Shown: in pieces, positions 1-64,000 of the stretch | Position numbering within the stretch: the stretch's first letter is position 1 | How the letters are laid out: each line of letters begins with the position of its first letter | NCBI RefSeq assembly: GCF_014837245.1 | Contig: NZ_JACYFU010000001.1 | Coordinates: 124,001-188,000 of the forward strand | Direction of reading: 5' to 3' | DNA length: 64,000 nt | Source of the DNA: Devosia oryzisoli | GTDB taxonomy: Bacteria; Pseudomonadota; Alphaproteobacteria; Rhizobiales; Devosiaceae | Made by a program: the position numbers and the translations under genes | Notes under the pieces: model-generated | What the model saw: only the letters and a program-made list of their open reading frames with translations | Database searches by the model: none | Told to the model about the DNA's origin: nothing

Positions 1-197
1 CCATGGGCGGGAAAATAGTCCGAACTCCTCTGTTCCGTCGATCCGGCTTGCATCCTATCGTTAATCGCCCAACGACCAAGGCCCGTTATTGTTCACCCTG
101 TGCAGATGAGTTATGCGTCTGATCAAGCCGGGCCAAACCGGCAGATCATCGGAGCGACCGTCGCCAGCCGCCGTCGCAGACGCCAGAACGGACACAG
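1..197. other. Left-edge intergenic region upstream of the LysR gene
   Basis: No gene is visible here. The stretch is somewhat richer in A and T than the neighbouring genes and probably carries the promoter of the LysR gene that follows. I could not identify a convincing -35/-10 pair or operator. Whether a divergent gene starts to the left cannot be seen. Confidence 0.4.
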
Positions 198-1097
198 ATG
201 ACCCAGGACCTCGCCCGCATCCGAGCCTTCGTACAGGTCTTCGATGCAGGCGGGTTCTCTGCCGCGGCGCGCCAGCATGGCCGATCGAAGGCGCTTCTGA
301 GCAAATACGTGACGGACCTCGAGGATTATCTCGGCGTGCGCCTGATGAACCGCACGACGCGCAAGCTGAGCCTGACCGAAGCGGGTGAAGCCTATTACCG
401 GGAAGCCTCGGGGCTGCTGCAGCAGCTGGATGACCTCGACGCCACCATTGCCGACCAGACCACCGAGCCCCGCGGCCTGCTGCGTGTCTCGGCGCCGCGC
501 AATTTTGGCGAAACTACCCTTTCGCCGGCCATCTTCGAGTACCTCAAGAAGTACCCGAAAGTGTCGCTCGACCTGCGCCTCGAGGACCGCTACGTCGATC
601 TTGTGGACGAGGGAATCGATGTCGCCCTGCGCATCTCGACGCTTTCGGACTCGTCGCTGATCGCGCGCAAGATTGCCGATATGCACGTCGTTGCGGGGGC
701 GTCGCCAACCTTGCTCAAGAGCGTGGGAGCGCCAAAGCATCCCGAAGATCTGCGGCATCTGCCCTGCATCGTGGACGTCAACCTGCAGGGTCAGTCCAAC
801 TGGCGTTTCATCGAAGAGGGCAAAACGATCTCGGTGCCGGTGACAGGACCCTTGCGCGTCAATTCCCCTCTCGCGGCCCGGACGGCAGCCATTCTGGGGC
901 TGGGGTTCGTCGTCCTCCCGTCGTATCTGGCCGACCCGGCGGTGGCCGCCGGAGAACTGGTGCCGGTGCTGGCAAGCTATCTGCCCACAGGGCAGAAATT
1001 GCAGGCCGTCTACCCGCATCGGCGGCACCTTGCAGGCAAGGTGCGGGCGCTGATCGACCACCTGGTGGACTGGTTCGCCGTCCACCCCATTACCTGA
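198..1097 (+). CDS. LysR family transcriptional regulator
   Basis: A 299-residue protein of the usual LysR length. The winged helix-turn-helix occupies about residues 5-63 (ARIRAFVQVFDAGGFSAAA, then SKALLSKYVTDLEDYLG and the typical RLMNRTTRKLSLTEAG strand). The substrate-binding domain runs from about residue 90 (LLRVSAPRNFGE) to the end. It belongs to the large CrgA/AaeR/DhcR-like branch. Only 9 bases separate it from the following nickel/cobalt exporter gene, whose Shine-Dalgarno overlaps its stop, so the two are probably co-transcribed. Its effector is unknown; control of the downstream metal gene is a guess from position. Confidence 0.9.
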   Translation: MTQDLARIRAFVQVFDAGGFSAAARQHGRSKALLSKYVTDLEDYLGVRLMNRTTRKLSLTEAGEAYYREASGLLQQLDDLDATIADQTTEPRGLLRVSAPRNFGETTLSPAIFEYLKKYPKVSLDLRLEDRYVDLVDEGIDVALRISTLSDSSLIARKIADMHVVAGASPTLLKSVGAPKHPEDLRHLPCIVDVNLQGQSNWRFIEEGKTISVPVTGPLRVNSPLAARTAAILGLGFVVLPSYLADPAVAAGELVPVLASYLPTGQKLQAVYPHRRHLAGKVRALIDHLVDWFAVHPIT

Positions 1098-1106
1098 GGG
1101 CGAGAC

Positions 1107-2762
1107 TTGGCCAGGCTGTGGTGGCTGGGGGCGGCCCTGGGAGCAGCGCTGACCGTTGGGGCCTCGGGTGTCGCAGAGGCGCATCCGCACATCTTCATCG
1201 ATGCGGCGGTGGATGTGACCTTCGATGCGCAGGGCCGGGTCAGCGCCCTCCACCATCGCTGGACGTTCGATACAGCCTTCTCCGTCTGGATGGTGCAGGG
1301 CCTCGACGCCGACGGCGATGGCAATGTCAGTTCGGCGGAGATGCAGGAGCTGGCGGACGAGAATGTCGGCTCCCTCGCTGAGTATGGGTTTTACACCTAT
1401 GCCGGCGAGGGACTTGAGTTCACCAGCGCCGGTGATCAGCGGATGACCTATGCGGGCGAGCGCGTGACGCTGGGTTTTACGGTCAACGCGGTGACGCCCG
1501 AACCGCCGGGTCATCGGTTTGAACTGGGCGTCTACGACCCCGAATACTATGTGGCGATCAGCTTCGGGGGTAGCGAGGACGTTCATCTGCTGGATGCCCC
1601 TCCGGGCTGCTCCGCGACGCTTGAACCGCCCAAGCCGATGGCTCCCGAGGTGGAAGAGCGGCTCTATGCGCTGGGACCGGAAGTGCTGGAGCTGCCGCCG
1701 GACCTCGCCGCCGCGATGCGTGGTACGCAAGGCCTGATCGCGATCTCCTGCGGGCAAGCGCCGCCGGCAACCAATGCGCTCGAAGCGGTAAACCAGGCGG
1801 CGGCGCCGCCACGAAGCCTGCCCTTCGGCGGCCCGCCGCCGGAGGTGGGGCTGCCGGTGTGGCGGACGGGCTTGATGGGATGGGTGCAGCAGCAACAGCG
1901 GGAGTTCTACGCGGCGCTGACGCGTTCCCTCGACGCCTTGCGGACTGACTGGACGGCCTTCTGGGTGCTCGGTGGGCTGAGTTTTGCCTATGGGGTGTTT
2001 CATGCCGCAGGCCCCGGACACGGCAAGGTGGTCATTTCCTCCTACATGCTGGCCAATGAGCGGCAATTGCGGCGGGGCATCATCCTCAGTGGCCTTTCGG
2101 CCTTCATGCAGTCGCTCGTAGCGATCGGCTTTGTCCTCCTCCTCGCCGGACTGTTGCGTGTCACCAGCACCGCTATGGGCGACGCGGCCTATTGGGTGAC
2201 GCTGCTGTCCTACGGTCTGGTTGTGCTGATGGGCGCCTGGCTGGTGCTGCGCAAGCTGTTCGGTTGGGGGCACGGCCATCATCACGCACCAGGTCCAGAA
2301 CCTGCTCACAAGCGGCACAAGGCGCGGGCGCTGCTCTACGGTGACGACGCAACTCCAGCTGGGGCGCAGGCGCACCAGCATAAGGTCGATCACCATGAGC
2401 ACGAGCATGAGCATATGCACCATGCCGTGGGGCCGCGCGATCTGCGAGGCGACTGGCGAGAGCAACTGACCGTCATCGTGGCGGTGGGGCTGCGCCCGTG
2501 CTCGGGGGCGCTGGTGGTCCTGGTTTTTGCCCTCTCGCAGGGCATCCTCGCCGCCGGTATCGTCTCCGTGCTGCTGATGGGGCTGGGCACGGCCATCACG
2601 GTGGGCGTGCTGGCGACCTTGGCCGTGACGGCGAAAAATATGGTGCGGCGCATCGGCGGCCGCGACAGCGCAGTGGCACGGGCGCTGACCTGGTGGGCCG
2701 AGCTGGTGGGGGCGGTGGCCGTGTTCTGTTTCGGCGTGGTGCTGGTCCTGGCGAGCCTCTAG
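1107..2762 (+). CDS. DUF1007-NicO fusion: nickel/cobalt efflux protein with periplasmic metal-binding domain
   Basis: 551 residues starting at a TTG preceded by GAGGGCGAG. An N-terminal signal segment is followed by a DUF1007 domain (about residues 27-200) with the family's HPHIFID motif and an EF-hand-like loop, DADGDGNVSSAE. From about residue 285 follows a NicO/RcnA-type transporter of several membrane segments with AAGPGHGKVVI and GLRPCSGAL motifs. Between them, about residues 390-435, is a very histidine-rich cytoplasmic-type loop (GHGHHH, HEHEHEHMHH). In many relatives the two domains are separate adjacent genes; here they are one chain. Likely exports Ni2+ or Co2+ from the cell. The substrate is inferred from the family. 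Confidence 0.85.
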   Translation: MARLWWLGAALGAALTVGASGVAEAHPHIFIDAAVDVTFDAQGRVSALHHRWTFDTAFSVWMVQGLDADGDGNVSSAEMQELADENVGSLAEYGFYTYAGEGLEFTSAGDQRMTYAGERVTLGFTVNAVTPEPPGHRFELGVYDPEYYVAISFGGSEDVHLLDAPPGCSATLEPPKPMAPEVEERLYALGPEVLELPPDLAAAMRGTQGLIAISCGQAPPATNALEAVNQAAAPPRSLPFGGPPPEVGLPVWRTGLMGWVQQQQREFYAALTRSLDALRTDWTAFWVLGGLSFAYGVFHAAGPGHGKVVISSYMLANERQLRRGIILSGLSAFMQSLVAIGFVLLLAGLLRVTSTAMGDAAYWVTLLSYGLVVLMGAWLVLRKLFGWGHGHHHAPGPEPAHKRHKARALLYGDDATPAGAQAHQHKVDHHEHEHEHMHHAVGPRDLRGDWREQLTVIVAVGLRPCSGALVVLVFALSQGILAAGIVSVLLMGLGTAITVGVLATLAVTAKNMVRRIGGRDSAVARALTWWAELVGAVAVFCFGVVLVLASL

Positions 2763-2840
2763 CGCGACCTGGTGCCGCCTTGCGGGCGAAGCACAACAGT
2801 CTATGGTGCGCGCCACCTGAATTCATCCCCGCCTGGCACC

Positions 2841-3863
2841 ATGTCCGAACACCTGCCTCCAAATCATCCGCCCGTTCCGCAGCAGAAGGTGGGCGTGTTG
2901 CTGCTCAATCTCGGGACGCCCGACGCGACCGACTACTGGAGCGTGCGGCGCTATCTCAAGGAGTTCCTGAGCGATCCGCGCGTCATCGAGACGCCGAAGT
3001 GGCTGTGGTGGCCGATCCTCAACCTCGTGATTCTCAGTTTCCGGCCTCAGAAGAGCGGCCACGCCTATGCCCAGATCTGGGACAAGGAGCGCAATGACAG
3101 CCCGTTGCGCATCATCAGCGAGGCGCAGACGGCGGACCTGGCGCGGCGCATGAGCGGCGACGGCGTGGTGGTGGACTACGCCATGCGCTACGGCAACCCC
3201 TCGACCCGGAGCGTGCTGGAGAAGATGCAGCAGGCCGGGTGCCAGCGGATCCTGCTCGTGCCGCTCTATCCGCAATATTCGGCAACGACCACGGCGACGG
3301 CGAACGACAAGGCCTTCGACGCGCTCAAGGCGATGCGCTGGCAGCCGGCGGTGCGCACGGCGCCGGCCTATTTCGACGATCCGAACTATGTGAAGGCGCT
3401 GGGCGACTCCATCAGGGAGGGCGTGGCGAAGCTCAATTTCGAGCCGGACGTGGTGATTACCTCATATCACGGCATGCCCGTGGATTACCTCAAGAAGGGC
3501 GACCCGTACCACTGCCAGTGCTTCAAGACGACGCGGCTGGTGCGCGAGTATCTGGGCTGGCCCAAAGAGAAGCTCATGGTGACGTTCCAGAGCCGTTTCG
3601 GGCCGACCGAATGGCTGCAGCCCTATACCGACAAGACGCTCGAAGCGCTGCCGGAAAAGGGGATCAAGAAGGTGGCGATCCTGGCGCCGGCCTTCTCGGC
3701 GGACTGCATCGAGACGCTCGAGGAGATTGCGATGCAGGGCAAGGAAACCTTCATGGAAGCGGGCGGGGAGAATTACGCCTATATCCCCTGCCTCAACGAC
3801 AGCCCGGGTGGCATGGATTTCGTGGAAGCCATGGTGAGGCGCGAGCTTTCGGGCTGGGTCTGA
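2841..3863 (+). CDS. hemH: Ferrochelatase (protoporphyrin ferro-lyase)
   Basis: 340 residues from the ATG at 2841; an upstream in-frame GTG at 2772 would add 23 residues lacking family character. Inserts Fe2+ into protoporphyrin IX in the last step of heme synthesis. The start motif VGVLLLNLGTPD, the VPLYPQYSATTT segment, the catalytic-histidine motif SYHGMP and the C-terminal LAPAFSADCIETLEEI are all typical and the length is normal. It ends directly against the stop of the converging SH3 gene, with no spacer, so there is no room for a private terminator. Confidence 0.95.
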   Translation: MSEHLPPNHPPVPQQKVGVLLLNLGTPDATDYWSVRRYLKEFLSDPRVIETPKWLWWPILNLVILSFRPQKSGHAYAQIWDKERNDSPLRIISEAQTADLARRMSGDGVVVDYAMRYGNPSTRSVLEKMQQAGCQRILLVPLYPQYSATTTATANDKAFDALKAMRWQPAVRTAPAYFDDPNYVKALGDSIREGVAKLNFEPDVVITSYHGMPVDYLKKGDPYHCQCFKTTRLVREYLGWPKEKLMVTFQSRFGPTEWLQPYTDKTLEALPEKGIKKVAILAPAFSADCIETLEEIAMQGKETFMEAGGENYAYIPCLNDSPGGMDFVEAMVRRELSGWV

Positions 3864-4220
3864 CTACCAGCCGGGGCCGACAAAATCGGGCGGCGTGACG
3901 TTGACGAGGCCGCGGCCGACAATCTGGCTGCGGTCGACCCAGCCGGTATGGGGAATGTGGCACCATTGCCTGGCATTGGCCCCGCGCAAGGGGTGGCCGG
4001 CGTCACCCACCCAGGAGCCAAAGCGGGAGTCGCTGTCGTTCTGGGTGCACTGGTCGATGGGGATTTCGGTGCCGTCAGCGAGCGTCCCGATGACGCGGCC
4101 GTGGCCGCTGGGGCGATCGTGGATGGTGGCGCCGCCGGAGACGCGGGCGGTGACGGTCAGGGCGTGCGCCGGGAGGGTCAGGGCGCAGAGCGAGAGGGCA
4201 ATCAGGGCCAGGGTGCGCAT
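3864..4220 (-). CDS. Secreted SH3-like (bacterial SH3b) domain protein
   Basis: 118 residues starting at the ATG at 4220 (GGAGA just upstream); an extra 14 residues upstream would spoil the signal peptide. The signal peptide MRTLALIALSLCALTLPAHA is clear. The mature part matches an SH3b fold: TVTARVSGGATIHDRPSG, then a variable loop with two cysteines and a C-terminal GWVDRSQIVG strand. Such domains usually bind cell-wall peptides or other periplasmic ligands. No enzymatic domain is attached, so the exact role is unknown. Confidence 0.8.
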   Translation of the reverse strand: MRTLALIALSLCALTLPAHALTVTARVSGGATIHDRPSGHGRVIGTLADGTEIPIDQCTQNDSDSRFGSWVGDAGHPLRGANARQWCHIPHTGWVDRSQIVGRGLVNVTPPDFVGPGW

Positions 4221-4232
4221 TCTTATCTCCGC

Positions 4233-4256
4233 AGGAGTGGCCAAGTGGCCACTCCT
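4233..4256. repeat. Perfect 11-bp inverted repeat upstream of the SH3 gene
   Basis: AGGAGTGGCCA is followed, after AG, by its exact reverse complement. No T-run follows on either strand, so a classical terminator is unlikely. It lies 13 bases upstream of the SH3 protein start on the minus strand and 38 bases past the stop of the gene behind it. It could be a hairpin between the two minus-strand genes or an operator. Confidence 0.5.
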
Positions 4257-4293
4257 GTGCACTTACCGCTCCATTGCGGCGCGAGTAAGCCGG

Positions 4294-4800
4294 CTAGAGA
4301 TTGACCTTCTCGTTGTCGCCCATGTCGGGGCTTTTCCCGGTGACGGCCGCCATGGCCATCTTCGCCATGGCGACGGCCTTGTTGGGGCTGTCCCAGAGCT
4401 CGCCATCATCGGGGGTGACGGTGAGCAGGCGGATATTGGGGTCGTTCTCGTCGTCCCACCAGGCCTTGTCGAAGTCGGTCCAGAGGTCCTTGATCTTGGC
4501 GCGGTCATTGGTGATCGCGGCGTTGCCCGAAATCACGGCATATTTGAAGCCGGAATTGTCGACCCAGGCGCAGGACACCCACGGGTACTTATCGACCTGC
4601 CAGTTCTTTTCGCCCTCGGCGTCGACCAGGAAATAGATGGCGTGCTCGTCACGGTCGGGGCGGGCGGAGAGGGGGCGGGACCGCTGGCGCTCGCCATCCC
4701 AGGTGGTGAACATGGCGATGTCGATCTTCTTGGCCAGTTCCCAGATGCGGTCCTGCACTTCGGCAGGCGTCTTGTCGTTGTCGTGGTGTTCCTTGGCCAT
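4294..4800 (-). CDS. Pyridoxamine 5'-phosphate oxidase-fold general stress protein (GSP26-like)
   Basis: 168 residues starting MAKEHHD. The split-barrel flavin-binding fold is indicated by IDIAMFTTWDGERQRSRPLSAR, YFLVDAEGEKNWQVDKYPWV and DLWTDFDKAWW, the pattern of the general stress protein 26 family. These proteins bind flavin or a related cofactor and are stress-induced, but most have no demonstrated reaction. The longer reading frame upstream of 4800 lacks family character. The product is cytoplasmic, without signal peptide. Confidence 0.8.
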   Translation of the reverse strand: MAKEHHDNDKTPAEVQDRIWELAKKIDIAMFTTWDGERQRSRPLSARPDRDEHAIYFLVDAEGEKNWQVDKYPWVSCAWVDNSGFKYAVISGNAAITNDRAKIKDLWTDFDKAWWDDENDPNIRLLTVTPDDGELWDSPNKAVAMAKMAMAAVTGKSPDMGDNEKVNL

Positions 4801-4916
4801 GCTCGAGGCTCCTGTTGCGTCTTGGCCGGGCAACGAGCGGGAGGGCGGGGTGGTTGCGAGGCGGGCGATCACAGGTCCGAAGGGGGAACGGCGCCGCGGC
4901 GGTTGAGCGCCGCGGC

Positions 4917-5258
4917 CTAGAAGCGGCGGGCGCCGGGCCTCAAATGTGGATGAATCTCCTCGAAGCGGGCGGCGGCGGCGTTGAGGCGGGCGATGACAAT
5001 GCCCAGATCCACCAGCGCCATGGGCTGGCCGATGCCGACGGGGAAGAAGCGCGGAATTTCCGGGTGCCGGCGAAACAGCCGGTTGGCCATGAGGATGAGG
5101 CCATTGAGCGCCAAGAGCGTCTCCCCATGCACGGGACCGGCCGGCCGCGCCTGGCCCAGCGCCTGGGTGAAGGCGCGCAAATCGCGGGCGAAGCGCTGGT
5201 AGGCGTTGCTGGCTTTGGGGCCGAGCGGCGGAAGCTGGGGCAGGTCGGGGTCGATCAT
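4917..5258 (-). CDS. Hypothetical protein, 113 residues
   Basis: Starts MIDPDLPQLPPLGPKA, preceded by GGAG-type bases. No recognised domain. The protein is mostly helical in character with alternating arginine and alanine/leucine (DLRAFTQALGQAR, NGLILMANRLF), has no signal peptide and no clear membrane segment. The frame continues upstream through repeat-like sequence, but that extension is rich in S, P and R and looks non-coding. I do not recognise the family. Confidence 0.6.
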   Translation of the reverse strand: MIDPDLPQLPPLGPKASNAYQRFARDLRAFTQALGQARPAGPVHGETLLALNGLILMANRLFRRHPEIPRFFPVGIGQPMALVDLGIVIARLNAAAARFEEIHPHLRPGARRF

Positions 5259-5842
5259 GGGCGGGCTCCTTTGCGGTCCCAAGTGTAGTGGGCGCGGCGG
5301 GAGCGGGGATATTTTTGGGGGGGCGGGCGGGGAGGGAAACGGGGGGAGGAAACGGGGAGGAAACAGGGGTTCCCGCTTTCGCGGGAATGACATTGGGGAC
5401 GGGCGGACGTGCGAAGCCATTCGAGCATAGCTCTCATGGCCTTCTTCGCTAACTTCGCTCCACTGGAGCGAATTTGCCTTCCAGGCACGACTACGAAGCG
5501 CCCGGCCATTCGGCTTACGCTTTTGCGGGTGTGTCCTTGGGGAGGACACGGTAACGGGCGGCCTTTGGGCCTTCCGAACAGGGTGAACGGTCCAAGGGCC
5601 GCCCGTCACGGCATCGGCTTGCTTAGGGGGTCCGGTCTCAGGCGGAGCTTTATTGCAAGTCCGGCTGCCGATTTTCTACCCACGCAGGGGGACGCCTCCC
5701 CCATCCGATCCTCCCCACCCGGCCCTGCGTAGGGGCCGCGTAACGTGGCGGGGATGGCAGGAGAATGCCACGCGGGTTTGGGGCGGGGATATCTTTCTGC
5801 CGCAGGGGCGATAGGATCGGGGGCGGCAAGGAGGAGAGAGCC
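5259..5842. repeat. Repeat-rich non-coding region with several palindromes
   Basis: About 580 bases without a supported gene. It holds a REP-like palindrome at 5370-5387 (TTCCCGC-TTTC-GCGGGAA), a short dyad around 5531-5549 (GTGTCC...GGACAC), a large imperfect inverted repeat at 5554-5606 whose outer 10-bp arms are exact, and a further imperfect inverted repeat around 5680-5735 (CACGCAGGGG versus CCCTGCGTAGGGG). Base use is uneven, with a G-rich run near 5315-5365. Open frames here show no protein character. Confidence 0.6.
5554..5606. repeat. Large inverted repeat with exact 10-bp outer arms
   Basis: ACGGGCGGCC at 5554-5563 is exactly complementary to GGCCGCCCGT at 5597-5606. The inner parts continue to pair imperfectly (TTTGG with CCAAG). 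The DNA or its transcript could form a stem of more than 15 pairs. It lies in the repeat region and has no T-run, so it looks more like a dispersed repeat than a terminator. Confidence 0.5.
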
Positions 5843-6340
5843 ATGAAACGCGGGGTTTTTTGGGGCGCCTTGGGACTGGCGCTGGCGCTGTTCGGCGGCG
5901 CCGGCGCGCAGGAGAAAATCGCCAAGGGGTGGCACATCGAGGAGTTCGACAGCGGCATCACCGAGATCTATCTCGTCTGGTACGATCCTGCCGAGACGGT
6001 GCCGCGGCTGCAACTCTCCTGCACCGAAGGCTGGCCCGAGGTCAGCATCGTCGCCTTCATCGACGCGCCCGCCGCCGATCCGAAGGAACTGGCGCTGGTC
6101 GATGGCGACGTCCGCTACGCCATGGAGCCGATCAGCGGCACGGTCAACGACGTCTACTCGACCGGCGGCTCGGCCACCTTCACGCCGGAGCTGATCGAGC
6201 TGCTGTCCGGGCAGTTCACCGTGCAGGTCGACGGCGTCGACATCGGCCGCTACTCGACCAAGGGCGCGGCGGACAAGTTCGGGCGGCTGTTCGAGGCGTG
6301 TCCGGTGGACGGGGAGGGGGTGGATACAGAGGCGTCGTGA
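5843..6340 (+). CDS. Secreted hypothetical protein, 165 residues
   Basis: The ATG at 5843 has a strong Shine-Dalgarno (AAGGAGGAGA) and begins a signal peptide, MKRGVFWGALGLALALFGG, with likely cleavage after GAGAQ. The mature part, about 145 residues, is acidic and beta-rich (LQLSCTEGWPEVSIVAFIDA, YAMEPISGTVNDVYSTGG) with two cysteines that could form a disulfide. Small alphaproteobacterial exported proteins of this layout exist, but I cannot name a domain. An upstream in-frame start at 5765 is unlikely because it would bury the signal peptide. Confidence 0.75.
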   Translation: MKRGVFWGALGLALALFGGAGAQEKIAKGWHIEEFDSGITEIYLVWYDPAETVPRLQLSCTEGWPEVSIVAFIDAPAADPKELALVDGDVRYAMEPISGTVNDVYSTGGSATFTPELIELLSGQFTVQVDGVDIGRYSTKGAADKFGRLFEACPVDGEGVDTEAS

Positions 6341-6353
6341 TCGACCGCGCTGC

Positions 6354-6503
6354 ACCCCCACCCGGCCTCCCCCTGGAGAAAGGGGAGGAGTCGCATCGGG
6401 GCTGGGGAGCGATTTCGCTTCACCCCGCATGGCGCTTCCAAACTATCCCTCGAGTAGAGCCGACTCCTCCCCTAGCAGGGGGAGGCCGGGTGGGGGTTTC
6501 TCC
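6354..6503. repeat. Inverted pair of REP-like palindromes
   Basis: Two copies of the same element in opposite orientation, at about 6354-6393 and 6461-6497. Each contains CCCCCACCCGGCC, a palindrome of CCTCCCCCT type and GGGGAGGAGTCG. About 65 bases separate them. Elements of the same family recur at 6904-6969 and 52078-52112. The pair lies just upstream of the broken DUF559 gene. Confidence 0.7.
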
Positions 6504-6539
6504 CGACCCGCCCCTGCCATCCTTCCACCAGAGCACCCC

Positions 6540-6896
6540 ATGACGGACAGGATCACCTTCGCCCGCAGCTTGCGCCACAACCCGACCCCGGCCGAGCGCG
6601 CATTCTGGAGCATACTCTTTTCCTGGCGTGAGGCCGGGATGCATTGGCGGCGGCAGGCACCGATGGGGCCCTATGTGGTGGATTTCGTGTGAAAGCGGGA
6701 GAAGTTGGTCGTCGAGATCGGTGGCGACAGTCACTATGGCGACGAGGGCATCGCCCGCGAAGCGGCGCGCACGGCGTTTCTCGCAGCGCGGGGATTTCGC
6801 GTGGTGCGGTTCGGCAATGCCGATGTGCTGCACAATGCACAGGGCGTGTTCGAGGTACTGCGCGGGATTTTGGGAGACATTGACGAGAAGGGCTAA
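6540..6896 (+). pseudogene. DUF559 (Vsr-like endonuclease fold) gene broken by an in-frame TGA
   Basis: The ATG at 6540 opens MTDRITFARSLRHNPTPAE, typical of DUF559 proteins, which share the restriction-endonuclease fold of Vsr. After the family motif GPYVVDFV a TGA stands at 6690-6692, and the same frame then continues with KREKLVVEIGGDSH and the remaining C-terminal half to a TAA at 6896. Most relatives have a cysteine at the TGA position, so one base change (TGC or TGT to TGA) explains the break. Otherwise full length, about 118 codons. Selenocysteine is a remote alternative. REP-like palindromes flank it on both sides. Confidence 0.8.
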
Positions 6897-6903
6897 GCCC
6901 ACT

Positions 6904-6969
6904 TCTCCTCCCCGCCTTCCAGGGGAGGCGGCGCTGACCCTATTCTCCTCCCCATGCAGAGGGGGAGCC
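6904..6969. repeat. Two further REP-like palindromes
   Basis: CTCCTCCCCGCCTTCCAGGG and its partner GGGGAGGCGG form one hairpin at about 6904-6930; CTCCTCCCC-ATGCAGA-GGGGGAG forms another at about 6944-6966. They belong to the same family as the inverted pair before the DUF559 gene. The second one marks the point where the P-loop ATPase reading frame loses homology. Confidence 0.6.
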
Positions 6970-6974
6970 TCAAC

Positions 6975-7631
6975 TTGAGTTGTATAGACGGTGGACTCAT
7001 CAGAAGTCCTAACGAGGAAATATACGTCACTTCGAAGTCCAATTCGGAATCGAATCGAAGGATGTTCTCCTCCAATATCCCGAATTGCGTTTAGTAAAGC
7101 TGAGATGTTTCGCACATCGTTTGGTGTGGCAGACCATCCTCGGTCAATATCATCGATGTAGATGTTGATCGGATTGCCACGTGCATTCTCTTTAAGTGAA
7201 CGCGTTAGTAGATGTGAAAGCTGGCTTGGATCGTAGCTCTCTAGGCTATTTATTACTTCAGAGGCGCCTTCCCCGTATACCAAGCGCCAATGGTGATCCA
7301 GTACGTTGCGGAGTATGCCTAACTTCCATTCTTCAATCCGAAGAATGAAGTCATGTTCTTTTGCAGCAGCTGATCTCGCAGCGACCAGTGCGTTTGGCTT
7401 CATCCAAACTGCAGGCTTTCGAGCTTCTTCATCCGACAAAAATGCATGCTTCAAAAGCGCGCTTTTTCCGACACCCTTATGCCCTACCAAAACTCTGACT
7501 GGCAGAGCTGAAGTTAGCGCCTCATAGGCGCGATTTTTGTAGAAGTACTCTTTGAAGCGGACCGGGTTCTCATTTTCGGCGTCGTCAGCACCAAAAATCC
7601 GTTCAATGTTCTCATCGGTAAATTGCGGCAT
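6975..7631 (-). pseudogene. Truncated P-loop ATPase, Sll1717-like family (N-terminal part only)
   Basis: The start codon at 7631 opens MPQFTDENIERIFGADDAEN. Walker A (GHKGVGKSALLK, about residues 49-60), Walker B (NIYIDDIDRGW, about 155-165) and a sensor-like RIGLRSDVYFLVRTSDEST are clear. Directly after DEST, near base 6990, family resemblance stops and the frame runs on through REP palindromes and antisense of the DUF559 gene to 6420. About 215 residues of a normally much longer ATPase remain. The segment is clearly richer in A and T than its surroundings, suggesting acquisition by transfer. The intact family is of unsettled function. Confidence 0.75.
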
Positions 7632-7786
7632 AGCGACCTGAAAAGCATGATTGTCGCTAGTGTAGCTCGATTCCAGATATTTGAAGAACTATTGTTCTCG
7701 CGCTTCCACTGATGAACCGCACCCGTGCATCCTGAATTTGCGGGTACAGCCGTGCAAGCATTCTTTCAGTTGGTTGAAGGCGCGTC
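7632..7786. other. Intergenic region between uvrB and the ATPase remnant
   Basis: AT-richer 155-base stretch continuing the composition of the ATPase remnant. No gene or clear terminator was recognised. The border between foreign-looking and native composition lies near the uvrB stop codon. Confidence 0.35.
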
Positions 7787-10390
<2,604 letters not shown>

Positions 10391-10680
10391 GGCGCGCGCT
10401 CGTGGGTCAGCAGGGAAAGGGACAGGAGGAACCCATAGATGGGGTGCCTGTCACGCAATGTCAGCAGGGGATCGGTTCACGGTTTGTAGCACAGCGGAAA
10501 CGCGCGCGGAACCGGTTGGGGTTCCGGCAACGGAGAGAGGCTCCGCCTGCCGCGGCAAGGCGGAAGCAGCCCAAAGGTTCCACGATTTTAATAGGGCCAA
10601 GCGGCGGAACGGGATGCCCGTTGCGACCATTTTCTCGGTGAGTGTGCCCCGATGGCGGCACTGAATCGAGGAGATTTACG
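10391..10680. other. Intergenic region before the stress operon
   Basis: 290 bases between divergent uvrB and the 10681 gene, presumably carrying both promoters. It contains GC-rich dyads around 10508-10570. I searched for the general-stress promoter pattern GGAAC-N16/17-CGTT and did not find a good match in the right orientation. Confidence 0.4.
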
Positions 10681-11454
10681 ATGACCGTGGATAATCCCGG
10701 AGCATCCGGAACGGGCTCCCTGCCAACGGATGCACAGCAGAAGGCCAAGACCGACCTGCATCAGGCCAGCGAGAAGCTGAGCAGCGATCTCAGCGCTGCT
10801 TCGCAGCAGGCGTCGCGCGACATGGACGCGATCAAGCGCGAAGCCAAGTCGCAGATCGGCGCGGCGACCGAGCACGCCAAGTCCTTCGCCACCGACCAGA
10901 AGGACCTGGCGGCCCATCAGATAACCGGCATTGCCGGTGCGATTTCCAAGGTCGCCGATGAGCTCGAAGGCGAGCAGGCGACAACGGCGCGCTACGCCCG
11001 GGACCTTGCCAAAGGGCTCGACCGTTTCGGCAAGGACGTCGAGAACAAGGGCGTCGATGAGCTGATGCACACGGCGCAGCAGTTCGGTCGCTCGCAGCCG
11101 CTGGCTTTCCTTGGCGCGGCGGCGCTTGCAGGCTTCGTCGCGAGCCGTTTTGCCGGTGCCTCCGCGCATCGTCATCAGCGGGCGCAGGCGTCCAGCGGGA
11201 CTGGATCTTCCAGCGGCACGGGCTATTCGAGCGGCTCCGGCTATTCGGGCGCGAGTGGGTCGACCGGTTCGAGCTACGGCAGCGGGGCCAGCGCTTCGGG
11301 CGGTAGCAGCTACGGATCGTCCGCCAGCCGTCCTGCCGGCAGCTACTCACCGGCATCGAGCCCCTCGTCCAGCGTGAACACCAGTGGCCAGTCGGGCAGC
11401 AGCACGCGCACGTCGAGCAGCACTTTTGGAGGGAACGGCAATGTCACAGGTTAA
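10681..11454 (+). CDS. Amphipathic-helix protein with Ser/Gly-rich tail (stress-type, unknown)
   Basis: 257 residues from the ATG at 10681, behind GAGGAG. Residues 20-120 form long amphipathic alanine/lysine/glutamate helices (TDLHQASEKLSSDLSAASQQ, IKREAKSQIGAATEHAKSF) resembling apolipoprotein-like or LEA-like repeats. A single membrane-like segment follows (PLAFLGAAALAGFVASRF), then about 100 residues of Ser/Gly/Tyr low complexity. First gene of a three-gene operon with overlapping ends. Related alphaproteobacterial genes are often stress- or starvation-induced; that is family context, not shown here. Confidence 0.8.
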   Translation: MTVDNPGASGTGSLPTDAQQKAKTDLHQASEKLSSDLSAASQQASRDMDAIKREAKSQIGAATEHAKSFATDQKDLAAHQITGIAGAISKVADELEGEQATTARYARDLAKGLDRFGKDVENKGVDELMHTAQQFGRSQPLAFLGAAALAGFVASRFAGASAHRHQRAQASSGTGSSSGTGYSSGSGYSGASGSTGSSYGSGASASGGSSYGSSASRPAGSYSPASSPSSSVNTSGQSGSSTRTSSSTFGGNGNVTG

Positions 11455-11857
11455 TGAACAGCGTTCGCTGGCGGATCTCCTCAGCGGCCTGGTCGGCGAT
11501 ATTTCCGGCCTCTTTCGCAAGGAAATCCAGCTCGCCAAGACGGAAGCCTCGGAGAAATTCGGCGAGATGCTGGGCGGCGTGACCTCGCTCGCCATCGGCG
11601 GCGTGCTGGTGCTGGGGGCGCTCGGCGTCCTCCTGAGTGCCATTGTCACGCTCATCGCCTCGTTCCTGGTCGCACAGGGCATGGGTGACACGCTGGCCAC
11701 GGCGATCGCGGCGGTGATCGTCACAGTGGTGGTCGGCATCATCGGCGGGGTGTTCATCTCCAAGGGCCTCAACACCGTGAAGGCCTCCAATCTCAACCTC
11801 AATCGCACCACGACCTCCCTCGGACGGGATGCGGACATCGTGAAGGAGCGGCTCTAA
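11441..11857 (+). CDS. Holin-superfamily-like membrane protein (Phage_holin_3_6/DUF1469 type)
   Basis: 138 residues starting MSQVNEQRSLADLLSGLVGD; its start overlaps the end of the preceding gene by 14 bases. An N-terminal amphipathic helix (LFRKEIQLAKTEASEKFGE) precedes two transmembrane hairpin segments (GGVLVLGALGVLLSAIVTL and IAAVIVTVVVGIIGGVFI). This is the common chromosomal YqjE-like pattern; despite the family name there is no phage context. Probably part of an inner-membrane stress module with its two neighbours. Confidence 0.85.
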   Translation: MSQVNEQRSLADLLSGLVGDISGLFRKEIQLAKTEASEKFGEMLGGVTSLAIGGVLVLGALGVLLSAIVTLIASFLVAQGMGDTLATAIAAVIVTVVVGIIGGVFISKGLNTVKASNLNLNRTTTSLGRDADIVKERL

Positions 11858-12981
11858 TGGCTTACGATGACCATAAAAGTTCTGCGGAACTGCAGCGCGA
11901 GGTGGAGCAGCAGCGCGCCCGCCTCGAAGACCGGATAGACAGCATTTCGGAGAAGTTGTCTCCGGGCCAGCTCGTCGATGAACTGCTTACCTATACCAAG
12001 GGCGGCGGCGGCGCGTTCGTATCCAGCCTGCAGCGCAATGTGACGGCCAACCCGTTGCCGGTCGCGCTCTTGGGCGTGAGCCTTGCCTGGCTGATGGCCA
12101 AGCCGGCCCCGGCGGCCGGGACCAGCACCGACGCCGACCGGGCCTGGGACGACAGCATCAATGGCCGTCGTGGCTATGACGGCGGCGAGACGCTGGAAGA
12201 CGACTATCCGGTCGCCGTCATCACCGGCACGAGCCTGCGTCGCGTGTCGCACCGGCGCGACGAGAGCGGCAATCACGTCAGCGAGTTCCTCGATGACGCT
12301 GGCAAGAAGTACAAGGCGGCCTCCGATGCGGCCGGCCGACGTGCGGGCCACTTCGTCGACGAGACCGGCAAGAGCTTCCGTGGCTTTACCGACGCGGCGG
12401 GAACGCGTGTCGAGCAGTTCCGTGACGAAGCGGGCAACATGCTGGACGAAGCCAGCGGCTGGGCCTCGCATAACTGGCGCAAGGCCAAGGACATGCTGCA
12501 TGGCGCGCGGCACGGCCTCAGCCAGGGCATGAAGGGTGGTGCGCATCATGCCGCCCATGCTGGCGAGGCCATGAGCGCCCAGGTCAATTCGCTCAACCAG
12601 ACCATCATGCAACAGTTCAAGGACCAGCCGCTGGTGGCCGGTGCCCTTGCCTTTGCCGTGGGTGCCGCGTTCGGCGCTGCCTTGCCGCATACCGAGCAGG
12701 AAGACGCGCTGATGGGCGATGCCGCCGATTCGGCGAAGTCCAAGCTGGGCGAAGAGGCCGAGCATCTCTACGACCAGGGCCGCGAAAAGGCGTCCGAGCT
12801 CTACGAGACTGCAACTGAACGCGCCGGCGACCTCTACAACAAGGCGCGCGACGGTGTGGCCGAGGCCGGTGGCTCCACGAGCGGATCGTCAACGTCGGGC
12901 AGTTCTTCCGGTTCCGGCAGCTCGTCGAGCTCGTTCGGCACGAGCGGCGGAACGTCGTCCTCGACGACCTACAACAGCTGA
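11857..12981 (+). CDS. DUF3618 protein with LEA-like 11/22-residue repeats
   Basis: 374 residues; the start overlaps the previous stop in TAATG. DUF3618 covers about residues 1-75 (SSAELQREVEQQRARLEDRI, then SSLQRNVTANPLPVALLGVS and a membrane segment). The middle carries tandem degenerate repeats of the form EFLDDAGKKYKAASDAAG, HFVDETGKSFRGFTDAAG, QFRDEAGNMLDEA, and later YDQGREKASELYETATERAG, like late-embryogenesis-abundant helices. A second membrane helix lies near 255-275, and the C-terminus is Ser/Gly-rich. The combination suggests a membrane-linked desiccation or osmotic-stress protein, an inference from repeat type. A strong terminator follows. Confidence 0.85.
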   Translation: MAYDDHKSSAELQREVEQQRARLEDRIDSISEKLSPGQLVDELLTYTKGGGGAFVSSLQRNVTANPLPVALLGVSLAWLMAKPAPAAGTSTDADRAWDDSINGRRGYDGGETLEDDYPVAVITGTSLRRVSHRRDESGNHVSEFLDDAGKKYKAASDAAGRRAGHFVDETGKSFRGFTDAAGTRVEQFRDEAGNMLDEASGWASHNWRKAKDMLHGARHGLSQGMKGGAHHAAHAGEAMSAQVNSLNQTIMQQFKDQPLVAGALAFAVGAAFGAALPHTEQEDALMGDAADSAKSKLGEEAEHLYDQGREKASELYETATERAGDLYNKARDGVAEAGGSTSGSSTSGSSSGSGSSSSSFGTSGGTSSSTTYNS

Positions 12982-12990
12982 CCTGAACAC

Positions 12991-13020
12991 AGGGCGCGGG
13001 AGCTTTTCCCGCGCCCTTTC
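12991..13020 (+). terminator. Rho-independent terminator of the stress operon
   Basis: AGGGCGCGGG and CCCGCGCCCT form a perfect 10-bp stem around a 7-base loop, followed by TTTC. It lies 10 bases after the DUF3618 gene. Confidence 0.85.
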
Positions 13021-13037
13021 TTGCGCCTGGGGATGCC

Positions 13038-14135
13038 ATGACACAGTCTAACCACCACGAGGGCCGCGGCCGGCGCGCCGACCAGCCGACAGACATTCCG
13101 GCACGCGGCTGGAAGGATATCCTCTGGCGGGTTTATGGCGACATCAACCAGAACCGGATCATGCTGACAGCGGCGGGGGTGACCTTCTACCTGCTGCTTT
13201 CGCTGGTGCCGACGCTGACGGCCTTCGTCTCCCTCTATGGGCTGTTCAACGATCCCGCGAGCGTCCTCGACCAGATCGCGTTCCTTCAGGGCATCGTGCC
13301 GTCGGACGTGCTCAGCGTTCTGACGGACCAACTGACCCGGCTGACGTCCGAGGGTGGATCGACGCTGGGGTGGACGCTGGTCATCTCGCTCGGCATTGCG
13401 CTGTGGAGCTCCAGCTCCGGCGTTAAGGCGCTCTTCGAGGGCATGAACATCGCCTATCATGAGCGTGAGGACCGCAACTTCTTCGTGCTCAACGCCACAG
13501 CCCTCATCTTCACCTTCTGCGGTGCCGTTGCCGGTGTGCTGGTGATCGCGGCTGTCGTCGTGATGCCGATCATCCTTTCCATCTTCGCCCTGGGCGAGGG
13601 GGCGGAGTGGCTGGTGCGGATCGGCAGCTATGTCGCCATGCTCGTCGTCATCTCGCTGATGATCGCCGCGCTTTATCGTTGGGGCCCGGCGCGGGAGCAG
13701 GCGAAGTGGCGCTGGATCACCCCCGGCACCGTGCTCTCGACGGTGGCGCTGGCGGTGGGGTCCGTCGGCTTTTCCTGGTACGCCGCCAATTTTTCGGACA
13801 ACAACGCCACCTATGGCTCGCTCGGCGCGGTCATCGGCCTCATGACCTGGCTCTGGATCTCGGTGACGCTGGTTCTGATCGGGGCGCTGCTCAATGCCCA
13901 GATCGAGCATCAAACGATGCGCGACACCACGACGGGCGAGCGCGTACCCCTCGGGAGCCGGGGCGCCTATGTGGCTGACACGGTCGGGGGCAGGGACAAC
14001 AAGTCAGACGCCAACGCCGACGAGGTGCGTCCCGACCGTCATCGCAAGCGCGTCTCCTGGGGGACGCTGGCCTTTGCGGCGCCGGCCGCCGCGGCGCTCT
14101 TGCTGCTCGAGCGAAAAAAGCCGGCCAACAAGTAG
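13038..14135 (+). CDS. YihY/BrkB family inner-membrane protein
   Basis: 365 residues with the six-helix BrkB core: GWKDILWRVYGDINQNR, then TAAGVTFYLLLSLVPTLTAF as the first membrane segment, LWSSSSGVKALFEGMNIAY, and the conserved GSLGAVIGLMTWLWISV near the end. The last 70 residues are a charged cytoplasmic tail ending in a short hydrophobic AFAAPAAAALLLL. The family was once called RNase BN by mistake; its real role, perhaps transport or envelope integrity, is unknown. It follows the stress operon but after a terminator, so it has its own promoter or read-through. Confidence 0.9.
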   Translation: MTQSNHHEGRGRRADQPTDIPARGWKDILWRVYGDINQNRIMLTAAGVTFYLLLSLVPTLTAFVSLYGLFNDPASVLDQIAFLQGIVPSDVLSVLTDQLTRLTSEGGSTLGWTLVISLGIALWSSSSGVKALFEGMNIAYHEREDRNFFVLNATALIFTFCGAVAGVLVIAAVVVMPIILSIFALGEGAEWLVRIGSYVAMLVVISLMIAALYRWGPAREQAKWRWITPGTVLSTVALAVGSVGFSWYAANFSDNNATYGSLGAVIGLMTWLWISVTLVLIGALLNAQIEHQTMRDTTTGERVPLGSRGAYVADTVGGRDNKSDANADEVRPDRHRKRVSWGTLAFAAPAAAALLLLERKKPANK

Positions 14136-14209
14136 GCGCTGTCGAAAGCGCCCCTATCGGTCCGTCATGAAGGCGTAGGCAGCATGGTGCTGCCGCTGGA
14201 GCCTTTGCG

Positions 14210-14581
14210 ATGGAACGAGCGGGTTGGGTGGTGAGCGTCTTGATTGCGCTATTTTTAGTGGGGGCGTCGGCGGTCCCCAAATTGATGGGCATGGAGGCGG
14301 CGATTGAGCCGATGCATGTGGTCGGGTGGGACGCCAGGTACCTCATCCTGATTGGCTGCATCGAGCTTGCGTGCGCGGCGCTTTTCCTGATCCCGCGGAC
14401 GGCTCTGCTCGGCGCGGTGCTCACCACCGGGCTGTTGGGTGGCGCGCTGGCGGCCAATCTGCGCGTGGGGAACCCGCTGTTCAGCCATACCCTTTTCAGC
14501 CTCTACCTGGGCGCGGCGCTCTGGCTGGCGCTGTGGCTGCGCGACCCGACGCTGCGCCAGCTGTTTCCGCTGCGGCGGTAA
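14210..14581 (+). CDS. DoxX-like small membrane protein
   Basis: 123 residues, four predicted membrane helices. The conserved pattern of the DoxX-like families is visible: ALFLVGASAVPKLMG in helix 1, GCIELACAALFLIPRTALLGA in helix 2-3 and a final LYLGAALWLALWLRDP. Small DoxX relatives often sit in redox or detoxification operons but most have no defined reaction. It converges with the next gene across a shared hairpin. Confidence 0.75.
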   Translation: MERAGWVVSVLIALFLVGASAVPKLMGMEAAIEPMHVVGWDARYLILIGCIELACAALFLIPRTALLGAVLTTGLLGGALAANLRVGNPLFSHTLFSLYLGAALWLALWLRDPTLRQLFPLRR

Positions 14582-14584
14582 GAA

Positions 14585-14605
14585 GAGGCGGGGATTCCCC
14601 GCCTC
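14585..14605. terminator. Bidirectional hairpin between convergent genes
   Basis: GAGGCGGGG-ATT-CCCCGCCTC, a perfect 9-bp stem with a 3-base loop, placed between the stops at 14581 and 14612. No T-run of note on either side, so efficiency is uncertain. Confidence 0.6.
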
Positions 14606-14611
14606 CGAGGC

Positions 14612-14986
14612 CTAGCGGCGCGATGGCATGAACATCATGACGGCAAACAGCAGCACGCCGGCAAAGGTGACGAGCGAGCTGACCGCGACGATGGGCTCAA
14701 CGCTCGTGTTGCCGCCCAGCAGCAGGTAGAGCGACGCGCCCATGACGATGACGCCAACGATGTAGATGCCGTACTGCACGCGGGGCAGCAGGCCCTGGGC
14801 TTTCGCGGGATTGAGTGCGAGATAGGTGCCGAAGAGCGCGCTGGTGACCCAGCCGAGCAGGTTGATATGGGCGTGCGCGCCGACAAAGGCATGGTTGCCA
14901 CTGATCGACATGTGAATGCCCAGGCTGATCCCGACGATCAGCAGGACGATGGCTGTACGGAAGTACAGATGCGACATTGCAGGCAT
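14612..14986 (-). CDS. Small four-helix membrane protein with heme-copper-oxidase-like HAHINLLGW motif
   Basis: 124 residues starting MPAMSHLYFRTAIVLLIVG, with GGAGGGGG upstream; an internal ATG at 14977 is also possible. It has four membrane helices. The motif GAHAHINLLGWV resembles a segment of subunit I in cbb3-type oxidases and NO reductase, where such histidines are heme ligands, and is typical of a widespread family of stand-alone small proteins. Heme binding is therefore conceivable but not shown. No oxidase genes are nearby. Confidence 0.7.
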   Translation of the reverse strand: MPAMSHLYFRTAIVLLIVGISLGIHMSISGNHAFVGAHAHINLLGWVTSALFGTYLALNPAKAQGLLPRVQYGIYIVGVIVMGASLYLLLGGNTSVEPIVAVSSLVTFAGVLLFAVMMFMPSRR

Positions 14987-15095
14987 GATAATCCCCCTCC
15001 ATCCGCCGGCGTCTGCTTGGGCAGACTCGCGGGCGGCGACGCAGGATAATCCTCCCCGGGGTCGAGGAGAATGGGGATCATGCGCTGACCTGCGC

Positions 15096-15123
15096 GCAAA
15101 GGCGCCGGGGCTGCCGGCGCCTT
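15096..15123 (-). terminator. Terminator after the SH3/crystallin-like gene
   Basis: On the minus strand AAGGCGCCGG pairs with CCGGCGCCTT around a short loop, followed by TTGCG. It lies 8 bases after the stop codon at 15132. Confidence 0.6.
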
Positions 15124-15131
15124 CAGGCTCT

Positions 15132-15707
15132 TCAGTAGACGCGGACGGAGGAGAGGTTGCGCCGCAGATATTGGTGAAGCACCGGCTCGCTCTCGACGAT
15201 GCGCGTGCAGTAGGACTGGAACTCACGATCGCGGCAGGCGGCGACGGAGACGCTGCCGGTCACCTGCACCGAGGAAAAGACATCGTCGAGGTGATAGAGG
15301 GCAAGGTCGGTGAAGACCTGTCCGGGACCGGCGCATAGGGAGGCGCCGGTGTAGTTGGTGCCGGTATAGAAGCAGACGGCGCCCGGGCCGCCCGACGCGT
15401 AGTTCAACTTGGGACCTTCCAGGGGACCGATGGGCGCCTGGCCGAAGCCGACACTGCCCTTGTAGGTCCAGCCGCGGCCGCCGGGGCCATCGACGAGGCA
15501 CCAGTTGTCGTGGCAGCGGAGGACCTTGATCGCCACATCGGCCGGGATCTGGCCGGTGACGTCGTATTCGGACCCCGGACCGTTGCTGAGGGTAAGGGCG
15601 TTGAGGGCCCAGCCGTGGCTGCCACTGGGCGAGTCGGCGGCAGCTGGGGAAAGGCCGCCGGCGAGGCTGGCAAGCGAGAGGCCGAGGGCGAGCAAGAGAC
15701 GCTTCAT
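15132..15707 (-). CDS. Secreted SH3b plus beta/gamma-crystallin-like (I36 inhibitor type) protein, copy 1
   Basis: 191 residues with signal peptide MKRLLLALGLSLASLAGG. Residues 30-85 form an SH3b domain (LTLSNGPGSEYDVTGQIP, CHDNWCLVDG, RGWTYKGSV). Residues 105-190 look like a crystallin-like or peptidase-inhibitor I36 module: VCFYTGTNYTGASLCAGPGQ, then paired strands ending in NLSSVRVY. Conserved cysteines suggest disulfides in the periplasm. It is followed upstream by a second gene of the same architecture, so the two arose by tandem duplication. A role in binding cell-wall or protease ligands is possible; none is proven. Confidence 0.8.
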   Translation of the reverse strand: MKRLLLALGLSLASLAGGLSPAAADSPSGSHGWALNALTLSNGPGSEYDVTGQIPADVAIKVLRCHDNWCLVDGPGGRGWTYKGSVGFGQAPIGPLEGPKLNYASGGPGAVCFYTGTNYTGASLCAGPGQVFTDLALYHLDDVFSSVQVTGSVSVAACRDREFQSYCTRIVESEPVLHQYLRRNLSSVRVY

Positions 15708-15734
15708 GGATCACTCCATTCTTGATCGACAGGC

Positions 15735-15764
15735 AAAAAAGAACCGGCCCCTGGGGGCCGGTTG
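15735..15764 (-). terminator. Rho-independent terminator between the SH3/crystallin paralogs
   Basis: On the minus strand AACCGGCCCC-CA-GGGGCCGGTT is followed by CTTTTTT: a 10-bp stem with a clear T-run, just after the stop of the upstream paralog at 15771. The downstream paralog therefore probably needs its own promoter. Confidence 0.9.
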
Positions 15765-15770
15765 AAAATG

Positions 15771-16412
15771 TCAGCGGACGCGGACGGAGGTGACGAGGTC
15801 ACCGAACCGGCCCAGCGAATTGGCGCTGGTGGTGTAGGTCCGGCATTCGCGGTAGCTGCGGTCGGTGCAGAGCTGGACCGAAAGGCCATCGGGGTTGTCG
15901 ATGGAGCCGATGTATTCGCCCCGGCGCAGGGTGGTGCGCTCGCCTTCCTCAAGGCAGAAGCTTGAGCCGCGCATGCCGCGATCCTCGTAGAAGCAGACTT
16001 CCGCGTCGCGCTGCGGCGGCCGGGGACGGATCACGGTCGGGCGACCATCGTTGCCGACGCCGATGCTGATGCTCGGGCCGCCAGGGACGCTGAAGCCGAA
16101 CGAGATGCCGGGGCGATCGGCGTCCACTGGACGGCCGCCAGCGCTGAGGTAGTTGGCCGAGACCCAGCCATCGGGGCCGGGCTTGACGACGTAGCACCAG
16201 GAGCCCTGGCAGCGCTGGACATCGACGCGATCACCGCGGCGGAGCGCATCGACCACGGCGTAACCGGTACCCGGACCGGAGCGCACGTTGACATTGTTTG
16301 TCGCCGTGCCGGGAGCGGCCTGTGCGGCGGGCAGGAACACCACGACGGCTGCTGCAGTGACGGCGACGCCGGTCACCAGATTGAGGAGTTGTTTGCGGGT
16401 ACGACGGTTCAT
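15771..16412 (-). CDS. Secreted SH3b plus beta/gamma-crystallin-like protein, copy 2
   Basis: 213 residues; the N-terminus has a basic start (MNRRTRKQLLNLVTGVAVT) and a hydrophobic signal or anchor segment ending near AAQA. An SH3b domain follows (NVNVRSGPGTGYAVVDALRRGD, CQGSWCYVVKPGPDGWV). After a glycine/proline linker comes a crystallin-like module (VCFYEDRGMRGSSFCLEEGE, IDNPDGLSVQLC, ending DLVTSVRVR). Same architecture as the neighbour at 15132 but only moderately similar, so the duplication is old. Likely periplasmic. Confidence 0.8.
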   Translation of the reverse strand: MNRRTRKQLLNLVTGVAVTAAAVVVFLPAAQAAPGTATNNVNVRSGPGTGYAVVDALRRGDRVDVQRCQGSWCYVVKPGPDGWVSANYLSAGGRPVDADRPGISFGFSVPGGPSISIGVGNDGRPTVIRPRPPQRDAEVCFYEDRGMRGSSFCLEEGERTTLRRGEYIGSIDNPDGLSVQLCTDRSYRECRTYTTSANSLGRFGDLVTSVRVR

Positions 16413-16599
16413 TTTCTTACGCTCCCTTGGCGAAGAACCGGTCCCGATCTGTCGGGACGACGCTGACGGTTCGGCGCCGGATAATATTGTTCAAAGAACG
16501 GCGAGGCCGGAAAAGAGTTCCGGAAACCCCGCACGGCTTGGTGAGATGTTTAACGCCGGCCCAGGCTGATGGATTGTGGCTGAACGGTGGCTGAATGGA

Positions 16600-16992
16600 T
16601 CAGGCGGTGGCGGCGATGGGCCGCTTGTTGCCGGCCTCGTCGAGCGAGACGTAGACGAAGCGCGCTTCGGTGACCTTCTGGCGGTCGTCCAGCCGGTTGC
16701 GGCGCACCCAGGCCTCGAGGCCGATGGTGATGGAGGTGGTGCCGATGCGCTCGATGGTGGTGTAGACGCACAGCACGTCGCCCACCTTGACGGGGGCAAT
16801 GAAGGTCATGCCTTCGACCGCCACGGTGACGACGCGGCCGTTGACCCGCTCGACCGCGGCGATGGCGCCGGCGATGTCCATCTGGCTCATCACCCAGCCG
16901 CCGAAGATGTCACCGGCCGGATTGGTATCGGCCGGCATGGCGAGGGTGCGGATGGTGAGCGTGCCGTGCGGCTCTGGGGCGTCGGAGATCAT
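16600..16992 (-). CDS. Acyl-CoA thioesterase, YciA type
   Basis: 130 residues, a single hotdog domain. TLAMPADTNPAGDIFGGWVMSQMD carries the catalytic-aspartate loop typical of YciA/acyl-CoA thioesterase II, and VEGMTFIAPVKVGDVLCVYT is the second conserved strand pair. Hydrolyses fatty acyl-CoA to free acid and CoA. The start codon lies 1 base past the stop of tdk upstream, so the two are probably one transcript. Confidence 0.9.
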   Translation of the reverse strand: MISDAPEPHGTLTIRTLAMPADTNPAGDIFGGWVMSQMDIAGAIAAVERVNGRVVTVAVEGMTFIAPVKVGDVLCVYTTIERIGTTSITIGLEAWVRRNRLDDRQKVTEARFVYVSLDEAGNKRPIAATA

Positions 16993-16993
16993 G

Positions 16994-17587
16994 TCAGGGT
17001 CCTTTCACCGGCCAGCGGCCGACGGCCTCTTCCCAGTGCTTGCGGCAGAGGGAGAGATAGACGGATTTCTCGATCGCGACCTGGTCGCCCTCGGTGAGGA
17101 CGCGACCGCTCATGTCCTGCCGGACCACCATGGTGGCCTTGGCGCCGCAGGTGCAGATGGTGCGGATCTCGCGCAGGGCGTCGGCGATGGCGAGGAGTTC
17201 CATGGCGCCGGGAAAGAGCTTGCCCTGGAAATCGGTGCGCAGGCCATAGCACATGATGGGGATGTTGAGCCGATCGGCCACGCGGGCGAGCTGCCAGACC
17301 TGGTCGCGGGTGAGGAACTGGGCTTCGTCGATGAAGACGCAATCGACCTTGGACTCTTCGTGCGTGTCCCGGATCGCCTGGTAGAGGTCGTCGCCGGCCG
17401 CGTAGAGCTCGGCGGGTTCGGCGATGCCGATGCGCGAGGTGATGAGGCCGACGCCGTCCTCGACATAGAGCGCGGAGGTGAAGAGCAGGGGACGCATGCC
17501 GCGCTCGCGGTAGTTGTATGCAGCCTGCAGCAGCAAGGTGGACTTGCCGGCATTCATCGCCGCATAGGAAAAATAGAGCTTGGCCAT
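16994..17587 (-). CDS. tdk: Thymidine kinase
   Basis: 197 residues starting MAKLYFSYAAMNAGKST; the upstream 27 in-frame codons are not family-like. Phosphorylates thymidine with ATP in nucleotide salvage. Visible are the P-loop AAMNAGKST (residues 9-17), the Walker B-like CVFIDEAQFL with the catalytic glutamate, the lasso region CYGLRTDFQGKLFPG, and zinc-ligand cysteines (CTCGAKA and a C-terminal CRKHW). Normal length for the type II enzyme. It is followed by the thioesterase gene with no spacer. Confidence 0.95.
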   Translation of the reverse strand: MAKLYFSYAAMNAGKSTLLLQAAYNYRERGMRPLLFTSALYVEDGVGLITSRIGIAEPAELYAAGDDLYQAIRDTHEESKVDCVFIDEAQFLTRDQVWQLARVADRLNIPIMCYGLRTDFQGKLFPGAMELLAIADALREIRTICTCGAKATMVVRQDMSGRVLTEGDQVAIEKSVYLSLCRKHWEEAVGRWPVKGP

Positions 17588-17710
17588 CAGGCGTCCGGGG
17601 TAGCTGCCGTATGGGGTAGCGATAGACCCGGGCGCCGCGCGGCGAAAGAGTTGGCGGGTGCGCTTCAACAGATGAGTGCGTTGCCGCAGGCGTGGGAAAG
17701 ATGAGCGGGC

Positions 17711-17843
17711 AAAAAAAGACCGCCCAGAGGCGGCCTAAGCCGGTTCTGAACCGGCGGAGGGCGCGTTGGCGGTTTGCCCTCCCGGCCGGTTGCGTGTTGG
17801 GGACAGGCGACCGGCAAATCCGGCTGCATGGGGGGAGCCGGAC
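17711..17843 (-). ncRNA. Candidate structured small RNA with strong terminator
   Basis: In the 17588-17952 gap no protein gene is supported, but the minus strand reads as a chain of hairpins: TCCGGCT...AGCCGGA near 17815-17845, a long GC stem ACCGGC..GGAGGGC with GCGCCCTCC..GCCGGT near 17745-17800, then GGCCGCC-TCT-GGGCGGTC followed by seven T at 17711-17717. A weak -10 (TAGGCT, 17850-17855) gives a start near 17843. No annotated minus-strand gene precedes this terminator, so it should end a non-coding transcript. I know no matching RNA family. Confidence 0.4.
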
Positions 17844-17952
17844 GCGGCAAGCCTAGGCAGGTCCTGTGACAGCGACGTGACAGAGGTGTTCAGGCAGGGT
17901 TCATGCGCTGGCCCCGATACAGGTCCCCGTTGATAAGTCAGGGAGATTTCGC

Positions 17953-18342
17953 ATGCCCAAGATCGGTCCGTTCATCGCAGGGATGGTGGCGCTGACCCTC
18001 GGCGTGGCGCCGGCTTTCGCGTCTCCGGCAGGCGTGTGGGATCTGGAAAGCAAGGATACGCGTTTCGAACTGGCGCTCTGTGGCGACGGTTCGCAGCTCT
18101 GCGGCAAGCTCGTGTGGCTTTCGGACGTCGACTACAACGAGCAGTACAAGCCGTATCTCGGCAAGCTGATGGCGAACGGGTTGCGGCAGGTCAAACCCAG
18201 GGTGTGGAAGGGGCAGATGTCGCTATTTGGCTATTCCATGTCGGGCACGATCACCGAGCGTAGCGCAGATCACCTGACGCTGAATGGTTGCGCCTTTCTG
18301 GTGGTCTGCAAGACCTACGAAATGTACCGGCACAAGGACTGA
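17953..18342 (+). CDS. DUF2147 secreted protein, copy 1
   Basis: 129 residues with signal peptide MPKIGPFIAGMVALTLGVAP cleaved near AFA. The mature region fits DUF2147: GVWDLESKDTRFELALCGDG, LCGKLVWLSD, VWKGQMSLFGYSMSGTI and a C-terminal paired-cysteine strand NGCAFLVVCKTYEMYR. The family is a small lipocalin-like beta-barrel of unknown function in the periplasm. The next gene, two bases downstream, is its paralog. Confidence 0.85.
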   Translation: MPKIGPFIAGMVALTLGVAPAFASPAGVWDLESKDTRFELALCGDGSQLCGKLVWLSDVDYNEQYKPYLGKLMANGLRQVKPRVWKGQMSLFGYSMSGTITERSADHLTLNGCAFLVVCKTYEMYRHKD

Positions 18343-18344
18343 AG

Positions 18345-18746
18345 ATGCAGAAGGTCAAGACAGCACTACTTGCCATGCTTCTGGGCGTATCGGCACTGGG
18401 GCAGGCGCAGGCCGCGGCCTATGCGTCGCCGCAGGGGATCTGGGAGATCGAGATGCGCGACTCCCGCTACCGGGTCGAGATGTGCGGTGACGGGGCGCAG
18501 CTTTGTGGCACGCTGATCTGGCTGGGCAATGGCGCGGACAATGCGGAGAACACGCCCTATCTCGATTCCATGCTGATCGACCACGCCGCTCCGATCGGGG
18601 AGAATGTGTGGAAGGGGGATCTGCACGTCTTCGGACAAAGCGCCAGCGGCACCATTACCCAGGTCAGCGACGACCAGATTACGCTGGAAGGGTGTTATCT
18701 GGGCATCTTCTGCCGCACCTACCAACTCTATCGCTACGCGCCCTGA
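18345..18746 (+). CDS. DUF2147 secreted protein, copy 2
   Basis: 133 residues from the ATG at 18345, just after the stop of copy 1. Signal peptide MQKVKTALLAMLLGVSALG. The same signatures recur: GIWEIEMRDSRYRVEMCGDG, LCGTLIWLGNG, VWKGDLHVFGQSASGTI, EGCYLGIFCRTYQLYR. Tandem duplicate of the preceding gene and surely co-transcribed. An internal insertion (NAENTPYLDSMLIDHAAP) distinguishes it. Confidence 0.85.
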   Translation: MQKVKTALLAMLLGVSALGQAQAAAYASPQGIWEIEMRDSRYRVEMCGDGAQLCGTLIWLGNGADNAENTPYLDSMLIDHAAPIGENVWKGDLHVFGQSASGTITQVSDDQITLEGCYLGIFCRTYQLYRYAP

Positions 18747-19655
18747 TCAGTTCGTCGGGCGCGGGATGTGGGTCCGGCGGCGGGCCCAGAGCGGTGGCAC
18801 GGCTTCGACCATGACAATGGCGAAAAAAATGAGCGCCGCGCCCGCATAGCCCACCGGCGTCAGCCGTTCCCCCAACAGCCACGCGCCGCCCAAAGCGGCA
18901 AACAGGCTCTCGGCCGAGAGGATGATCGCGGCATTGGCAGCGGGCACGAATTGCTGTCCGATGGCCTGGAAGGTGAAGGCGATGGCGGTCGAGAACAGCG
19001 CCGCATAGCCGATTTCGACCCACCCTGCCGTGATGGCGGCGAGGCTTGGTTGTTCCGTCGGCAGCGCGATGAGAATGGCCATGAGGCCGGCGCCGAGAAA
19101 GCTGATGGCCGAGACGAAGACGGGCAGCCCGGTGAGGCGCGCGATGTGGCCGAGCAGCAGAACGTGCAGCGCCCAGAAGACGGCGCAGGTCGCCACCAGG
19201 TAATCGCCCGTAGTGAAATGGTGCAGGCCGCCCCCGCCGTTGAGAAAGAAAATACCGATCAAGGCCAGGGGCACCCCCACGAGGATGATCGGATGGGGTC
19301 GGGTGCGGAACAGCACGAAGCCGAGCAAGGGGACGAAGAACACGTAGAGGCCAGTGAGAAAGCCTGCATTGGTGGCCGTGGTGCCAGCGAGGCCAGCCTG
19401 TTGCAGCCAGGAGCCGATGAAGAAGACCAGGGTGACGGCGCCGATAAAGAGCCAGTGCTGACGGGGCAGGGGCGCGGGCTTACGGCGGCGCTCGGCGAAG
19501 GCGAGCGGCAGCACCAGCAGGCCGCCGATGAGGTAGCGGACGCCGGCGAAGGTCAGGGGGCCCATGCTGTCCATGGCCGATTTCTGGGCGATGAAGGCAA
19601 AGCCCCAGAACATGGTGCAGAGCAGAAGAAGGCCGGTGGCGACGGGGCGGGACAT
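18747..19655 (-). CDS. EamA/DMT superfamily transporter
   Basis: 302 residues with ten predicted membrane helices in two EamA repeats: LLLLCTMFWGFAFIAQKSAM opens the first, and GDYLVATCAVFWALHVLLLG opens the second; the second repeat ends near AGAALIFFAIVMVEA. The common start would be the ATG at 19655; one at 19694 adds 13 residues and has no better ribosome site. Family members export amino acids or other metabolites; substrate unknown here. Its stop abuts that of the DUF2147 gene. Confidence 0.85.
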   Translation of the reverse strand: MSRPVATGLLLLCTMFWGFAFIAQKSAMDSMGPLTFAGVRYLIGGLLVLPLAFAERRRKPAPLPRQHWLFIGAVTLVFFIGSWLQQAGLAGTTATNAGFLTGLYVFFVPLLGFVLFRTRPHPIILVGVPLALIGIFFLNGGGGLHHFTTGDYLVATCAVFWALHVLLLGHIARLTGLPVFVSAISFLGAGLMAILIALPTEQPSLAAITAGWVEIGYAALFSTAIAFTFQAIGQQFVPAANAAIILSAESLFAALGGAWLLGERLTPVGYAGAALIFFAIVMVEAVPPLWARRRTHIPRPTN

Positions 19656-19727
19656 CTGGGGGCTCGGATGGGTTTGGGGAGTGCCCGACCTCATGGTTCG
19701 ACGGGGCTCACCATGAGATCTCAGGGG

Positions 19728-20957
19728 CTAGAGCTCGGCGTCGAGGGCGGCGATGAGCTGCTGGATTTCCCGGGGCGTGGTGTAGTGGACGAAGGAGAGG
19801 CGCAGGACGCCGTGCTGCGGGTCGATCCCGAGGGCCTCCATCAGGCGCCAGGCGTAGAAATTGCCGCCGGAGGCCATGATGCCGTGCCTGGCGAGGCGCC
19901 GCGCGACCTCCACGCCCGGCTCGCGGTGATGGACGGCGATGGTGGGGGCGCGCTGCTCCGGATCGTCCGGCCCGACGAGGCGCACGTCATTGCGGTTGCG
20001 CAGGTAGTCGAGCAGCGGTTTTGCCATGGCGATTTCCTGCGCGCGCATGGCGGCATGGGCGCGACGGAAGGGATTGTCGCCCGCCGCGGCGGGACCGGCG
20101 ATGGTCGCCACCTGTTCGAGATAGTCGGCGATGCCGGCAGACGCGGCGATCTGGGCGTGGTCCGGGCCGACCGGCGTCAGGCGATAGCGCGGCTTGCTGT
20201 CGTTGAAGAAATGGCCCTGGTTGGGCAGTTGCGCCGCCAGATCGGGCCGGATGGCCATGATGCCCTGGTGGGGACCGTAGGTCTTGTAGGCCGAAAAGAG
20301 ATAGATGTCGGCGCCGAGGGTCGTGAGGTCGGGCAGGCCGTGCGGCGCGTAGCTGACCCCATCGACGGCCAGAATGGCGCCGATGGCGTGAACGCGGCTG
20401 GCAATTTCCGCCACCGGATTGATCTCCCCGACGATGTTGGAGCAGTGCGGCACGGCCACGAGCCGGACTTTTTCGTCGAGCAGCGGATCGAGCGTAGCGA
20501 GCGACAGCCGCCCGGTGCGCGGATCAACCGCCCATTCGCGCACCTCAATGCCGTAGCTGGCCAGACGCCGCCAGGCGCCCGTATTGGCTTCATGATCCTG
20601 ATTGGTGACGACGATGGCGTCGCCGGGCTTGAGCCAGCCGGCGAAGGCGTGCCCGAGGACATAGGTGTTGGCCGAGGTCGAGGGGCCGAAGTGGATCCAG
20701 TCGGCGGAGACGTTGAGCGCGGCGGCGATGCGCTCATAGGCCAGGTTCATGGCCTCGCCGGCTTCGGCGGAGGCGGCGTAAACGCCATAGGGCTGGACCT
20801 TGGTGGCGCGATAGTAGTGATCGAGCCGGTCGAGCACCGCCTGGGCGGTGTAGGAGCCGCCCGCGTTTTCAAAGAACGCCTGTCCGGCAAGGCTCGGCTC
20901 GGAAAAGGCCGGGAAAAGGGCGCGGATGCGGGCGGGGTCGAGAGGCAGATCAGTCAT
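19728..20957 (-). CDS. Cysteine desulfurase-like class V aminotransferase
   Basis: 409 residues starting MTDLPLDPARIRALFPAF. Fold-type I PLP enzyme: AFFENAGGSYTAQAVLDRL near the N-terminus, the cofactor-binding THFGPS/TNQDHEANTGAW region, the aspartate in LAVDGVSYAPH and the Schiff-base lysine in LFSAYKTYGPHQG. It matches the cysteine-desulfurase-like family that is related to IscS/SufS but lacks their context. No iron-sulfur genes are near, so a role in general sulfur or amino-acid metabolism is uncertain. Confidence 0.85.
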   Translation of the reverse strand: MTDLPLDPARIRALFPAFSEPSLAGQAFFENAGGSYTAQAVLDRLDHYYRATKVQPYGVYAASAEAGEAMNLAYERIAAALNVSADWIHFGPSTSANTYVLGHAFAGWLKPGDAIVVTNQDHEANTGAWRRLASYGIEVREWAVDPRTGRLSLATLDPLLDEKVRLVAVPHCSNIVGEINPVAEIASRVHAIGAILAVDGVSYAPHGLPDLTTLGADIYLFSAYKTYGPHQGIMAIRPDLAAQLPNQGHFFNDSKPRYRLTPVGPDHAQIAASAGIADYLEQVATIAGPAAAGDNPFRRAHAAMRAQEIAMAKPLLDYLRNRNDVRLVGPDDPEQRAPTIAVHHREPGVEVARRLARHGIMASGGNFYAWRLMEALGIDPQHGVLRLSFVHYTTPREIQQLIAALDAEL

Positions 20958-21002
20958 GGCGTTTCCGTGAAGAGCGTGACCGATTGGTATGCGAGGTGGG
21001 CG

Positions 21003-21035
21003 CAAAAGCAAACCCCGGCCTTTGAGGGCCGGGGT
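21003..21035 (-). terminator. Terminator after the Spy-like gene
   Basis: ACCCCGGCC and GGCCGGGGT form a 9-bp stem; on the minus strand the tail reads TTGCTTTTG. A second palindrome, AGGCCCGCC with GGCGGGCCT, lies at about 21068-21101 closer to the stop codon. The two may act together. Confidence 0.7.
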
Positions 21036-21113
21036 CTGGCGGCGCTGGTTGTCCAGGCACCGCTGGCAGGCCCGCCACCGAAGGAGGCACGGCGGGCCTT
21101 AGGGTGAGGGCCG

Positions 21114-21887
21114 TCAGTCGCTGATGGCACGGGCCTTGTCCGCTTCGGACTGTGCGGCCGCCGGCGCCTGCGGGTCCGGCTGCATCATGCCGCGCGGACG
21201 CTGGTCGCGGTTCATCCAGTTTTGCCCCCAATGGCCTTGCATCCCCCAGCCGTTGCCACCCATCATGCCATGATGGTCGCCGCGGGGGCCGAAGCCGCGC
21301 TCCCTGCCAGGGTCGCCCGGCATGCCTTCGGGACCGCGATTGCGCGTCGCCAGCTGCGTCTTCTGCTCATCGGTGAGGCTGTCGTAAAAGGCCTTCGCGG
21401 CGGGCTGGACTGCTTCGAGAGCCGCGACGTGCGCTTTTGCCATGGCAATGCGGTTGTCAAGCCGCGTGGCGAAATCCGGCGCAGCCGGGGATGTGACCGT
21501 GCCCGATGCGTCAGCGGTTGGCCGGGTGGGGCGCAGGCCCTGGGTCGCCGCGTCGAAATCGTTGGCGGCCTTGAGGGCGACGGTCTTGAGCTCGTCGAGC
21601 AGGCCCTTCTGCTCATCGGTCAGGTCGAGCCGGTAGCCCAGACGCACGATGGCAACCTCGATGCCTTCGGCGCCGCGCTCGACATTGACGATGGCGTCGA
21701 GCCCGCCACCGTGGCGCATGCCGAAGCCCATATGGAAGCCATGGCCGAGGTACTGATCGGAGGAGGGTGGGGCGGACGGCGTGGTCTGGGCAGGGGAGGC
21801 TTCCTGGGCCAGAACGGGAGCGACGGCGCCAAGGCCGAGGGTGGCCGCCATCACAGCCACGACGGCAGTTTTGGAAATCGTCTTCAT
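21114..21887 (-). CDS. Spy/CpxP family periplasmic protein (LTXXQ)
   Basis: 257 residues starting MKTISKTAVVAVMAATLGLG, behind AAAGGATG. After the signal peptide come two LTxxQ motifs, LTDEQKGLLDEL (about residue 88) and LTDEQKTQL (about 165), the hallmark of the Spy/CpxP fold, which chaperones or senses misfolded periplasmic protein. The C-terminus is rich in Gly, His and Met (GDHHGMMGGNGWGMQGHWG), suggesting metal binding. No CpxAR-like pair is adjacent. Confidence 0.85.
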   Translation of the reverse strand: MKTISKTAVVAVMAATLGLGAVAPVLAQEASPAQTTPSAPPSSDQYLGHGFHMGFGMRHGGGLDAIVNVERGAEGIEVAIVRLGYRLDLTDEQKGLLDELKTVALKAANDFDAATQGLRPTRPTADASGTVTSPAAPDFATRLDNRIAMAKAHVAALEAVQPAAKAFYDSLTDEQKTQLATRNRGPEGMPGDPGRERGFGPRGDHHGMMGGNGWGMQGHWGQNWMNRDQRPRGMMQPDPQAPAAAQSEADKARAISD

Positions 21888-22013
21888 CGGAGTCATCCTT
21901 TGCATGGGATCAGCCGGTGAACCGGCATGGACCTAATATAGGTGCGCCGGGGTGGTCACGACCTTGCGAGCGGATGAATTGTCGGCAAGATTGCCGCGAT
22001 AGGGGGGGCGGAA

Positions 22014-22400
22014 ATGGAAATTGTGATCGATCCGTTCCCCTCCAACGGGGTGATGAACCGGCTTTGGCGCGCGGCTTGGGGTGCGGAGGAGGAGCGGGAT
22101 TTCGGGCCGGTCCTGTCGCGGAGCCTGGTCCATGTCGGGGCCGTGGCCGGCGATGAGCTGATCGGTTTCGTCAACGTCGCATGGGATGGCGGGCTGCACG
22201 CGTTTCTGCTCGACACCTGCGTGGTGCCCGAGTTCCGGCGACAGGGCGTGGCGCGGCAACTGGTCGAGGCGGCGCGCCAGACGGCCGCTGCGCGAGGGGC
22301 CGCGTGGCTGCATGTGGATTTCGAGCCGCAGCTGGAGCCGTTCTATCGCGCATGCGGATTCCGTCCATCCGCGGCCGGCCTCATCCGGCTCCGGTCATGA
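22014..22400 (+). CDS. GNAT family N-acetyltransferase
   Basis: 128 residues with a single GNAT domain. The strand DTCVVPEFRRQGVARQLVEA contains the acetyl-CoA pyrophosphate-binding RRQGVA loop, followed by the alpha helix and a C-terminal FYRACGFRP. Substrate not predictable. It ends just before a terminator serving the opposite strand. Confidence 0.85.
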   Translation: MEIVIDPFPSNGVMNRLWRAAWGAEEERDFGPVLSRSLVHVGAVAGDELIGFVNVAWDGGLHAFLLDTCVVPEFRRQGVARQLVEAARQTAAARGAAWLHVDFEPQLEPFYRACGFRPSAAGLIRLRS

Positions 22401-22425
22401 AAAAGGGCCGGCGCAGGGCCGGCCC
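22401..22425 (-). terminator. Terminator of the small membrane protein gene
   Basis: GGGCCGGC-CCTGC-GCCGGCCC on the minus strand, followed by TTTTTC: a strong stem and T-run, located 31 bases after the stop at 22456. Confidence 0.8.
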
Positions 22426-22455
22426 AAGTCGAGGTCAGGGAGAAACAAAGGTATG

Positions 22456-22755
22456 TCAGCCTTCGCCTCGGCCAGGCGTCCATTTCAGACGCTGTTGCCG
22501 CGGCGATGGAGTCGTGGCTGGTACCTTGCCGCGCCAGACAATGCGCGCGACTTCGAAGAGCAAGACAGAAACCAGCAGGATCAGCGGCAGCATAAAGACC
22601 GCCACCTGCGTATCAGGCTGCCTGGCAAGTGTCGCCGCCGTTGCCGGCATGGCGCCGGCAATGAAAACGACACCCGAACCAAGGCCGAGGAGTGCAGTCC
22701 CGGCCATGGCCAGGAGCCTGAAACTTTTCTTTCTGGGGGACGTAGATTTGTGCAT
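22456..22755 (-). CDS. Small membrane protein, unknown
   Basis: 99 residues starting MHKSTSPRKKSFRLLAMAG, with AAGGACG upstream. Two hydrophobic segments (AMAGTALLGLGSGVVFIAG and AVFMLPLILLVSVLLFEV) flank a short loop; the C-terminus is basic and proline-rich. No family recognised. It has its own terminator and shares an upstream region with the DUF4864 gene. Confidence 0.65.
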   Translation of the reverse strand: MHKSTSPRKKSFRLLAMAGTALLGLGSGVVFIAGAMPATAATLARQPDTQVAVFMLPLILLVSVLLFEVARIVWRGKVPATTPSPRQQRLKWTPGRGEG

Positions 22756-22884
22756 GGGATCGACGTCCTTTTCTCGCATCAACGCTAGCGATCTGGCACC
22801 CCCAATGGGGTCCGAGCGTGAAGTCACAGAGGAAAAACGGGGTCCATTTGAGGGCAGAACTGTGGCAGCGAGGGGAGCAATGGC

Positions 22885-23301
22885 ATGCGTGCAATCACCG
22901 GACTGGTCCTGGGCCTGATGCTGGCGGCGCCCACCCTAGGCCAGCAGCAAAGCGAGACGCCGTGGCAGGACGTCGTGACGGCGCAGATCGAGGCCCTGCG
23001 CCTCGGCGACGGGGCGGCAGCGCTGGCCCTGGCCGGCAAGCCCTTCCAGGACACCTATAGTGACCCGGGCAAGTTCTTCAGCGACATCGTGGCGGCCGGC
23101 TATGCGCCGATCGTTCAGTCGGTGTCGCACAGTTTCGGGGTGTTCCGGCAGATCGGGCCAGACCATGTGGCGCAGGAAGTGCGGTTCTTCGGCGCGGACG
23201 ATGTGTTGTTCGAGGCGGTGTACGACATGGTCGAGGAGCCCGGGCGCGGCTGGACCGTGCACGGGGTGGTGCTGCGCAGGGCGGCGACCATAGGAGCCTG
23301 A
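22885..23301 (+). CDS. DUF4864 secreted protein
   Basis: 138 residues with signal peptide MRAITGLVLGLMLAAPTLG. The mature region follows the DUF4864 pattern: WQDVVTAQIEALRLGDGAAA, ALAGKPFQDTYSDPGKFFSDI, then paired strands ending AVYDMVEEPGRGWTVHGVVLRR. An NTF2-like alpha/beta fold is likely. Function unknown. Next gene is an aminotransferase 72 bases downstream. Confidence 0.85.
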   Translation: MRAITGLVLGLMLAAPTLGQQQSETPWQDVVTAQIEALRLGDGAAALALAGKPFQDTYSDPGKFFSDIVAAGYAPIVQSVSHSFGVFRQIGPDHVAQEVRFFGADDVLFEAVYDMVEEPGRGWTVHGVVLRRAATIGA

Positions 23302-24575
<1,274 letters not shown>

Positions 24576-24576
<1 letters not shown>

Positions 24577-24668
24577 AAAAAAAGGCCCCGCCCGAGGGGA
24601 TGGGCGGGGCCAGGGGTCTACGGCAAAGCCGCTGACCTTGGAGGAGGGGGCTCCACGGGGCCGCCTTC
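24576..24668 (-). ncRNA. Anti-Shine-Dalgarno small RNA, unit A
   Basis: Minus-strand transcript of about 93 nt inferred from a promoter (-10 AATAGT at 24675-24680, -35 TTGTGG at 24698-24703, 17-bp spacer) and a terminator GGCCCCGCCC/GGGCGGGGCC followed by eight T. It contains CCCCCTCCTCC (24640-24650), perfectly complementary to the Shine-Dalgarno-binding site logic of CUCCU anti-SD RNAs such as the cuckoo/CcsR and alpha-r14 (NfeR1) groups. The most diverged of the four units. The 5' end is an estimate. Confidence 0.65.
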
Positions 24669-24674
24669 GTGAGC

Positions 24675-24732
24675 ACTATTGCGCGCCGCAGCGGGCGCCA
24701 CAAACGCCACTTTGACAGGGCTGCCATGCACG
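24675..24732 (-). promoter_or_regulatory. Promoter and upstream element of sRNA unit A
   Basis: -10 AATAGT and -35 TTGTGG, read on the minus strand, are 17 bp apart. The 18-bp upstream element (24715-24732) begins 12 positions from the -35 edge, exactly as in the other units; it keeps TGCATGG but has changed in its other half. Confidence 0.6.
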
Positions 24733-24749
24733 AATGCAGGGGCATGGGC

Positions 24750-24944
24750 AAAAAAAGAGGCTCCAACCGAAGTTGGAGCCTTAATGATAGGGCCGAAGCC
24801 AAATCGAAGTAAGGGCCTGGGAGCAAGGGAGGAGGATTTGCTCCAGGCCGTGGACCCTGGCCGAGGGAGGAGGATACGGCCACAGTCCGATGCCGGGCAA
24901 CGCGGGTCCGAGGGAGGAGGAAACGGAGCGGCGTCGCATCGACA
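24750..24944 (-). ncRNA. Anti-Shine-Dalgarno small RNA, unit B
   Basis: About 195 nt on the minus strand. Three CCTCCTCCC motifs (plus-strand GGGAGGAGGA at 24827-24836, 24865-24874 and 24912-24921) are each placed in the loop of a hairpin: GGCCTGGAGCAA/TTGCTCCCAGGCC around the first, GGCCG/CGGCC around the second, TCCG/CGGA around the third. A terminator GGCTCCAAC-TTCG-GTTGGAGCC with seven T ends it at 24750. The three-loop layout is that of alpha-r14/NfeR1 RNAs of rhizobia. Its last 61 bases match unit C at 60 positions. Confidence 0.8.
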
Positions 24945-24950
24945 GGTACA

Positions 24951-25008
24951 CATATAGAATTTGACCGTTTGGTCAGCAATGGGTGGAACGACATGACAGC
25001 TATGCAAT
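24951..25008 (-). promoter_or_regulatory. Promoter and upstream element of sRNA unit B
   Basis: On the minus strand: -35 TTGCTG (24974-24979), 17-bp spacer, -10 TATATG (24951-24956). The upstream element ATTGCATAGCTGTCATGT lies at 24991-25008 and contains a T-N11-A frame. The spacer holds a dyad, TTGACC-GTTT-GGTCAG at 24961-24976, found in this unit only. Confidence 0.75.
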
Positions 25009-25077
25009 AGGCACAGCGGCAAACTGTCCACCAAATGGGCAATCCGACAGGCTCGCGACAGGTTCCGGCGAAGGGCC

Positions 25078-25272
25078 AAAAAAAGAGGCTCCAACCGAAG
25101 TTGGAGCCTTATTGATAGGGCCGAAGCCAAATCGAAGTCTGGCAGAGAGCAGGGAGGAGGAATTGCGCTCTGCCGGGTGAGCCGCCGGTCGAGGGAGGAG
25201 GAGAAGACCTTGGGCTCGGTGTCGCGATGCGGGGTCCGAAGGGAGGAGGAGATCGGAGCGCGCCTCAGCGAC
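25078..25272 (-). ncRNA. Anti-Shine-Dalgarno small RNA, unit C
   Basis: About 195 nt, a duplicate of unit B. Three CCTCCTCCC motifs (plus-strand 25152-25160, 25193-25201 and 25241-25249) lie in hairpin loops; the stem around the first is GGCAGAG/CTCTGCC. The terminator is the same GGCTCCAAC stem with seven T at 25078-25084. The 3' 61 bases are almost identical to B, while the outer loops' stems differ in sequence but keep pairing, the pattern expected of selection on structure. Confidence 0.8.
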
Positions 25273-25278
25273 GGCGCC

Positions 25279-25336
25279 CTTATGAACTCTACTGACTTGG
25301 TCGGCAATAAAAAACGGCACATGCCAGCCATGCAAT
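25279..25336 (-). promoter_or_regulatory. Promoter and upstream element of sRNA unit C
   Basis: -35 TTGCCG (25302-25307), 17-bp spacer, -10 CATAAG (25279-25284). The upstream element ATTGCATGGCTGGCATGT occupies 25319-25336, the best-preserved copy; its T-N11-A core (25322-25334) carries TGC and GCA half-sites as in LysR-type boxes, centred about 56 bp before the predicted start. Confidence 0.75.
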
Positions 25337-25364
25337 ATTGTCGCAGCCTAGTAGCCGGCAGCCG

Positions 25365-25479
25365 AAAAAAAACGGCTTCGCCCGAGGGGAGGGCGAAGCC
25401 GTTAAAGGGAGCGGGCACGGAGCCCGCCAGGAGGGAACGCAGCGGAAGCAAGGGAGGGAGGAGAAACATCCGCTGTGCT
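25365..25479 (-). ncRNA. Anti-Shine-Dalgarno small RNA, unit D
   Basis: About 115 nt on the minus strand. A CTCCTCCCTCCC motif (plus-strand 25452-25463) lies in a loop closed by GCGGA/TCCGC; a second, CCCTCC at 25430-25435, precedes a GGCGGGCTCCGTGCCCGC hairpin. The terminator ACGGCTTCGCCC/GGGCGAAGCCGT ends in eight T at 25365-25372. Different in sequence from B and C, but with the same promoter spacing, upstream element and motif. Confidence 0.75.
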
Positions 25480-25485
25480 GAGGGG

Positions 25486-25543
25486 CATATAGGCTGCGTC
25501 GGGCGGGTCGCCAACCAGACATCGAGTATGCCAGCCATGCGTC
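25486..25543 (-). promoter_or_regulatory. Promoter and upstream element of sRNA unit D
   Basis: -35 TTGGCG (25509-25514), 17-bp spacer, -10 TATATG (25486-25491). The upstream element GACGCATGGCTGGCATAC lies at 25526-25543, at the same distance from the -35 as in the other three units. Confidence 0.75.
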
Positions 25544-25574
25544 ATGTGCATGCCGGGCCGAGGCCTGGGGGAGT

Positions 25575-26279
25575 TCAGCGATGTTGCAGGTCGAGGAGGT
25601 GGGGCGGCAACTGACCCAGATGCTCCAGACGGGCGTAACGCGGGTGATCGGCCGGTTCCTCGGCATGCTCGTAGGACCAGGTGAGATCGTGCGGCACGTA
25701 GACGGCGAAGGCGCCGGCCTCGAGGGCCGGGATGATGTCGGAGCGGAGCGAGTTGCCCACCATGACCGTGTGACCTGCCCCTTCGGTGTGCTGGCTGAAA
25801 ATCCGCTCATAGGCCGCGCGCGTCTTGTCCGAGACGATTTCGATGGCCGCGAAATATTCGGCGAGGCCTGATGCGGCGACCTTGCGCTCCTGGTCGAACA
25901 CGTCGCCCTTGGTGACGAGAATCAGCCGGTAGCGGTCCTGCAGGTCTCCGAGAGCCTGATCGACATAGGGCAGCGTCTCGATGGGGTAGGACAGGAGCTC
26001 GCGCCCGGCGGCCAGGATTTCCGCGATCACCCGCCCGGGAACCCGATGCTCGGTGACCTCAAGGGCGGTTTCGACCATGGAGAGGGCAAACCCCTTCATG
26101 CCGAAGCCATAGAAGGACAGGTTGCGCGTGACGCTCGCGATCAGGCGGTCCTTGAGATCGGGAATGTCGGTGTAGTCCGCCAAAAGATCGGCGAAGCGCT
26201 GCTCGGTGAGGCGGAAGAAATGCTCGTTCTGCCAGAGCGTGTCATCGGCATCGAAGGCAATGGTGGTGATGCGCGGCAA
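25575..26279 (-). CDS. HAD family hydrolase
   Basis: 234 residues from a TTG at 26279 with GGGAG 9 bases upstream; the longer frame to 26384 would overlap the neighbouring lsrB-like gene and lacks character. HAD motif I is TIAFDADDTLW (nucleophile aspartate), motif II ILVTKGD, motif III/IV MVGNSLRSDIIPALEAG. An all-helical cap (FADLLADYTDIPDLKDRL) lies between. Acts on a small phosphate ester; substrate unknown. The sRNA cluster begins directly after its stop. Confidence 0.85.
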   Translation of the reverse strand: MPRITTIAFDADDTLWQNEHFFRLTEQRFADLLADYTDIPDLKDRLIASVTRNLSFYGFGMKGFALSMVETALEVTEHRVPGRVIAEILAAGRELLSYPIETLPYVDQALGDLQDRYRLILVTKGDVFDQERKVAASGLAEYFAAIEIVSDKTRAAYERIFSQHTEGAGHTVMVGNSLRSDIIPALEAGAFAVYVPHDLTWSYEHAEEPADHPRYARLEHLGQLPPHLLDLQHR

Positions 26280-26367
26280 GACCAATGGCTCCCGGATATG
26301 CTGACGCCAAGACCGTCCTGGGGCGGTTGGCCCGCCCCGGATCGCCCCCGGCGACTTTCCTAGTCGG

Positions 26368-27261
26368 CTAGAAGCTCCACTCACGGGCCTTGGCGACCAG
26401 GAAGTCGCGGAAGACGCCGACGCGCTTGGAGTTCTTGAGCGCTGGCGGATAGACGAAATAGGCTTCGTAGGCGGGCGTTTCGATCTCGGGGAGCACGCGG
26501 ATCAGATCTTCCTGCCGCTCGGTCACGTAATCGGGGAGCATGGCGATGCCGATGCCCGCCTGGCAGGCCTGCAGCATGCCGTAGATGGCGTTGACCTTGA
26601 GGACAGCGCGGCGCGGCGAGGATTCGGTGCGGCCGACGCGCTCGAGATAGTTGATGTCGCCGAGATAAGACGGAACCGGCTCGCCGAAGCTGACGATGCG
26701 GTGCTCGTCGAGGTCATCGGCGCTCTTGGGCATGCCGTGCTCCTCGATATAGCTGTTGCTGGCGTAGAAATGGTTGTGGACGGTGAACAGCTTGCGCTGG
26801 ATCATCTCGGACTGGTTCGGGCGGTGCAGCCGGATGGCGACGTCGGCCTCGCGCATGGCCAGGTCGAGTTCGGCGTCGTTGAGGCGCACTTCGAGCTGGA
26901 TCAGCGGATAGAGCTTGATGAACTCCTCGAGGCGCGAGCTAAGCCAGGCCGAACCGATGCCCACCGTGGTGGTGACGATCAGGGGACCGGTCGGGACGTC
27001 CTGGCTTTCGGACATCTGGGTCTCGACCTGCTGGAGCTCCCAGTGCATGCGGTGGGCCGTGCGGAACAACTGCTCGCCGACCTCGGTGAGGACAAGCCCG
27101 CGCGCGTGGCGGATGAAGAGCTTGAGCCCCAGATCATCTTCGAGCGCAGAAATCTGCCGGCTGACGGCGGACTGGCTCATGCCCAGCTTTTCGGCCGCGT
27201 GGGTGAAACTGCCCGACTCGGCGGCGGTGTGGAAAATCCGGAGCTTGTCCCAGTCGAGCAT
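26368..27261 (-). CDS. lsrB: LysR family regulator, LsrB-like
   Basis: 297 residues. The HTH is MLDWDKLRIFHTAAESGSFTHAAE with SQSAVSRQISALEDDLGLKLF. The effector domain contains stretches I recognise from LsrB of Sinorhizobium: SEMIQRKLFTVHNHFYA, HRIVSFGEPVPSYLGDINYLE, GIGIAMLPDYV and FRDFLVAKAREW. As in rhizobia, it lies immediately beside trxB. LsrB is known there as a redox-responsive regulator involved in symbiosis, glutathione and envelope functions. Here it is also the nearest regulator to the four sRNAs carrying LysR-type boxes. The symbol is by resemblance and context. Confidence 0.85.
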   Translation of the reverse strand: MLDWDKLRIFHTAAESGSFTHAAEKLGMSQSAVSRQISALEDDLGLKLFIRHARGLVLTEVGEQLFRTAHRMHWELQQVETQMSESQDVPTGPLIVTTTVGIGSAWLSSRLEEFIKLYPLIQLEVRLNDAELDLAMREADVAIRLHRPNQSEMIQRKLFTVHNHFYASNSYIEEHGMPKSADDLDEHRIVSFGEPVPSYLGDINYLERVGRTESSPRRAVLKVNAIYGMLQACQAGIGIAMLPDYVTERQEDLIRVLPEIETPAYEAYFVYPPALKNSKRVGVFRDFLVAKAREWSF

Positions 27262-27376
27262 TGGTGACGCTTTCTTTGTTGTTCAGCCGGGTGGGGCGAC
27301 TGTGCAGGCCATAGTTGAGACCCGCGCAGGAATTATGACAGCGATAGCCTCTCCTCCGGCCGGCGCTGTCATTGTT

Positions 27377-28327
27377 TTACTCCGCTGCTTCTGCCAGTTC
27401 GTGTTCGGCAAGGTAGCGCTCTGCGTCGAGCGCCGCCATGCAGCCCATGCCCGCCGCCGTTACCGCCTGGCGATAGACATCGTCGGTGACGTCCCCGGCC
27501 GCAAAGACGCCGGGGATGTTGGTTTCGGTGGAGCCGGGCTTCACCTGCAGATAGCCGCCGGGCTTCATGTCGAGCTTGCCGGCGAAGATGGATGTCGCGG
27601 GGGCGTGGCCGATGGCGACGAAGACGCCGTCGATGGGCTGCTCATAGACGCGGCCCGTGACGTTGTCCTTGAGCGTCACGGCATTGACCGAAGGCGGCAT
27701 GGGCGAGCCGTTGACTTCGACGACCTCGTGGTTCCAGCGTACTTCGATCTTGGGATTCTTGAACAGGCGCTCCTGCAGGATGCGCTCGGCGCGGAACTCG
27801 TCGCGGCGGTGCACCACGATGACCTTCTCGGCGAAGTTAGTGAGAAAGAGCGCCTCCTCGACGGCCGTATTGCCGCCGCCGACCACCAGCACCTGCTTGC
27901 CGCGGTAGAAGAAGCCGTCGCACGTGGCGCAGGCGGAAACCCCGAACCCCTGGAACTTCTGCTCCGAGGGCAGGCCCAGCCACTTCGCCTGGGCGCCTGT
28001 CGCGATGATGATGCTGTCGGCGGTATAGGTGTCGCCACTGTCGCCCGTGAGTATGAAGGGGCGGCGGTCGAAATCGACGTGGGTGATGATGTCGGAGACC
28101 ATGCGCGTGCCGACGTGCTCGGCCTGCGCCTTCATCTGCTCCATCAGCCAGGGGCCCTGGATGACATCGGCAAAGCCGGGGTAGTTTTCGACGTCGGTGG
28201 TGATGGTCAATTGGCCACCGGGCTGCAGCCCGTGGATCATGACCGGTTCAAGCATCGCGCGGGCGGCATAGATGGCGGCGGTGTAGCCGGCCGGGCCGGA
28301 GCCGATGATGATGACTTTGGCGTGCAT
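27377..28327 (-). CDS. trxB: Thioredoxin-disulfide reductase
   Basis: 316 residues. FAD-binding GSGPAGYTAAIYAARA at the N-terminus, the redox-active pair CATC at residues 133-136, the NADPH-binding VVGGGNTAVEEALFL and the C-terminal FAD motif GVFAAGDVTDD are all present. Reduces thioredoxin with NADPH. Normal length. Upstream of lsrB on the same strand with a 115-base gap. Confidence 0.97.
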   Translation of the reverse strand: MHAKVIIIGSGPAGYTAAIYAARAMLEPVMIHGLQPGGQLTITTDVENYPGFADVIQGPWLMEQMKAQAEHVGTRMVSDIITHVDFDRRPFILTGDSGDTYTADSIIIATGAQAKWLGLPSEQKFQGFGVSACATCDGFFYRGKQVLVVGGGNTAVEEALFLTNFAEKVIVVHRRDEFRAERILQERLFKNPKIEVRWNHEVVEVNGSPMPPSVNAVTLKDNVTGRVYEQPIDGVFVAIGHAPATSIFAGKLDMKPGGYLQVKPGSTETNIPGVFAAGDVTDDVYRQAVTAAGMGCMAALDAERYLAEHELAEAAE

Positions 28328-28442
28328 CGCGACGCTCTCCGAAGAAATGGGATCGCTCTCTCTTAGCCTTAGTTAAGAGGCGAAGCGGGGAGGTTTCAAG
28401 GCAAACCCGCGCGCCAGAGGGGACTGGGCGCGCGAGTGCACT

Positions 28443-28478
28443 GAAAACAGACACGACGGTGAGCAAATGCCCACCGTT
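28443..28478 (-). terminator. Terminator after greA
   Basis: ACGGTGGGC-ATTT-GCTCACCGT on the minus strand with one G-T pair, then GTCGTGTCTGTTTTC. The stem touches the stop codon region of greA. Confidence 0.55.
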
Positions 28479-28484
28479 TAAGCG

Positions 28485-28958
28485 TCAGATGTAGCGGATC
28501 TTGACGATCTCGTAGCTCTTGGAGCCGCCCGGGGCGGCGACCTCGAACGAATCGCCTTCCTCCTTGCCGATCATGGCGCGGGCGATCGGGGAAGAAATGG
28601 AGATGCGGCCAGCCGAGGCGTCCGCTTCCGGGTCGCCCACGATCTGGTACGTTTTTTCTTCCTCGGTGTCCTCATCGAGATACGTCACGGTGGCGCCGAA
28701 CTTGACGGTCGTGCCCGAGAGCTTGCTCACATCGATGATGTCGGCGAGCGCCAGCGTCGATTCGAGTTCCTGAATGCGGCCTTCGTTGAGGCTCTGCTGT
28801 TCCTTGGCGGCGGCGTATTCTGCGTTTTCCGACAGATCGCCATGCGCCCGCGCCTCGGAAATCGCCTCAATGATGCGGCGGCGCTCGGTGGCCGTGCGAT
28901 GTTCATATTCGGCGGACAGGGCCTTGTGGCCCTGCACGGTCATCGGGATCTTGTCCAT
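28485..28958 (-). CDS. greA: Transcription elongation factor GreA
   Basis: 157 residues starting [20 protein letters not shown]; 40 further upstream codons in frame lack family character. The N-terminal coiled coil ([22 protein letters not shown], with the acidic D/E pair that acts at the RNA polymerase active site) and the C-terminal FKBP-like domain ([22 protein letters not shown]) are intact. Stimulates cleavage of backtracked RNA. Confidence 0.97.
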
Positions 28959-29219
28959 ACTGTCTCGCCTCCATTCGGCTCGGCAAACAAAGAAGCGCGC
29001 GCGGCAGGTTTCCCTCACAGGCCGCGTCGCGCCATCAAACTCGTGCTGCACCGGCGGCCCAGAGCCGCCCAAATGCACTTCCCCTCAGCCAAACTTCGTT
29101 CGGCGACTGCTTCACGACAAGTTTTGAGGAGAATGAGCGATAGCTTGCCTCTCCGCCGCGTTGCGGTCAAGCGCATGTCGTTTCAAGATCGACCAGTACA
29201 CAACGGAACCAGGACAGCG
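28959..29219. other. Divergent promoter region of greA and the sugar dehydrogenase
   Basis: 261 bases between divergent genes. No recognisable small gene, riboswitch or strong dyad; promoters were not resolved by eye. Confidence 0.35.
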
Positions 29220-30368
29220 ATGATGAAGACAACGTTCACCACACTGGCCGCGGCGGCGACCCTTTGTGCCCTCCCGATCGAGGTGGCACTGGCGCAGACG
29301 GTCGAGTCCAGCGCGGGGCCGTTGACGGCCACCGTGCTGGCGGAAGGTCTCAACCACCCCTGGGGACTGGCCCTGCTTCCCGATGGCCGGTTTCTGGTGA
29401 CGGAGCGGTCGGGCCAGCTGCGCGTGATCGAAAACGGTGTTGCCGGCGAGCCGATCGCGGGGGTGCCGGCGGTGGTGGCCAAGGGGCAGGGCGGCCTGCT
29501 CGACGTGGCGCTGGCGCGGGATTTTGAAACCAGCGGCCGGATCTTCCTGACCTTTTCCGAAACGCCCGAAGATGCCGGCGAACAGCGCGGCACGGGAACG
29601 GCGGTGATGGTGGCCAAGCTGACGCTGAAGGGCAATTCGGGGCAGCTGGGCAACCAGGAAACCATCTTCCGCATGAACCGGTTCGACAACTCCAACCGGC
29701 ACTTCGGCTCGCGGGTGGTGGAGGATCTGGACGGCAATCTGTTCGTGACGCTGGGCGAGCGGGGCAGCATGGAGCGGGCGCAGGACCCGCAGGACCTGGC
29801 GGGCGGGGTGGTCCATATCACGCCCGATGGCGGCATCCCGCAGAACAATCCACAGCCCGAGGGATGGGCGCCCGAGTTCTGGAGCATCGGACACCGCAAT
29901 CCGCAAGGGGCGACGCTGCGGGAAAGCGACGGGCAGCTCTTTACGGTGGAGCATGGGGCGATGGGCGGCGACGAACTCAACATGCCGCAGCCAGGCCGGA
30001 ACTATGGCTGGCCGGTGATCACCTATGGCAAGGACTATTCCGGCCTGCCAATTGGCGACGGGACGGAAAAGCAGGGGTATGAACAGCCGCTGCATTACTG
30101 GGACCCCTCGATCTCGCCTTCGGGGCTCGACTTCTACGAGGGGCCGCTGATCCCCGAGTGGGACGGAGACCTGCTGAGCGGCGGCCTCAGCGGGCAGGTG
30201 CTGATGCGCATCGACATGGAGGGCGACACGGTGGCGGGAACGGAGCCGCTGTTCGCGGGGCAGTTAGGGCGGGTACGCGACGTGAAGGTCGGCGTGGATG
30301 GGGCGATCTACCTCATCACCGATGCCGATAATGGACGGCTGATCCGGGTGGCGCCGGAGGGCCAGTAG
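29220..30368 (+). CDS. PQQ-dependent aldose/sugar dehydrogenase (YliI/Asd type), exported
   Basis: 382 residues from the first of two adjacent ATG codons. Signal peptide MMKTTFTTLAAAATLCALP ending at ALAQ. The six-bladed propeller of soluble glucose-dehydrogenase relatives is marked by GLNHPWGLALLPDGRFLVTE, VAKGQGGLLDVALARDF, the blade with NSNRHFGSRVVEDLDG and the histidine-containing FWSIGHRNPQGA. Oxidises aldoses in the periplasm if PQQ is available; no PQQ synthesis genes are in the window. Confidence 0.9.
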   Translation: MMKTTFTTLAAAATLCALPIEVALAQTVESSAGPLTATVLAEGLNHPWGLALLPDGRFLVTERSGQLRVIENGVAGEPIAGVPAVVAKGQGGLLDVALARDFETSGRIFLTFSETPEDAGEQRGTGTAVMVAKLTLKGNSGQLGNQETIFRMNRFDNSNRHFGSRVVEDLDGNLFVTLGERGSMERAQDPQDLAGGVVHITPDGGIPQNNPQPEGWAPEFWSIGHRNPQGATLRESDGQLFTVEHGAMGGDELNMPQPGRNYGWPVITYGKDYSGLPIGDGTEKQGYEQPLHYWDPSISPSGLDFYEGPLIPEWDGDLLSGGLSGQVLMRIDMEGDTVAGTEPLFAGQLGRVRDVKVGVDGAIYLITDADNGRLIRVAPEGQ

Positions 30369-30390
30369 CGGCGTTGGTGGAGCCAACAGA

Positions 30391-30421
30391 AAGGGCGCGA
30401 TCCCTCCCGGAAGCGCGCCCT
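30391..30421. terminator. Hairpin between convergent sugar dehydrogenase and csp genes
   Basis: AGGGCGCG and CGCGCCCT form an 8-bp stem with a 14-base loop. On the minus strand it is followed by TTCTGTT, so it best terminates the cold-shock gene. Confidence 0.6.
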
Positions 30422-30443
30422 CGCATCGTCGTTTCGGGTTGGG

Positions 30444-30653
30444 TCAGACAGCCGTCAGGTTGTCGGCTGCCGATTTGCCGGTCCGCTTGTCCTTGACGAT
30501 TTCGTAGTTGATCTTCTGGCCCTCATCCAGGCCATTCATCCCCGAGCGCTGGACGGCGGAGATGTGGACGAACACGTCCGCGCCACCCTCGTCGGGTTGA
30601 ATGAAGCCGTAGCCCTTCTGGCCATTGAACCACTTTACCGTGCCTGTTGCCAT
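30444..30653 (-). CDS. Cold-shock protein (CspA family), copy 1
   Basis: 69 residues, [20 protein letters not shown], with RNP1 (KGYGFI) and RNP2 (VFVHIS) nucleic-acid-binding motifs. A single OB-fold RNA chaperone. Its upstream region is 400-500 bases without a clear gene, leaving room for a long structured leader, as many csp genes have. Confidence 0.95.
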
Positions 30654-31140
30654 GATGCGCGTTCCCTCGTGCAATCGCTGCTGTGGCGGCCCCGGCTAAC
30701 GCCGAGACCTCAGTTGATATCGAAATATCGGAAGATGACGTCAGCGAATGGCATTCGCGTCTACAGATCAGTCGGCCGCAATATTCGATTGCCAGAGCGT
30801 ATCCTGAAACCGAGGCGGCATCAATATCCTGTGTAGGCACGACGAAACGCCCGGCAGAACCAGAGGCTCTGTCAGGGGGAAAGACGATCTTCAGACTATC
30901 TTCGGTCCGACGGGCCGAAGGATGAGATCCCGAAAGGCCAGGCGGGAGGCCGACTTTCGAGAGGCAGCGTGGCGAAACGCGCTGTCGAGAACCCCATACT
31001 AGGCCGGTTTGCCGCAAAGAAAAAGGGGCGGGGCGCCAGAAGGGTGACCTCTTGTGCAATTTACTTGCGTAGGGTCCCGGTTTGCGGCACATCCCGCGCG
31101 CCGCGCCGCTCGGGCCGGTTTCCTTTCGAAAGCTCCCGTC
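30654..31140. other. Non-coding region upstream of csp copy 1
   Basis: About 490 bases between divergent genes. AT-richer than average near 30700-30850, where the csp promoter and leader are expected. The right part may code for an N-terminal extension of the methyltransferase if a GTG at 31054 is used. No gene is otherwise supported. Confidence 0.4.
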
Positions 31141-32118
31141 TTGACCAAGGCGTTCTTTTCCTCCGGCGACGTGATCGCCGACCGGCGCGCGGACTATGCC
31201 CGCATGCTGGCCGAAAGTGGTGACCATGCCGCTGCGGCCGACCTCATGAACCAGGCGCTCGAGATTGCACCGGACTGGGCCGCGGGCTGGGACCTGCTCG
31301 GGTCGTTTCACGAGAAGGCGGGCAATGTCTCGCACGCCATCGCCGCGTGGCGGCGGCTCGAGGCGCTGGACGACGAGGGCACGTTCGGGGCGCGGCTGAA
31401 GCTGGCCGCCTACGACGCGGGTGCCGCCGGAGAGGGAACGGCGGTCGGTTATGTCGAGGCGCTGTTCGACCAGTATGCGCCGCAGTTCGAGGCGTCGCTG
31501 GTGGGCAAGCTGGGCTACCGCGTGCCGGAGATGCTCGAGCAGATGGTGCGCGAGGAGATGGCGAAACTGGGCCTGACCTCGGTGGGCAAGGCGCTCGACC
31601 TGGGCTGCGGCACGGGCCTGATGGGCGAGCGGCTGCGCGATGCGGTCACCCATCTCGAAGGGGTCGATATTTCGGCGGCGATGATCGCCGAAACGGCGCG
31701 CAAGGGCATCTATGACAGCCTGCAGAAGGCGGAACTGGTCGCCACCCTCAATGCGCGGCGCTCCGACATCGACCTCATGACCGCGGCGGATGTCTTCATC
31801 TATTGCGGCGCGCTGCAGCCGGTGCTGGCGGCGCTGGTGCGGGCGCTGAAGCCGGGGGGTCTTGTCGCCTTCTCGCTCGAAGCGCATGACGGGGAGGAGG
31901 CGCTGTTCCTGCGGCCGAGCCTGCGTTACGCGCATGGCATCGGGCCGACGCGCGAGGCGCTGGTGGTGGCGGGGCTGGAGGTGCTGCGCTTCGAGACGGC
32001 GATCCTCCGCTTCGACCGCGGCGCGCCCATCACGGGCATCCTCGTTCTCGCCCGGCGGCCGGCGATCGATGTGTCGGCGGCCAACGAGGTGGCGGACGGC
32101 GACGATCGCGCGGCCTAG
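31141..32118 (+). CDS. TPR-containing SAM-dependent methyltransferase
   Basis: 325 residues if it starts at the TTG at 31141 (MTKAFFSSGDVIADRRADY); a GTG at 31054 would add 29 residues of poor character. The N-terminal 60 residues form a tetratricopeptide repeat (ARMLAESGDHAAAADLMNQAL). The class I methyltransferase domain has motif I ALDLGCGTGLMGERL, the acidic LEGVDISAAMI and RALKPGGLVAFSLE. This matches 'contractile-ring-unrelated' TPR-methyltransferases common in rhizobia; substrate unknown. Confidence 0.85.
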   Translation: MTKAFFSSGDVIADRRADYARMLAESGDHAAAADLMNQALEIAPDWAAGWDLLGSFHEKAGNVSHAIAAWRRLEALDDEGTFGARLKLAAYDAGAAGEGTAVGYVEALFDQYAPQFEASLVGKLGYRVPEMLEQMVREEMAKLGLTSVGKALDLGCGTGLMGERLRDAVTHLEGVDISAAMIAETARKGIYDSLQKAELVATLNARRSDIDLMTAADVFIYCGALQPVLAALVRALKPGGLVAFSLEAHDGEEALFLRPSLRYAHGIGPTREALVVAGLEVLRFETAILRFDRGAPITGILVLARRPAIDVSAANEVADGDDRAA

Positions 32119-32172
32119 CCAAGGCGCCGTCCTCTTGGCACAAGGGCAGGGACGATTGCCCCGGAGCCGCCC

Positions 32173-33192
32173 ATGAACGCCATTCGCCACGATTTCCGTT
32201 CGGACACTGTCACGCGCCCGACATCCGCCATGCGGGCCGCAATGGCCGAGGCGGAGGTGGGCGACGACGTCTTCGGCGATGACCCGTCCGTCAACCGGCT
32301 CGAGCAGCGCATGGCGGGCCTGCTGGGCAAGGCGGCGGCGATGTTCGTGCCCTCCGGCACTATGTCGAACCTTTTGGCGCTGATGAGCCACTGCGGCCGG
32401 GGCGACGAATTCATCGCGGGGCAGAACGCGCATTGCTACAAATACGAGGCCGGCGGGGCGGCGGTGCTGGGCTCGATCCAGCCGCAGCCGATCGCGCACC
32501 GGCCCGACGGCACGATGGACCCGCGCGAGGTCGAAGGCGCGATCAAGGCCGGCGACATCCACTTTGCCACGACGCGCGTGATCGCGCTGGAGAACACCTT
32601 TGGCGGGCGGGTGCTGCCGGTCGAGTACATGCATGAGATCGCCGGCATTGCCCGGCGGCACGGGCTCGGACTGCATCTCGACGGCGCGCGGGCGTTCAAC
32701 GCCTGCGTGGCGCTGGGGATGGAGATCAGCGACTTCACGTCGCCGTTCGACACGGTTTCCATATGCCTCTCCAAGGGCCTGGGCGCGCCTATTGGATCAG
32801 TGCTGGTTGGGCGCGCGGACCTGATCGAGATAGCGCGGCGCAATCGCAAGATGCTGGGTGGCGGTATGCGGCAGGCGGGGATCCTGGCGGCAGCCGGGCT
32901 TTATGCGGTCGAGAATCATGTGGCGCGGCTGGCCGAGGATCATCAGCGGGCCAGGCGGCTGGCGGAGGGGCTGGCTCAGCACAAGGCGCTGAAGGTCGTG
33001 ATGCCCGATACCAACATCCTCTGGATCGAGGCCGAGGCGGAGCTTGGGGATCGGCTCGGCCATTATCTTGGCGAGCACGGTGTGGGGATCAGCGGCCGCT
33101 ACGGCCAGCAGCGCTGGGTGACCCACCTTGATGTCACCGACGAAGATGTCGATGGCGCGCTGGCGCTGGTCGACAGGTTCTTCGCGAATTGA
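32173..33192 (+). CDS. ltaE: Low-specificity L-threonine aldolase
   Basis: 339 residues. RHDFRSDTVTRPTSAMRAAM is the family start; the PLP-binding lysine lies in SICLSKGLGAPIGSVLVG; LHLDGARAFNACVALG holds the aspartate and arginine that contact the cofactor. Splits threonine (and allo-threonine) into glycine and acetaldehyde. Symbol by family; strict specificity is not determinable. Confidence 0.9.
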   Translation: MNAIRHDFRSDTVTRPTSAMRAAMAEAEVGDDVFGDDPSVNRLEQRMAGLLGKAAAMFVPSGTMSNLLALMSHCGRGDEFIAGQNAHCYKYEAGGAAVLGSIQPQPIAHRPDGTMDPREVEGAIKAGDIHFATTRVIALENTFGGRVLPVEYMHEIAGIARRHGLGLHLDGARAFNACVALGMEISDFTSPFDTVSICLSKGLGAPIGSVLVGRADLIEIARRNRKMLGGGMRQAGILAAAGLYAVENHVARLAEDHQRARRLAEGLAQHKALKVVMPDTNILWIEAEAELGDRLGHYLGEHGVGISGRYGQQRWVTHLDVTDEDVDGALALVDRFFAN

Positions 33193-33200
33193 GATGAAGC

Positions 33201-33217
33201 GCCCGGGCGGCCCGGGC
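33201..33217. terminator. Short GC hairpin between convergent ltaE and acetyltransferase
   Basis: GCCCGGG-CGG-CCCGGGC, perfect 7-bp stem, no T-run. Placed between the stops at 33192 and 33228. Confidence 0.5.
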
Positions 33218-33227
33218 ACTTCGGTCC

Positions 33228-33851
33228 TCAGCTCTGCTTCCAGAAGGCGTGGAGGCCTCTTATGTCGGGGGAGGTAAGGAGCGGCATGGCGGCCGAGATC
33301 TTTTCGACCGGCCAATCCCACCAAGCCATTCCGAGCAGCAGGGCGATGTCCTCATCGGTAAAGCGCTTGCGGATGGGTTTTGCGGGATTGCCCCCGACGA
33401 TGGTGTAAGGCTCCACGTCCTTGGTGACGAGGGCGCGGGTGCCGATGACGGCGCCATGGCCCACAGTGACGCCGGGCATGATGATGGCTTCCGAGCCGAT
33501 CCAGACATCGTTGCCGATCACCGTGTCCCCGGCGAGCTGGAAGGCATTTCTGGCGTCAGCAAATTCCGGTGCTTCGGGGACGAAGGCGAAGGGGAAGGTG
33601 CTGATCCAGTCGCTCCGGTGGCCCTGATTGCCGGCCATGATGAAGGCGGCGCCTGAGCCGATGGAGCAGAAGGCGCCGACGAGGAGGCGGTCGACGCCGG
33701 GCTCGGTCGACAGGTAGCGGGCGCAGTCGTCAAAGCTGTGGCCATGATAGTAGCCGGAATAATAGCTGTAGCGGCCGACCACTATGTTGGGGTTGGTGAC
33801 CTGACGGTCGAGCGGGATGCCGAGGAACGGGCTTTCGAAATAGTTGGACAT
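33228..33851 (-). CDS. CatB-type (xenobiotic) O-acetyltransferase
   Basis: 207 residues, the length of type B chloramphenicol/streptogramin acetyltransferases. [19 protein letters not shown] is the typical start, [21 protein letters not shown] holds the conserved catalytic-histidine region, and left-handed hexapeptide repeats follow ([41 protein letters not shown]). Acetyl-CoA-dependent transfer to a hydroxyl; whether it confers chloramphenicol resistance or modifies a native sugar cannot be told. Confidence 0.85.
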
Positions 33852-34055
33852 GAGTGTTCCATGAGGTGAGCGTACTAAAAAGCGCGCAGCACGAAAGGCC
33901 GGCGCGGTGCCGTTAGTCAGCGTTCCTTGCGCGTGTCAGGCGCGGGGGAACGCGATGGCGGTGGTACAGTGGGCCTGCTTCATGGTGCCCCGGTTTTAGG
34001 TGGGACGGCGCCTGTTGTCGAGCCTGGCCGCAGGCGGCCGGAAGGAGGCATTCCA

Positions 34056-34332
34056 ATGACCCCAGAAATGCGTGACGAGCTGGCGATTCGGCACTTGATC
34101 GAGGATTGGGTCGTGCGGCAGTGGAGTGCTTCGGGAAAGTCTGGCACAGCTCGACCGTGACCTCCTGTCGCGCTTTCCAGAGGGCTACCGCTACCTGGCC
34201 TATCTGCAGACCCGCGTGGGCTACGCGGTCAAGCGCGACATGCCGGGGCCGGACGGGCCGCTGCTGGATGAACTCTATGCTTGCGGAGCGCGGTGGCTAA
34301 GGGGCCAACCGCATGGCTGGCCCGAGCACTGA
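34056..34332 (+). pseudogene. NTF2/SnoaL-like gene remnant with internal deletion or frameshift
   Basis: A strong Shine-Dalgarno (GAAGGAGGC) and ATG at 34056 begin MTPEMRDELAIRHLIEDWVV, a typical NTF2-like N-terminus. The frame ends after 34 codons; a neighbouring frame shows ECFGKVWHS, which resembles the next family segment, and a third frame (34126-34332) carries what looks like the C-terminal part (FPEGYRYLAYLQTRVGYAVK, ending GARWLRGQPH). The middle of the roughly 150-residue fold is missing. Probably one gene with deletion plus shift. Confidence 0.55.
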
Positions 34333-34372
34333 GGTTGCAGAGAGGTCATTGCCGGACGGGGACACCCGTTGC

Positions 34373-35238
34373 TCAGCGCCCCTGCGGGAGGTTCAGGGCC
34401 CGGATGGCCCAGGGCAGGGCCGTCGAGAGCTGTTGGCGCTGCACGCGGCGGACAAAGGGGGCGTCAGGAATGTCGGGGAGGCCGGCGCGGGCGGCGAAAA
34501 AGCCGGCCACCGCCGCGGCAGTGGCCGGGGCGTCCGGCAGGATGGTCTCCGGCAGGGGGCCGCCCTCGTAGGCGAGACTGGGAAGGAAGAAACCCAGGTC
34601 CACCTCGGGGCTCGAGACACCTGCCTCGGCCCAGTCGACGATTTTTACCCCGCTGGTGGTCATGCAGATGTTGTCGCTGCGCAGGTCGAAATGCGTGAGA
34701 GCGGTGCCGGAGGTATCGCAGCTTGCTTCGGCCGCAAGAAGCAGCGGCAAAGCGTGATCGAGCCACTGGCTGGTCACGAGGCCGAGGGAGAGGAAGGCGG
34801 ACGGGTCCTCAGCGACCACCGTCCAGCCTGAATCCGTCATGTCGCCCAGACCGCGCGGCGGCAGATCGGCGGTGAGGCCATGCATGTGGCGGATGGTGTC
34901 CAGCACGGGATCGAGCACCGCCGGGGTCCAGGGTGGGGGCCAGGTGGCATCGCTCAGGGCTTCGATCGCGAGCAGTGGCGTGTGCGGGTGGGCCTCGGCC
35001 CCGTAAAGGCGCGGCAGGAAGGGCGCGTCGATCCTCCGATAGGCGTCGATCTCGCGGTTGACCATCCCAGCCGTCAACGGCGTGGTGGCGTGTTTGACGA
35101 AAGCAGACCGGGGTCCGTCGGTCACACGGTAGCGAGCCGCCGGCGTGTATCCGCCGGCGACTGGAAACCATTCGGTGGGGGTCCAGCCGAGAAGGCGGGT
35201 GGCGCGCGCCTGAACTTCGGGATCAGGCGCGCCCGGGA

Positions 35239-35242
<4 letters not shown>
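34373..35242 (-). CDS. Aminoglycoside phosphotransferase-like kinase
   Basis: 289 residues of the APH/ChoK fold. The catalytic loop [13 protein letters not shown] (HxDxxxxN) and the metal-binding VDWAEAG are clear, with a nucleotide-binding region near [11 protein letters not shown]. Many chromosomal members phosphorylate small alcohols or amines rather than drugs. Its ATG overlaps the carB stop in ATGA, indicating translational coupling behind carB. Confidence 0.85.
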
Positions 35243-38550
<3,308 letters not shown>

Positions 38551-38972
38551 GGCGCTCGCTCTATCTGGACCTGGTCAGATGGGCGAGGGAATCGCCCGGA
38601 CGCACCTGTCCGCGCGAAACCCGCGTGGCCGTTGAGCACAGCAGCGCAGGGGAGAAAACCGGACGTGGTGGTTAGGCGGGCGGTTTAGCCGAAGAGTCGC
38701 GCGAAGGGAAGGGGGCGGAGGGCAGCTCTTTGGTCCGCTGCGGCCGAGCCCGCCTTCGATGGAAACAACAGCGGGCTTGCGGAGGCGAGGGTGCCCGATC
38801 ACAGAGCGCCGCCGAGGAGGTATCGGCGGACGCTATAACTCAGGTTAGCGACACCGTGTTCCCGGCGTCCTAACGTGGATCACAGGGCCGGCCCTTTCCG
38901 TGGCACCGGTTCCGGCAGTGCGGCCTGCGCAGACGGGCTTTCTGTCGCCACATCACCCAAGGGTGGCGACCA
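38551..38972. other. Leader region upstream of carB
   Basis: About 420 bases without a supported gene. On the minus strand, facing carB, there is a hairpin CCGCCG-ATACCTCCT-CGGCGG near 38811-38831 with an anti-SD-like loop, and a 7-bp dyad AGCCCGC/GCGGGCT near 38749-38778. No T-run follows either, so they may be leader structures rather than terminators. Function unknown. Confidence 0.4.
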
Positions 38973-39191
38973 ATGACTTCCTCTTTTCGTTCGGCTTTGA
39001 CCTGCCCGCGATGTGGCCAGACCAATGTCATCGCTGCCGCCGACCTTCCGCCGGGCAGCGAGTTGCATTGTTCCTGCTGCAAGAGCCTGATCGGCCGATG
39101 GGCGCAGACCGCCAAGGGCAAGGGATTCGTGCCCGAAACCTCCAATCCGCGGGCTGGCCTTGACAATGAAGTCAATAGGGCCGATCTTTAA
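38973..39191 (+). CDS. Small zinc-ribbon-like protein
   Basis: 72 residues with AAGGGTGG upstream of the ATG. Two CxxC pairs, CPRCGQ and CSCC, spaced 22 residues apart as in zinc ribbons, then a short basic tail. Small enough that the call rests mainly on the cysteine pattern and the ribosome site. It could be a nucleic-acid- or protein-binding regulator. Confidence 0.55.
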   Translation: MTSSFRSALTCPRCGQTNVIAAADLPPGSELHCSCCKSLIGRWAQTAKGKGFVPETSNPRAGLDNEVNRADL

Positions 39192-39349
39192 GCCATACGT
39201 TTTCTGCCCATGTTGGCGACCTGATCCCACCGGCCTGCCGGTTGCTTGGCTTTCCTTCCGAACCGCGAACGTTGTTAGACCCGCTGTCGCACACTGCACT
39301 GCGGGAACTGCTCGTTTGCGATGCACCGAGCCAATCGAAAGTTGCCCCC

Positions 39350-39556
39350 ATGATCAATGGCACCGTAAAATTCTTCAATTCGACCAAAGGCTTCGGCTTC
39401 ATCACGCCGGAGACCGGCGGGAAGGACGTCTTCGTGCATATTTCGGCCCTCGAGCGGGCTGGTTTGTCCATGCTGCCCGATGGGCAGAAGGTGACCTACG
39501 ACCTCGAGCACGGCCGCGATGGGCGGGAGTCGGCCATCAACCTGCAGCTCGCCTAA
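39350..39556 (+). CDS. Cold-shock protein (CspA family), copy 2
   Basis: 68 residues, MINGTVKFFNSTKGFGFITP, with RNP motifs KGFGFI and VFVHIS. Differs from copy 1 in using FF for WF and in its C-terminal half. A terminator follows 10 bases later. Confidence 0.95.
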   Translation: MINGTVKFFNSTKGFGFITPETGGKDVFVHISALERAGLSMLPDGQKVTYDLEHGRDGRESAINLQLA

Positions 39557-39565
39557 GTCTGGACA

Positions 39566-39600
39566 GGCGGAGACGCTCGGCGTTTCCGCCGCCTTTTTGG
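39566..39600 (+). terminator. Terminator of csp copy 2
   Basis: GGCGGAGACGC-TCG-GCGTTTCCGCC with two G-T pairs, followed by GCCTTTTTGG. Confidence 0.7.
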
Positions 39601-39609
39601 AGCGTGTCA

Positions 39610-39864
39610 ATGACGTATCGCTATAAAGTGGGTCAGATGCTGGAGTTGCGCGCCGCGCCCCGCCACAGCAACCGCCCGGCGGGTCCCTGCGAAGTCGTGG
39701 CCTGCCTGCCGCACGAGAAGGGGCCGGTGCTCTACCGGGTGAAGGCCCTCGACGAGAGCTATGAGCGGGTCGTCGACGAGATCGACGTAAGGCCGAGTTC
39801 TGTCACCAAGACGCCGAAAGGCGCGGCGGAAGCCTTGTTTTCCATCGCCGTCAGCAAGCGCTAG
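39610..39864 (+). CDS. Small conserved protein (84 residues)
   Basis: MTYRYKVGQMLELRAAPRHSN, ending DEIDVRPSSVTKTPKG. Beta-rich, SH3-like in character: a conserved alphaproteobacterial family with an N-terminal YKVGQ and a central VLYRVKALDESYERVV. It lies just after the csp terminator with its own ATG at 39610. Function unknown. Confidence 0.7.
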   Translation: MTYRYKVGQMLELRAAPRHSNRPAGPCEVVACLPHEKGPVLYRVKALDESYERVVDEIDVRPSSVTKTPKGAAEALFSIAVSKR

Positions 39865-40052
39865 CGCTTTCAGCTTTCCCAAAGTCCGGTGAGGCGTCGA
39901 GCGCTGCCCAAGGGGCGACGCGCCTTCAAACACGCCCTGTCACCGGGGCGACATCAAATTCCTACAGGATGAGGCGAGCCGCGCGATGTCACGCTGCGGC
40001 TCCTCATTGGCGGCACGGCCGCCGGCCGACACCGTCGGCAGAAAGTTTTCTC

Positions 40053-40304
40053 ATGACCATTTCCATACTCAATCATCCGGCAGAGCTGCTTCTCGGTAGT
40101 GACGCCCGTACCGCCCAAGCGATGGGCGCCCGCCAGTTTCGCAGCGCCGCCAAGGCGGTGCGTTTCGCAATGGAGCACGCCGCTCCCGTCAGCCTTCGCG
40201 GCGCGCTGCTCCGGATCGGCGACCTGTCGCTGGGACCGGACCAGATCCGCGCCCTGCATCGCCAGATGCACCAGCTCGGGCAGTCGCGTCGATCCGGCCA
40301 CTGA
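40053..40304 (+). CDS. Hypothetical protein, 83 residues
   Basis: MTISILNHPAELLLGSDARTA, helical, with a basic C-terminus (RALHRQMHQLGQSRRSGH). The preceding GAAAG is a weak ribosome site. Codon use fits the genome. I do not recognise it. Confidence 0.5.
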   Translation: MTISILNHPAELLLGSDARTAQAMGARQFRSAAKAVRFAMEHAAPVSLRGALLRIGDLSLGPDQIRALHRQMHQLGQSRRSGH

Positions 40305-40351
40305 AGGGCCCTCTACCGGCACACTTTCGCTAGAAAACGCGAGACCCCTGC

Positions 40352-40720
40352 TCAGGCCGCGTGGGCTCGGGCGGGGCGGTGCATGGCGGCAAGGATGTCG
40401 TCGAGCCGATAGGGCTTGGGAAGAAAAACGGCATTGGGCGGAAGGTCTTCGGGCTTAGGCCTTACGCCCCCTGACACTACCACGATGGGCATGTCGGGCC
40501 GGAGGCGGGCGGCGTAGCGGGCGAGGTCGAGACCGGTCAGGTCGCCCGGCATTTCAATGTCGGTGACTATGGCATCGATCGACCGATCCAAGAGCGCTGC
40601 CGCGCTGCGCGCCGTGGTGGCGGGAACGACGGCGTAGCCGTGTTCGCCAAGCTGGTCGACAAGATCGAGCAGCAGGATGGCATGATCTTCGGCAACGAGA
40701 ATACGCGATACACTGGACAT
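40352..40720 (-). CDS. Stand-alone response-regulator receiver domain
   Basis: 122 residues starting MSSVSRILVAEDH, with GGGGAAA upstream. Receiver features: acidic pair ED at residues 10-11, phosphoacceptor aspartate in AIVTDIEMPG, conserved VVSGG and lysine in FLPKPY. No output domain, as in CheY- or rhizobial CpdR/DivK-like proteins. No histidine kinase is adjacent. Confidence 0.85.
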   Translation of the reverse strand: MSSVSRILVAEDHAILLLDLVDQLGEHGYAVVPATTARSAAALLDRSIDAIVTDIEMPGDLTGLDLARYAARLRPDMPIVVVSGGVRPKPEDLPPNAVFLPKPYRLDDILAAMHRPARAHAA

Positions 40721-40904
40721 TTTCGGTTTCCCCATCCGTCCGTTCGAATGGGAAAGCGCAATGGCAAGCCATCCGTTGCCAGCCATTCCTGCATAGCTGC
40801 CATCATGGTTACCATTTGGTTCAAATTGTAGAGGAACGCCCCGAAACACAGGTTGTATGGGCTTAAGGAATGTCCGTTAGCGTACCTCCTGCGGGAGGAA
40901 CGGC

Positions 40905-42278
40905 ATGAACAGGCAGTCGGGCGTTTATCTATCGGAGGTTGTGGGGGCGCTGAGCTATGCTCTGGACATTACCGAGGGGCAGCCCGTGGGGCACAGCCTG
41001 CGCTGCTGCTGGATCGGGATGCATGTGGGGCAGCGGCTGGGGCTCAGCGAAAGCGAGCTCTCCGATCTCTACTACACGGTCCTGCTCAAGGATATCGGCT
41101 GCAGCTCGAATGCGGCGCGCATCTGCAGTCTCTATCTTGCCGATGACCTCGATTTCAAAGGCAACTACAAGAGCGTCGACACCAAGCTGCCCGAAATTCT
41201 CCGCTTTCTGATCGCCAACACAGCGCGCCAATCGGGGCTGGTGGAGCGGCTGCGCACCATGATCCATGTCGCGCGCAATGGCGGAGAGATTGCCCGCGAG
41301 CTGATCGACACGCGCTGCCATCGTGGGGCCGACATCGCCCGCAGCATGCGCTTTTCCGAGGCGGTGGCGCGGGGCATTCTCGACCTCGACGAGCATTGGG
41401 ATGGTTCGGGCCAGCCGCTGCGGCGGGCGGGCGAGGACATTTCGCTCTTTGCCCGCATTGCCCTCATGGCGCAGGTGATCGACGTGTTCTTCATGCGCGG
41501 GGGCGCGGCTGTGGCCGTGGCCGAGGCGCAGGACCGGGCCGGGCGCTGGTTCGATCCCCGTCTGGTTGCGATCGTGAGCCAGCTTGCGGACGACGCGGCC
41601 TTCTGGGCGACGCTGCTGGCCAACGACCTGCCCGAGCGTGTGGCTGCGCTGGAGCCGCCGGCGCTGATGCGGCAGGTCGACGAGGATTATCTGGACGACA
41701 TCGCCGCCGGATTTGCGCAGGTGGTGGATGCCAAGAGCCCGTTCACGGCCGGCCACAGCGATCGCGTCTCCCTGTTCGCCGACCTCATTGCCGAAGAGCT
41801 TGGCCATGCGCCGGAGCGGCGGCGGTGGCTCAAGCGCGCGGCGCTGCTGCATGACATCGGCAAGCTGGGCGTTTCCAACAGCGTGCTCGACAAGAACGGG
41901 CGGCTAGACGAGGACGAGTGGCGACAAATCCGCCGCCATCCCGAGCTGGGCCGCACGATCCTTTCCAAAATCTCGGTGTTCCACGACATGGCGCGGATTG
42001 CGGGGGATCACCATGAGCGGCTGGATGGCAAGGGCTATCCCTGCGCCATTGGCGGGAGCGATATCGACCTCGATACGCGCATTGTCACGGCTGCCGACAT
42101 CTTCGACGCCCTGACGGCCGACCGCCCCTACCGCAAGGCGATGAGCGTCCCGGAAGCCTTCGCCATCATGCGGGCCGATGTGGGGACGGCGCTCGATCCG
42201 GTGGTGCTGGCGGCGCTGGAGTGCGGCTTTGCCCGGCTGCATGGCGTCGCGGCGGAGGGGGCGGACCAAGCTGCCTAA
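40905..42278 (+). CDS. HD-GYP domain protein with degenerate N-terminal HD-like domain
   Basis: 457 residues. The C-terminal HD-GYP domain (about 275-440) has the HD pair in AALLHDIGKLGVSN (about 316) and the GYP signature HHERLDGKGYP (about 369-379), plus the conserved TAADIFDALTADRPYR. Such domains hydrolyse c-di-GMP. The N-terminal half resembles a second, degenerate unit: DLYYTVLLKDIGCSS replaces HD with KD, and LDEHWDGSGQP mimics the GYP region. The product may be an active phosphodiesterase with a regulatory pseudo-domain. The stop overlaps that of the converging methyltransferase by 4 bases. Confidence 0.85.
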   Translation: MNRQSGVYLSEVVGALSYALDITEGQPVGHSLRCCWIGMHVGQRLGLSESELSDLYYTVLLKDIGCSSNAARICSLYLADDLDFKGNYKSVDTKLPEILRFLIANTARQSGLVERLRTMIHVARNGGEIARELIDTRCHRGADIARSMRFSEAVARGILDLDEHWDGSGQPLRRAGEDISLFARIALMAQVIDVFFMRGGAAVAVAEAQDRAGRWFDPRLVAIVSQLADDAAFWATLLANDLPERVAALEPPALMRQVDEDYLDDIAAGFAQVVDAKSPFTAGHSDRVSLFADLIAEELGHAPERRRWLKRAALLHDIGKLGVSNSVLDKNGRLDEDEWRQIRRHPELGRTILSKISVFHDMARIAGDHHERLDGKGYPCAIGGSDIDLDTRIVTAADIFDALTADRPYRKAMSVPEAFAIMRADVGTALDPVVLAALECGFARLHGVAAEGADQAA

Positions 42279-43381
42279 AGCTGCGCCCGGTAGAGGGCGA
42301 CACGAATGCCGCCATGCAGCACCGGGGGGAGCGGTGGGTCGAAGCGCAGGCCGGTCGCCTGGGCCAACGCCTTGTCGGCCGTGACGATGCCCACACGCCA
42401 GCCGGGGAAGCGGGTCTTGAGGACCGTGCCGAGCATGCGGTGCAGTGCCATCAGCGGCGCCTTGTTGCCGATGCGGGTGCCATAGGGTGGATTGACGATC
42501 ACCAGGCCCGCCTGACCCTCGGGGGGCTGCAGGTCCTCGATGGCCTGGACGCTGAAGCGGGTGGAGGGTGCGACGCCTGCGCGAGCGGCGTTTTCGCTGG
42601 CCATGCGGATGGCGCCTGCATCGCGGTCTGAGCCGTGGAACAGCGCGGAGGAAAGTGGCTGAGGAGGCTGCGCGCGCAGGGCCAGCCAGTCCCGAGCCTT
42701 GAAGGACGGCAAGTGTTCGAAGGCAAAGCTGCGCTCGCGGCCCGGATGGAGGCCGGCGGCGATCTCGGCGGCTTCGATGACGAAGGTGCCGGATCCGCAC
42801 ATCGGGTCGAGCACCGGCTCCGTGCCGGTATAGCCGCATTGGCGCAGGAACATGGCGGCCATGGTCTCGCGCATGGGAGCCTTGCTGACGGCCTCCTTGA
42901 AGCCGCGCTTGTGCAGCGACTCGCCGGTGCTATCGAGGCTCAGCGTCACCAGATCATCTTCGATGCGGACCATGATCCGCAGAGGGGCCGCTTCGTCGAT
43001 CGGGGCGCCGAATTCCTGGGTGATGGCGGTGGCCACGCGCTGGGCGGCGGCGCCGGCGTGGTAGATGCGGGAGCGGCGGCAACTGGCCTCGACATGCACC
43101 GGCACATTGCGCCGGAGCACATGGCTCCAATCGACCTTGCGGGCGCGCTTGTCGAGTTGCGCCAGGTGCATGGCGCGGAAGCTGGCAAAGCGGACAAGCA
43201 CGCGCGTGGCGCCGCGCAGGACCAGATTGGCGCGCCAGACGTCCGGCCAGCCTCCGGCGAGGCTGACGCCGCCATCGACGATCTTTGCCTCGGCGAAGCC
43301 AGCCTGCCGGGCTTCCTCGGCGAGGGGCGCCTCGAGGCCGGGCGTGGCCACAAGGAAGATGTCGAGCGCGGTGTCGGTCAT
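42275..43381 (-). CDS. THUMP-containing class I RNA methyltransferase (RlmL/YpsC type)
   Basis: 368 residues from the ATG at 43381; upstream in-frame codons lack character. A THUMP RNA-binding domain (about 45-155, VHVEASCRRSRIYHAGAAAQ) precedes the methyltransferase with motif I-like DPMCGSGTFVIEAA and catalytic NPPYGTR typical of N2-guanine RNA methyltransferases. It corresponds to the N-terminal half of E. coli RlmL (m2G2445 of 23S rRNA), without the RlmK half. Confidence 0.9.
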   Translation of the reverse strand: MTDTALDIFLVATPGLEAPLAEEARQAGFAEAKIVDGGVSLAGGWPDVWRANLVLRGATRVLVRFASFRAMHLAQLDKRARKVDWSHVLRRNVPVHVEASCRRSRIYHAGAAAQRVATAITQEFGAPIDEAAPLRIMVRIEDDLVTLSLDSTGESLHKRGFKEAVSKAPMRETMAAMFLRQCGYTGTEPVLDPMCGSGTFVIEAAEIAAGLHPGRERSFAFEHLPSFKARDWLALRAQPPQPLSSALFHGSDRDAGAIRMASENAARAGVAPSTRFSVQAIEDLQPPEGQAGLVIVNPPYGTRIGNKAPLMALHRMLGTVLKTRFPGWRVGIVTADKALAQATGLRFDPPLPPVLHGGIRVALYRAQL

Positions 43382-43499
43382 GGCCGAGCAGTAGCGGGGC
43401 CCAGAGCCGGTGGCAATGGCACCGGTTGCGGCTTTGCAATCATCGGTAAGTGACGATATAAGGGCCCGCATCTCCAACCCGTGCAACAAGGTGTTCGCA

Positions 43500-44369
43500 A
43501 TGTCGGAAGAATACGTGCCGCCCACAGTCTGGACCTGGGACAAGGAAAACGGGGGCGCGTTTGCGAGCACGAACCGGCCCGTCGCCGGCGCGACGCATGA
43601 GCACACGCTACCGCGCGGCACGCACCCGTTCCAGCTTTATTCGCTGGCGACGCCCAACGGGCAGAAGGTGACGATCATGCTCGAGGAGCTGCTGGCGGCC
43701 GGGCACGACGCGGAATACGACGCGTATCTCATCAATATCGGCAAGGGCGACCAGTTCGGCTCCGACTTCGTCTCGATCAATCCGAACTCCAAGATTCCCG
43801 CCATGATGGACTATGGTCCGGCGGAGCCGATCCGCCTGTTCGAAAGCGGCTCGATCCTCGTCTATCTTGCCGACAAATTCGATGCCTTCCTGCCCAAGGA
43901 CGTGGCCAAGCGGGCCGAGGCGATGAACTGGCTGTTCTGGCAGATGGGCAGCGCGCCGTTCCTCGGCGGCGGCTTCGGGCATTTTTATGCCTATGCGCCG
44001 ATCAAGATCGAATACGCCATCAACCGCTATGCGATGGAGGCCAAGCGGCAGATGGACGTGCTGGACCGGCAACTGGCCGAGCGCGAGTATATCGCGGGCG
44101 ACGACTATACCATCGCCGACATGGCCATCTTCCCCTGGTATGGCGGGATGGCGCTGGGTCGGGCCTATAATGCGGCCGAGTTCCTCGATGTGACGAGCTA
44201 CAAGAACCTGCTGCGCTGGGCACAGCAGGTGGATGCGCGCGAGCCGGTCAAGCGCGGGCGCTGCGTCAACGCGGCCAATGGGCCGGAGGATGAGCACCTG
44301 GCCGAGCGGCATTCGGCGGCCGATATCGACAAGGTGCTGGCGGTGCGCAAGGCGCGCGGCACGGTGTAG
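43500..44369 (+). CDS. Glutathione S-transferase-like disulfide-bond oxidoreductase (YghU type)
   Basis: 289 residues from MSEEYVPPTVWTWDKENGG. The long N-terminal segment with FASTNRPVAGATHEHTLPRG is characteristic of YghU/YfcG-like GSTs; the thioredoxin-like domain (HPFQLYSLATPNGQKVTIML) and all-helical domain (YIAGDDYTIADMAIFPWYGG) follow. Uses two glutathiones to reduce disulfides in E. coli YghU. Confidence 0.9.
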   Translation: MSEEYVPPTVWTWDKENGGAFASTNRPVAGATHEHTLPRGTHPFQLYSLATPNGQKVTIMLEELLAAGHDAEYDAYLINIGKGDQFGSDFVSINPNSKIPAMMDYGPAEPIRLFESGSILVYLADKFDAFLPKDVAKRAEAMNWLFWQMGSAPFLGGGFGHFYAYAPIKIEYAINRYAMEAKRQMDVLDRQLAEREYIAGDDYTIADMAIFPWYGGMALGRAYNAAEFLDVTSYKNLLRWAQQVDAREPVKRGRCVNAANGPEDEHLAERHSAADIDKVLAVRKARGTV

Positions 44370-44405
44370 GGCCTAGGGTCCGGGCTCCAGGCACCCCACC
44401 CTCGG

Positions 44406-44428
44406 TCCCTCCCCGTCGAGGGGAGGGA
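44406..44428. repeat. REP-like palindrome after the GST gene
   Basis: TCCCTCCCC-GTCGA-GGGGAGGGA, perfect 9-bp arms. Similar in style to the palindromes around the DUF559 remnant but not the same consensus. It may also act as a terminator of the GST gene. Confidence 0.5.
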
Positions 44429-44521
44429 GGCGATGGGGCGGGCATTGCGTTTAGCCTCCACCAGAAGGGGCTGTCGAAATGGCGGCGGCTCGTTCGTCGT
44501 CAAGGAAACGAGGAGGACGCG

Positions 44522-44914
44522 ATGCGGTATGTGGCGCTGGTTTATATCACCCCGGGGGCGATGGACGGGATGAGCGCGGACGACTTCCGAAAGTTGGACG
44601 ACGCCACCATTGCCCATGACCACAAACTGCGCGCTAGCGGGCACCTGCTGTTCGCCTCGCCGCTGGCCGAGCCGTCGAGCGGCCGCACGCTGCGGACGGA
44701 GGATGGCGTGGTCGTCTCCACCGACGGACCCTTTGCGGAAAGCAAGGAAGTGGTTGCCGGGTTCCTGCTGCTCGAAGGGGAAAGCCTTGATGAGCTGACG
44801 CCGCTATTTGCGGACGACCCTATTCTCCAGTACGGGCGCATGGATATTCGGCCGGTGGTGGTGCACCAGCACAGCGAAACGGGGCAGAAGCGCCCGGAGC
44901 CGAAGTTCGCCTGA
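44522..44914 (+). CDS. YciI-like (DGPF domain) protein
   Basis: 130 residues. MRYVALVYITPG start, the DGPFAESKEVVAGF motif that names the family, and MDIRPVV at the end. A small ferredoxin-like fold often found near ECF sigma factors, although none is here. GAGGACGCG precedes the ATG. Function unknown. Confidence 0.9.
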   Translation: MRYVALVYITPGAMDGMSADDFRKLDDATIAHDHKLRASGHLLFASPLAEPSSGRTLRTEDGVVVSTDGPFAESKEVVAGFLLLEGESLDELTPLFADDPILQYGRMDIRPVVVHQHSETGQKRPEPKFA

Positions 44915-44934
44915 GCGAGGGGAGCGCCCGGCGA

Positions 44935-45369
44935 TCAGTTGTTGATCGAGAAGATGCCCCACTGCGTCTGGTCGCAAGCGTCGTCGAGGCAGATATTGGT
45001 GATCCAGATGGCGCCGTCGCCGATGCCGACGCCCTCATCGGTCACGATGAGGTCGGCGACGTCCTGGGTGCGCAGTGCGTCGAGTGTTTCAGGCGAGACC
45101 AGCGCGTCGAAATTGTCGCTGAGGTCCTGCTCCTCCAGCACATCATAGGTTTCGCCATTGGCGTTCACCACCAGCGGGTAGAGCCCATAGTGCGCGATTT
45201 CCGTCGGGTCGCCCAGCATCACCGCGTCCTGCATTGCGCCGAACACGTCAAAGAAGCCCTCTGCATTGCCGTGGATGGTCTCGATCCGGTTCATCACGTC
45301 CTCTTCCGACTGGGCGAAGGCGGGCAGGGCCGAGCAGGCGAAGGCGAGCAGGACGGGCGCGAGGCGCAT
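44935..45369 (-). CDS. Secreted hypothetical protein, 144 residues
   Basis: Signal peptide MRLAPVLLAFACSALPAFA. The acidic mature part starts QSEEDVMNRIETIHGNAEGF and ends with two cysteines (NICLDDACDQTQWGIFSINN). The FFDVFGAMQDAVMLGDPTEIA segment is reminiscent of a family of exported NTF2-like proteins but I would not name a domain. Confidence 0.7.
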   Translation of the reverse strand: MRLAPVLLAFACSALPAFAQSEEDVMNRIETIHGNAEGFFDVFGAMQDAVMLGDPTEIAHYGLYPLVVNANGETYDVLEEQDLSDNFDALVSPETLDALRTQDVADLIVTDEGVGIGDGAIWITNICLDDACDQTQWGIFSINN

Positions 45370-45550
45370 GGAATGAACTCCGGTGGTGGCGGAGGGTAGC
45401 GCGCGGCTTCGTGATCGGTCAATTCGGCGCATGCGTAAGGCTTATCGACCGAATTGACGCGCTGTTAAGCCTGCGCGCCGCACTATGCCGACGCATCGAT
45501 GGGCATGGTCCCTCGCTGCAAGTTTGCGTTTGTGTACGAGTGTGCCCCCC

Positions 45551-46414
45551 ATGCGTCTCATTGTCGGTATCGTCATTGTTGTCGGCTGTGTCATCGGCGG
45601 ATATCTCGGCGTGGGCGGGCATCTTTACGTGCTTTGGCAGCCGTTCGAGTTCCTGATCATCCTGGGCGCTGCCCTCGGCGCTTTCGTCATCGGCAATACC
45701 GGCCCGGTGCTGAAATCCATTCCGAGCATGTTCGGCACGCTGTTCAAGGGGCCCAAATACAACAAGGCTGCCTATGTGGAATTGCTGGGCCTGCAGTACT
45801 CGATGTTCAAGCTGGTGCAGCAGAAGGGGATTCTCGGTATCGAGCCGCATATCGAGGACCCGCAAAACTCCAGCCTTTTCAATGCCTTTCCCACGTTTGC
45901 CAAGAACCACCATGCGGTGGAGTTCGTGTGCGACTACATGCGCATGGTGACCATGGGGTCCAACAACGTCCACGAGATGGAAGCGTTGATGGACGAGGAA
46001 CTGGAAACGCACCACCAGGAGCAGGAGCGGGTGGTGAGTGCAGTGCAGGCATTGGCCGATGGCACGCCGGCGCTGGGCATCGTGGCCGCCGTGCTCGGCG
46101 TGATCCACACCATGGGCGCCATCGCCGAACCGCCCGAAGTGCTGGGGCACATGATCGGCGGCGCGCTGGTGGGGACGTTCTTCGGCGTGTTCGTGGCCTA
46201 TGGGTTCTTTTCGCCCTTCGCCCAGTCGCTCAAGAACATCTACGAGGCGGAATCGAAATACTTCCTGTCGCTCAAGGTGGGCCTGCTCGCCCATATCGGC
46301 GGGCAGCCCCCGGTCATGGCCATCGAGTTCGCGCGCAAGGCGCTGATGAGCGAAGTGCGGCCGACCTTCAACGAGGTGGAAGCGGCCACCGCCGCCCTGC
46401 CGGCCACGGCCTGA
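45551..46414 (+). CDS. motA: Flagellar motor stator protein MotA
   Basis: 287 residues with four membrane helices. MRLIVGIVIVVGCVIGGYLG opens helix 1; the cytoplasmic loop (about 60-165) precedes ADGTPALGIVAAVLGVIHTMG and GGALVGTFFGVFVAYGFFSP, the proton-channel helices with the conserved prolines. With MotB it forms the ion-driven stator. The two genes are 29 bases apart; no other flagellar genes are within the window. Confidence 0.95.
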   Translation: MRLIVGIVIVVGCVIGGYLGVGGHLYVLWQPFEFLIILGAALGAFVIGNTGPVLKSIPSMFGTLFKGPKYNKAAYVELLGLQYSMFKLVQQKGILGIEPHIEDPQNSSLFNAFPTFAKNHHAVEFVCDYMRMVTMGSNNVHEMEALMDEELETHHQEQERVVSAVQALADGTPALGIVAAVLGVIHTMGAIAEPPEVLGHMIGGALVGTFFGVFVAYGFFSPFAQSLKNIYEAESKYFLSLKVGLLAHIGGQPPVMAIEFARKALMSEVRPTFNEVEAATAALPATA

Positions 46415-46443
46415 CCCTATTCCCAAGACGCGAGTGAGCCAGA

Positions 46444-47364
46444 ATGGCGAACTACGACCAGCCCATCATCATCAAGAAGGTCAAGAAGGCCCGCCATGCG
46501 CACCATGGTGGCGCCTGGAAGATCGCCTATGCGGACTTCGTGACCGCCATGATGGCGTTCTTCCTGCTGCTCTGGCTCATCAGCATGACGACGCCGGAGC
46601 AGAAGGAAGGGCTGGCCGACTATTTCGCGCCCGCCGCGGTCAGCCTCGCAACCAGTGGCGCCGGTGGCGTCATGGGCGGCAATGCCATGGACAATTCGGG
46701 CAACCAGATGTCGGGTTCGTCCGCCGATATCGTCGAGCCCGCTCCGGCCTCGCCGCAGAGCGCGGAGACGGGAACGGTCGACCAGCAGATCGGCGGGCCG
46801 GCGCGGGAGCAGGGCAGCGAGCGCGTGGCCAGCAGCGACAGCGAATACAACCTCAAGTCGATCGACACCGAGAAATTCCACAGCGCGGCCGCGAGCATCA
46901 AGCAGGCCTGGCAGTCCCTGCCGGAAGTCACGCCTTACCAGGACAATCTGCTGATCGAGGAAACCGAGGAGGGGCTCGACATCGAGATCACCGACCAGCA
47001 GGGTCGGCCGATGTTCCCCGAAGGCTCGAAATATCCGATGGAACAGACGCGCGCGGCCATTGCGGCCATCGCGCCGATCCTGCAGCAGCTCAATGCCCAG
47101 ATCACCATTTCGGGGCACACGGCGGCGGGCGGGCGCTACGACAATCCGCGCTACGGACCGTGGGAGCTTTCCGCCGATCGCGCCAATGTGGTGCGCTCGA
47201 TCCTGGGCGAGTTCGGGCTGGGCGAGGACCGCATCCAATCGGTGCAAGGGCGGGCGACCGATGACCCGTTCTTCCCCAACGACCCGTACATGGCGGCCAA
47301 TGAGCGGGTCCGAATAACCGTGCTGCACGCGCCGCCGCCGGTGCCGGATAATCTCAAGCCCTAG
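46444..47364 (+). CDS. motB: Flagellar motor protein MotB
   Basis: 306 residues. A single membrane helix, KIAYADFVTAMMAFFLLLWL, contains the proton-binding aspartate at about residue 31. A Ser/Gly/Gln-rich linker (about 80-150) leads to the OmpA-like peptidoglycan-binding domain (ITISGHTAAGG and LSADRANVVRSIL). Anchors the stator to the wall. Confidence 0.95.
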   Translation: MANYDQPIIIKKVKKARHAHHGGAWKIAYADFVTAMMAFFLLLWLISMTTPEQKEGLADYFAPAAVSLATSGAGGVMGGNAMDNSGNQMSGSSADIVEPAPASPQSAETGTVDQQIGGPAREQGSERVASSDSEYNLKSIDTEKFHSAAASIKQAWQSLPEVTPYQDNLLIEETEEGLDIEITDQQGRPMFPEGSKYPMEQTRAAIAAIAPILQQLNAQITISGHTAAGGRYDNPRYGPWELSADRANVVRSILGEFGLGEDRIQSVQGRATDDPFFPNDPYMAANERVRITVLHAPPPVPDNLKP

Positions 47365-47372
47365 CCAGCCAC

Positions 47373-47397
47373 GGAACGCGGCGCCCGAGGTCGCGTT
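47373..47397 (+). promoter_or_regulatory. EcfG-type general stress promoter of the DUF1328 gene
   Basis: GGAAC at 47373-47377, 16 bases, then CGTT at 47394-47397: a perfect match to the GGAAC-N16/17-CGTT pattern recognised by the alphaproteobacterial general-stress sigma factor EcfG. It ends 33 bases before the DUF1328 start codon. Confidence 0.7.
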
Positions 47398-47429
47398 GCC
47401 CTTTCCGGAAGGTTCAACTGGAAAGCGTC

Positions 47430-47603
47430 ATGTTACAGCTGCTCATCATTCTTATCATCGTGGCCGTGGTTGCCGGGGCCATGGGCTTTACCGGCATCTC
47501 GGCAGGCGCCGCGACGGCCGCCAAGATCATCTTCTTCATCATGCTGATCGGCATCGTCATCCTGCTGGTGCTGGCGATGATGGGACTTGCCATCATCTTC
47601 TAG
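47430..47603 (+). CDS. DUF1328 (YtjA-like) small membrane protein
   Basis: 57 residues, MLQLLIILIIVAVVAGAMG, then FTGISAGAATAAKIIFFIM and a final hydrophobic stretch. Two membrane helices with the GFxGI and AKIIFF pattern of the DUF1328 family. Induced by stress in several alphaproteobacteria; here a canonical EcfG promoter lies upstream, which agrees. Confidence 0.9.
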   Translation: MLQLLIILIIVAVVAGAMGFTGISAGAATAAKIIFFIMLIGIVILLVLAMMGLAIIF

Positions 47604-47651
47604 TCGAGCAGCAGCTTGAAGCCTGCGTCGCGTTTCCGAATGGCTGATCGG

Positions 47652-49187
47652 TCATATCGGGCTCTTGGGGGCGACAAGGCGTGCAACGCCGAGCACGGCG
47701 AGTGCAATGAGGGCAGGGAGAAGGGCGACGGACGAACCGGCGGCGAGGAGCGCGCCGGTCCCGGCCCACATGATGGATGAGAACGCTTCGGACAGCGTCG
47801 CGGCACGGGAGGCGACCTGACGCCGCCGGAACATTGACCGGCGGGCGGTGACGCGAAACCAGAGCTGGATGGCGGTCGCCGCGGCGGCGGACAACCCGGC
47901 ACAGAGCCCGGTGACCAGCGCCATGCGCAGATCGGCGAGGCCGATGAAGACAAGGATGGGGGCGAGGACGATGGCGATGATGACCAGCACCGCCTCGACC
48001 TTGGCGCGCAGCACCGTTCCGCGGGGCAGAGGGGCGGTGGCCACCAGATCGTGGGCATCCTCGCCGGAAATGGCGAGCCAGGCGAGGCCGCCAGCCAGTT
48101 GCCCGCAGGCCATGACCAGCACCGGAACCACCACGATGAAGGCGCCGCTGCCCGCGCCGTAGTTGACCCAGATCAGCAGGGCTGGCGGCACGAGATAGAG
48201 GATCTGCATCAACGTCTGTGACAGGAGCCAGGGATCGCGCTGGAGAAGGCGCCATTCCTTGCGGCGCAGGGCCTGGTGCTGGGTTGTGGGCCGGAACGCG
48301 GCGCGGGAGCGACGGCGCTGGCCGCGGATGTGGCTGAGCCCGGTGGCCGCGGTGGCGAGGCGCCCATAGCTGGGGGCTGTCAGCGCGATGACACCGGCGA
48401 GGATGGCAAGACCAGTTGCTGCGACCAGGGTCGCGGCTGGAAAGTCGCCCATTGCGGCATGGGCGGGGAGCCAGACAAGGCTCGACGGCTCGGGCGCGGC
48501 AGCGATGACGTCTTCGGACTGGAAGACGGAAAGCCGCGAAAACCCTTCGTGCGAGAGGATGGCGACGGCCTGGATGCCGATGATGAACCCGGCGCCGATG
48601 ATGGCGGCGATGATCTGGGCGATGAAGCGGGTTTGCCGGGGCCCGACGAGGCGGAAGAGCAGCAGGGTGACCGCCAGCGCGATGGCGACGGACAGCGCCG
48701 CGAGGCCGGCCAGGACAAGATAGGCCCCGAGCCAGGCGGGACCGGCGATGATGGCGAGCACCGTGACGAGCGGGCTGATGAGCAGGGCTCCGAGCACCCA
48801 GGTGGTGATGGCGACGGCGGCGGCCCGTACCGCGAAGATGCGCTGCGGCGAGGTCGGGGAGGAGAGGATGAGATCAAGATCGGCGCGGGCGTAGTAGACC
48901 CGCGTCACCGATTCAAGGGCCTGCGAAAGCGTCACCGCCCAGAACAGGAGGCCCATGCCGGAGACGAGCACGAGGGTCTGTTTGTCGGCGACCATGCCCC
49001 CCAGTTGCCAGGGGCGGATGGTGTACCAGGCGATGAGATGGAGCAGCGCATAGACGAGCAGTCCGCCGATTGCGAAGCCCCAGAGGCGCCCCTTGCGTCC
49101 GCGGGTGAGCATGGCTGCGAAGTCGCGCCAGGCGAGGAGCAGTTCGTGGCGGGCGAACCAGGGCAGGGTGCCGGCGGCAAGGGTCAC
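47652..49187 (-). CDS. ABC transporter permease (large ABC-2-like)
   Basis: 511 residues with about 12 hydrophobic segments. It has the soluble start LPWFARHELLLAWRDFAAML, and the repeated cytoplasmic loops RRKEWRLLQRDPWLLSQTLM and LPRGTVLRAKVEAVLV typical of exporter permeases of this type. Its ATG overlaps the stop of the ATPase gene by 4 bases (ATGA). Substrate unknown. Confidence 0.85.
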   Translation of the reverse strand: MTLAAGTLPWFARHELLLAWRDFAAMLTRGRKGRLWGFAIGGLLVYALLHLIAWYTIRPWQLGGMVADKQTLVLVSGMGLLFWAVTLSQALESVTRVYYARADLDLILSSPTSPQRIFAVRAAAVAITTWVLGALLISPLVTVLAIIAGPAWLGAYLVLAGLAALSVAIALAVTLLLFRLVGPRQTRFIAQIIAAIIGAGFIIGIQAVAILSHEGFSRLSVFQSEDVIAAAPEPSSLVWLPAHAAMGDFPAATLVAATGLAILAGVIALTAPSYGRLATAATGLSHIRGQRRRSRAAFRPTTQHQALRRKEWRLLQRDPWLLSQTLMQILYLVPPALLIWVNYGAGSGAFIVVVPVLVMACGQLAGGLAWLAISGEDAHDLVATAPLPRGTVLRAKVEAVLVIIAIVLAPILVFIGLADLRMALVTGLCAGLSAAAATAIQLWFRVTARRSMFRRRQVASRAATLSEAFSSIMWAGTGALLAAGSSVALLPALIALAVLGVARLVAPKSPI

Positions 49188-49927
49188 GGCGCTGCGCCCT
49201 GCTGGGAGACGAGATCGAGAAAGATTTCCTCGAGCGTGGTTTCACGGCCGATGCGCTGACGCAGTTCGGCCAGCGTTCCCTCGGCCACGAGGCGGCCGCC
49301 GGCGATGACGCCGATGCGCTGGGCCATGCGTTCGGCGACTTCGAGAATGTGGGTGGTCATGATGACGGTGACGCCGGAGCGCACCTTGTCGAGCAGCACG
49401 TCCTTGACCTGGCGGGCGGAGCCGGCGTCGAGGCCGGTCAGTGGCTCGTCGAGGATGATGAGCTGCGGGTCATGGACGAGGGCGCCGGCCAAGGCCACCT
49501 TTTGCAGCATGCCCTTGGAGAAGCCGCCGCACAGTTCGTTGGCATGCGGGCGCAGGCCCAGCCAGTCGATGAGTTCATTGGCCACCGCGGCAGCGCGGCG
49601 CGGCTCGACCTGCCAGAGCCCGGCGACGAAATCGAGGTACTCGAGCGGCGTGAGGCGGTCGTAGACCATGGGTTCGTCCGACACCCATGCCGTGACCTGC
49701 TTGGCGGCGACGGGATCGGCGAGGGCGTCGATGCCGAAGATGGAGATCGCGCCAGCGTCGGGTTTCAGCAGGCCCGCCACCATGCGCAGGATCGTCGTCT
49801 TGCCGGCGCCGTTGGGGCCGAGCAGGGCGTAGAACTCGCCGCGCGCGATGGTCAGGTCGATGTTTTCGACGACGGGACGATCAAAGGCCTTGGTGAGCCC
49901 GCGCAGGGCTAGGGCGGGACTGGACAC
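49184..49927 (-). CDS. ABC transporter ATP-binding protein
   Basis: 247 residues. Walker A LLGPNGAGKTTIL, signature GGFSKGMLQKVALA (FSKGM in place of the classical LSGGQ, frequent in ABC-2 exporters), Walker B LIILDEPLTGLD and the switch histidine in MTTHILE. Pairs with the permease encoded next. Confidence 0.93.
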   Translation of the reverse strand: MSSPALALRGLTKAFDRPVVENIDLTIARGEFYALLGPNGAGKTTILRMVAGLLKPDAGAISIFGIDALADPVAAKQVTAWVSDEPMVYDRLTPLEYLDFVAGLWQVEPRRAAAVANELIDWLGLRPHANELCGGFSKGMLQKVALAGALVHDPQLIILDEPLTGLDAGSARQVKDVLLDKVRSGVTVIMTTHILEVAERMAQRIGVIAGGRLVAEGTLAELRQRIGRETTLEEIFLDLVSQQGAAP

Positions 49928-50021
49928 GGCAGGCTCCTGCAGAAATGCCGGAAGCCTAGGCTCCCGGCATTGCCGTGACGTTTAGGGGTGGGGTTAAGAG
50001 AGGGTTACTATGCCGCCAACC

Positions 50022-50453
50022 TCAGGCGACGGTCAGCTTGACGTCGACATTGTTGCGGGTGGCGTTGGAGTAGGGGCAAATCTGATGGGCTTTCTGCACC
50101 AGGTCTTCGGCCTGCGCCCGGTCCAGCCCCGGGATAGTGACCTTGAGTTCGACTGCGATGGCGAAACCGGCGCCATTGGCGTTTTCGCCGAAGGAGACGG
50201 CGGCATCGATGGTGGTGTCGTCCGGCACCTTCACCTTTTCGCCACGGGCAACGGCCTTCAGCGCGCCCAGGAAGCAGGCGGAGTAGCCGGCCGCGAAGAG
50301 CTGCTCGGGATTGGTGCCCGGACCGTCATTGCCGCCCATGGCCTTCGGCGTGTCGAGGGTGACTTCGAGACGGCCATCGTCGGTCTTGCTGGTGCCGGTG
50401 CGGCCGCCGGTGGTGTGGGCGTGGGCGGTGTAGACTGCAGACTTGATGCTCAT
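50022..50453 (-). CDS. ohr: Organic hydroperoxide resistance protein (Ohr)
   Basis: 143 residues of the OsmC/Ohr fold. The peroxidatic cysteine is Cys60 (FAAGYSACFLGALK) and the resolving one is Cys126 (HQICPYSNATR). Reduces organic hydroperoxides with lipoyl partners. Divergent from a MarR-type regulator across a 93-base spacer that holds an OhrR-like operator. Confidence 0.95.
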   Translation of the reverse strand: MSIKSAVYTAHAHTTGGRTGTSKTDDGRLEVTLDTPKAMGGNDGPGTNPEQLFAAGYSACFLGALKAVARGEKVKVPDDTTIDAAVSFGENANGAGFAIAVELKVTIPGLDRAQAEDLVQKAHQICPYSNATRNNVDVKLTVA

Positions 50454-50487
50454 GGTGTTCTCCGTCGTTGGTTCGGTTTATATAGCG

Positions 50488-50517
50488 CACGATTTAATTG
50501 TACGCAATGCAATTTTC
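50488..50517. promoter_or_regulatory. Probable OhrR operator between ohr and ohrR
   Basis: AATTG (50496-50500) and CAATT (50510-50514) form an inverted repeat spaced by 9 bases, in an AT-rich stretch of an otherwise GC-rich gap. OhrR operators of alphaproteobacteria have the same AATTG/CAATT half-sites. It lies where it can cover both promoters. Confidence 0.65.
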
Positions 50518-50546
50518 CATGGTAGAATGTCGGCTAGAGGTGATGA

Positions 50547-50993
50547 ATGGCGCAGGACTGGATGCCGACGATCGACAAGATGCTGTGCTTTGCGGTCTAT
50601 TCCGCGAGCCACGCCTTCACGCGCTTCTACAAGCCGCGGCTGGATGCGCTGGACCTCACCTATCCGCAATATCTGGCCTTTCTCGTGCTGTGGGAGAAGG
50701 ACAACCTGACGGTCAAGGCGCTGGGGGAGAAACTGTTCCTCGATTCGGGGACCATCACGCCCCTCATCAAGCGGCTCGAGGGGCGTGGTCTCGTGACGCG
50801 ACACCGGGACGATGAGGATGAGCGGCAGGTTCGCCTTCGCCTGACCGATGCCGGACGGGCGCTGGAGAAGCAGGCGATGGCGATCCCTCTGGCGGTGATC
50901 GAAGGCACCGGATTGGGTCTCAACGAGGAGCATGCGCTGAGGGCGCAATTGCGGATGTTGCGCGATCGGCTGGACGCCGCGCTGCCGGAGTGA
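50547..50993 (+). CDS. ohrR: MarR-family organic-peroxide sensor (OhrR)
   Basis: 148 residues with winged helix: LTVKALGEKLFLDSGTITPLIKRLEGRGLV. The sensing cysteine is Cys14 in DKMLCFAVYSASHAF, as in OhrR. GAGGTGATG precedes the ATG. Represses ohr and itself until oxidised by organic peroxide. Confidence 0.93.
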   Translation: MAQDWMPTIDKMLCFAVYSASHAFTRFYKPRLDALDLTYPQYLAFLVLWEKDNLTVKALGEKLFLDSGTITPLIKRLEGRGLVTRHRDDEDERQVRLRLTDAGRALEKQAMAIPLAVIEGTGLGLNEEHALRAQLRMLRDRLDAALPE

Positions 50994-50999
50994 GGCCGT

Positions 51000-51977
51000 C
51001 TATTGCAGCCCGACGGGGTCGACGATCCCGCCGCGACAGCCGCGCTGGCCGGGCTGGGCGGCCTTGAGCCAGGACGTCAGGTCAGCCGGCTGCGCCATGT
51101 CACCAGCAAGCGCGATGGTGAGTTCGGTGATGATGGTGCGGCGGCCATCGGCTTCGCAGCCGATTTCGACGCGCTCACCGGCACCGGGGCCGAAGCTGCG
51201 ATCGAAGGCGGAGCGGATCTGGTGGGCGCTCAACTCGCCGCCGGCGCTGTTGGCGAAGAGGGCAGCGACGCCGGAGGCATTGAGGTCCTCCATCAGCGCC
51301 AGCGCATCCCGGTAGTAGGCGTCGGCATCGGTGCCGTAGCAGGTGCCGTGCTTGATCCATTCGTAGCGGTCGAGGCCCGAACGAGTGCCGGGCATGACCC
51401 GCTCGAGGTCGCGTGCCGTGTCGCGTGCCAGATCGAGCCGCGGCAGGTCGCGCCAGCGCCCGTCTTCGGCGGCCCAGCGATCAGCGTCGGAGACCTCGCA
51501 ATAGGTGTTGCCGATCGGCTGCGGCCAGAGGCCGTGGAGGGAGAAGGCCCTGGCGGAAACATCGCCCGCGCGTTGGTTGCGGCATTCGCTCTTGCGCGGC
51601 GCGGTCTCGCAGAAGGCCGGCTGCCAGTTGACGGCGAGGACGTATTGCCTTGGTGCGGGCCGCGGCTGCCGGGCGATGGGCGTGGGCCAGCGGCCGAAGG
51701 TTTCCGAGCGGGTGCCGCACCCGATTTCCACCCAGCGCCGCTCCGGATCGACTCCGGGAATGACGATCCAGAAATGGGTCGGGCGGGCGGTGTTGCCGGC
51801 CAGAAGCTCGTATCCGGTGCCCGGCTCGGTGCGGACGTCGCCGGGATTGGTGCCGCGGCGCATGGACTGGAGGGCGGGGCAGGCTTTCGTTGCCGTGAAG
51901 GTGCCGGTGAGGGGAACTTCGCCCTGGGCCGGGAGGCAGAGCAGGGCGAGGGCGAGCAGGATCAACAGGCGGCGCAT
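51000..51977 (-). CDS. Ribonuclease T2 family protein with N-terminal SH3-like extension
   Basis: 325 residues; signal peptide MRRLLILLALALLCLPAQG. About residues 25-110 form an extra module (CPALQSMRRGTNPGDVRTEP, ending GCGTRSETFG) of SH3-like character. The T2 domain has both active-site segments, FSLHGLWPQ and EWIKHGTCYG. Periplasmic RNA degradation to 3'-nucleotides via 2',3'-cyclic intermediates. The next gene upstream is a nucleotidase able to act on those products. Confidence 0.93.
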   Translation of the reverse strand: MRRLLILLALALLCLPAQGEVPLTGTFTATKACPALQSMRRGTNPGDVRTEPGTGYELLAGNTARPTHFWIVIPGVDPERRWVEIGCGTRSETFGRWPTPIARQPRPAPRQYVLAVNWQPAFCETAPRKSECRNQRAGDVSARAFSLHGLWPQPIGNTYCEVSDADRWAAEDGRWRDLPRLDLARDTARDLERVMPGTRSGLDRYEWIKHGTCYGTDADAYYRDALALMEDLNASGVAALFANSAGGELSAHQIRSAFDRSFGPGAGERVEIGCEADGRRTIITELTIALAGDMAQPADLTSWLKAAQPGQRGCRGGIVDPVGLQ

Positions 51978-52129
51978 GGCATCTCTTTTCTCAGAACCAT
52001 GACGCCCGTTGAGCGGTGATGCAACACCCCCTCGATGGCGGGAGGGGGGCAAGGGTCGGAGGCTGGGGGCTCTCGTACCCCCTCCCGGCCTCCCCCTGAA
52101 AGGGGGAGGGGTGGTTTGGTGCCAGGCGG
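51978..52129. repeat. Intergenic with REP-like palindrome
   Basis: Palindrome CCTCCCCCT-GAA-AGGGGGAGG at 52089-52109 within CCCGGCCTCCCCCT, the same family as near 6.4 kb. A weaker CCCCCTCG...GGGAGGGGGG pairing precedes it. No gene. Confidence 0.65.
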
Positions 52130-54109
52130 CTACAGGGCGATGCGGTAGATGCCGAAGCCGTCTTCGTTGGTGTCGCCGGTGGGCTCGATATCGATGGCCG
52201 TGACGTCCGCGACATGTTCGGCCGCCTTGGGGCCGGTGGCGAAGAGCACGGTGGTGTCGCCGATCGGGGCGAGGGACCAGTTGCTGTCAGCCTTGGGATC
52301 GATCGTGCCCTGGTCGACGATGTAGCGGATGATGATGTCGCGGTTGGTATCGGGACCCTTGAAGACGATGACGTCGGGACCGATGCCCGGGAAGTTGCCA
52401 CCGCCGCCGGCGCGGTAGTTGTTGGAGGCGACGACGAACTTCTGTTCCGGATCGATCGCCTTGCCGTCATACATCAGGTCGACGATGCGGTTGGCGTCCG
52501 GGTTGAGCGTTTCCTTGCCGTCGGCCGAATATCTCGAGGGCTGGGTGACGTCGATCTTGTAGGTAACGCCGTCGATCACGTCGAAATTGTAGGACGGGAA
52601 CGTCATGTCGATGAGTTCGGCGTCGGTGGCGCCCTTCTCGACCTGGTTGAAGATGCCGGCCGAGCGTTCGAGCCAGTTCTTCACGTCCGCGCCGGTGATG
52701 ACGACGGCCTGGATGGTGTTGGGGTAGAGGTAAAGGTCCGCCACGTTCTTGATGGCGACGGGGCCGACGGGGACGTCGGTGTAGTAGTCCGGCCCCCCGC
52801 GGCCGCCGGCCTTGAACGGGGCTGCTGCCGAAAGGATCGGCAGGCTTTCCCACTCGGTGCCCTTCATCATCTGCGCGATGTACCAGGTCTGGGCCTGGCT
52901 CACGATCTGGACGGACGGATCGTCGGCAACGAGCGCGAAATAGGAGTGCAGCGGGGCCGCGGTTTCACCGACCGGGCGGCGCACATAGTCGATGGTTTGC
53001 TGGTGGTCTTCCTCGGCGGCGTCGATGACCTCCGCCTCGTCTTCAACCAGCGGCTGCACCTTGCCCTCGACCCGCTCGTAGATCGGGCGCGCTTCGGAGG
53101 TGTGGGACACGATGGACCATTTGCCGTCCGCGTCCTGCTCGAGCAGGAGGTCGACAAGGCCCATATGGCTGCCCCAGAAGCCGGGCATGACGGCGGGCTT
53201 GCCGGCCAGCGTGCCCTTTTCGAGGTCGACGCCCTCGATGCCGGCGAAATCTTCCGAGTTGGGGAAGACCAGATGCTGGTGACCCGTGAGCACCACATCG
53301 AGGCCATCCACGGCGGCCAGTTGCAGGGCGGCGTTTTCGGCACCCGGACCCTGATCGGCGGCGATGCCGGAATGGCAGAGGGCAACGACAATGTCCGCGC
53401 CTTCCTCCTTCATCCGGGGGATGTAGGCCTGGGCTGTCTCGACGATGTCACGCGTATTGACCTTGCCTTCGAGGTTGCTCGCATCCCAGGTCATGATCTG
53501 CGGCGGCAGGAAGCCGATGATGCCGACCTTGATCGTGCGCGAGCCGCCATTGCCATCGGTCAGCTCTTTTTCGACGATCATGTAGGGGTCGATATAGGTG
53601 TCGTCGCTGAGCGGATCGGCGGCCAGTTCACCGCGCACCAGATTGGCGGAGACGAACGGGAAGGTGGCGCCGGCGCGGGCCTTGTCGAGAAACTCGAGGC
53701 CGTAGTTGAATTCATGGTTGCCGAAGGTGCTCGCCTCGTAGCCCAGGGTGTTCATGGCGGCGATGATGGGGTGGACGTTGTCGTCGAGGCCCTTCTCGTA
53801 GGCGATGTAGTCGCCCATCGGATTGCCCTGGATGATGTCGCCATTGTCGACCAGCATGGAATTGCCCGCTTCCGCGCGAATCGCCTCGATGATCGAGGCC
53901 GTGCGCGCCAGACCCATGGTGTCGTTGGGGGCATCGGCGAAGTAGTCGTAGGGGAAGACCGCGACGTGCAGGTCCGTGGTCTGGAGGAGGCGCAGATGCG
54001 CCTGGTTGGATTGGGCGCTGACCGCGAAGGGGTGCAGCACGGCCATGGCGCCCACGCTGGCGGAACCTGCCAGGAAGGTGCGCCGCGAAATCCGGGGAAG
54101 GAAATTCAT
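52130..54109 (-). CDS. Tat-exported 2',3'-cyclic-nucleotide phosphodiesterase/5'- or 3'-nucleotidase
   Basis: 659 residues. Twin-arginine signal [18 protein letters not shown]. The metallophosphatase domain shows [46 protein letters not shown] and LTGHQHL, the five dinuclear metal-ligand motifs; the C-terminal nucleotidase domain (about 350-620) contains [13 protein letters not shown]. Matches CpdB-type enzymes. It lies behind a RutR-like operator, on the same strand as the RNase T2 gene. Confidence 0.92.
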
Positions 54110-54268
54110 CGATGGTCTCCGTTGATTGCCCTGCCACCGGGGGCCGCGCTCCCGGCGTTGCCGGCTTTGCCGCCGGTTCGTGGCGCTCGCGCGGCGGCGC
54201 AAGCGGGCTCGCTCATGCCCTGTTGCGATGACGCTGGCATGACGGCGCGACGGAGACGCTATGCAGTT

Positions 54269-54284
54269 TTGACCAGATGGTCAA
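54269..54284. promoter_or_regulatory. RutR-like operator upstream of the nucleotidase
   Basis: TTGACCA-GA-TGGTCAA is a perfect 7+2+7 palindrome and equals the consensus reported for RutR (TTGACCAnnTGGTCAA), a pyrimidine-sensing TetR-family repressor. On the minus strand its half-site TTGACC can serve as a -35, with TAGCGT 17 bases further as a weak -10. Confidence 0.6.
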
Positions 54285-54308
54285 TTTAAGACAGTTGGGC
54301 CAGAGCCG

Positions 54309-55220
54309 TCAGCCCTGGACCAGCTGCGGATCGACCAGCGCCCCTTTGTGGCCGATGACGATGCCGGCGGTCCGATGGGCGGCTTCGAGGGCCTCGCGCA
54401 GGGACTTGCCCTGCAGCCGTGCGGCCAAATAGGCGCCGTTGAAGCTGTCGCCGGCGCCGGTGGCGTCGACCACCTTGGCACCGGGCGGGGGCGCCATGCG
54501 GATCCGTTCGGACGCCGTGGCGGCCAGCGCCTCCTTGCTGCCGTCCTTGACCACCACCTCCTCGACGCCCAGTTCGAGGTAGCGATCGGCCGTGTCATCG
54601 ATGGAGGTGTCGCCGAACAGCGGGGCCTCGTCGGTGTGGGTGGGCAGGACAATGTCGCAGAGGCTGGCAGCGGCGGTCAGGACGCCGGCCATGACGCGGG
54701 GGCTCGACCAGAGGGCTGGCCGCAGATTGGTGTCGAAGGCGATCCTGGCGCCGTTGTCGCGCGCCTTGACGATGGCGCCGAGCAGGCGGCCACGGGCGCG
54801 GGGGGCCAGGATGGCGAGGGTGATGCCGGAAAAATAGACGAGTTCGGCGCCCTCGACGGCTGTTGCCAGCGCGGCCTTGTCGTCGGCCAGGAGCTTGGCG
54901 GCAGAGGTGTCGCGCCAGTAGGTGAAGTGCCGGTCGCCGTGTTCCTGGTGAATGAGGTAGAGGCCGGGGCGGCGGTTGGGAATGGTCTGGATGTGACCGG
55001 TGCCGATCTGGTGCTGCGCAAGGAAGGTGCGGATATCGCCCGAGTAGCGATCCTCGCCAAGGGCCGTGGCGTAGTCGACCGACCAGTCGGCGCCGAGAAG
55101 GGCGCGCAAATACCAGGCAGTGTTGAGCGTGTCGCCGGCGTAGCCGAGGCGATAGGTGCGGTCTTCGCCGCCGCTCATCTCGACCATGCATTCTCCGATG
55201 GAGACGATCCGTCCTGCCAC
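54309..55220 (-). CDS. kdgK: PfkB family sugar kinase, probable 2-dehydro-3-deoxygluconokinase
   Basis: 303 residues from a GTG at 55220 with GGGAGAG upstream; the frame extends far further but only as antisense of the neighbouring dehydrogenase. SIGECMVEMSGG is the KDG-kinase start and DATGAGDSFNGAYLA the PfkB signature with the catalytic aspartate. Phosphorylates KDG in hexuronate breakdown. The divergent gene encodes a fructuronate/mannitol-type dehydrogenase. Confidence 0.88.
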   Translation of the reverse strand: MAGRIVSIGECMVEMSGGEDRTYRLGYAGDTLNTAWYLRALLGADWSVDYATALGEDRYSGDIRTFLAQHQIGTGHIQTIPNRRPGLYLIHQEHGDRHFTYWRDTSAAKLLADDKAALATAVEGAELVYFSGITLAILAPRARGRLLGAIVKARDNGARIAFDTNLRPALWSSPRVMAGVLTAAASLCDIVLPTHTDEAPLFGDTSIDDTADRYLELGVEEVVVKDGSKEALAATASERIRMAPPPGAKVVDATGAGDSFNGAYLAARLQGKSLREALEAAHRTAGIVIGHKGALVDPQLVQG

Positions 55221-55316
55221 GCTGCTCTCCCTGTGTCGCTTGCGGCCACTATGCTGACGGCGGGCTCTTTCGCCAAGCCGTGATGGTGGATATAGCGGAG
55301 CCGCTAGCAGCCATGC

Positions 55317-55332
55317 AACTTCCATACAAGTT
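55317..55332. promoter_or_regulatory. Candidate GntR-type operator between kdgK and the dehydrogenase
   Basis: AACTT-CCATAC-AAGTT, a 5-bp dyad with a 6-base spacer, close to the AACTTGTATACAAGTT type of site used by FadR/UxuR-like GntR regulators of hexuronate genes. It lies 45 bases upstream of the dehydrogenase ATG. No GntR gene is in the window. Confidence 0.4.
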
Positions 55333-55376
55333 CGGAAGGCCCTATGGTGCGCGCAAATCGATCGCCGGAGTTTTTC

Positions 55377-56843
55377 ATGACGCGCCTCAGCACGAGCACA
55401 CTCGCCACCCTCACCGATGCGGTCACCGTGCCGGGATACGACCGCGGGCAGGTGACACCCGGCATCGTCCATCTCGGCATCGGGGCGTTTCATCGTGCGC
55501 ATATGGCGGTCTATGTGGATGACCTGCTGAGCCAGGATCCTCATTGGGGAATCGTGGGCGCGAGCCTGCGCCGCCCCGATACGAAGGAAGCGCTGGAGCC
55601 GCAGGATGGGCTCTACACCATTGCGGTGCGCGATGCGGCGGGCACGCATCCGCGCGTCATCGGGTCGATCCTCAAGGTGATGGACGCCAATACCGAGCGC
55701 GACGCGCTGCTGGCGCTGATGGCCGACCCGGCGATCCGCATCGTGTCGCTGACGGTGACCGAGAAAGGGTACTGCCACGATCCGGCAACGGGCGAACTGG
55801 ACGAGAAGCATCCCGATATCGCGCATGACCTTGCCAACCCGAACGCGCCCCGATCGGCGCCCGGGATACTGGTGGAAGCGCTGGCCCGGCGGCGGGCGGC
55901 AGGCATCGCGCCGTTCACCGTGATGAGCTGCGACAACCTGCCGAGCAACGGCGAGACGGCCAAGCGGATCGTGTCGCGCTTCGCAGCGCTGCGCGATGCA
56001 GGCCTCGGCGCCTGGGTGGAGGACGTGGCGTTTCCCTCGACCATGGTGGATCGCATCGTGCCCTCGACCACCGACGCCGACCGGGACGAGGTGGCCCGGC
56101 TGATCGGGGCGGAGGATGCCTGGCCGATCATGACCGAGCCGTTCACGCAGTGGGTGATCGAGGATCATTTCCCGGCCGGCCGACCGGCGTTCGAGCGGGC
56201 GGGGGCGCAGCTGGTGGAGGACGTCGAGCCGTTCGAGCTGATGAAGCTGCGCATGCTCAATGGCTCGCACTCGACCATGGCCTATGCCGGGTATCTGGGG
56301 GGCTATCAGTATATTTCCGACGTCATGGGGGACGAGGCCTATGTTCGGCTGATCCACGGGCTGATGACCGAGGAGGTGATGCCGACGCTCGACATGCCGG
56401 GCACCGACCTTGGCGCCTATCGCGACGAACTGCTGGAGCGGTTCCGTAATCCGGCGCTCAAGCACCGGACCTGGCAGATCGCCATGGACGGGACGCAAAA
56501 GCTGCCCCAGCGACTGCTCGGCACCATCCGCGACCGGCTGGCCAGGGGGCAGGGAATCGAGCGGCTGGCGCTCGGGGTGGCGGCGTGGATGCGCTACGTT
56601 ACCGGCGTCGACGAAAAGGGCGAGGACATCGACGTGCGCGATCCGCTGGCGCTGCGGATGCACGCCATCGCGGCCGATGCGGGTGATGACGCGGAAGCGC
56701 TGTTCGAGGGTCTGGTCGGCCTCAGCGGCGTGTTCGGGACAGATCTGCCGGACAATGCCGCCTTCCGCACGGCCGTTGTCGGGCATCTCGAAAGCCTGTT
56801 CGACCGTGGCGCGCGGGAGACGGTTGCATCGCTGACGCGCTGA
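55377..56843 (+). CDS. Mannitol dehydrogenase family protein (fructuronate reductase type)
   Basis: 488 residues from MTRLSTSTLATLTDAVTV. The NAD-binding GIVHLGIGAFHRAHMAVYVD is the family start; FTVMSCDNLPSNG and PFTQWVIED and the catalytic-lysine helix MKLRMLNGSHSTMAYAG are well preserved. The family includes UxuB, MtlK and altronate dehydrogenases; the neighbouring KDG kinase favours a hexuronate role. An ATG at 55344 would add 11 residues. Confidence 0.88.
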   Translation: MTRLSTSTLATLTDAVTVPGYDRGQVTPGIVHLGIGAFHRAHMAVYVDDLLSQDPHWGIVGASLRRPDTKEALEPQDGLYTIAVRDAAGTHPRVIGSILKVMDANTERDALLALMADPAIRIVSLTVTEKGYCHDPATGELDEKHPDIAHDLANPNAPRSAPGILVEALARRRAAGIAPFTVMSCDNLPSNGETAKRIVSRFAALRDAGLGAWVEDVAFPSTMVDRIVPSTTDADRDEVARLIGAEDAWPIMTEPFTQWVIEDHFPAGRPAFERAGAQLVEDVEPFELMKLRMLNGSHSTMAYAGYLGGYQYISDVMGDEAYVRLIHGLMTEEVMPTLDMPGTDLGAYRDELLERFRNPALKHRTWQIAMDGTQKLPQRLLGTIRDRLARGQGIERLALGVAAWMRYVTGVDEKGEDIDVRDPLALRMHAIAADAGDDAEALFEGLVGLSGVFGTDLPDNAAFRTAVVGHLESLFDRGARETVASLTR

Positions 56844-56915
56844 AGACGGAACCGGCGCTCGGGCTCAAGACTTGTTGCTGTCGGCGGTGGGTAACCGGGT
56901 TGTGAGGCAAAGACG

Positions 56916-57842
56916 ATGAAGTGGCGCGGGCGCGCAGGCAGCAGCAATATCGAGGATCGGCGTGGAGCCCGTGGCGGCATGGGCGGTTTCGGCACCGGGG
57001 GCGGTGGCTTGGGCCGCGGCGGGTTCCGCATTCCCACCGGCGGCCGGACGGCCCGGGGCGGCATGGGTAGCGTCATCGGCATCATCGTGGTGCTGGGGAT
57101 CATCTGGTTCATCACGGGGCAGAACCCGCTCGACATGCTGGCGGGCAATTCCGGCTCCAGCGCCCCGAGCACGCAGTCGAGCTATCTTCCTGCCGATGGC
57201 AGCGAGGACGAGCTGCGCAATTTCGTGGGCGTGGTGGTCAAGGAGACCGAGGATCTCTGGAACCAGCAGTTCTCGGCGATCGGGGAGACTTACGCCGAGC
57301 CTCAGGTGGTGCTGTTCACCGGGCAGACGCAATCGGGATGCGGCGTGGCGGATGCGCGGACGGGTCCGTTCTATTGCCCCGAGGACCAGCAGGTCTATAT
57401 CGACCTGGGCTTTTACGACCAGTTGCGGACGCAGTTCGGTGCGCCAGGGGATTTCGCGCAGGCCTATGTGCTGGCCCATGAAATCGGCCACCATGTGCAG
57501 AACGTGCTGGGCGTGCTGCCCGAGTTCAATCGCGCCCGGCAGAGCATGAGCCAGGAACAGGCCAACGCCTATTCGGTGCGGGTGGAACTGCAGGCCGACT
57601 GCTATGCCGGGGTGTGGGCGAACTTTGCCGGTCAGGAAGACCTGCTCGAAAATGGCGATATCGAAGAAGCCATCAACGCGGCAGACCAGATCGGCGACGA
57701 CACGCTGCAAAAGCGCATGCAGGGCTATGCCGTGCCCAAGACCTTCAACCACGGCACGTCGGAACAGCGGAAGACCTGGTTCGAGACGGGCTATCGCTCG
57801 GGCGATCCGGGCAGTTGCGACACCTTCTCCGGCACCGTCTAG
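56916..57842 (+). CDS. YpfJ-like neutral zinc metallopeptidase
   Basis: 308 residues. A Gly/Arg-rich N-terminus (GGFGTGGGGLGRGGFRIP), a membrane helix (VIGIIVVLGIIWFITG), and a YpfJ domain with the metal motif AHEIGHH and downstream RVELQADCYAGVWA. Fixed to the inner membrane, activity outward. Family function poorly defined. Confidence 0.9.
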   Translation: MKWRGRAGSSNIEDRRGARGGMGGFGTGGGGLGRGGFRIPTGGRTARGGMGSVIGIIVVLGIIWFITGQNPLDMLAGNSGSSAPSTQSSYLPADGSEDELRNFVGVVVKETEDLWNQQFSAIGETYAEPQVVLFTGQTQSGCGVADARTGPFYCPEDQQVYIDLGFYDQLRTQFGAPGDFAQAYVLAHEIGHHVQNVLGVLPEFNRARQSMSQEQANAYSVRVELQADCYAGVWANFAGQEDLLENGDIEEAINAADQIGDDTLQKRMQGYAVPKTFNHGTSEQRKTWFETGYRSGDPGSCDTFSGTV

Positions 57843-57851
57843 CACGATGGG

Positions 57852-57883
57852 AACGCCCGCAACGATGTGAAGTTGCGGGCGTT
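57852..57883. terminator. Strong 12-bp hairpin after the metallopeptidase
   Basis: AACGCCCGCAAC-GATGTGAA-GTTGCGGGCGTT, perfect arms, 9 bases after the stop. No T-run follows on the plus strand, so it may slow rather than end transcription. Confidence 0.6.
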
Positions 57884-57906
57884 GCTGCACCAAGAGGGAG
57901 GGCGCA

Positions 57907-58413
57907 ATGCAAGCCAATCTGGCCAGGATCAGCTACGAGTTTTTCGCCGACGACGGGCATTTTCCGAACAGCACCCTGCCCGTCGTGATCTATGGCCAGG
58001 CGGTGGCCGAGCCGTCGCCGGAGGCGATGGAGGCTCTATTCGATGCCAATGACTGGCCGAGCGCCTGGCGCTATGGCGTTTATGACTACCATCATTTCCA
58101 TTCCACGGCGCACGAGGTGCTGGGCGTGGCGCGGGGTTCGGCCAGCCTGCATCTGGGCGGGCCGGAGGGCCGGATCTACGACGTGAGGGCCGGCGACGTG
58201 ATCCTCCTGCCGGCAGGCACCGGGCACAAGAATATGGGGTCGAGCCCGGACTTCCTGGTGGTTGGGGCCTACCCGCCCGGAACAAGCGCCGACATGCTGT
58301 ATGGCAAGGCGGGGGAGCGGCCCGGCGCAGACGAGCGCATCGCCAAGGTGCCGCTGCCCAAGACGGACCCGGTGGGCGGGCAGGGTGGCCCCGTGCTCGA
58401 GAAGTGGGGGTAG
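57907..58413 (+). CDS. Cupin domain protein
   Basis: 168 residues. HHFHSTAHEVLGVARGSASL is cupin motif 1 (HxH..E) and GDVILLPAGTGHKN motif 2. GAGGGAGGG precedes the ATG. A small YjlB-like metal-dependent cupin of unknown reaction. Confidence 0.85.
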   Translation: MQANLARISYEFFADDGHFPNSTLPVVIYGQAVAEPSPEAMEALFDANDWPSAWRYGVYDYHHFHSTAHEVLGVARGSASLHLGGPEGRIYDVRAGDVILLPAGTGHKNMGSSPDFLVVGAYPPGTSADMLYGKAGERPGADERIAKVPLPKTDPVGGQGGPVLEKWG

Positions 58414-58467
58414 CGTCGGAGGGCGCGACGGCCTAAGCAGGGCGGCATTCCGCTCCCCGTTAGGCCC

Positions 58468-59985
58468 ATGATCCCCAAACGCCTGCATTTCACCTGGAAG
58501 ACCACTGCGCTGCCTCGCCCGATGCAGGCCTATTATGACGCCTGGCGCCGCCTGCATCCGGGTTGGGATGTGCGGCTCTGGACCGACGACAGCATGCGGA
58601 CGTTCGTCGCGGAAGCGTATCCGGATTTTCTGCCCGTCTACGACGGCTATCCCAAGATGATCCAGCGGGCGGACGCATTCCGCTATCTGGTGCTCGGCAG
58701 GCTCGGGGGAATCTATGCCGACCTCGATGTCGAGCCGCGTCAGCCGGTGGATGGGCTGCTGAACTACGAGGCGTTTCTGGGGATCGAGCCGCTCGAGCAT
58801 ATCTTCCCCGACCGGCATCATCAGGGTGTGCCGTTTCTCCTCACCAACGCCTTCATGGGATCGGTCCCGGAGCATCGGCTGTGGCGGGATATCGTCGCGC
58901 TGCTGCCCGAACTGGTGCGGCAGGAGACGTTCTATTCGACGGGGCCATCCATGGTCACGGCGGCGGTGTTGCGCATGGACCGCGAGGATCGCCCAACGCT
59001 GCTGGCCCCCGAGACGTGGTCGCCGCTGCGCTCGAACGGGCTGCGGACGCACCGCAACGATGAAGCCATTGCCCTATTGGAGCCGGTCGGCACGATCGCC
59101 GAGGAGCGGGCGACATTGGTGTCGCATAAGTGGATGACGACCTGGGTGCCCTGGCACAAGCGCGCCAACCGGTTTGCCGGCGTGCTGCAATTGCCGACGC
59201 AGGCCAAGTGGGCGCTGCGGCAGGCGCGGCACCGTAGGCTGGCGCAGACCACCATTCCCGATCCGAGGCAGCTCTATACCGACCAGAACTTCAAGGCGTC
59301 GCGATTGCGCCCGACTATCGAGGTGGCGGTGCTGCTTGGGGACCGGGCGCTGCGTCCCGAGCTCGAAGAGGCTCTGGCGGGACTGGACTATCCGCGCGAG
59401 AAGCTGCGGCTGGTTTGTTATGGTGCCCCAGAGGGCAGGGCAGCGGCGGATGGTGCTGGCTACGCTTCGGTCGAGTTTCGAGACGCACCTTCTTCCTGGA
59501 ACGAGATGGCGAATCTGGCGCTGGCTTCGATGAATGGCGGGTCGGAGCACCTGCTGCTGGTGGATGGGTCGGTGCGGGCCATCCCAAGGGATGCCTTGCA
59601 GACCATGCTGGGCGCGGGGCGGCCGGTCGTGGCGGCCAATGCGCTGGATGCCAAAGGCGAACCGGCCGATGACGAGCTGTTCCGGTACGACAAGGGCGCG
59701 CCGTTCAAGGTGCTCTACAAGGATGGGGCACTGGACGGGCGCGTGCGGCGCGACCCGCAGTTCCGCACGACGCTCGAGGCGCAGAAGGCGTTTCGGGTGC
59801 TGCCGGTCGATGGCGTGGGGGAAAGCTTTGTCCTGGTGGCGCGCCAGGTGGCCGAGGCGGGGGTGCGGTTTTCCGATACGCCATACAAGCTGCACGTGGG
59901 CGCGGAGGCTTTTGCCATCATGGCCCGGGACAAGGGCTTTGAGGCGTGCGGACTCACTAATCTGCGGGTGATCGTGGAGCGCTGA
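58468..59985 (+). CDS. Two-domain glycosyltransferase: OCH1-like (GT32) plus Anp1-like half
   Basis: 505 residues. The N-terminal half (1-235) is an OCH1-type transferase, MIPKRLHFTWKT, with the sugar-nucleotide DxD in GRLGGIYADLDVEP. The C-terminal half (about 285-500) resembles GT-A folds of the Anp1/GT62 or GT2 type: ALAGLDYPREKLRLVCYG, HLLLVDGSVRAIP, PVVAANALDAKG. In the second half the usual DxD is replaced by DGS, so it may be inactive. Likely adds sugars to an envelope glycan. Confidence 0.75.
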   Translation: MIPKRLHFTWKTTALPRPMQAYYDAWRRLHPGWDVRLWTDDSMRTFVAEAYPDFLPVYDGYPKMIQRADAFRYLVLGRLGGIYADLDVEPRQPVDGLLNYEAFLGIEPLEHIFPDRHHQGVPFLLTNAFMGSVPEHRLWRDIVALLPELVRQETFYSTGPSMVTAAVLRMDREDRPTLLAPETWSPLRSNGLRTHRNDEAIALLEPVGTIAEERATLVSHKWMTTWVPWHKRANRFAGVLQLPTQAKWALRQARHRRLAQTTIPDPRQLYTDQNFKASRLRPTIEVAVLLGDRALRPELEEALAGLDYPREKLRLVCYGAPEGRAAADGAGYASVEFRDAPSSWNEMANLALASMNGGSEHLLLVDGSVRAIPRDALQTMLGAGRPVVAANALDAKGEPADDELFRYDKGAPFKVLYKDGALDGRVRRDPQFRTTLEAQKAFRVLPVDGVGESFVLVARQVAEAGVRFSDTPYKLHVGAEAFAIMARDKGFEACGLTNLRVIVER

Positions 59986-60059
59986 GCTATCCCCGGACGG
60001 TCAGGGCAGCGCTTGGGGGTGCTGGGCGTTGATTGGGGAACAGCCGCAAGGAGGTTCTG

Positions 60060-60242
60060 ATGAACATGGCCAGTAGCACCGGACCCGCGCAGCCCGATCA
60101 TGTCGAGCGACCCGAACCGGGTGCGCGCGAGGCGCGGGAGAAAGACAAGGAGCGCGAACATGGGAAGCCGGACAGGGACCAGGATATGCCCGGCGCCGAT
60201 GGGCCGAGCCAGGCCAAGGCGACGGACGACACCTACGATTGA
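60060..60242 (+). CDS. Small, very hydrophilic protein, 60 residues
   Basis: The ATG follows the near-perfect ribosome site AAGGAGGTT. MNMASSTGPAQPDHVERPEP, then alternating charges (REAREKDKEREHGKPDRDQD). No hydrophobic core, so probably disordered. Own terminator right after the stop. It would be missed by size filters. Confidence 0.65.
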   Translation: MNMASSTGPAQPDHVERPEPGAREAREKDKEREHGKPDRDQDMPGADGPSQAKATDDTYD

Positions 60243-60257
60243 TCCGTGAAACGAAAT

Positions 60258-60285
60258 CGGCGGCTCCAGAGCCGCCGCTTTTTTT
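60258..60285 (+). terminator. Terminator of the small hydrophilic protein gene
   Basis: CGGCGGCTC-CA-GAGCCGCCG followed by CTTTTTTT. Ideal Rho-independent terminator; on the opposite strand it lies directly after the carA stop. Confidence 0.9.
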
Positions 60286-60287
60286 AG

Positions 60288-61502
60288 TCAGGCGTCGGCG
60301 TTGGCAGCCGCCGGATGCTCGGGGCGCTTTTCGAGGCCCTTCTGCTCGCGCACCAGATTGAGGAAGCGCGTGAAGAGGTAGTGGCTGTCCTGCGGGCCGG
60401 GGCTGGCTTCGGGATGGTACTGCACGGAAAAAATCGGCTTGCCCTCGACCGCCAGGCCGGCGTTGGAGCCGTCGAAGAGCGAGACGTGGGTCTGCTTGAC
60501 GCCGGCGGGGAGGCTATCGGCATCGACGGCAAAGCCATGATTCATCGAGGTGATCTCGACCTTGCCCGTCGTCAGGTCCTTGACCGGGTGGTTGGCGCCG
60601 TGGTGGCCCTGGTGCATCTTGGAGGTCTTGCCGCCCAGGGCCAGGCCCATCAGCTGGTGCCCCAGGCAGATGCCGAACATCGGCTTGCCGGTCTCCATCA
60701 GCTTCTGGATGGTGGGGACGGCGTATTTGCCCGTCGCGGCCGGATCACCAGGGCCGTTGGAGAGGAAAATGGCGTCGGGCTGGTGGGCCATGACATCGGC
60801 AGCCGTGGCGGTGGCCGGCAACACAGTCACCTTGGCGCCCTGGTCGGACAGGCAGCGCAGGATGTTGCGCTTGGCGCCGTAGTCGATGGCGACGACGTGG
60901 AACTGCGGATCGGTGAGCGTGGCGAAACCCTCGCCCCATTTCCAGCTTGTCTGGTCCCAGTGATAGGTCTGGGCGGTGGTGACTTCCTTGGCAAGGTCCA
61001 GGCCTTCAAGGCCCGGAAACGCCTTGAGCTCGGCCATGATCGAGCCTTCGTCGAACTGGCCGGTGGGTTCATGGGCGATGACGCCATTGGGCATGCCGTT
61101 TTCGCGGATGCGGGCCGTGAGGGCGCGCGTGTCGACGCCGGCGATACCCACGATGTTGCGCTTCTTGAGCCAGGCATCGAGCTTTTCGGCGGCGCGATAG
61201 TTCGAGGGATTGGTGATGTCGGCCTTGAGGACCACGCCGCGGACGCCGGAGAGCGCCGCCATGTTCACCGTCTCGATGTCTTCGTCGTTGGCACCCACGT
61301 TGCCGATATGGGGGAAGGTAAAGGTGATGATCTGCCCGGCATAGGAGGGGTCGGTCAGGATTTCCTGGTAACCCGTCATCGCCGTGTTGAAGCACACTTC
61401 GCCGGCCGCGTGGCCCACGGCGCCGATGCCGTGTCCTTCGAGGCGGGTCCCGTCGGCCAGGATCAACAGGGCGGTCGCGGGGGGGTGCTGCCAGCCGGTC
61501 AC
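60288..61502 (-). CDS. carA: Carbamoyl-phosphate synthase small subunit
   Basis: 404 residues from a GTG at 61502. The N-terminal CarA domain includes LILADGTRLEGHGIG and NTAMTGYQEILTDPSY; the class I glutamine amidotransferase has the nucleophile cysteine in MFGICLGHQLMG and the His/Glu pair in VQYHPEASPGP. Supplies ammonia to CarB, which is encoded 22 kb away on the same strand. Confidence 0.98.
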   Translation of the reverse strand: MTGWQHPPATALLILADGTRLEGHGIGAVGHAAGEVCFNTAMTGYQEILTDPSYAGQIITFTFPHIGNVGANDEDIETVNMAALSGVRGVVLKADITNPSNYRAAEKLDAWLKKRNIVGIAGVDTRALTARIRENGMPNGVIAHEPTGQFDEGSIMAELKAFPGLEGLDLAKEVTTAQTYHWDQTSWKWGEGFATLTDPQFHVVAIDYGAKRNILRCLSDQGAKVTVLPATATAADVMAHQPDAIFLSNGPGDPAATGKYAVPTIQKLMETGKPMFGICLGHQLMGLALGGKTSKMHQGHHGANHPVKDLTTGKVEITSMNHGFAVDADSLPAGVKQTHVSLFDGSNAGLAVEGKPIFSVQYHPEASPGPQDSHYLFTRFLNLVREQKGLEKRPEHPAAANADA

Positions 61503-61691
61503 GGTAAGCCTCCAAAGCTCGATTTCGGTTCAGGTCGCGCGGCATGGACGGGGGCGAAAGCCACCTCGGGATGTTGCGCGCATGTCGGTTGAGGCCTCCT
61601 CTTAGAAGGCCAAGCCGGACTGCGCAAGTGGCGCGGCCCTCGTTTCATGCCTATATGGGGGCGACAAAACGCATGGCAAGGACCGCAACGG

Positions 61692-62144
61692 ATGCGCGAA
61701 CAAATCAGCGAAGGGCTCAAGCAGGCACTCAAGGCACGCGATCAGCGGCGCACCGCGACGTTGCGCTCGATCAACGCGGCCATCAAGGACCGGGACATCG
61801 CCAACCGTGGCGACGGCAAGGGTCCGGTGACCAATGAAGAGATCCTGGCGCTGGTGCAAAAGATGGTGAAGCAGCGCGAGGAAAGCTTTGCCATCTACGC
61901 GCAGGCGGGACGCGCCGACCTGGCGACCGTCGAGAAGGAAGAAATCGACATTCTCAACGAGTTCCTGCCCAAGCCGCTGACGGAGGCAGAAGTGGAGGCA
62001 GCCATCGCCTCGGCCATTTCGACGACGGGTGCCGAGGGGCCCAAGGACATGGGCAAGGTCATCGCCCAGCTCAAGGCGGATTATCCCGGGCGGATCGACT
62101 TCGGCAAGGTGAGCGGTCAGGTGCGGGCGAAGCTGAGCGCCTGA
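61692..62144 (+). CDS. GatB/YqeY domain protein
   Basis: 150 residues, starting MREQISEGLKQALKARD and containing ESFAIYAQAGRADLATVEKEE and GAEGPKDMGKVIAQLKADYPG, both typical of YqeY. Related to the tRNA-binding tail of GatB. Divergent from carA, as often seen in alphaproteobacteria. Confidence 0.93.
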   Translation: MREQISEGLKQALKARDQRRTATLRSINAAIKDRDIANRGDGKGPVTNEEILALVQKMVKQREESFAIYAQAGRADLATVEKEEIDILNEFLPKPLTEAEVEAAIASAISTTGAEGPKDMGKVIAQLKADYPGRIDFGKVSGQVRAKLSA

Positions 62145-62147
62145 CGA

Positions 62148-63296
62148 TCAGGCGACGCGCTTGAGGGGAGCGAGGTGAACCTTGTTCCTGCCGCGGCGCT
62201 TGGCCTTGTAGAGGGCAGCATCGGCACGGCTGAGGACGGAAGAAAAGGATTCGCCCGGACCGCCTGTGGCGAGCCCCGCACTGACCGTTGCGACACCACC
62301 CGCGTTGTTGATGGTGATGGCGAGGTCCGCGAAGGCTGTTCGGATACGCTCGGCGACCGCGCGGGCTTCGTCGCGGTCGAGGCCGGGCAGGATGACGCCG
62401 AATTCCTCGCCGCCGAGGCGCGCGATCATGTCCTCAGGCCGAAGCTGCTGCCGCAGGAGATCGGTGAAGCGCTGCAGTACCTCGTCGCCCTTGGCGTGGC
62501 CGAGCCGGTCGTTGATCTGCTTGAAGTGGTCCAGGTCGAACATCAGGACCGCCAGGCTGCTGACCGATTGGCCTTCGGGATAGCGCTCGAAGAGGGCGCG
62601 GCGGTTCAGGGCGCCGGTCAGGGGATCCGTATTGGCTTCTTCGCGATGACGGAGCGCGGAGCGCGCATGGTGGAGGGTCAGCGTGATGGCGCCGATGCCG
62701 GTGAGGCCGACAAGCGACATGATGGAGTTGATGTCCTCCGCCCAGTTGTCGGGCGGCGCGGTCAGCACCCAGCGCTGGTCCACCAGAAGCACCGCGGCGC
62801 AGGCGGCAAAGGACACGGCGGTAAGGCCATAGAGCCCGGCATTGACCAGCATGGCGAGCCTTGATTCTTGGCGGCCGAGCGCGAATTCCCGGGCGCAGAG
62901 CGACATGATGAGCGCGCTGGTGGCGTTGAGGACGAGCGTGCCGACGCCGGAATAACCCATGAGCAAGGGCACGTCGGTGAGAACGACGCATGCAACGCCG
63001 ATAGCCAGCGGTAGGCCGATGCCGCTGTCGCGGCGGCGAAAGAGGCGCGATGCGGAGAAGATGAGGGTGAAACCGCCCAGCAGCACACTAAACGGGATCA
63101 CCTGGTAGAGCAGATCGTAGGCGCCATGGCGAAGCCCCATGACCAGCAGTGCCACGACGACAAGGCCGATACCGCACGCGCCCTGGACGAGATAGGTCTC
63201 CTGGCGGTCGCTGAGCCAGCCGATGAGCAGAGCGAGCATGAGCGAGGCGCTCGAGAACGCGATGGCGATCAGTAGTGAGGCCTGGTCCACAACCAT
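62148..63296 (-). CDS. Membrane-bound diguanylate cyclase
   Basis: 382 residues. Six to seven N-terminal membrane helices (1-205) without a recognised sensor domain, then a GGDEF domain: DPLTGALNRRALFERY, MFDLDHFKQINDRLGHAKGD and the active site GGEEF. An RxxD inhibition site (RPED) lies five residues before it, so product feedback is expected. Makes c-di-GMP; an HD-GYP phosphodiesterase is encoded 20 kb away. Confidence 0.93.
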   Translation of the reverse strand: MVVDQASLLIAIAFSSASLMLALLIGWLSDRQETYLVQGACGIGLVVVALLVMGLRHGAYDLLYQVIPFSVLLGGFTLIFSASRLFRRRDSGIGLPLAIGVACVVLTDVPLLMGYSGVGTLVLNATSALIMSLCAREFALGRQESRLAMLVNAGLYGLTAVSFAACAAVLLVDQRWVLTAPPDNWAEDINSIMSLVGLTGIGAITLTLHHARSALRHREEANTDPLTGALNRRALFERYPEGQSVSSLAVLMFDLDHFKQINDRLGHAKGDEVLQRFTDLLRQQLRPEDMIARLGGEEFGVILPGLDRDEARAVAERIRTAFADLAITINNAGGVATVSAGLATGGPGESFSSVLSRADAALYKAKRRGRNKVHLAPLKRVA

Positions 63297-63392
63297 GAGC
63301 GTCCCTCCCCTCTGGCGGATAGCGCGCCAAAGCGAATGCAGCGTTACCGCGCGAGCACAAACAAAAGGAAATTGTGCGACAGTCTTAATCGC

Positions 63393-64000
63393 CTATTGCG
63401 AGGCAGCGGCCAGCCGGGCTGAGGGCGGAAGAGTCGTGCCCCGCTTTTCCAGGATCAGGGACAGCAGGGCGACGGCGGCCGCGAGGAGCATCGCCACGGT
63501 GCCGACATAGCCTAGGTTGCGGTAGCCGACCCCGGCATCGATGAGTGCGCCGCCCAGGCTCGCGGCAATGGCGATGCCGATATTGAAGGCCGAGGGAATA
63601 AGGGTCGAGGCGAAGTTCGGGGCATCGGCTGTCCAGGTCAGGATGCGCGACTGGACGGGCGAGCCGAACGAGAAGGCCAGCCCGCCCCAGAGGACGATGG
63701 CGAACGACATGACGAGCGGGTAGGGCGCGACCGCGACGATCAGCAGATAGATGAGCGACATACCGAAGAGAATGCCGATCAGCGCGGGCATCAGTTTCCA
63801 GTCGGCGAGCTTGCCGCCGACAAACACACCGGCCGTGGAGCCGGCGCCGTAGAGCAGCAGCAGCCAGGGCACCATTTGGGGCGAGAGGCCCGTCACCTCC
63901 CGCAGGAGCGGGGAGATGTAGGTGAAGAGGCTGTACTGCCCGATCATGGCGAGGATGGCGATGATCAGCGAAGTGACCACCTGCTGGCGGCCGAGCACGC
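63393..64000 (-). CDS. MFS transporter, C-terminal part (runs off the right edge)
   Basis: About 202 residues with six membrane helices, the second half of an MFS protein: SLIIAILAMIGQYSLFTYIS, GAGSTAGVFVGGKLADWKL (inter-helix loop) and TLIPSAFNIGIAIAASLGGALID, the last typical of the AraJ/YdhP drug or sugar exporters. The start lies beyond base 64000. Confidence 0.88.
   Translation of the reverse strand, partial: VLGRQQVVTSLIIAILAMIGQYSLFTYISPLLREVTGLSPQMVPWLLLLYGAGSTAGVFVGGKLADWKLMPALIGILFGMSLIYLLIVAVAPYPLVMSFAIVLWGGLAFSFGSPVQSRILTWTADAPNFASTLIPSAFNIGIAIAASLGGALIDAGVGYRNLGYVGTVAMLLAAAVALLSLILEKRGTTLPPSARLAAASQ

Follow-up and report, generated by a model that had tools for sequence, protein, structure and literature searches.

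The minus strand of the window analyzed here (the whole 64,000-nucleotide stretch of Devosia oryzisoli DNA) carries between positions 25540 and 24576 an array of four sRNA units, termed A to D, which can be read directly from the sequence. The array is a conserved locus of predicted sRNAs and most likely a variant of the known anti-Shine-Dalgarno (anti-SD) RNA systems under LsrB control. We consider it likely that it comprises four independently transcribed sRNA genes in tandem, activated by LsrB, the products of which mask Shine-Dalgarno sites. The anatomy of the units, selection at the RNA level, a fixed box spacing and the linkage to lsrB are observed directly in the loci compared. The shared upstream box and the likely regulator are the main clue to function and are absent from the first-pass annotation of this DNA, which had proposed four autonomous anti-SD sRNA units, a proposal supported by the anatomy.

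The first-pass annotation also gave the units a shared promoter design and U-tailed terminators, and both are borne out, with the T runs ending at 25365 (A), 25078 (B), 24750 (C) and 24576 (D) and with exactly 17 bp between the −35 and −10 elements of all four units. The promoters, each on the minus strand, are TTGGCG-N17-TATATG for unit A (25486–25514), TTGCCG-N17-CATAAG for unit B (25279–25307), TTGCTG-N17-TATATG for unit C (24951–24979) and TTGTGG-N17-AATAGT for unit D (24675–24703). The 17-bp spacer of the first three is kept in relatives, being found in 34 of 35 promoter-pattern matches among 47 A units, in 43 of 43 among 51 B units and in 51 of 51 among 51 C units, and a like pair is seen by eye in the regions upstream of D in relatives. 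A scan of the region for E. coli-type promoters found none. Seven terminator-like sites occur between 24200 and 26000 compared with a mean of 1.5 in shuffled sequences, and all four unit terminators are among them. Transcription starts are assumed to lie 7 nt past the −10 element in every unit. In the relatives compared, the B promoters keep a CATAT-type −10 element and the C promoters keep a dyad, TGACC-N4-GGTCA, which in the window is placed across the −35 element and spacer (24975–24962, minus strand). The dyad resembles an operator.

Upstream of the promoters, units A, B and C each have an exact LsrB/VtlR-type box, GCAT-N3-TG-N3-T, at one fixed spacing of −61 to −49 from the assumed start. 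The boxes are GCATGGCTGGCAT for unit A (25528–25540), a match at 25321–25333 for unit B and GCATAGCTGTCAT for unit C (24993–25005), all on the minus strand. Unit D has at the same spacing a degenerate box, GCATGGCAGCCCT (24717–24729, minus strand, with TGCATGGCAGC at 24730–24720), in which AG replaces the consensus TG, and this replacement is common to the four other D units of relatives whose upstream regions were compared. An NtrC-type pattern, TGC-N11-GCA, has a single match on the minus strand between 24500 and 25700 (24738–24722), which overlaps the box of D and was not counted as evidence. The consensus is the one proposed for VtlR/LsrB in Brucella and Agrobacterium (PMC7486931), and in Sinorhizobium the abcR1 promoter, which LsrB activates, is reported to have the box at −61 to −49 (PMC8844928). 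The exact pattern GCATNNCTGNCAT occurs four times in the window, three of these in the array, with 0.11 expected. A box score of at least 9 out of 11 at the fixed distance is reached by 45 of 47 A units and 117 of 118 triple-motif units compared with 14 of 2000 random positions. When up to one mismatch is allowed, the whole genome has 327 matches to GCATNNCTGNCAT compared with 66 for the reversed control, so single box hits carry little meaning.

Exact copies of GCATGGCTGGCAT are also found outside the array in loci L007, L015 and L006. Those in L007 and L015 look, in our reading, like paralogous coding sequence, and the copy in L006 (1501–1513) is located about 150 bp upstream of a small gene that is CsbD-like by eye. 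An exact box, GCATAGCTGCCAT, lies elsewhere in the window (40791–40803, plus strand) about 110 bp before a 457-amino acid open frame starting at 40905, which is HD-domain-like by eye and a possible additional LsrB target.

The lsrB gene (26371–27261, minus strand) is the second gene upstream of the array and encodes a LysR-type regulator with Pfam HTH_1 and LysR_substrate matches, an LsrB/VtlR orthologue and presumed activator. It directly follows trxB (27380–28327, minus strand), a thioredoxin reductase gene that matches TIGR01292 with 411 bits, above the cut-off, and this tandem position after trxB is the one reported for lsrB/vtlR (PMC7486931). A HAD-family hydrolase gene (25575–26384, minus strand) is placed between lsrB and the array, with no match to it in several Devosia loci or in any of the 19 fetched loci of other families. 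LsrB matches occur at 85–92% identity in 35 of 36 same-genus genomes (two being partial) and at 48–59% identity in 20 of 24 genomes of other families, with trxB located beside lsrB in 16 of the 19 fetched other-family loci. In five of these 19 (L096, L098, L105, L106 and L114) an exact box is present within 400 bases after lsrB, and near-match boxes are seen by eye in further ones. The genome has 14 other LysR matches to the LsrB query, all of them weaker, and the consensus of the box comes from Brucella and Agrobacterium (PMC7486931), which leaves room for the box belonging to another LysR-type protein with the lsrB adjacency reflecting ancestral linkage only. We regard this as rather unlikely, as the spacing equals that at PabcR1 (PMC8844928), the helix-turn-helix of the window protein is 65–78% identical to those of 11 orthologues, some with an exact box just downstream, and the linkage to lsrB is kept over the family.

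The RNA units, all on the minus strand and numbered from the assumed starts, are of three kinds. Unit A (25365–25479) has one loop with CTCCTCCCTCCC, a GTTCCCTCC motif, and a terminator, and is AbcR-like by position. Units B (25078–25272) and C (24750–24944) each present CCTCCTCCC in three hairpin loops followed by a terminator, with the motifs located at 25249–25241, 25201–25193 and 25160–25152 in B and at 24920–24912, 24873–24865 and 24835–24827 in C. Unit D (24576–24668) contains the core CTCCAAGGTCAG at 24643–24632, a hairpin and a terminator, and the core is the part of D conserved in relatives. The window holds seven copies of CCTCCTCCC, six of them inside B and C, with 1.33 expected. 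The CTCCTCC of D lies outside any hairpin loop and is not its conserved core; the earlier placement of the motifs in hairpin loops consequently stands for A, with one loop, and for B and C, with three each, and falls for D.

Single-sequence folding gives z-scores of −8.5 for A and −2.6 for D with the terminator included, and of −1.7 for B and −6.0 for C with the terminator left out. The fold of B alone is therefore unremarkable and it is the comparative evidence that is striking. In an alignment of 38 units (the two window rows and 36 of 71 non-redundant triple units, from 116), the stems that carry CCUCCUCCC in the three loops of B and the three of C covary, with 94.9% of cells in standard pairs compared with 78.4% in shuffled and 25.6–48.4% in slid controls, and with two-sided changes in 20 of 27 base pairs. 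Column identity is 0.992 in the motif and 0.654 in the stem. For unit A (the window row and 28 of 29 non-redundant units, from 46, the divergent L184 being left out), 91.7% of cells are paired compared with 84.7% in shuffles, hairpin 1, which was placed by hand, reaches 81.7%, and the 22 further pair types compare with 20.1 in shuffles, 74 of 500 of which also reach 22. RNAalifold on unit A found nothing but the terminator. Selection at the RNA level is strong in B/C and weaker in A. The alignment of D comprises 16 hand-chosen rows, some of them partial. The sequence TCCCCTC is present in the terminator loops of A (25390–25384) and D (24600–24594), is kept in nearly all rows reaching it and may be an additional site of pairing.

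Long open frames cross the region and it contains four terminators, features that would also fit leaders or attenuators acting in cis, or leftover coding sequence. The aminotransferase gene aat (class I/II, aspartate-type; 23374–24573, plus strand) is convergent with the array, so no sense gene lies directly downstream for the units to be leaders of, and the stem pairs co-vary although segment lengths shift, making this reading very improbable. A second alternative to sRNAs that mask ribosome sites is a sponge, with the RNAs mainly sequestering a protein or another RNA. In keeping with it, each RNA has many identical loops, the conservation of which far exceeds that of the stems. Opposing this, the anti-SD motif mimics the 3′ end of 16S rRNA. 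Also, mRNA translation is the reported point of action of NfeR1, an RNA with three similar motifs (PMC8844928), and a sponge is accordingly judged unlikely.

The masking of Shine-Dalgarno sites under LsrB control is the most likely function, and from comparison with the characterized systems we infer transcription, LsrB binding, an inducing signal, targets and repression. LsrB (VtlR) would bind the box (GCAT-N3-TG-N3-T) in front of each unit, at −61 to −49, and bring RNA polymerase to the housekeeping-type promoter, with the degenerate box of D predicted to give a weaker or different response to LsrB. The transcripts would display their C-rich anti-SD sequences in hairpin loops (one in A and three each in B and C), and pairing of these loops with the Shine-Dalgarno regions of target mRNAs would block ribosome binding, which is also how NfeR1 and AbcR work in Sinorhizobium. 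LsrB of Sinorhizobium meliloti is reported as an activator of both AbcR1 and NfeR1, and NfeR1 is reported to inhibit translation through three anti-SD motifs (PMC8844928). The analysis also drew on PMC10746234 and PMC10253847.

The synteny set consists of 80 loci and the window, of which 69 (68 and the window) reach aat; five of the 12 that do not reach it are without a unit and end 34–2546 bases after lsrB. Downstream of lsrB, CTCCTCC occurs several times in each of the 35 fetched same-genus loci. Of the 69 syntenic loci, 49 have two or more triple-motif units and 20 have fewer, the distribution being three units in one locus, two in 48, one in 14 and none in six, and the exact core of D occurs in 26 of the 69. 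In the 69 syntenic intervals, the window's included, CCTCCTCCC is found 399 times in the sense orientation and 0 times in antisense, so that the loop motifs are conserved in related genomes as the first-pass annotation had anticipated. The units were detected by CTCCTCC, and this part of the motif conservation is therefore inflated and partly built in, which does not apply to the box spacing or the stem covariation. The linkage to lsrB and the fixed box spacing extend across Devosiaceae. The unit-A model has matches in 110 of 121 genomes of the family and the B/C model in 66 of 397 genomes of the order, with scores of at least 75 bits confined to this family and none above 54 bits outside it. 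Seven genomes from one other family of the order (L218, L220–L224 and L226) show a different and much denser arrangement, with nine CTCCTCC sites in one stretch of about 330 bp and a box-like match some 315 bp ahead of the first of them.

In a tree of the 96 units of those 48 loci that have exactly two triple units, B separates from C, with the B/C label changing four times (at least three being forced) compared with about 32 in shuffles. The C units of 33 loci group together with support (100/96), and the Pelagibacterium group likewise has one set of B units and one of C units. The pattern is broken by Arsenicitalea (L153) and two Devosia loci (L149 and L151), which have B units among C. B and C are old and mostly separately conserved paralogs, and together with the different promoter spacers this suggests that the two are controlled differently, more than that copy number sets a dose. 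The earlier description of the locus as dose-tuned repression is not upheld for this reason.

At gathering scores, no Rfam family is found in the window, and none in another 16 loci, of which five are from Devosia. A permissive search with ar14 (RF02344) gives 36.2 bits on C (E 8.3e-5) and 27.3–30.1 bits on B, with the gathering score of 58.8 not reached by either, and the best match of CcsR1 (RF02791) is 28.4 bits on C compared with a gathering score of 65.3. The covariance search that had been proposed for these models thus stays below gathering throughout, and of the suggested kinship with alpha-r14/NfeR1 and CcsR what is left is a sub-threshold similarity of B and C, A not being ar14-like. 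Unit A matches ar15 (RF02345) with 21.2 bits (E 0.11; threshold 40), which is at chance level. This model scores another place in the genome higher, at 23.6 bits, and with E up to 1 allowed it has matches in eight of the 14 control genomes as well, and ar15 membership of A is therefore not claimed. The positive controls behave as expected of family members, with L105, from another family, having two ar15 RNAs of 127 and 119 bits directly after lsrB, and L219 and L225 having ar14 RNAs of 113.7 and 106.4 bits, each with three motif sites and an LsrB-type box. The unit-A model matches the L105 RNAs with 25.3 and 24.1 bits, which is not specific, since the window's own B, C and D score 31–36 with it. 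A single hairpin with CCTCCTCCC in its loop is located in L197 near 1585 (reverse complement; G000:C6:741653-741764), just after a gene resembling a transporter binding protein by eye, and matches the ar14 model with 26.4 bits.

NfeR1/alpha-r14 has the anti-SD motif three times per RNA and an LsrB-type box upstream (PMC8844928), and box and spacing are likewise present at the promoters of the ar14-like units B and C. These differ from NfeR1 in their greater length, in having each of the three motifs within a covarying hairpin ahead of the terminator, and in forming two paralogs beside lsrB that score under the Rfam threshold; B and C would work in the manner of NfeR1 and are probably its remote kin. 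Unit A holds the AbcR position, being beside lsrB with an LsrB box (the HAD gene intervening in the window), and shares with AbcR-like RNAs a GTTCCC that follows hairpin 1 and is present in 10 of the 11 rows aligned. AbcR1/AbcR2 (alpha-r15) are also tandem sRNAs adjoining lsrB, with the abcR1 box at −61 to −49 (PMC8844928), whereas the C-rich loop of unit A is longer and the three units behind it are of different kinds, D being a separate one. Agrobacterium AbcR1 and VrsA, which are activated by VtlR, have the same regulator family and the same box (PMC7486931), but lie at separate loci, in contrast to the box-bearing units of Devosia in one array.

The resemblance to the CcsR1–4 (cuckoo) RNAs of Rhodobacter sphaeroides lies in several CCUCCUCCC hairpin RNAs in a row, four in both cases, and in the CcsR1 match on C. 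A locus of that type would give one long transcript from a heat-shock sigma factor promoter, processed by RNase E, and would be accompanied by a DUF1127 RNA-binding protein, as described for CcsR1–4, which share a transcript with ccaF1 that starts at an RpoHI/RpoHII promoter. In the array every unit comes with a box (degenerate in D), a promoter and a terminator of its own, the 17-bp spacers are kept, the CcsR1 score is far under 65.3, and none of the seven DUF1127 matches in the genome is near the array. A CcsR-type locus is accordingly improbable, and separately transcribed units under LsrB remain the preferred reading.

The window LsrB has a single cysteine, Cys-233, and valines at positions 141 and 270. 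The A. tumefaciens protein has four cysteines, with Cys-144 and Cys-273 reported as conserved in S. meliloti and Brucella abortus and Cys-273 as important for function (PMC11975290). Equivalents of Cys-144 and Cys-273 are absent from the window LsrB, the equivalence to positions 141 and 270 having been drawn through L105 rather than the A. tumefaciens sequence. Of 11 other-family LsrB proteins only that of L105 has cysteines at 141, 241 and 270. Among 60 LsrB proteins (from those of the 80 loci long enough and read in frame), with positions counted without alignment, none has a cysteine at 141 or 270 and 42 have Cys-233. As the redox cysteines are absent here, the signal known from Rhizobiaceae may not apply, and redox control as described for LsrB may not be general.

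The presence of similar arrays at the same place in most relatives examined suggests one control hub for RNAs that lie apart in other bacteria, and the interest of the locus is the consolidation of such RNAs beside their likely regulator. No such array was found in the open-licence literature searched under Devosia. More tentatively, and as a reading less likely than not, it can be proposed that Devosiaceae have consolidated at lsrB the AbcR and NfeR1 genes that are separate in Rhizobiaceae, duplicated them and extended them by the new RNA D. The product would be an anti-ribosome module made multivalent by seven or more C-rich loops, in which the two triple-loop paralogs are set apart by operator-like spacers and an LsrB without redox cysteines answers a different signal. 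In rhizobia, AbcR and NfeR1 govern the uptake of nutrients and the interaction with the host (PMC8844928). In soil bacteria such as Devosia the locus is a clean system for asking why near-identical anti-SD RNAs stay side by side, and is suited to asking how loop number affects repression and what LsrB senses without the known redox cysteines. Rfam thresholds miss these RNAs in the loci tested.

Candidate targets were sought from the ribosome site side. The pattern GGGAGGAGG-N6-ATG is found at one place in the genome, as is its reversed control, and GGGAGGAG-N(4–10)-ATG at 24 compared with three for the reversed control, which is as expected of ribosome sites generally. Eight of the 24 open frames after GGGAGGAG sites reach 200 amino acids, with at least that of L248 not protein-like. 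Two of the frames look by eye like ABC transporter parts, an ATPase (L245) and a binding protein (L246). ABC transporters are a target class known for AbcR, and these candidates are a lead rather than a result. At L262 (near 1401) and L263 (reverse complement, near 1398) the sequence TGCA-N6-GCAT is located about 100 bp upstream of the domain in two of the genome's DUF1127 genes, and VtlR acts on such small proteins in relatives.
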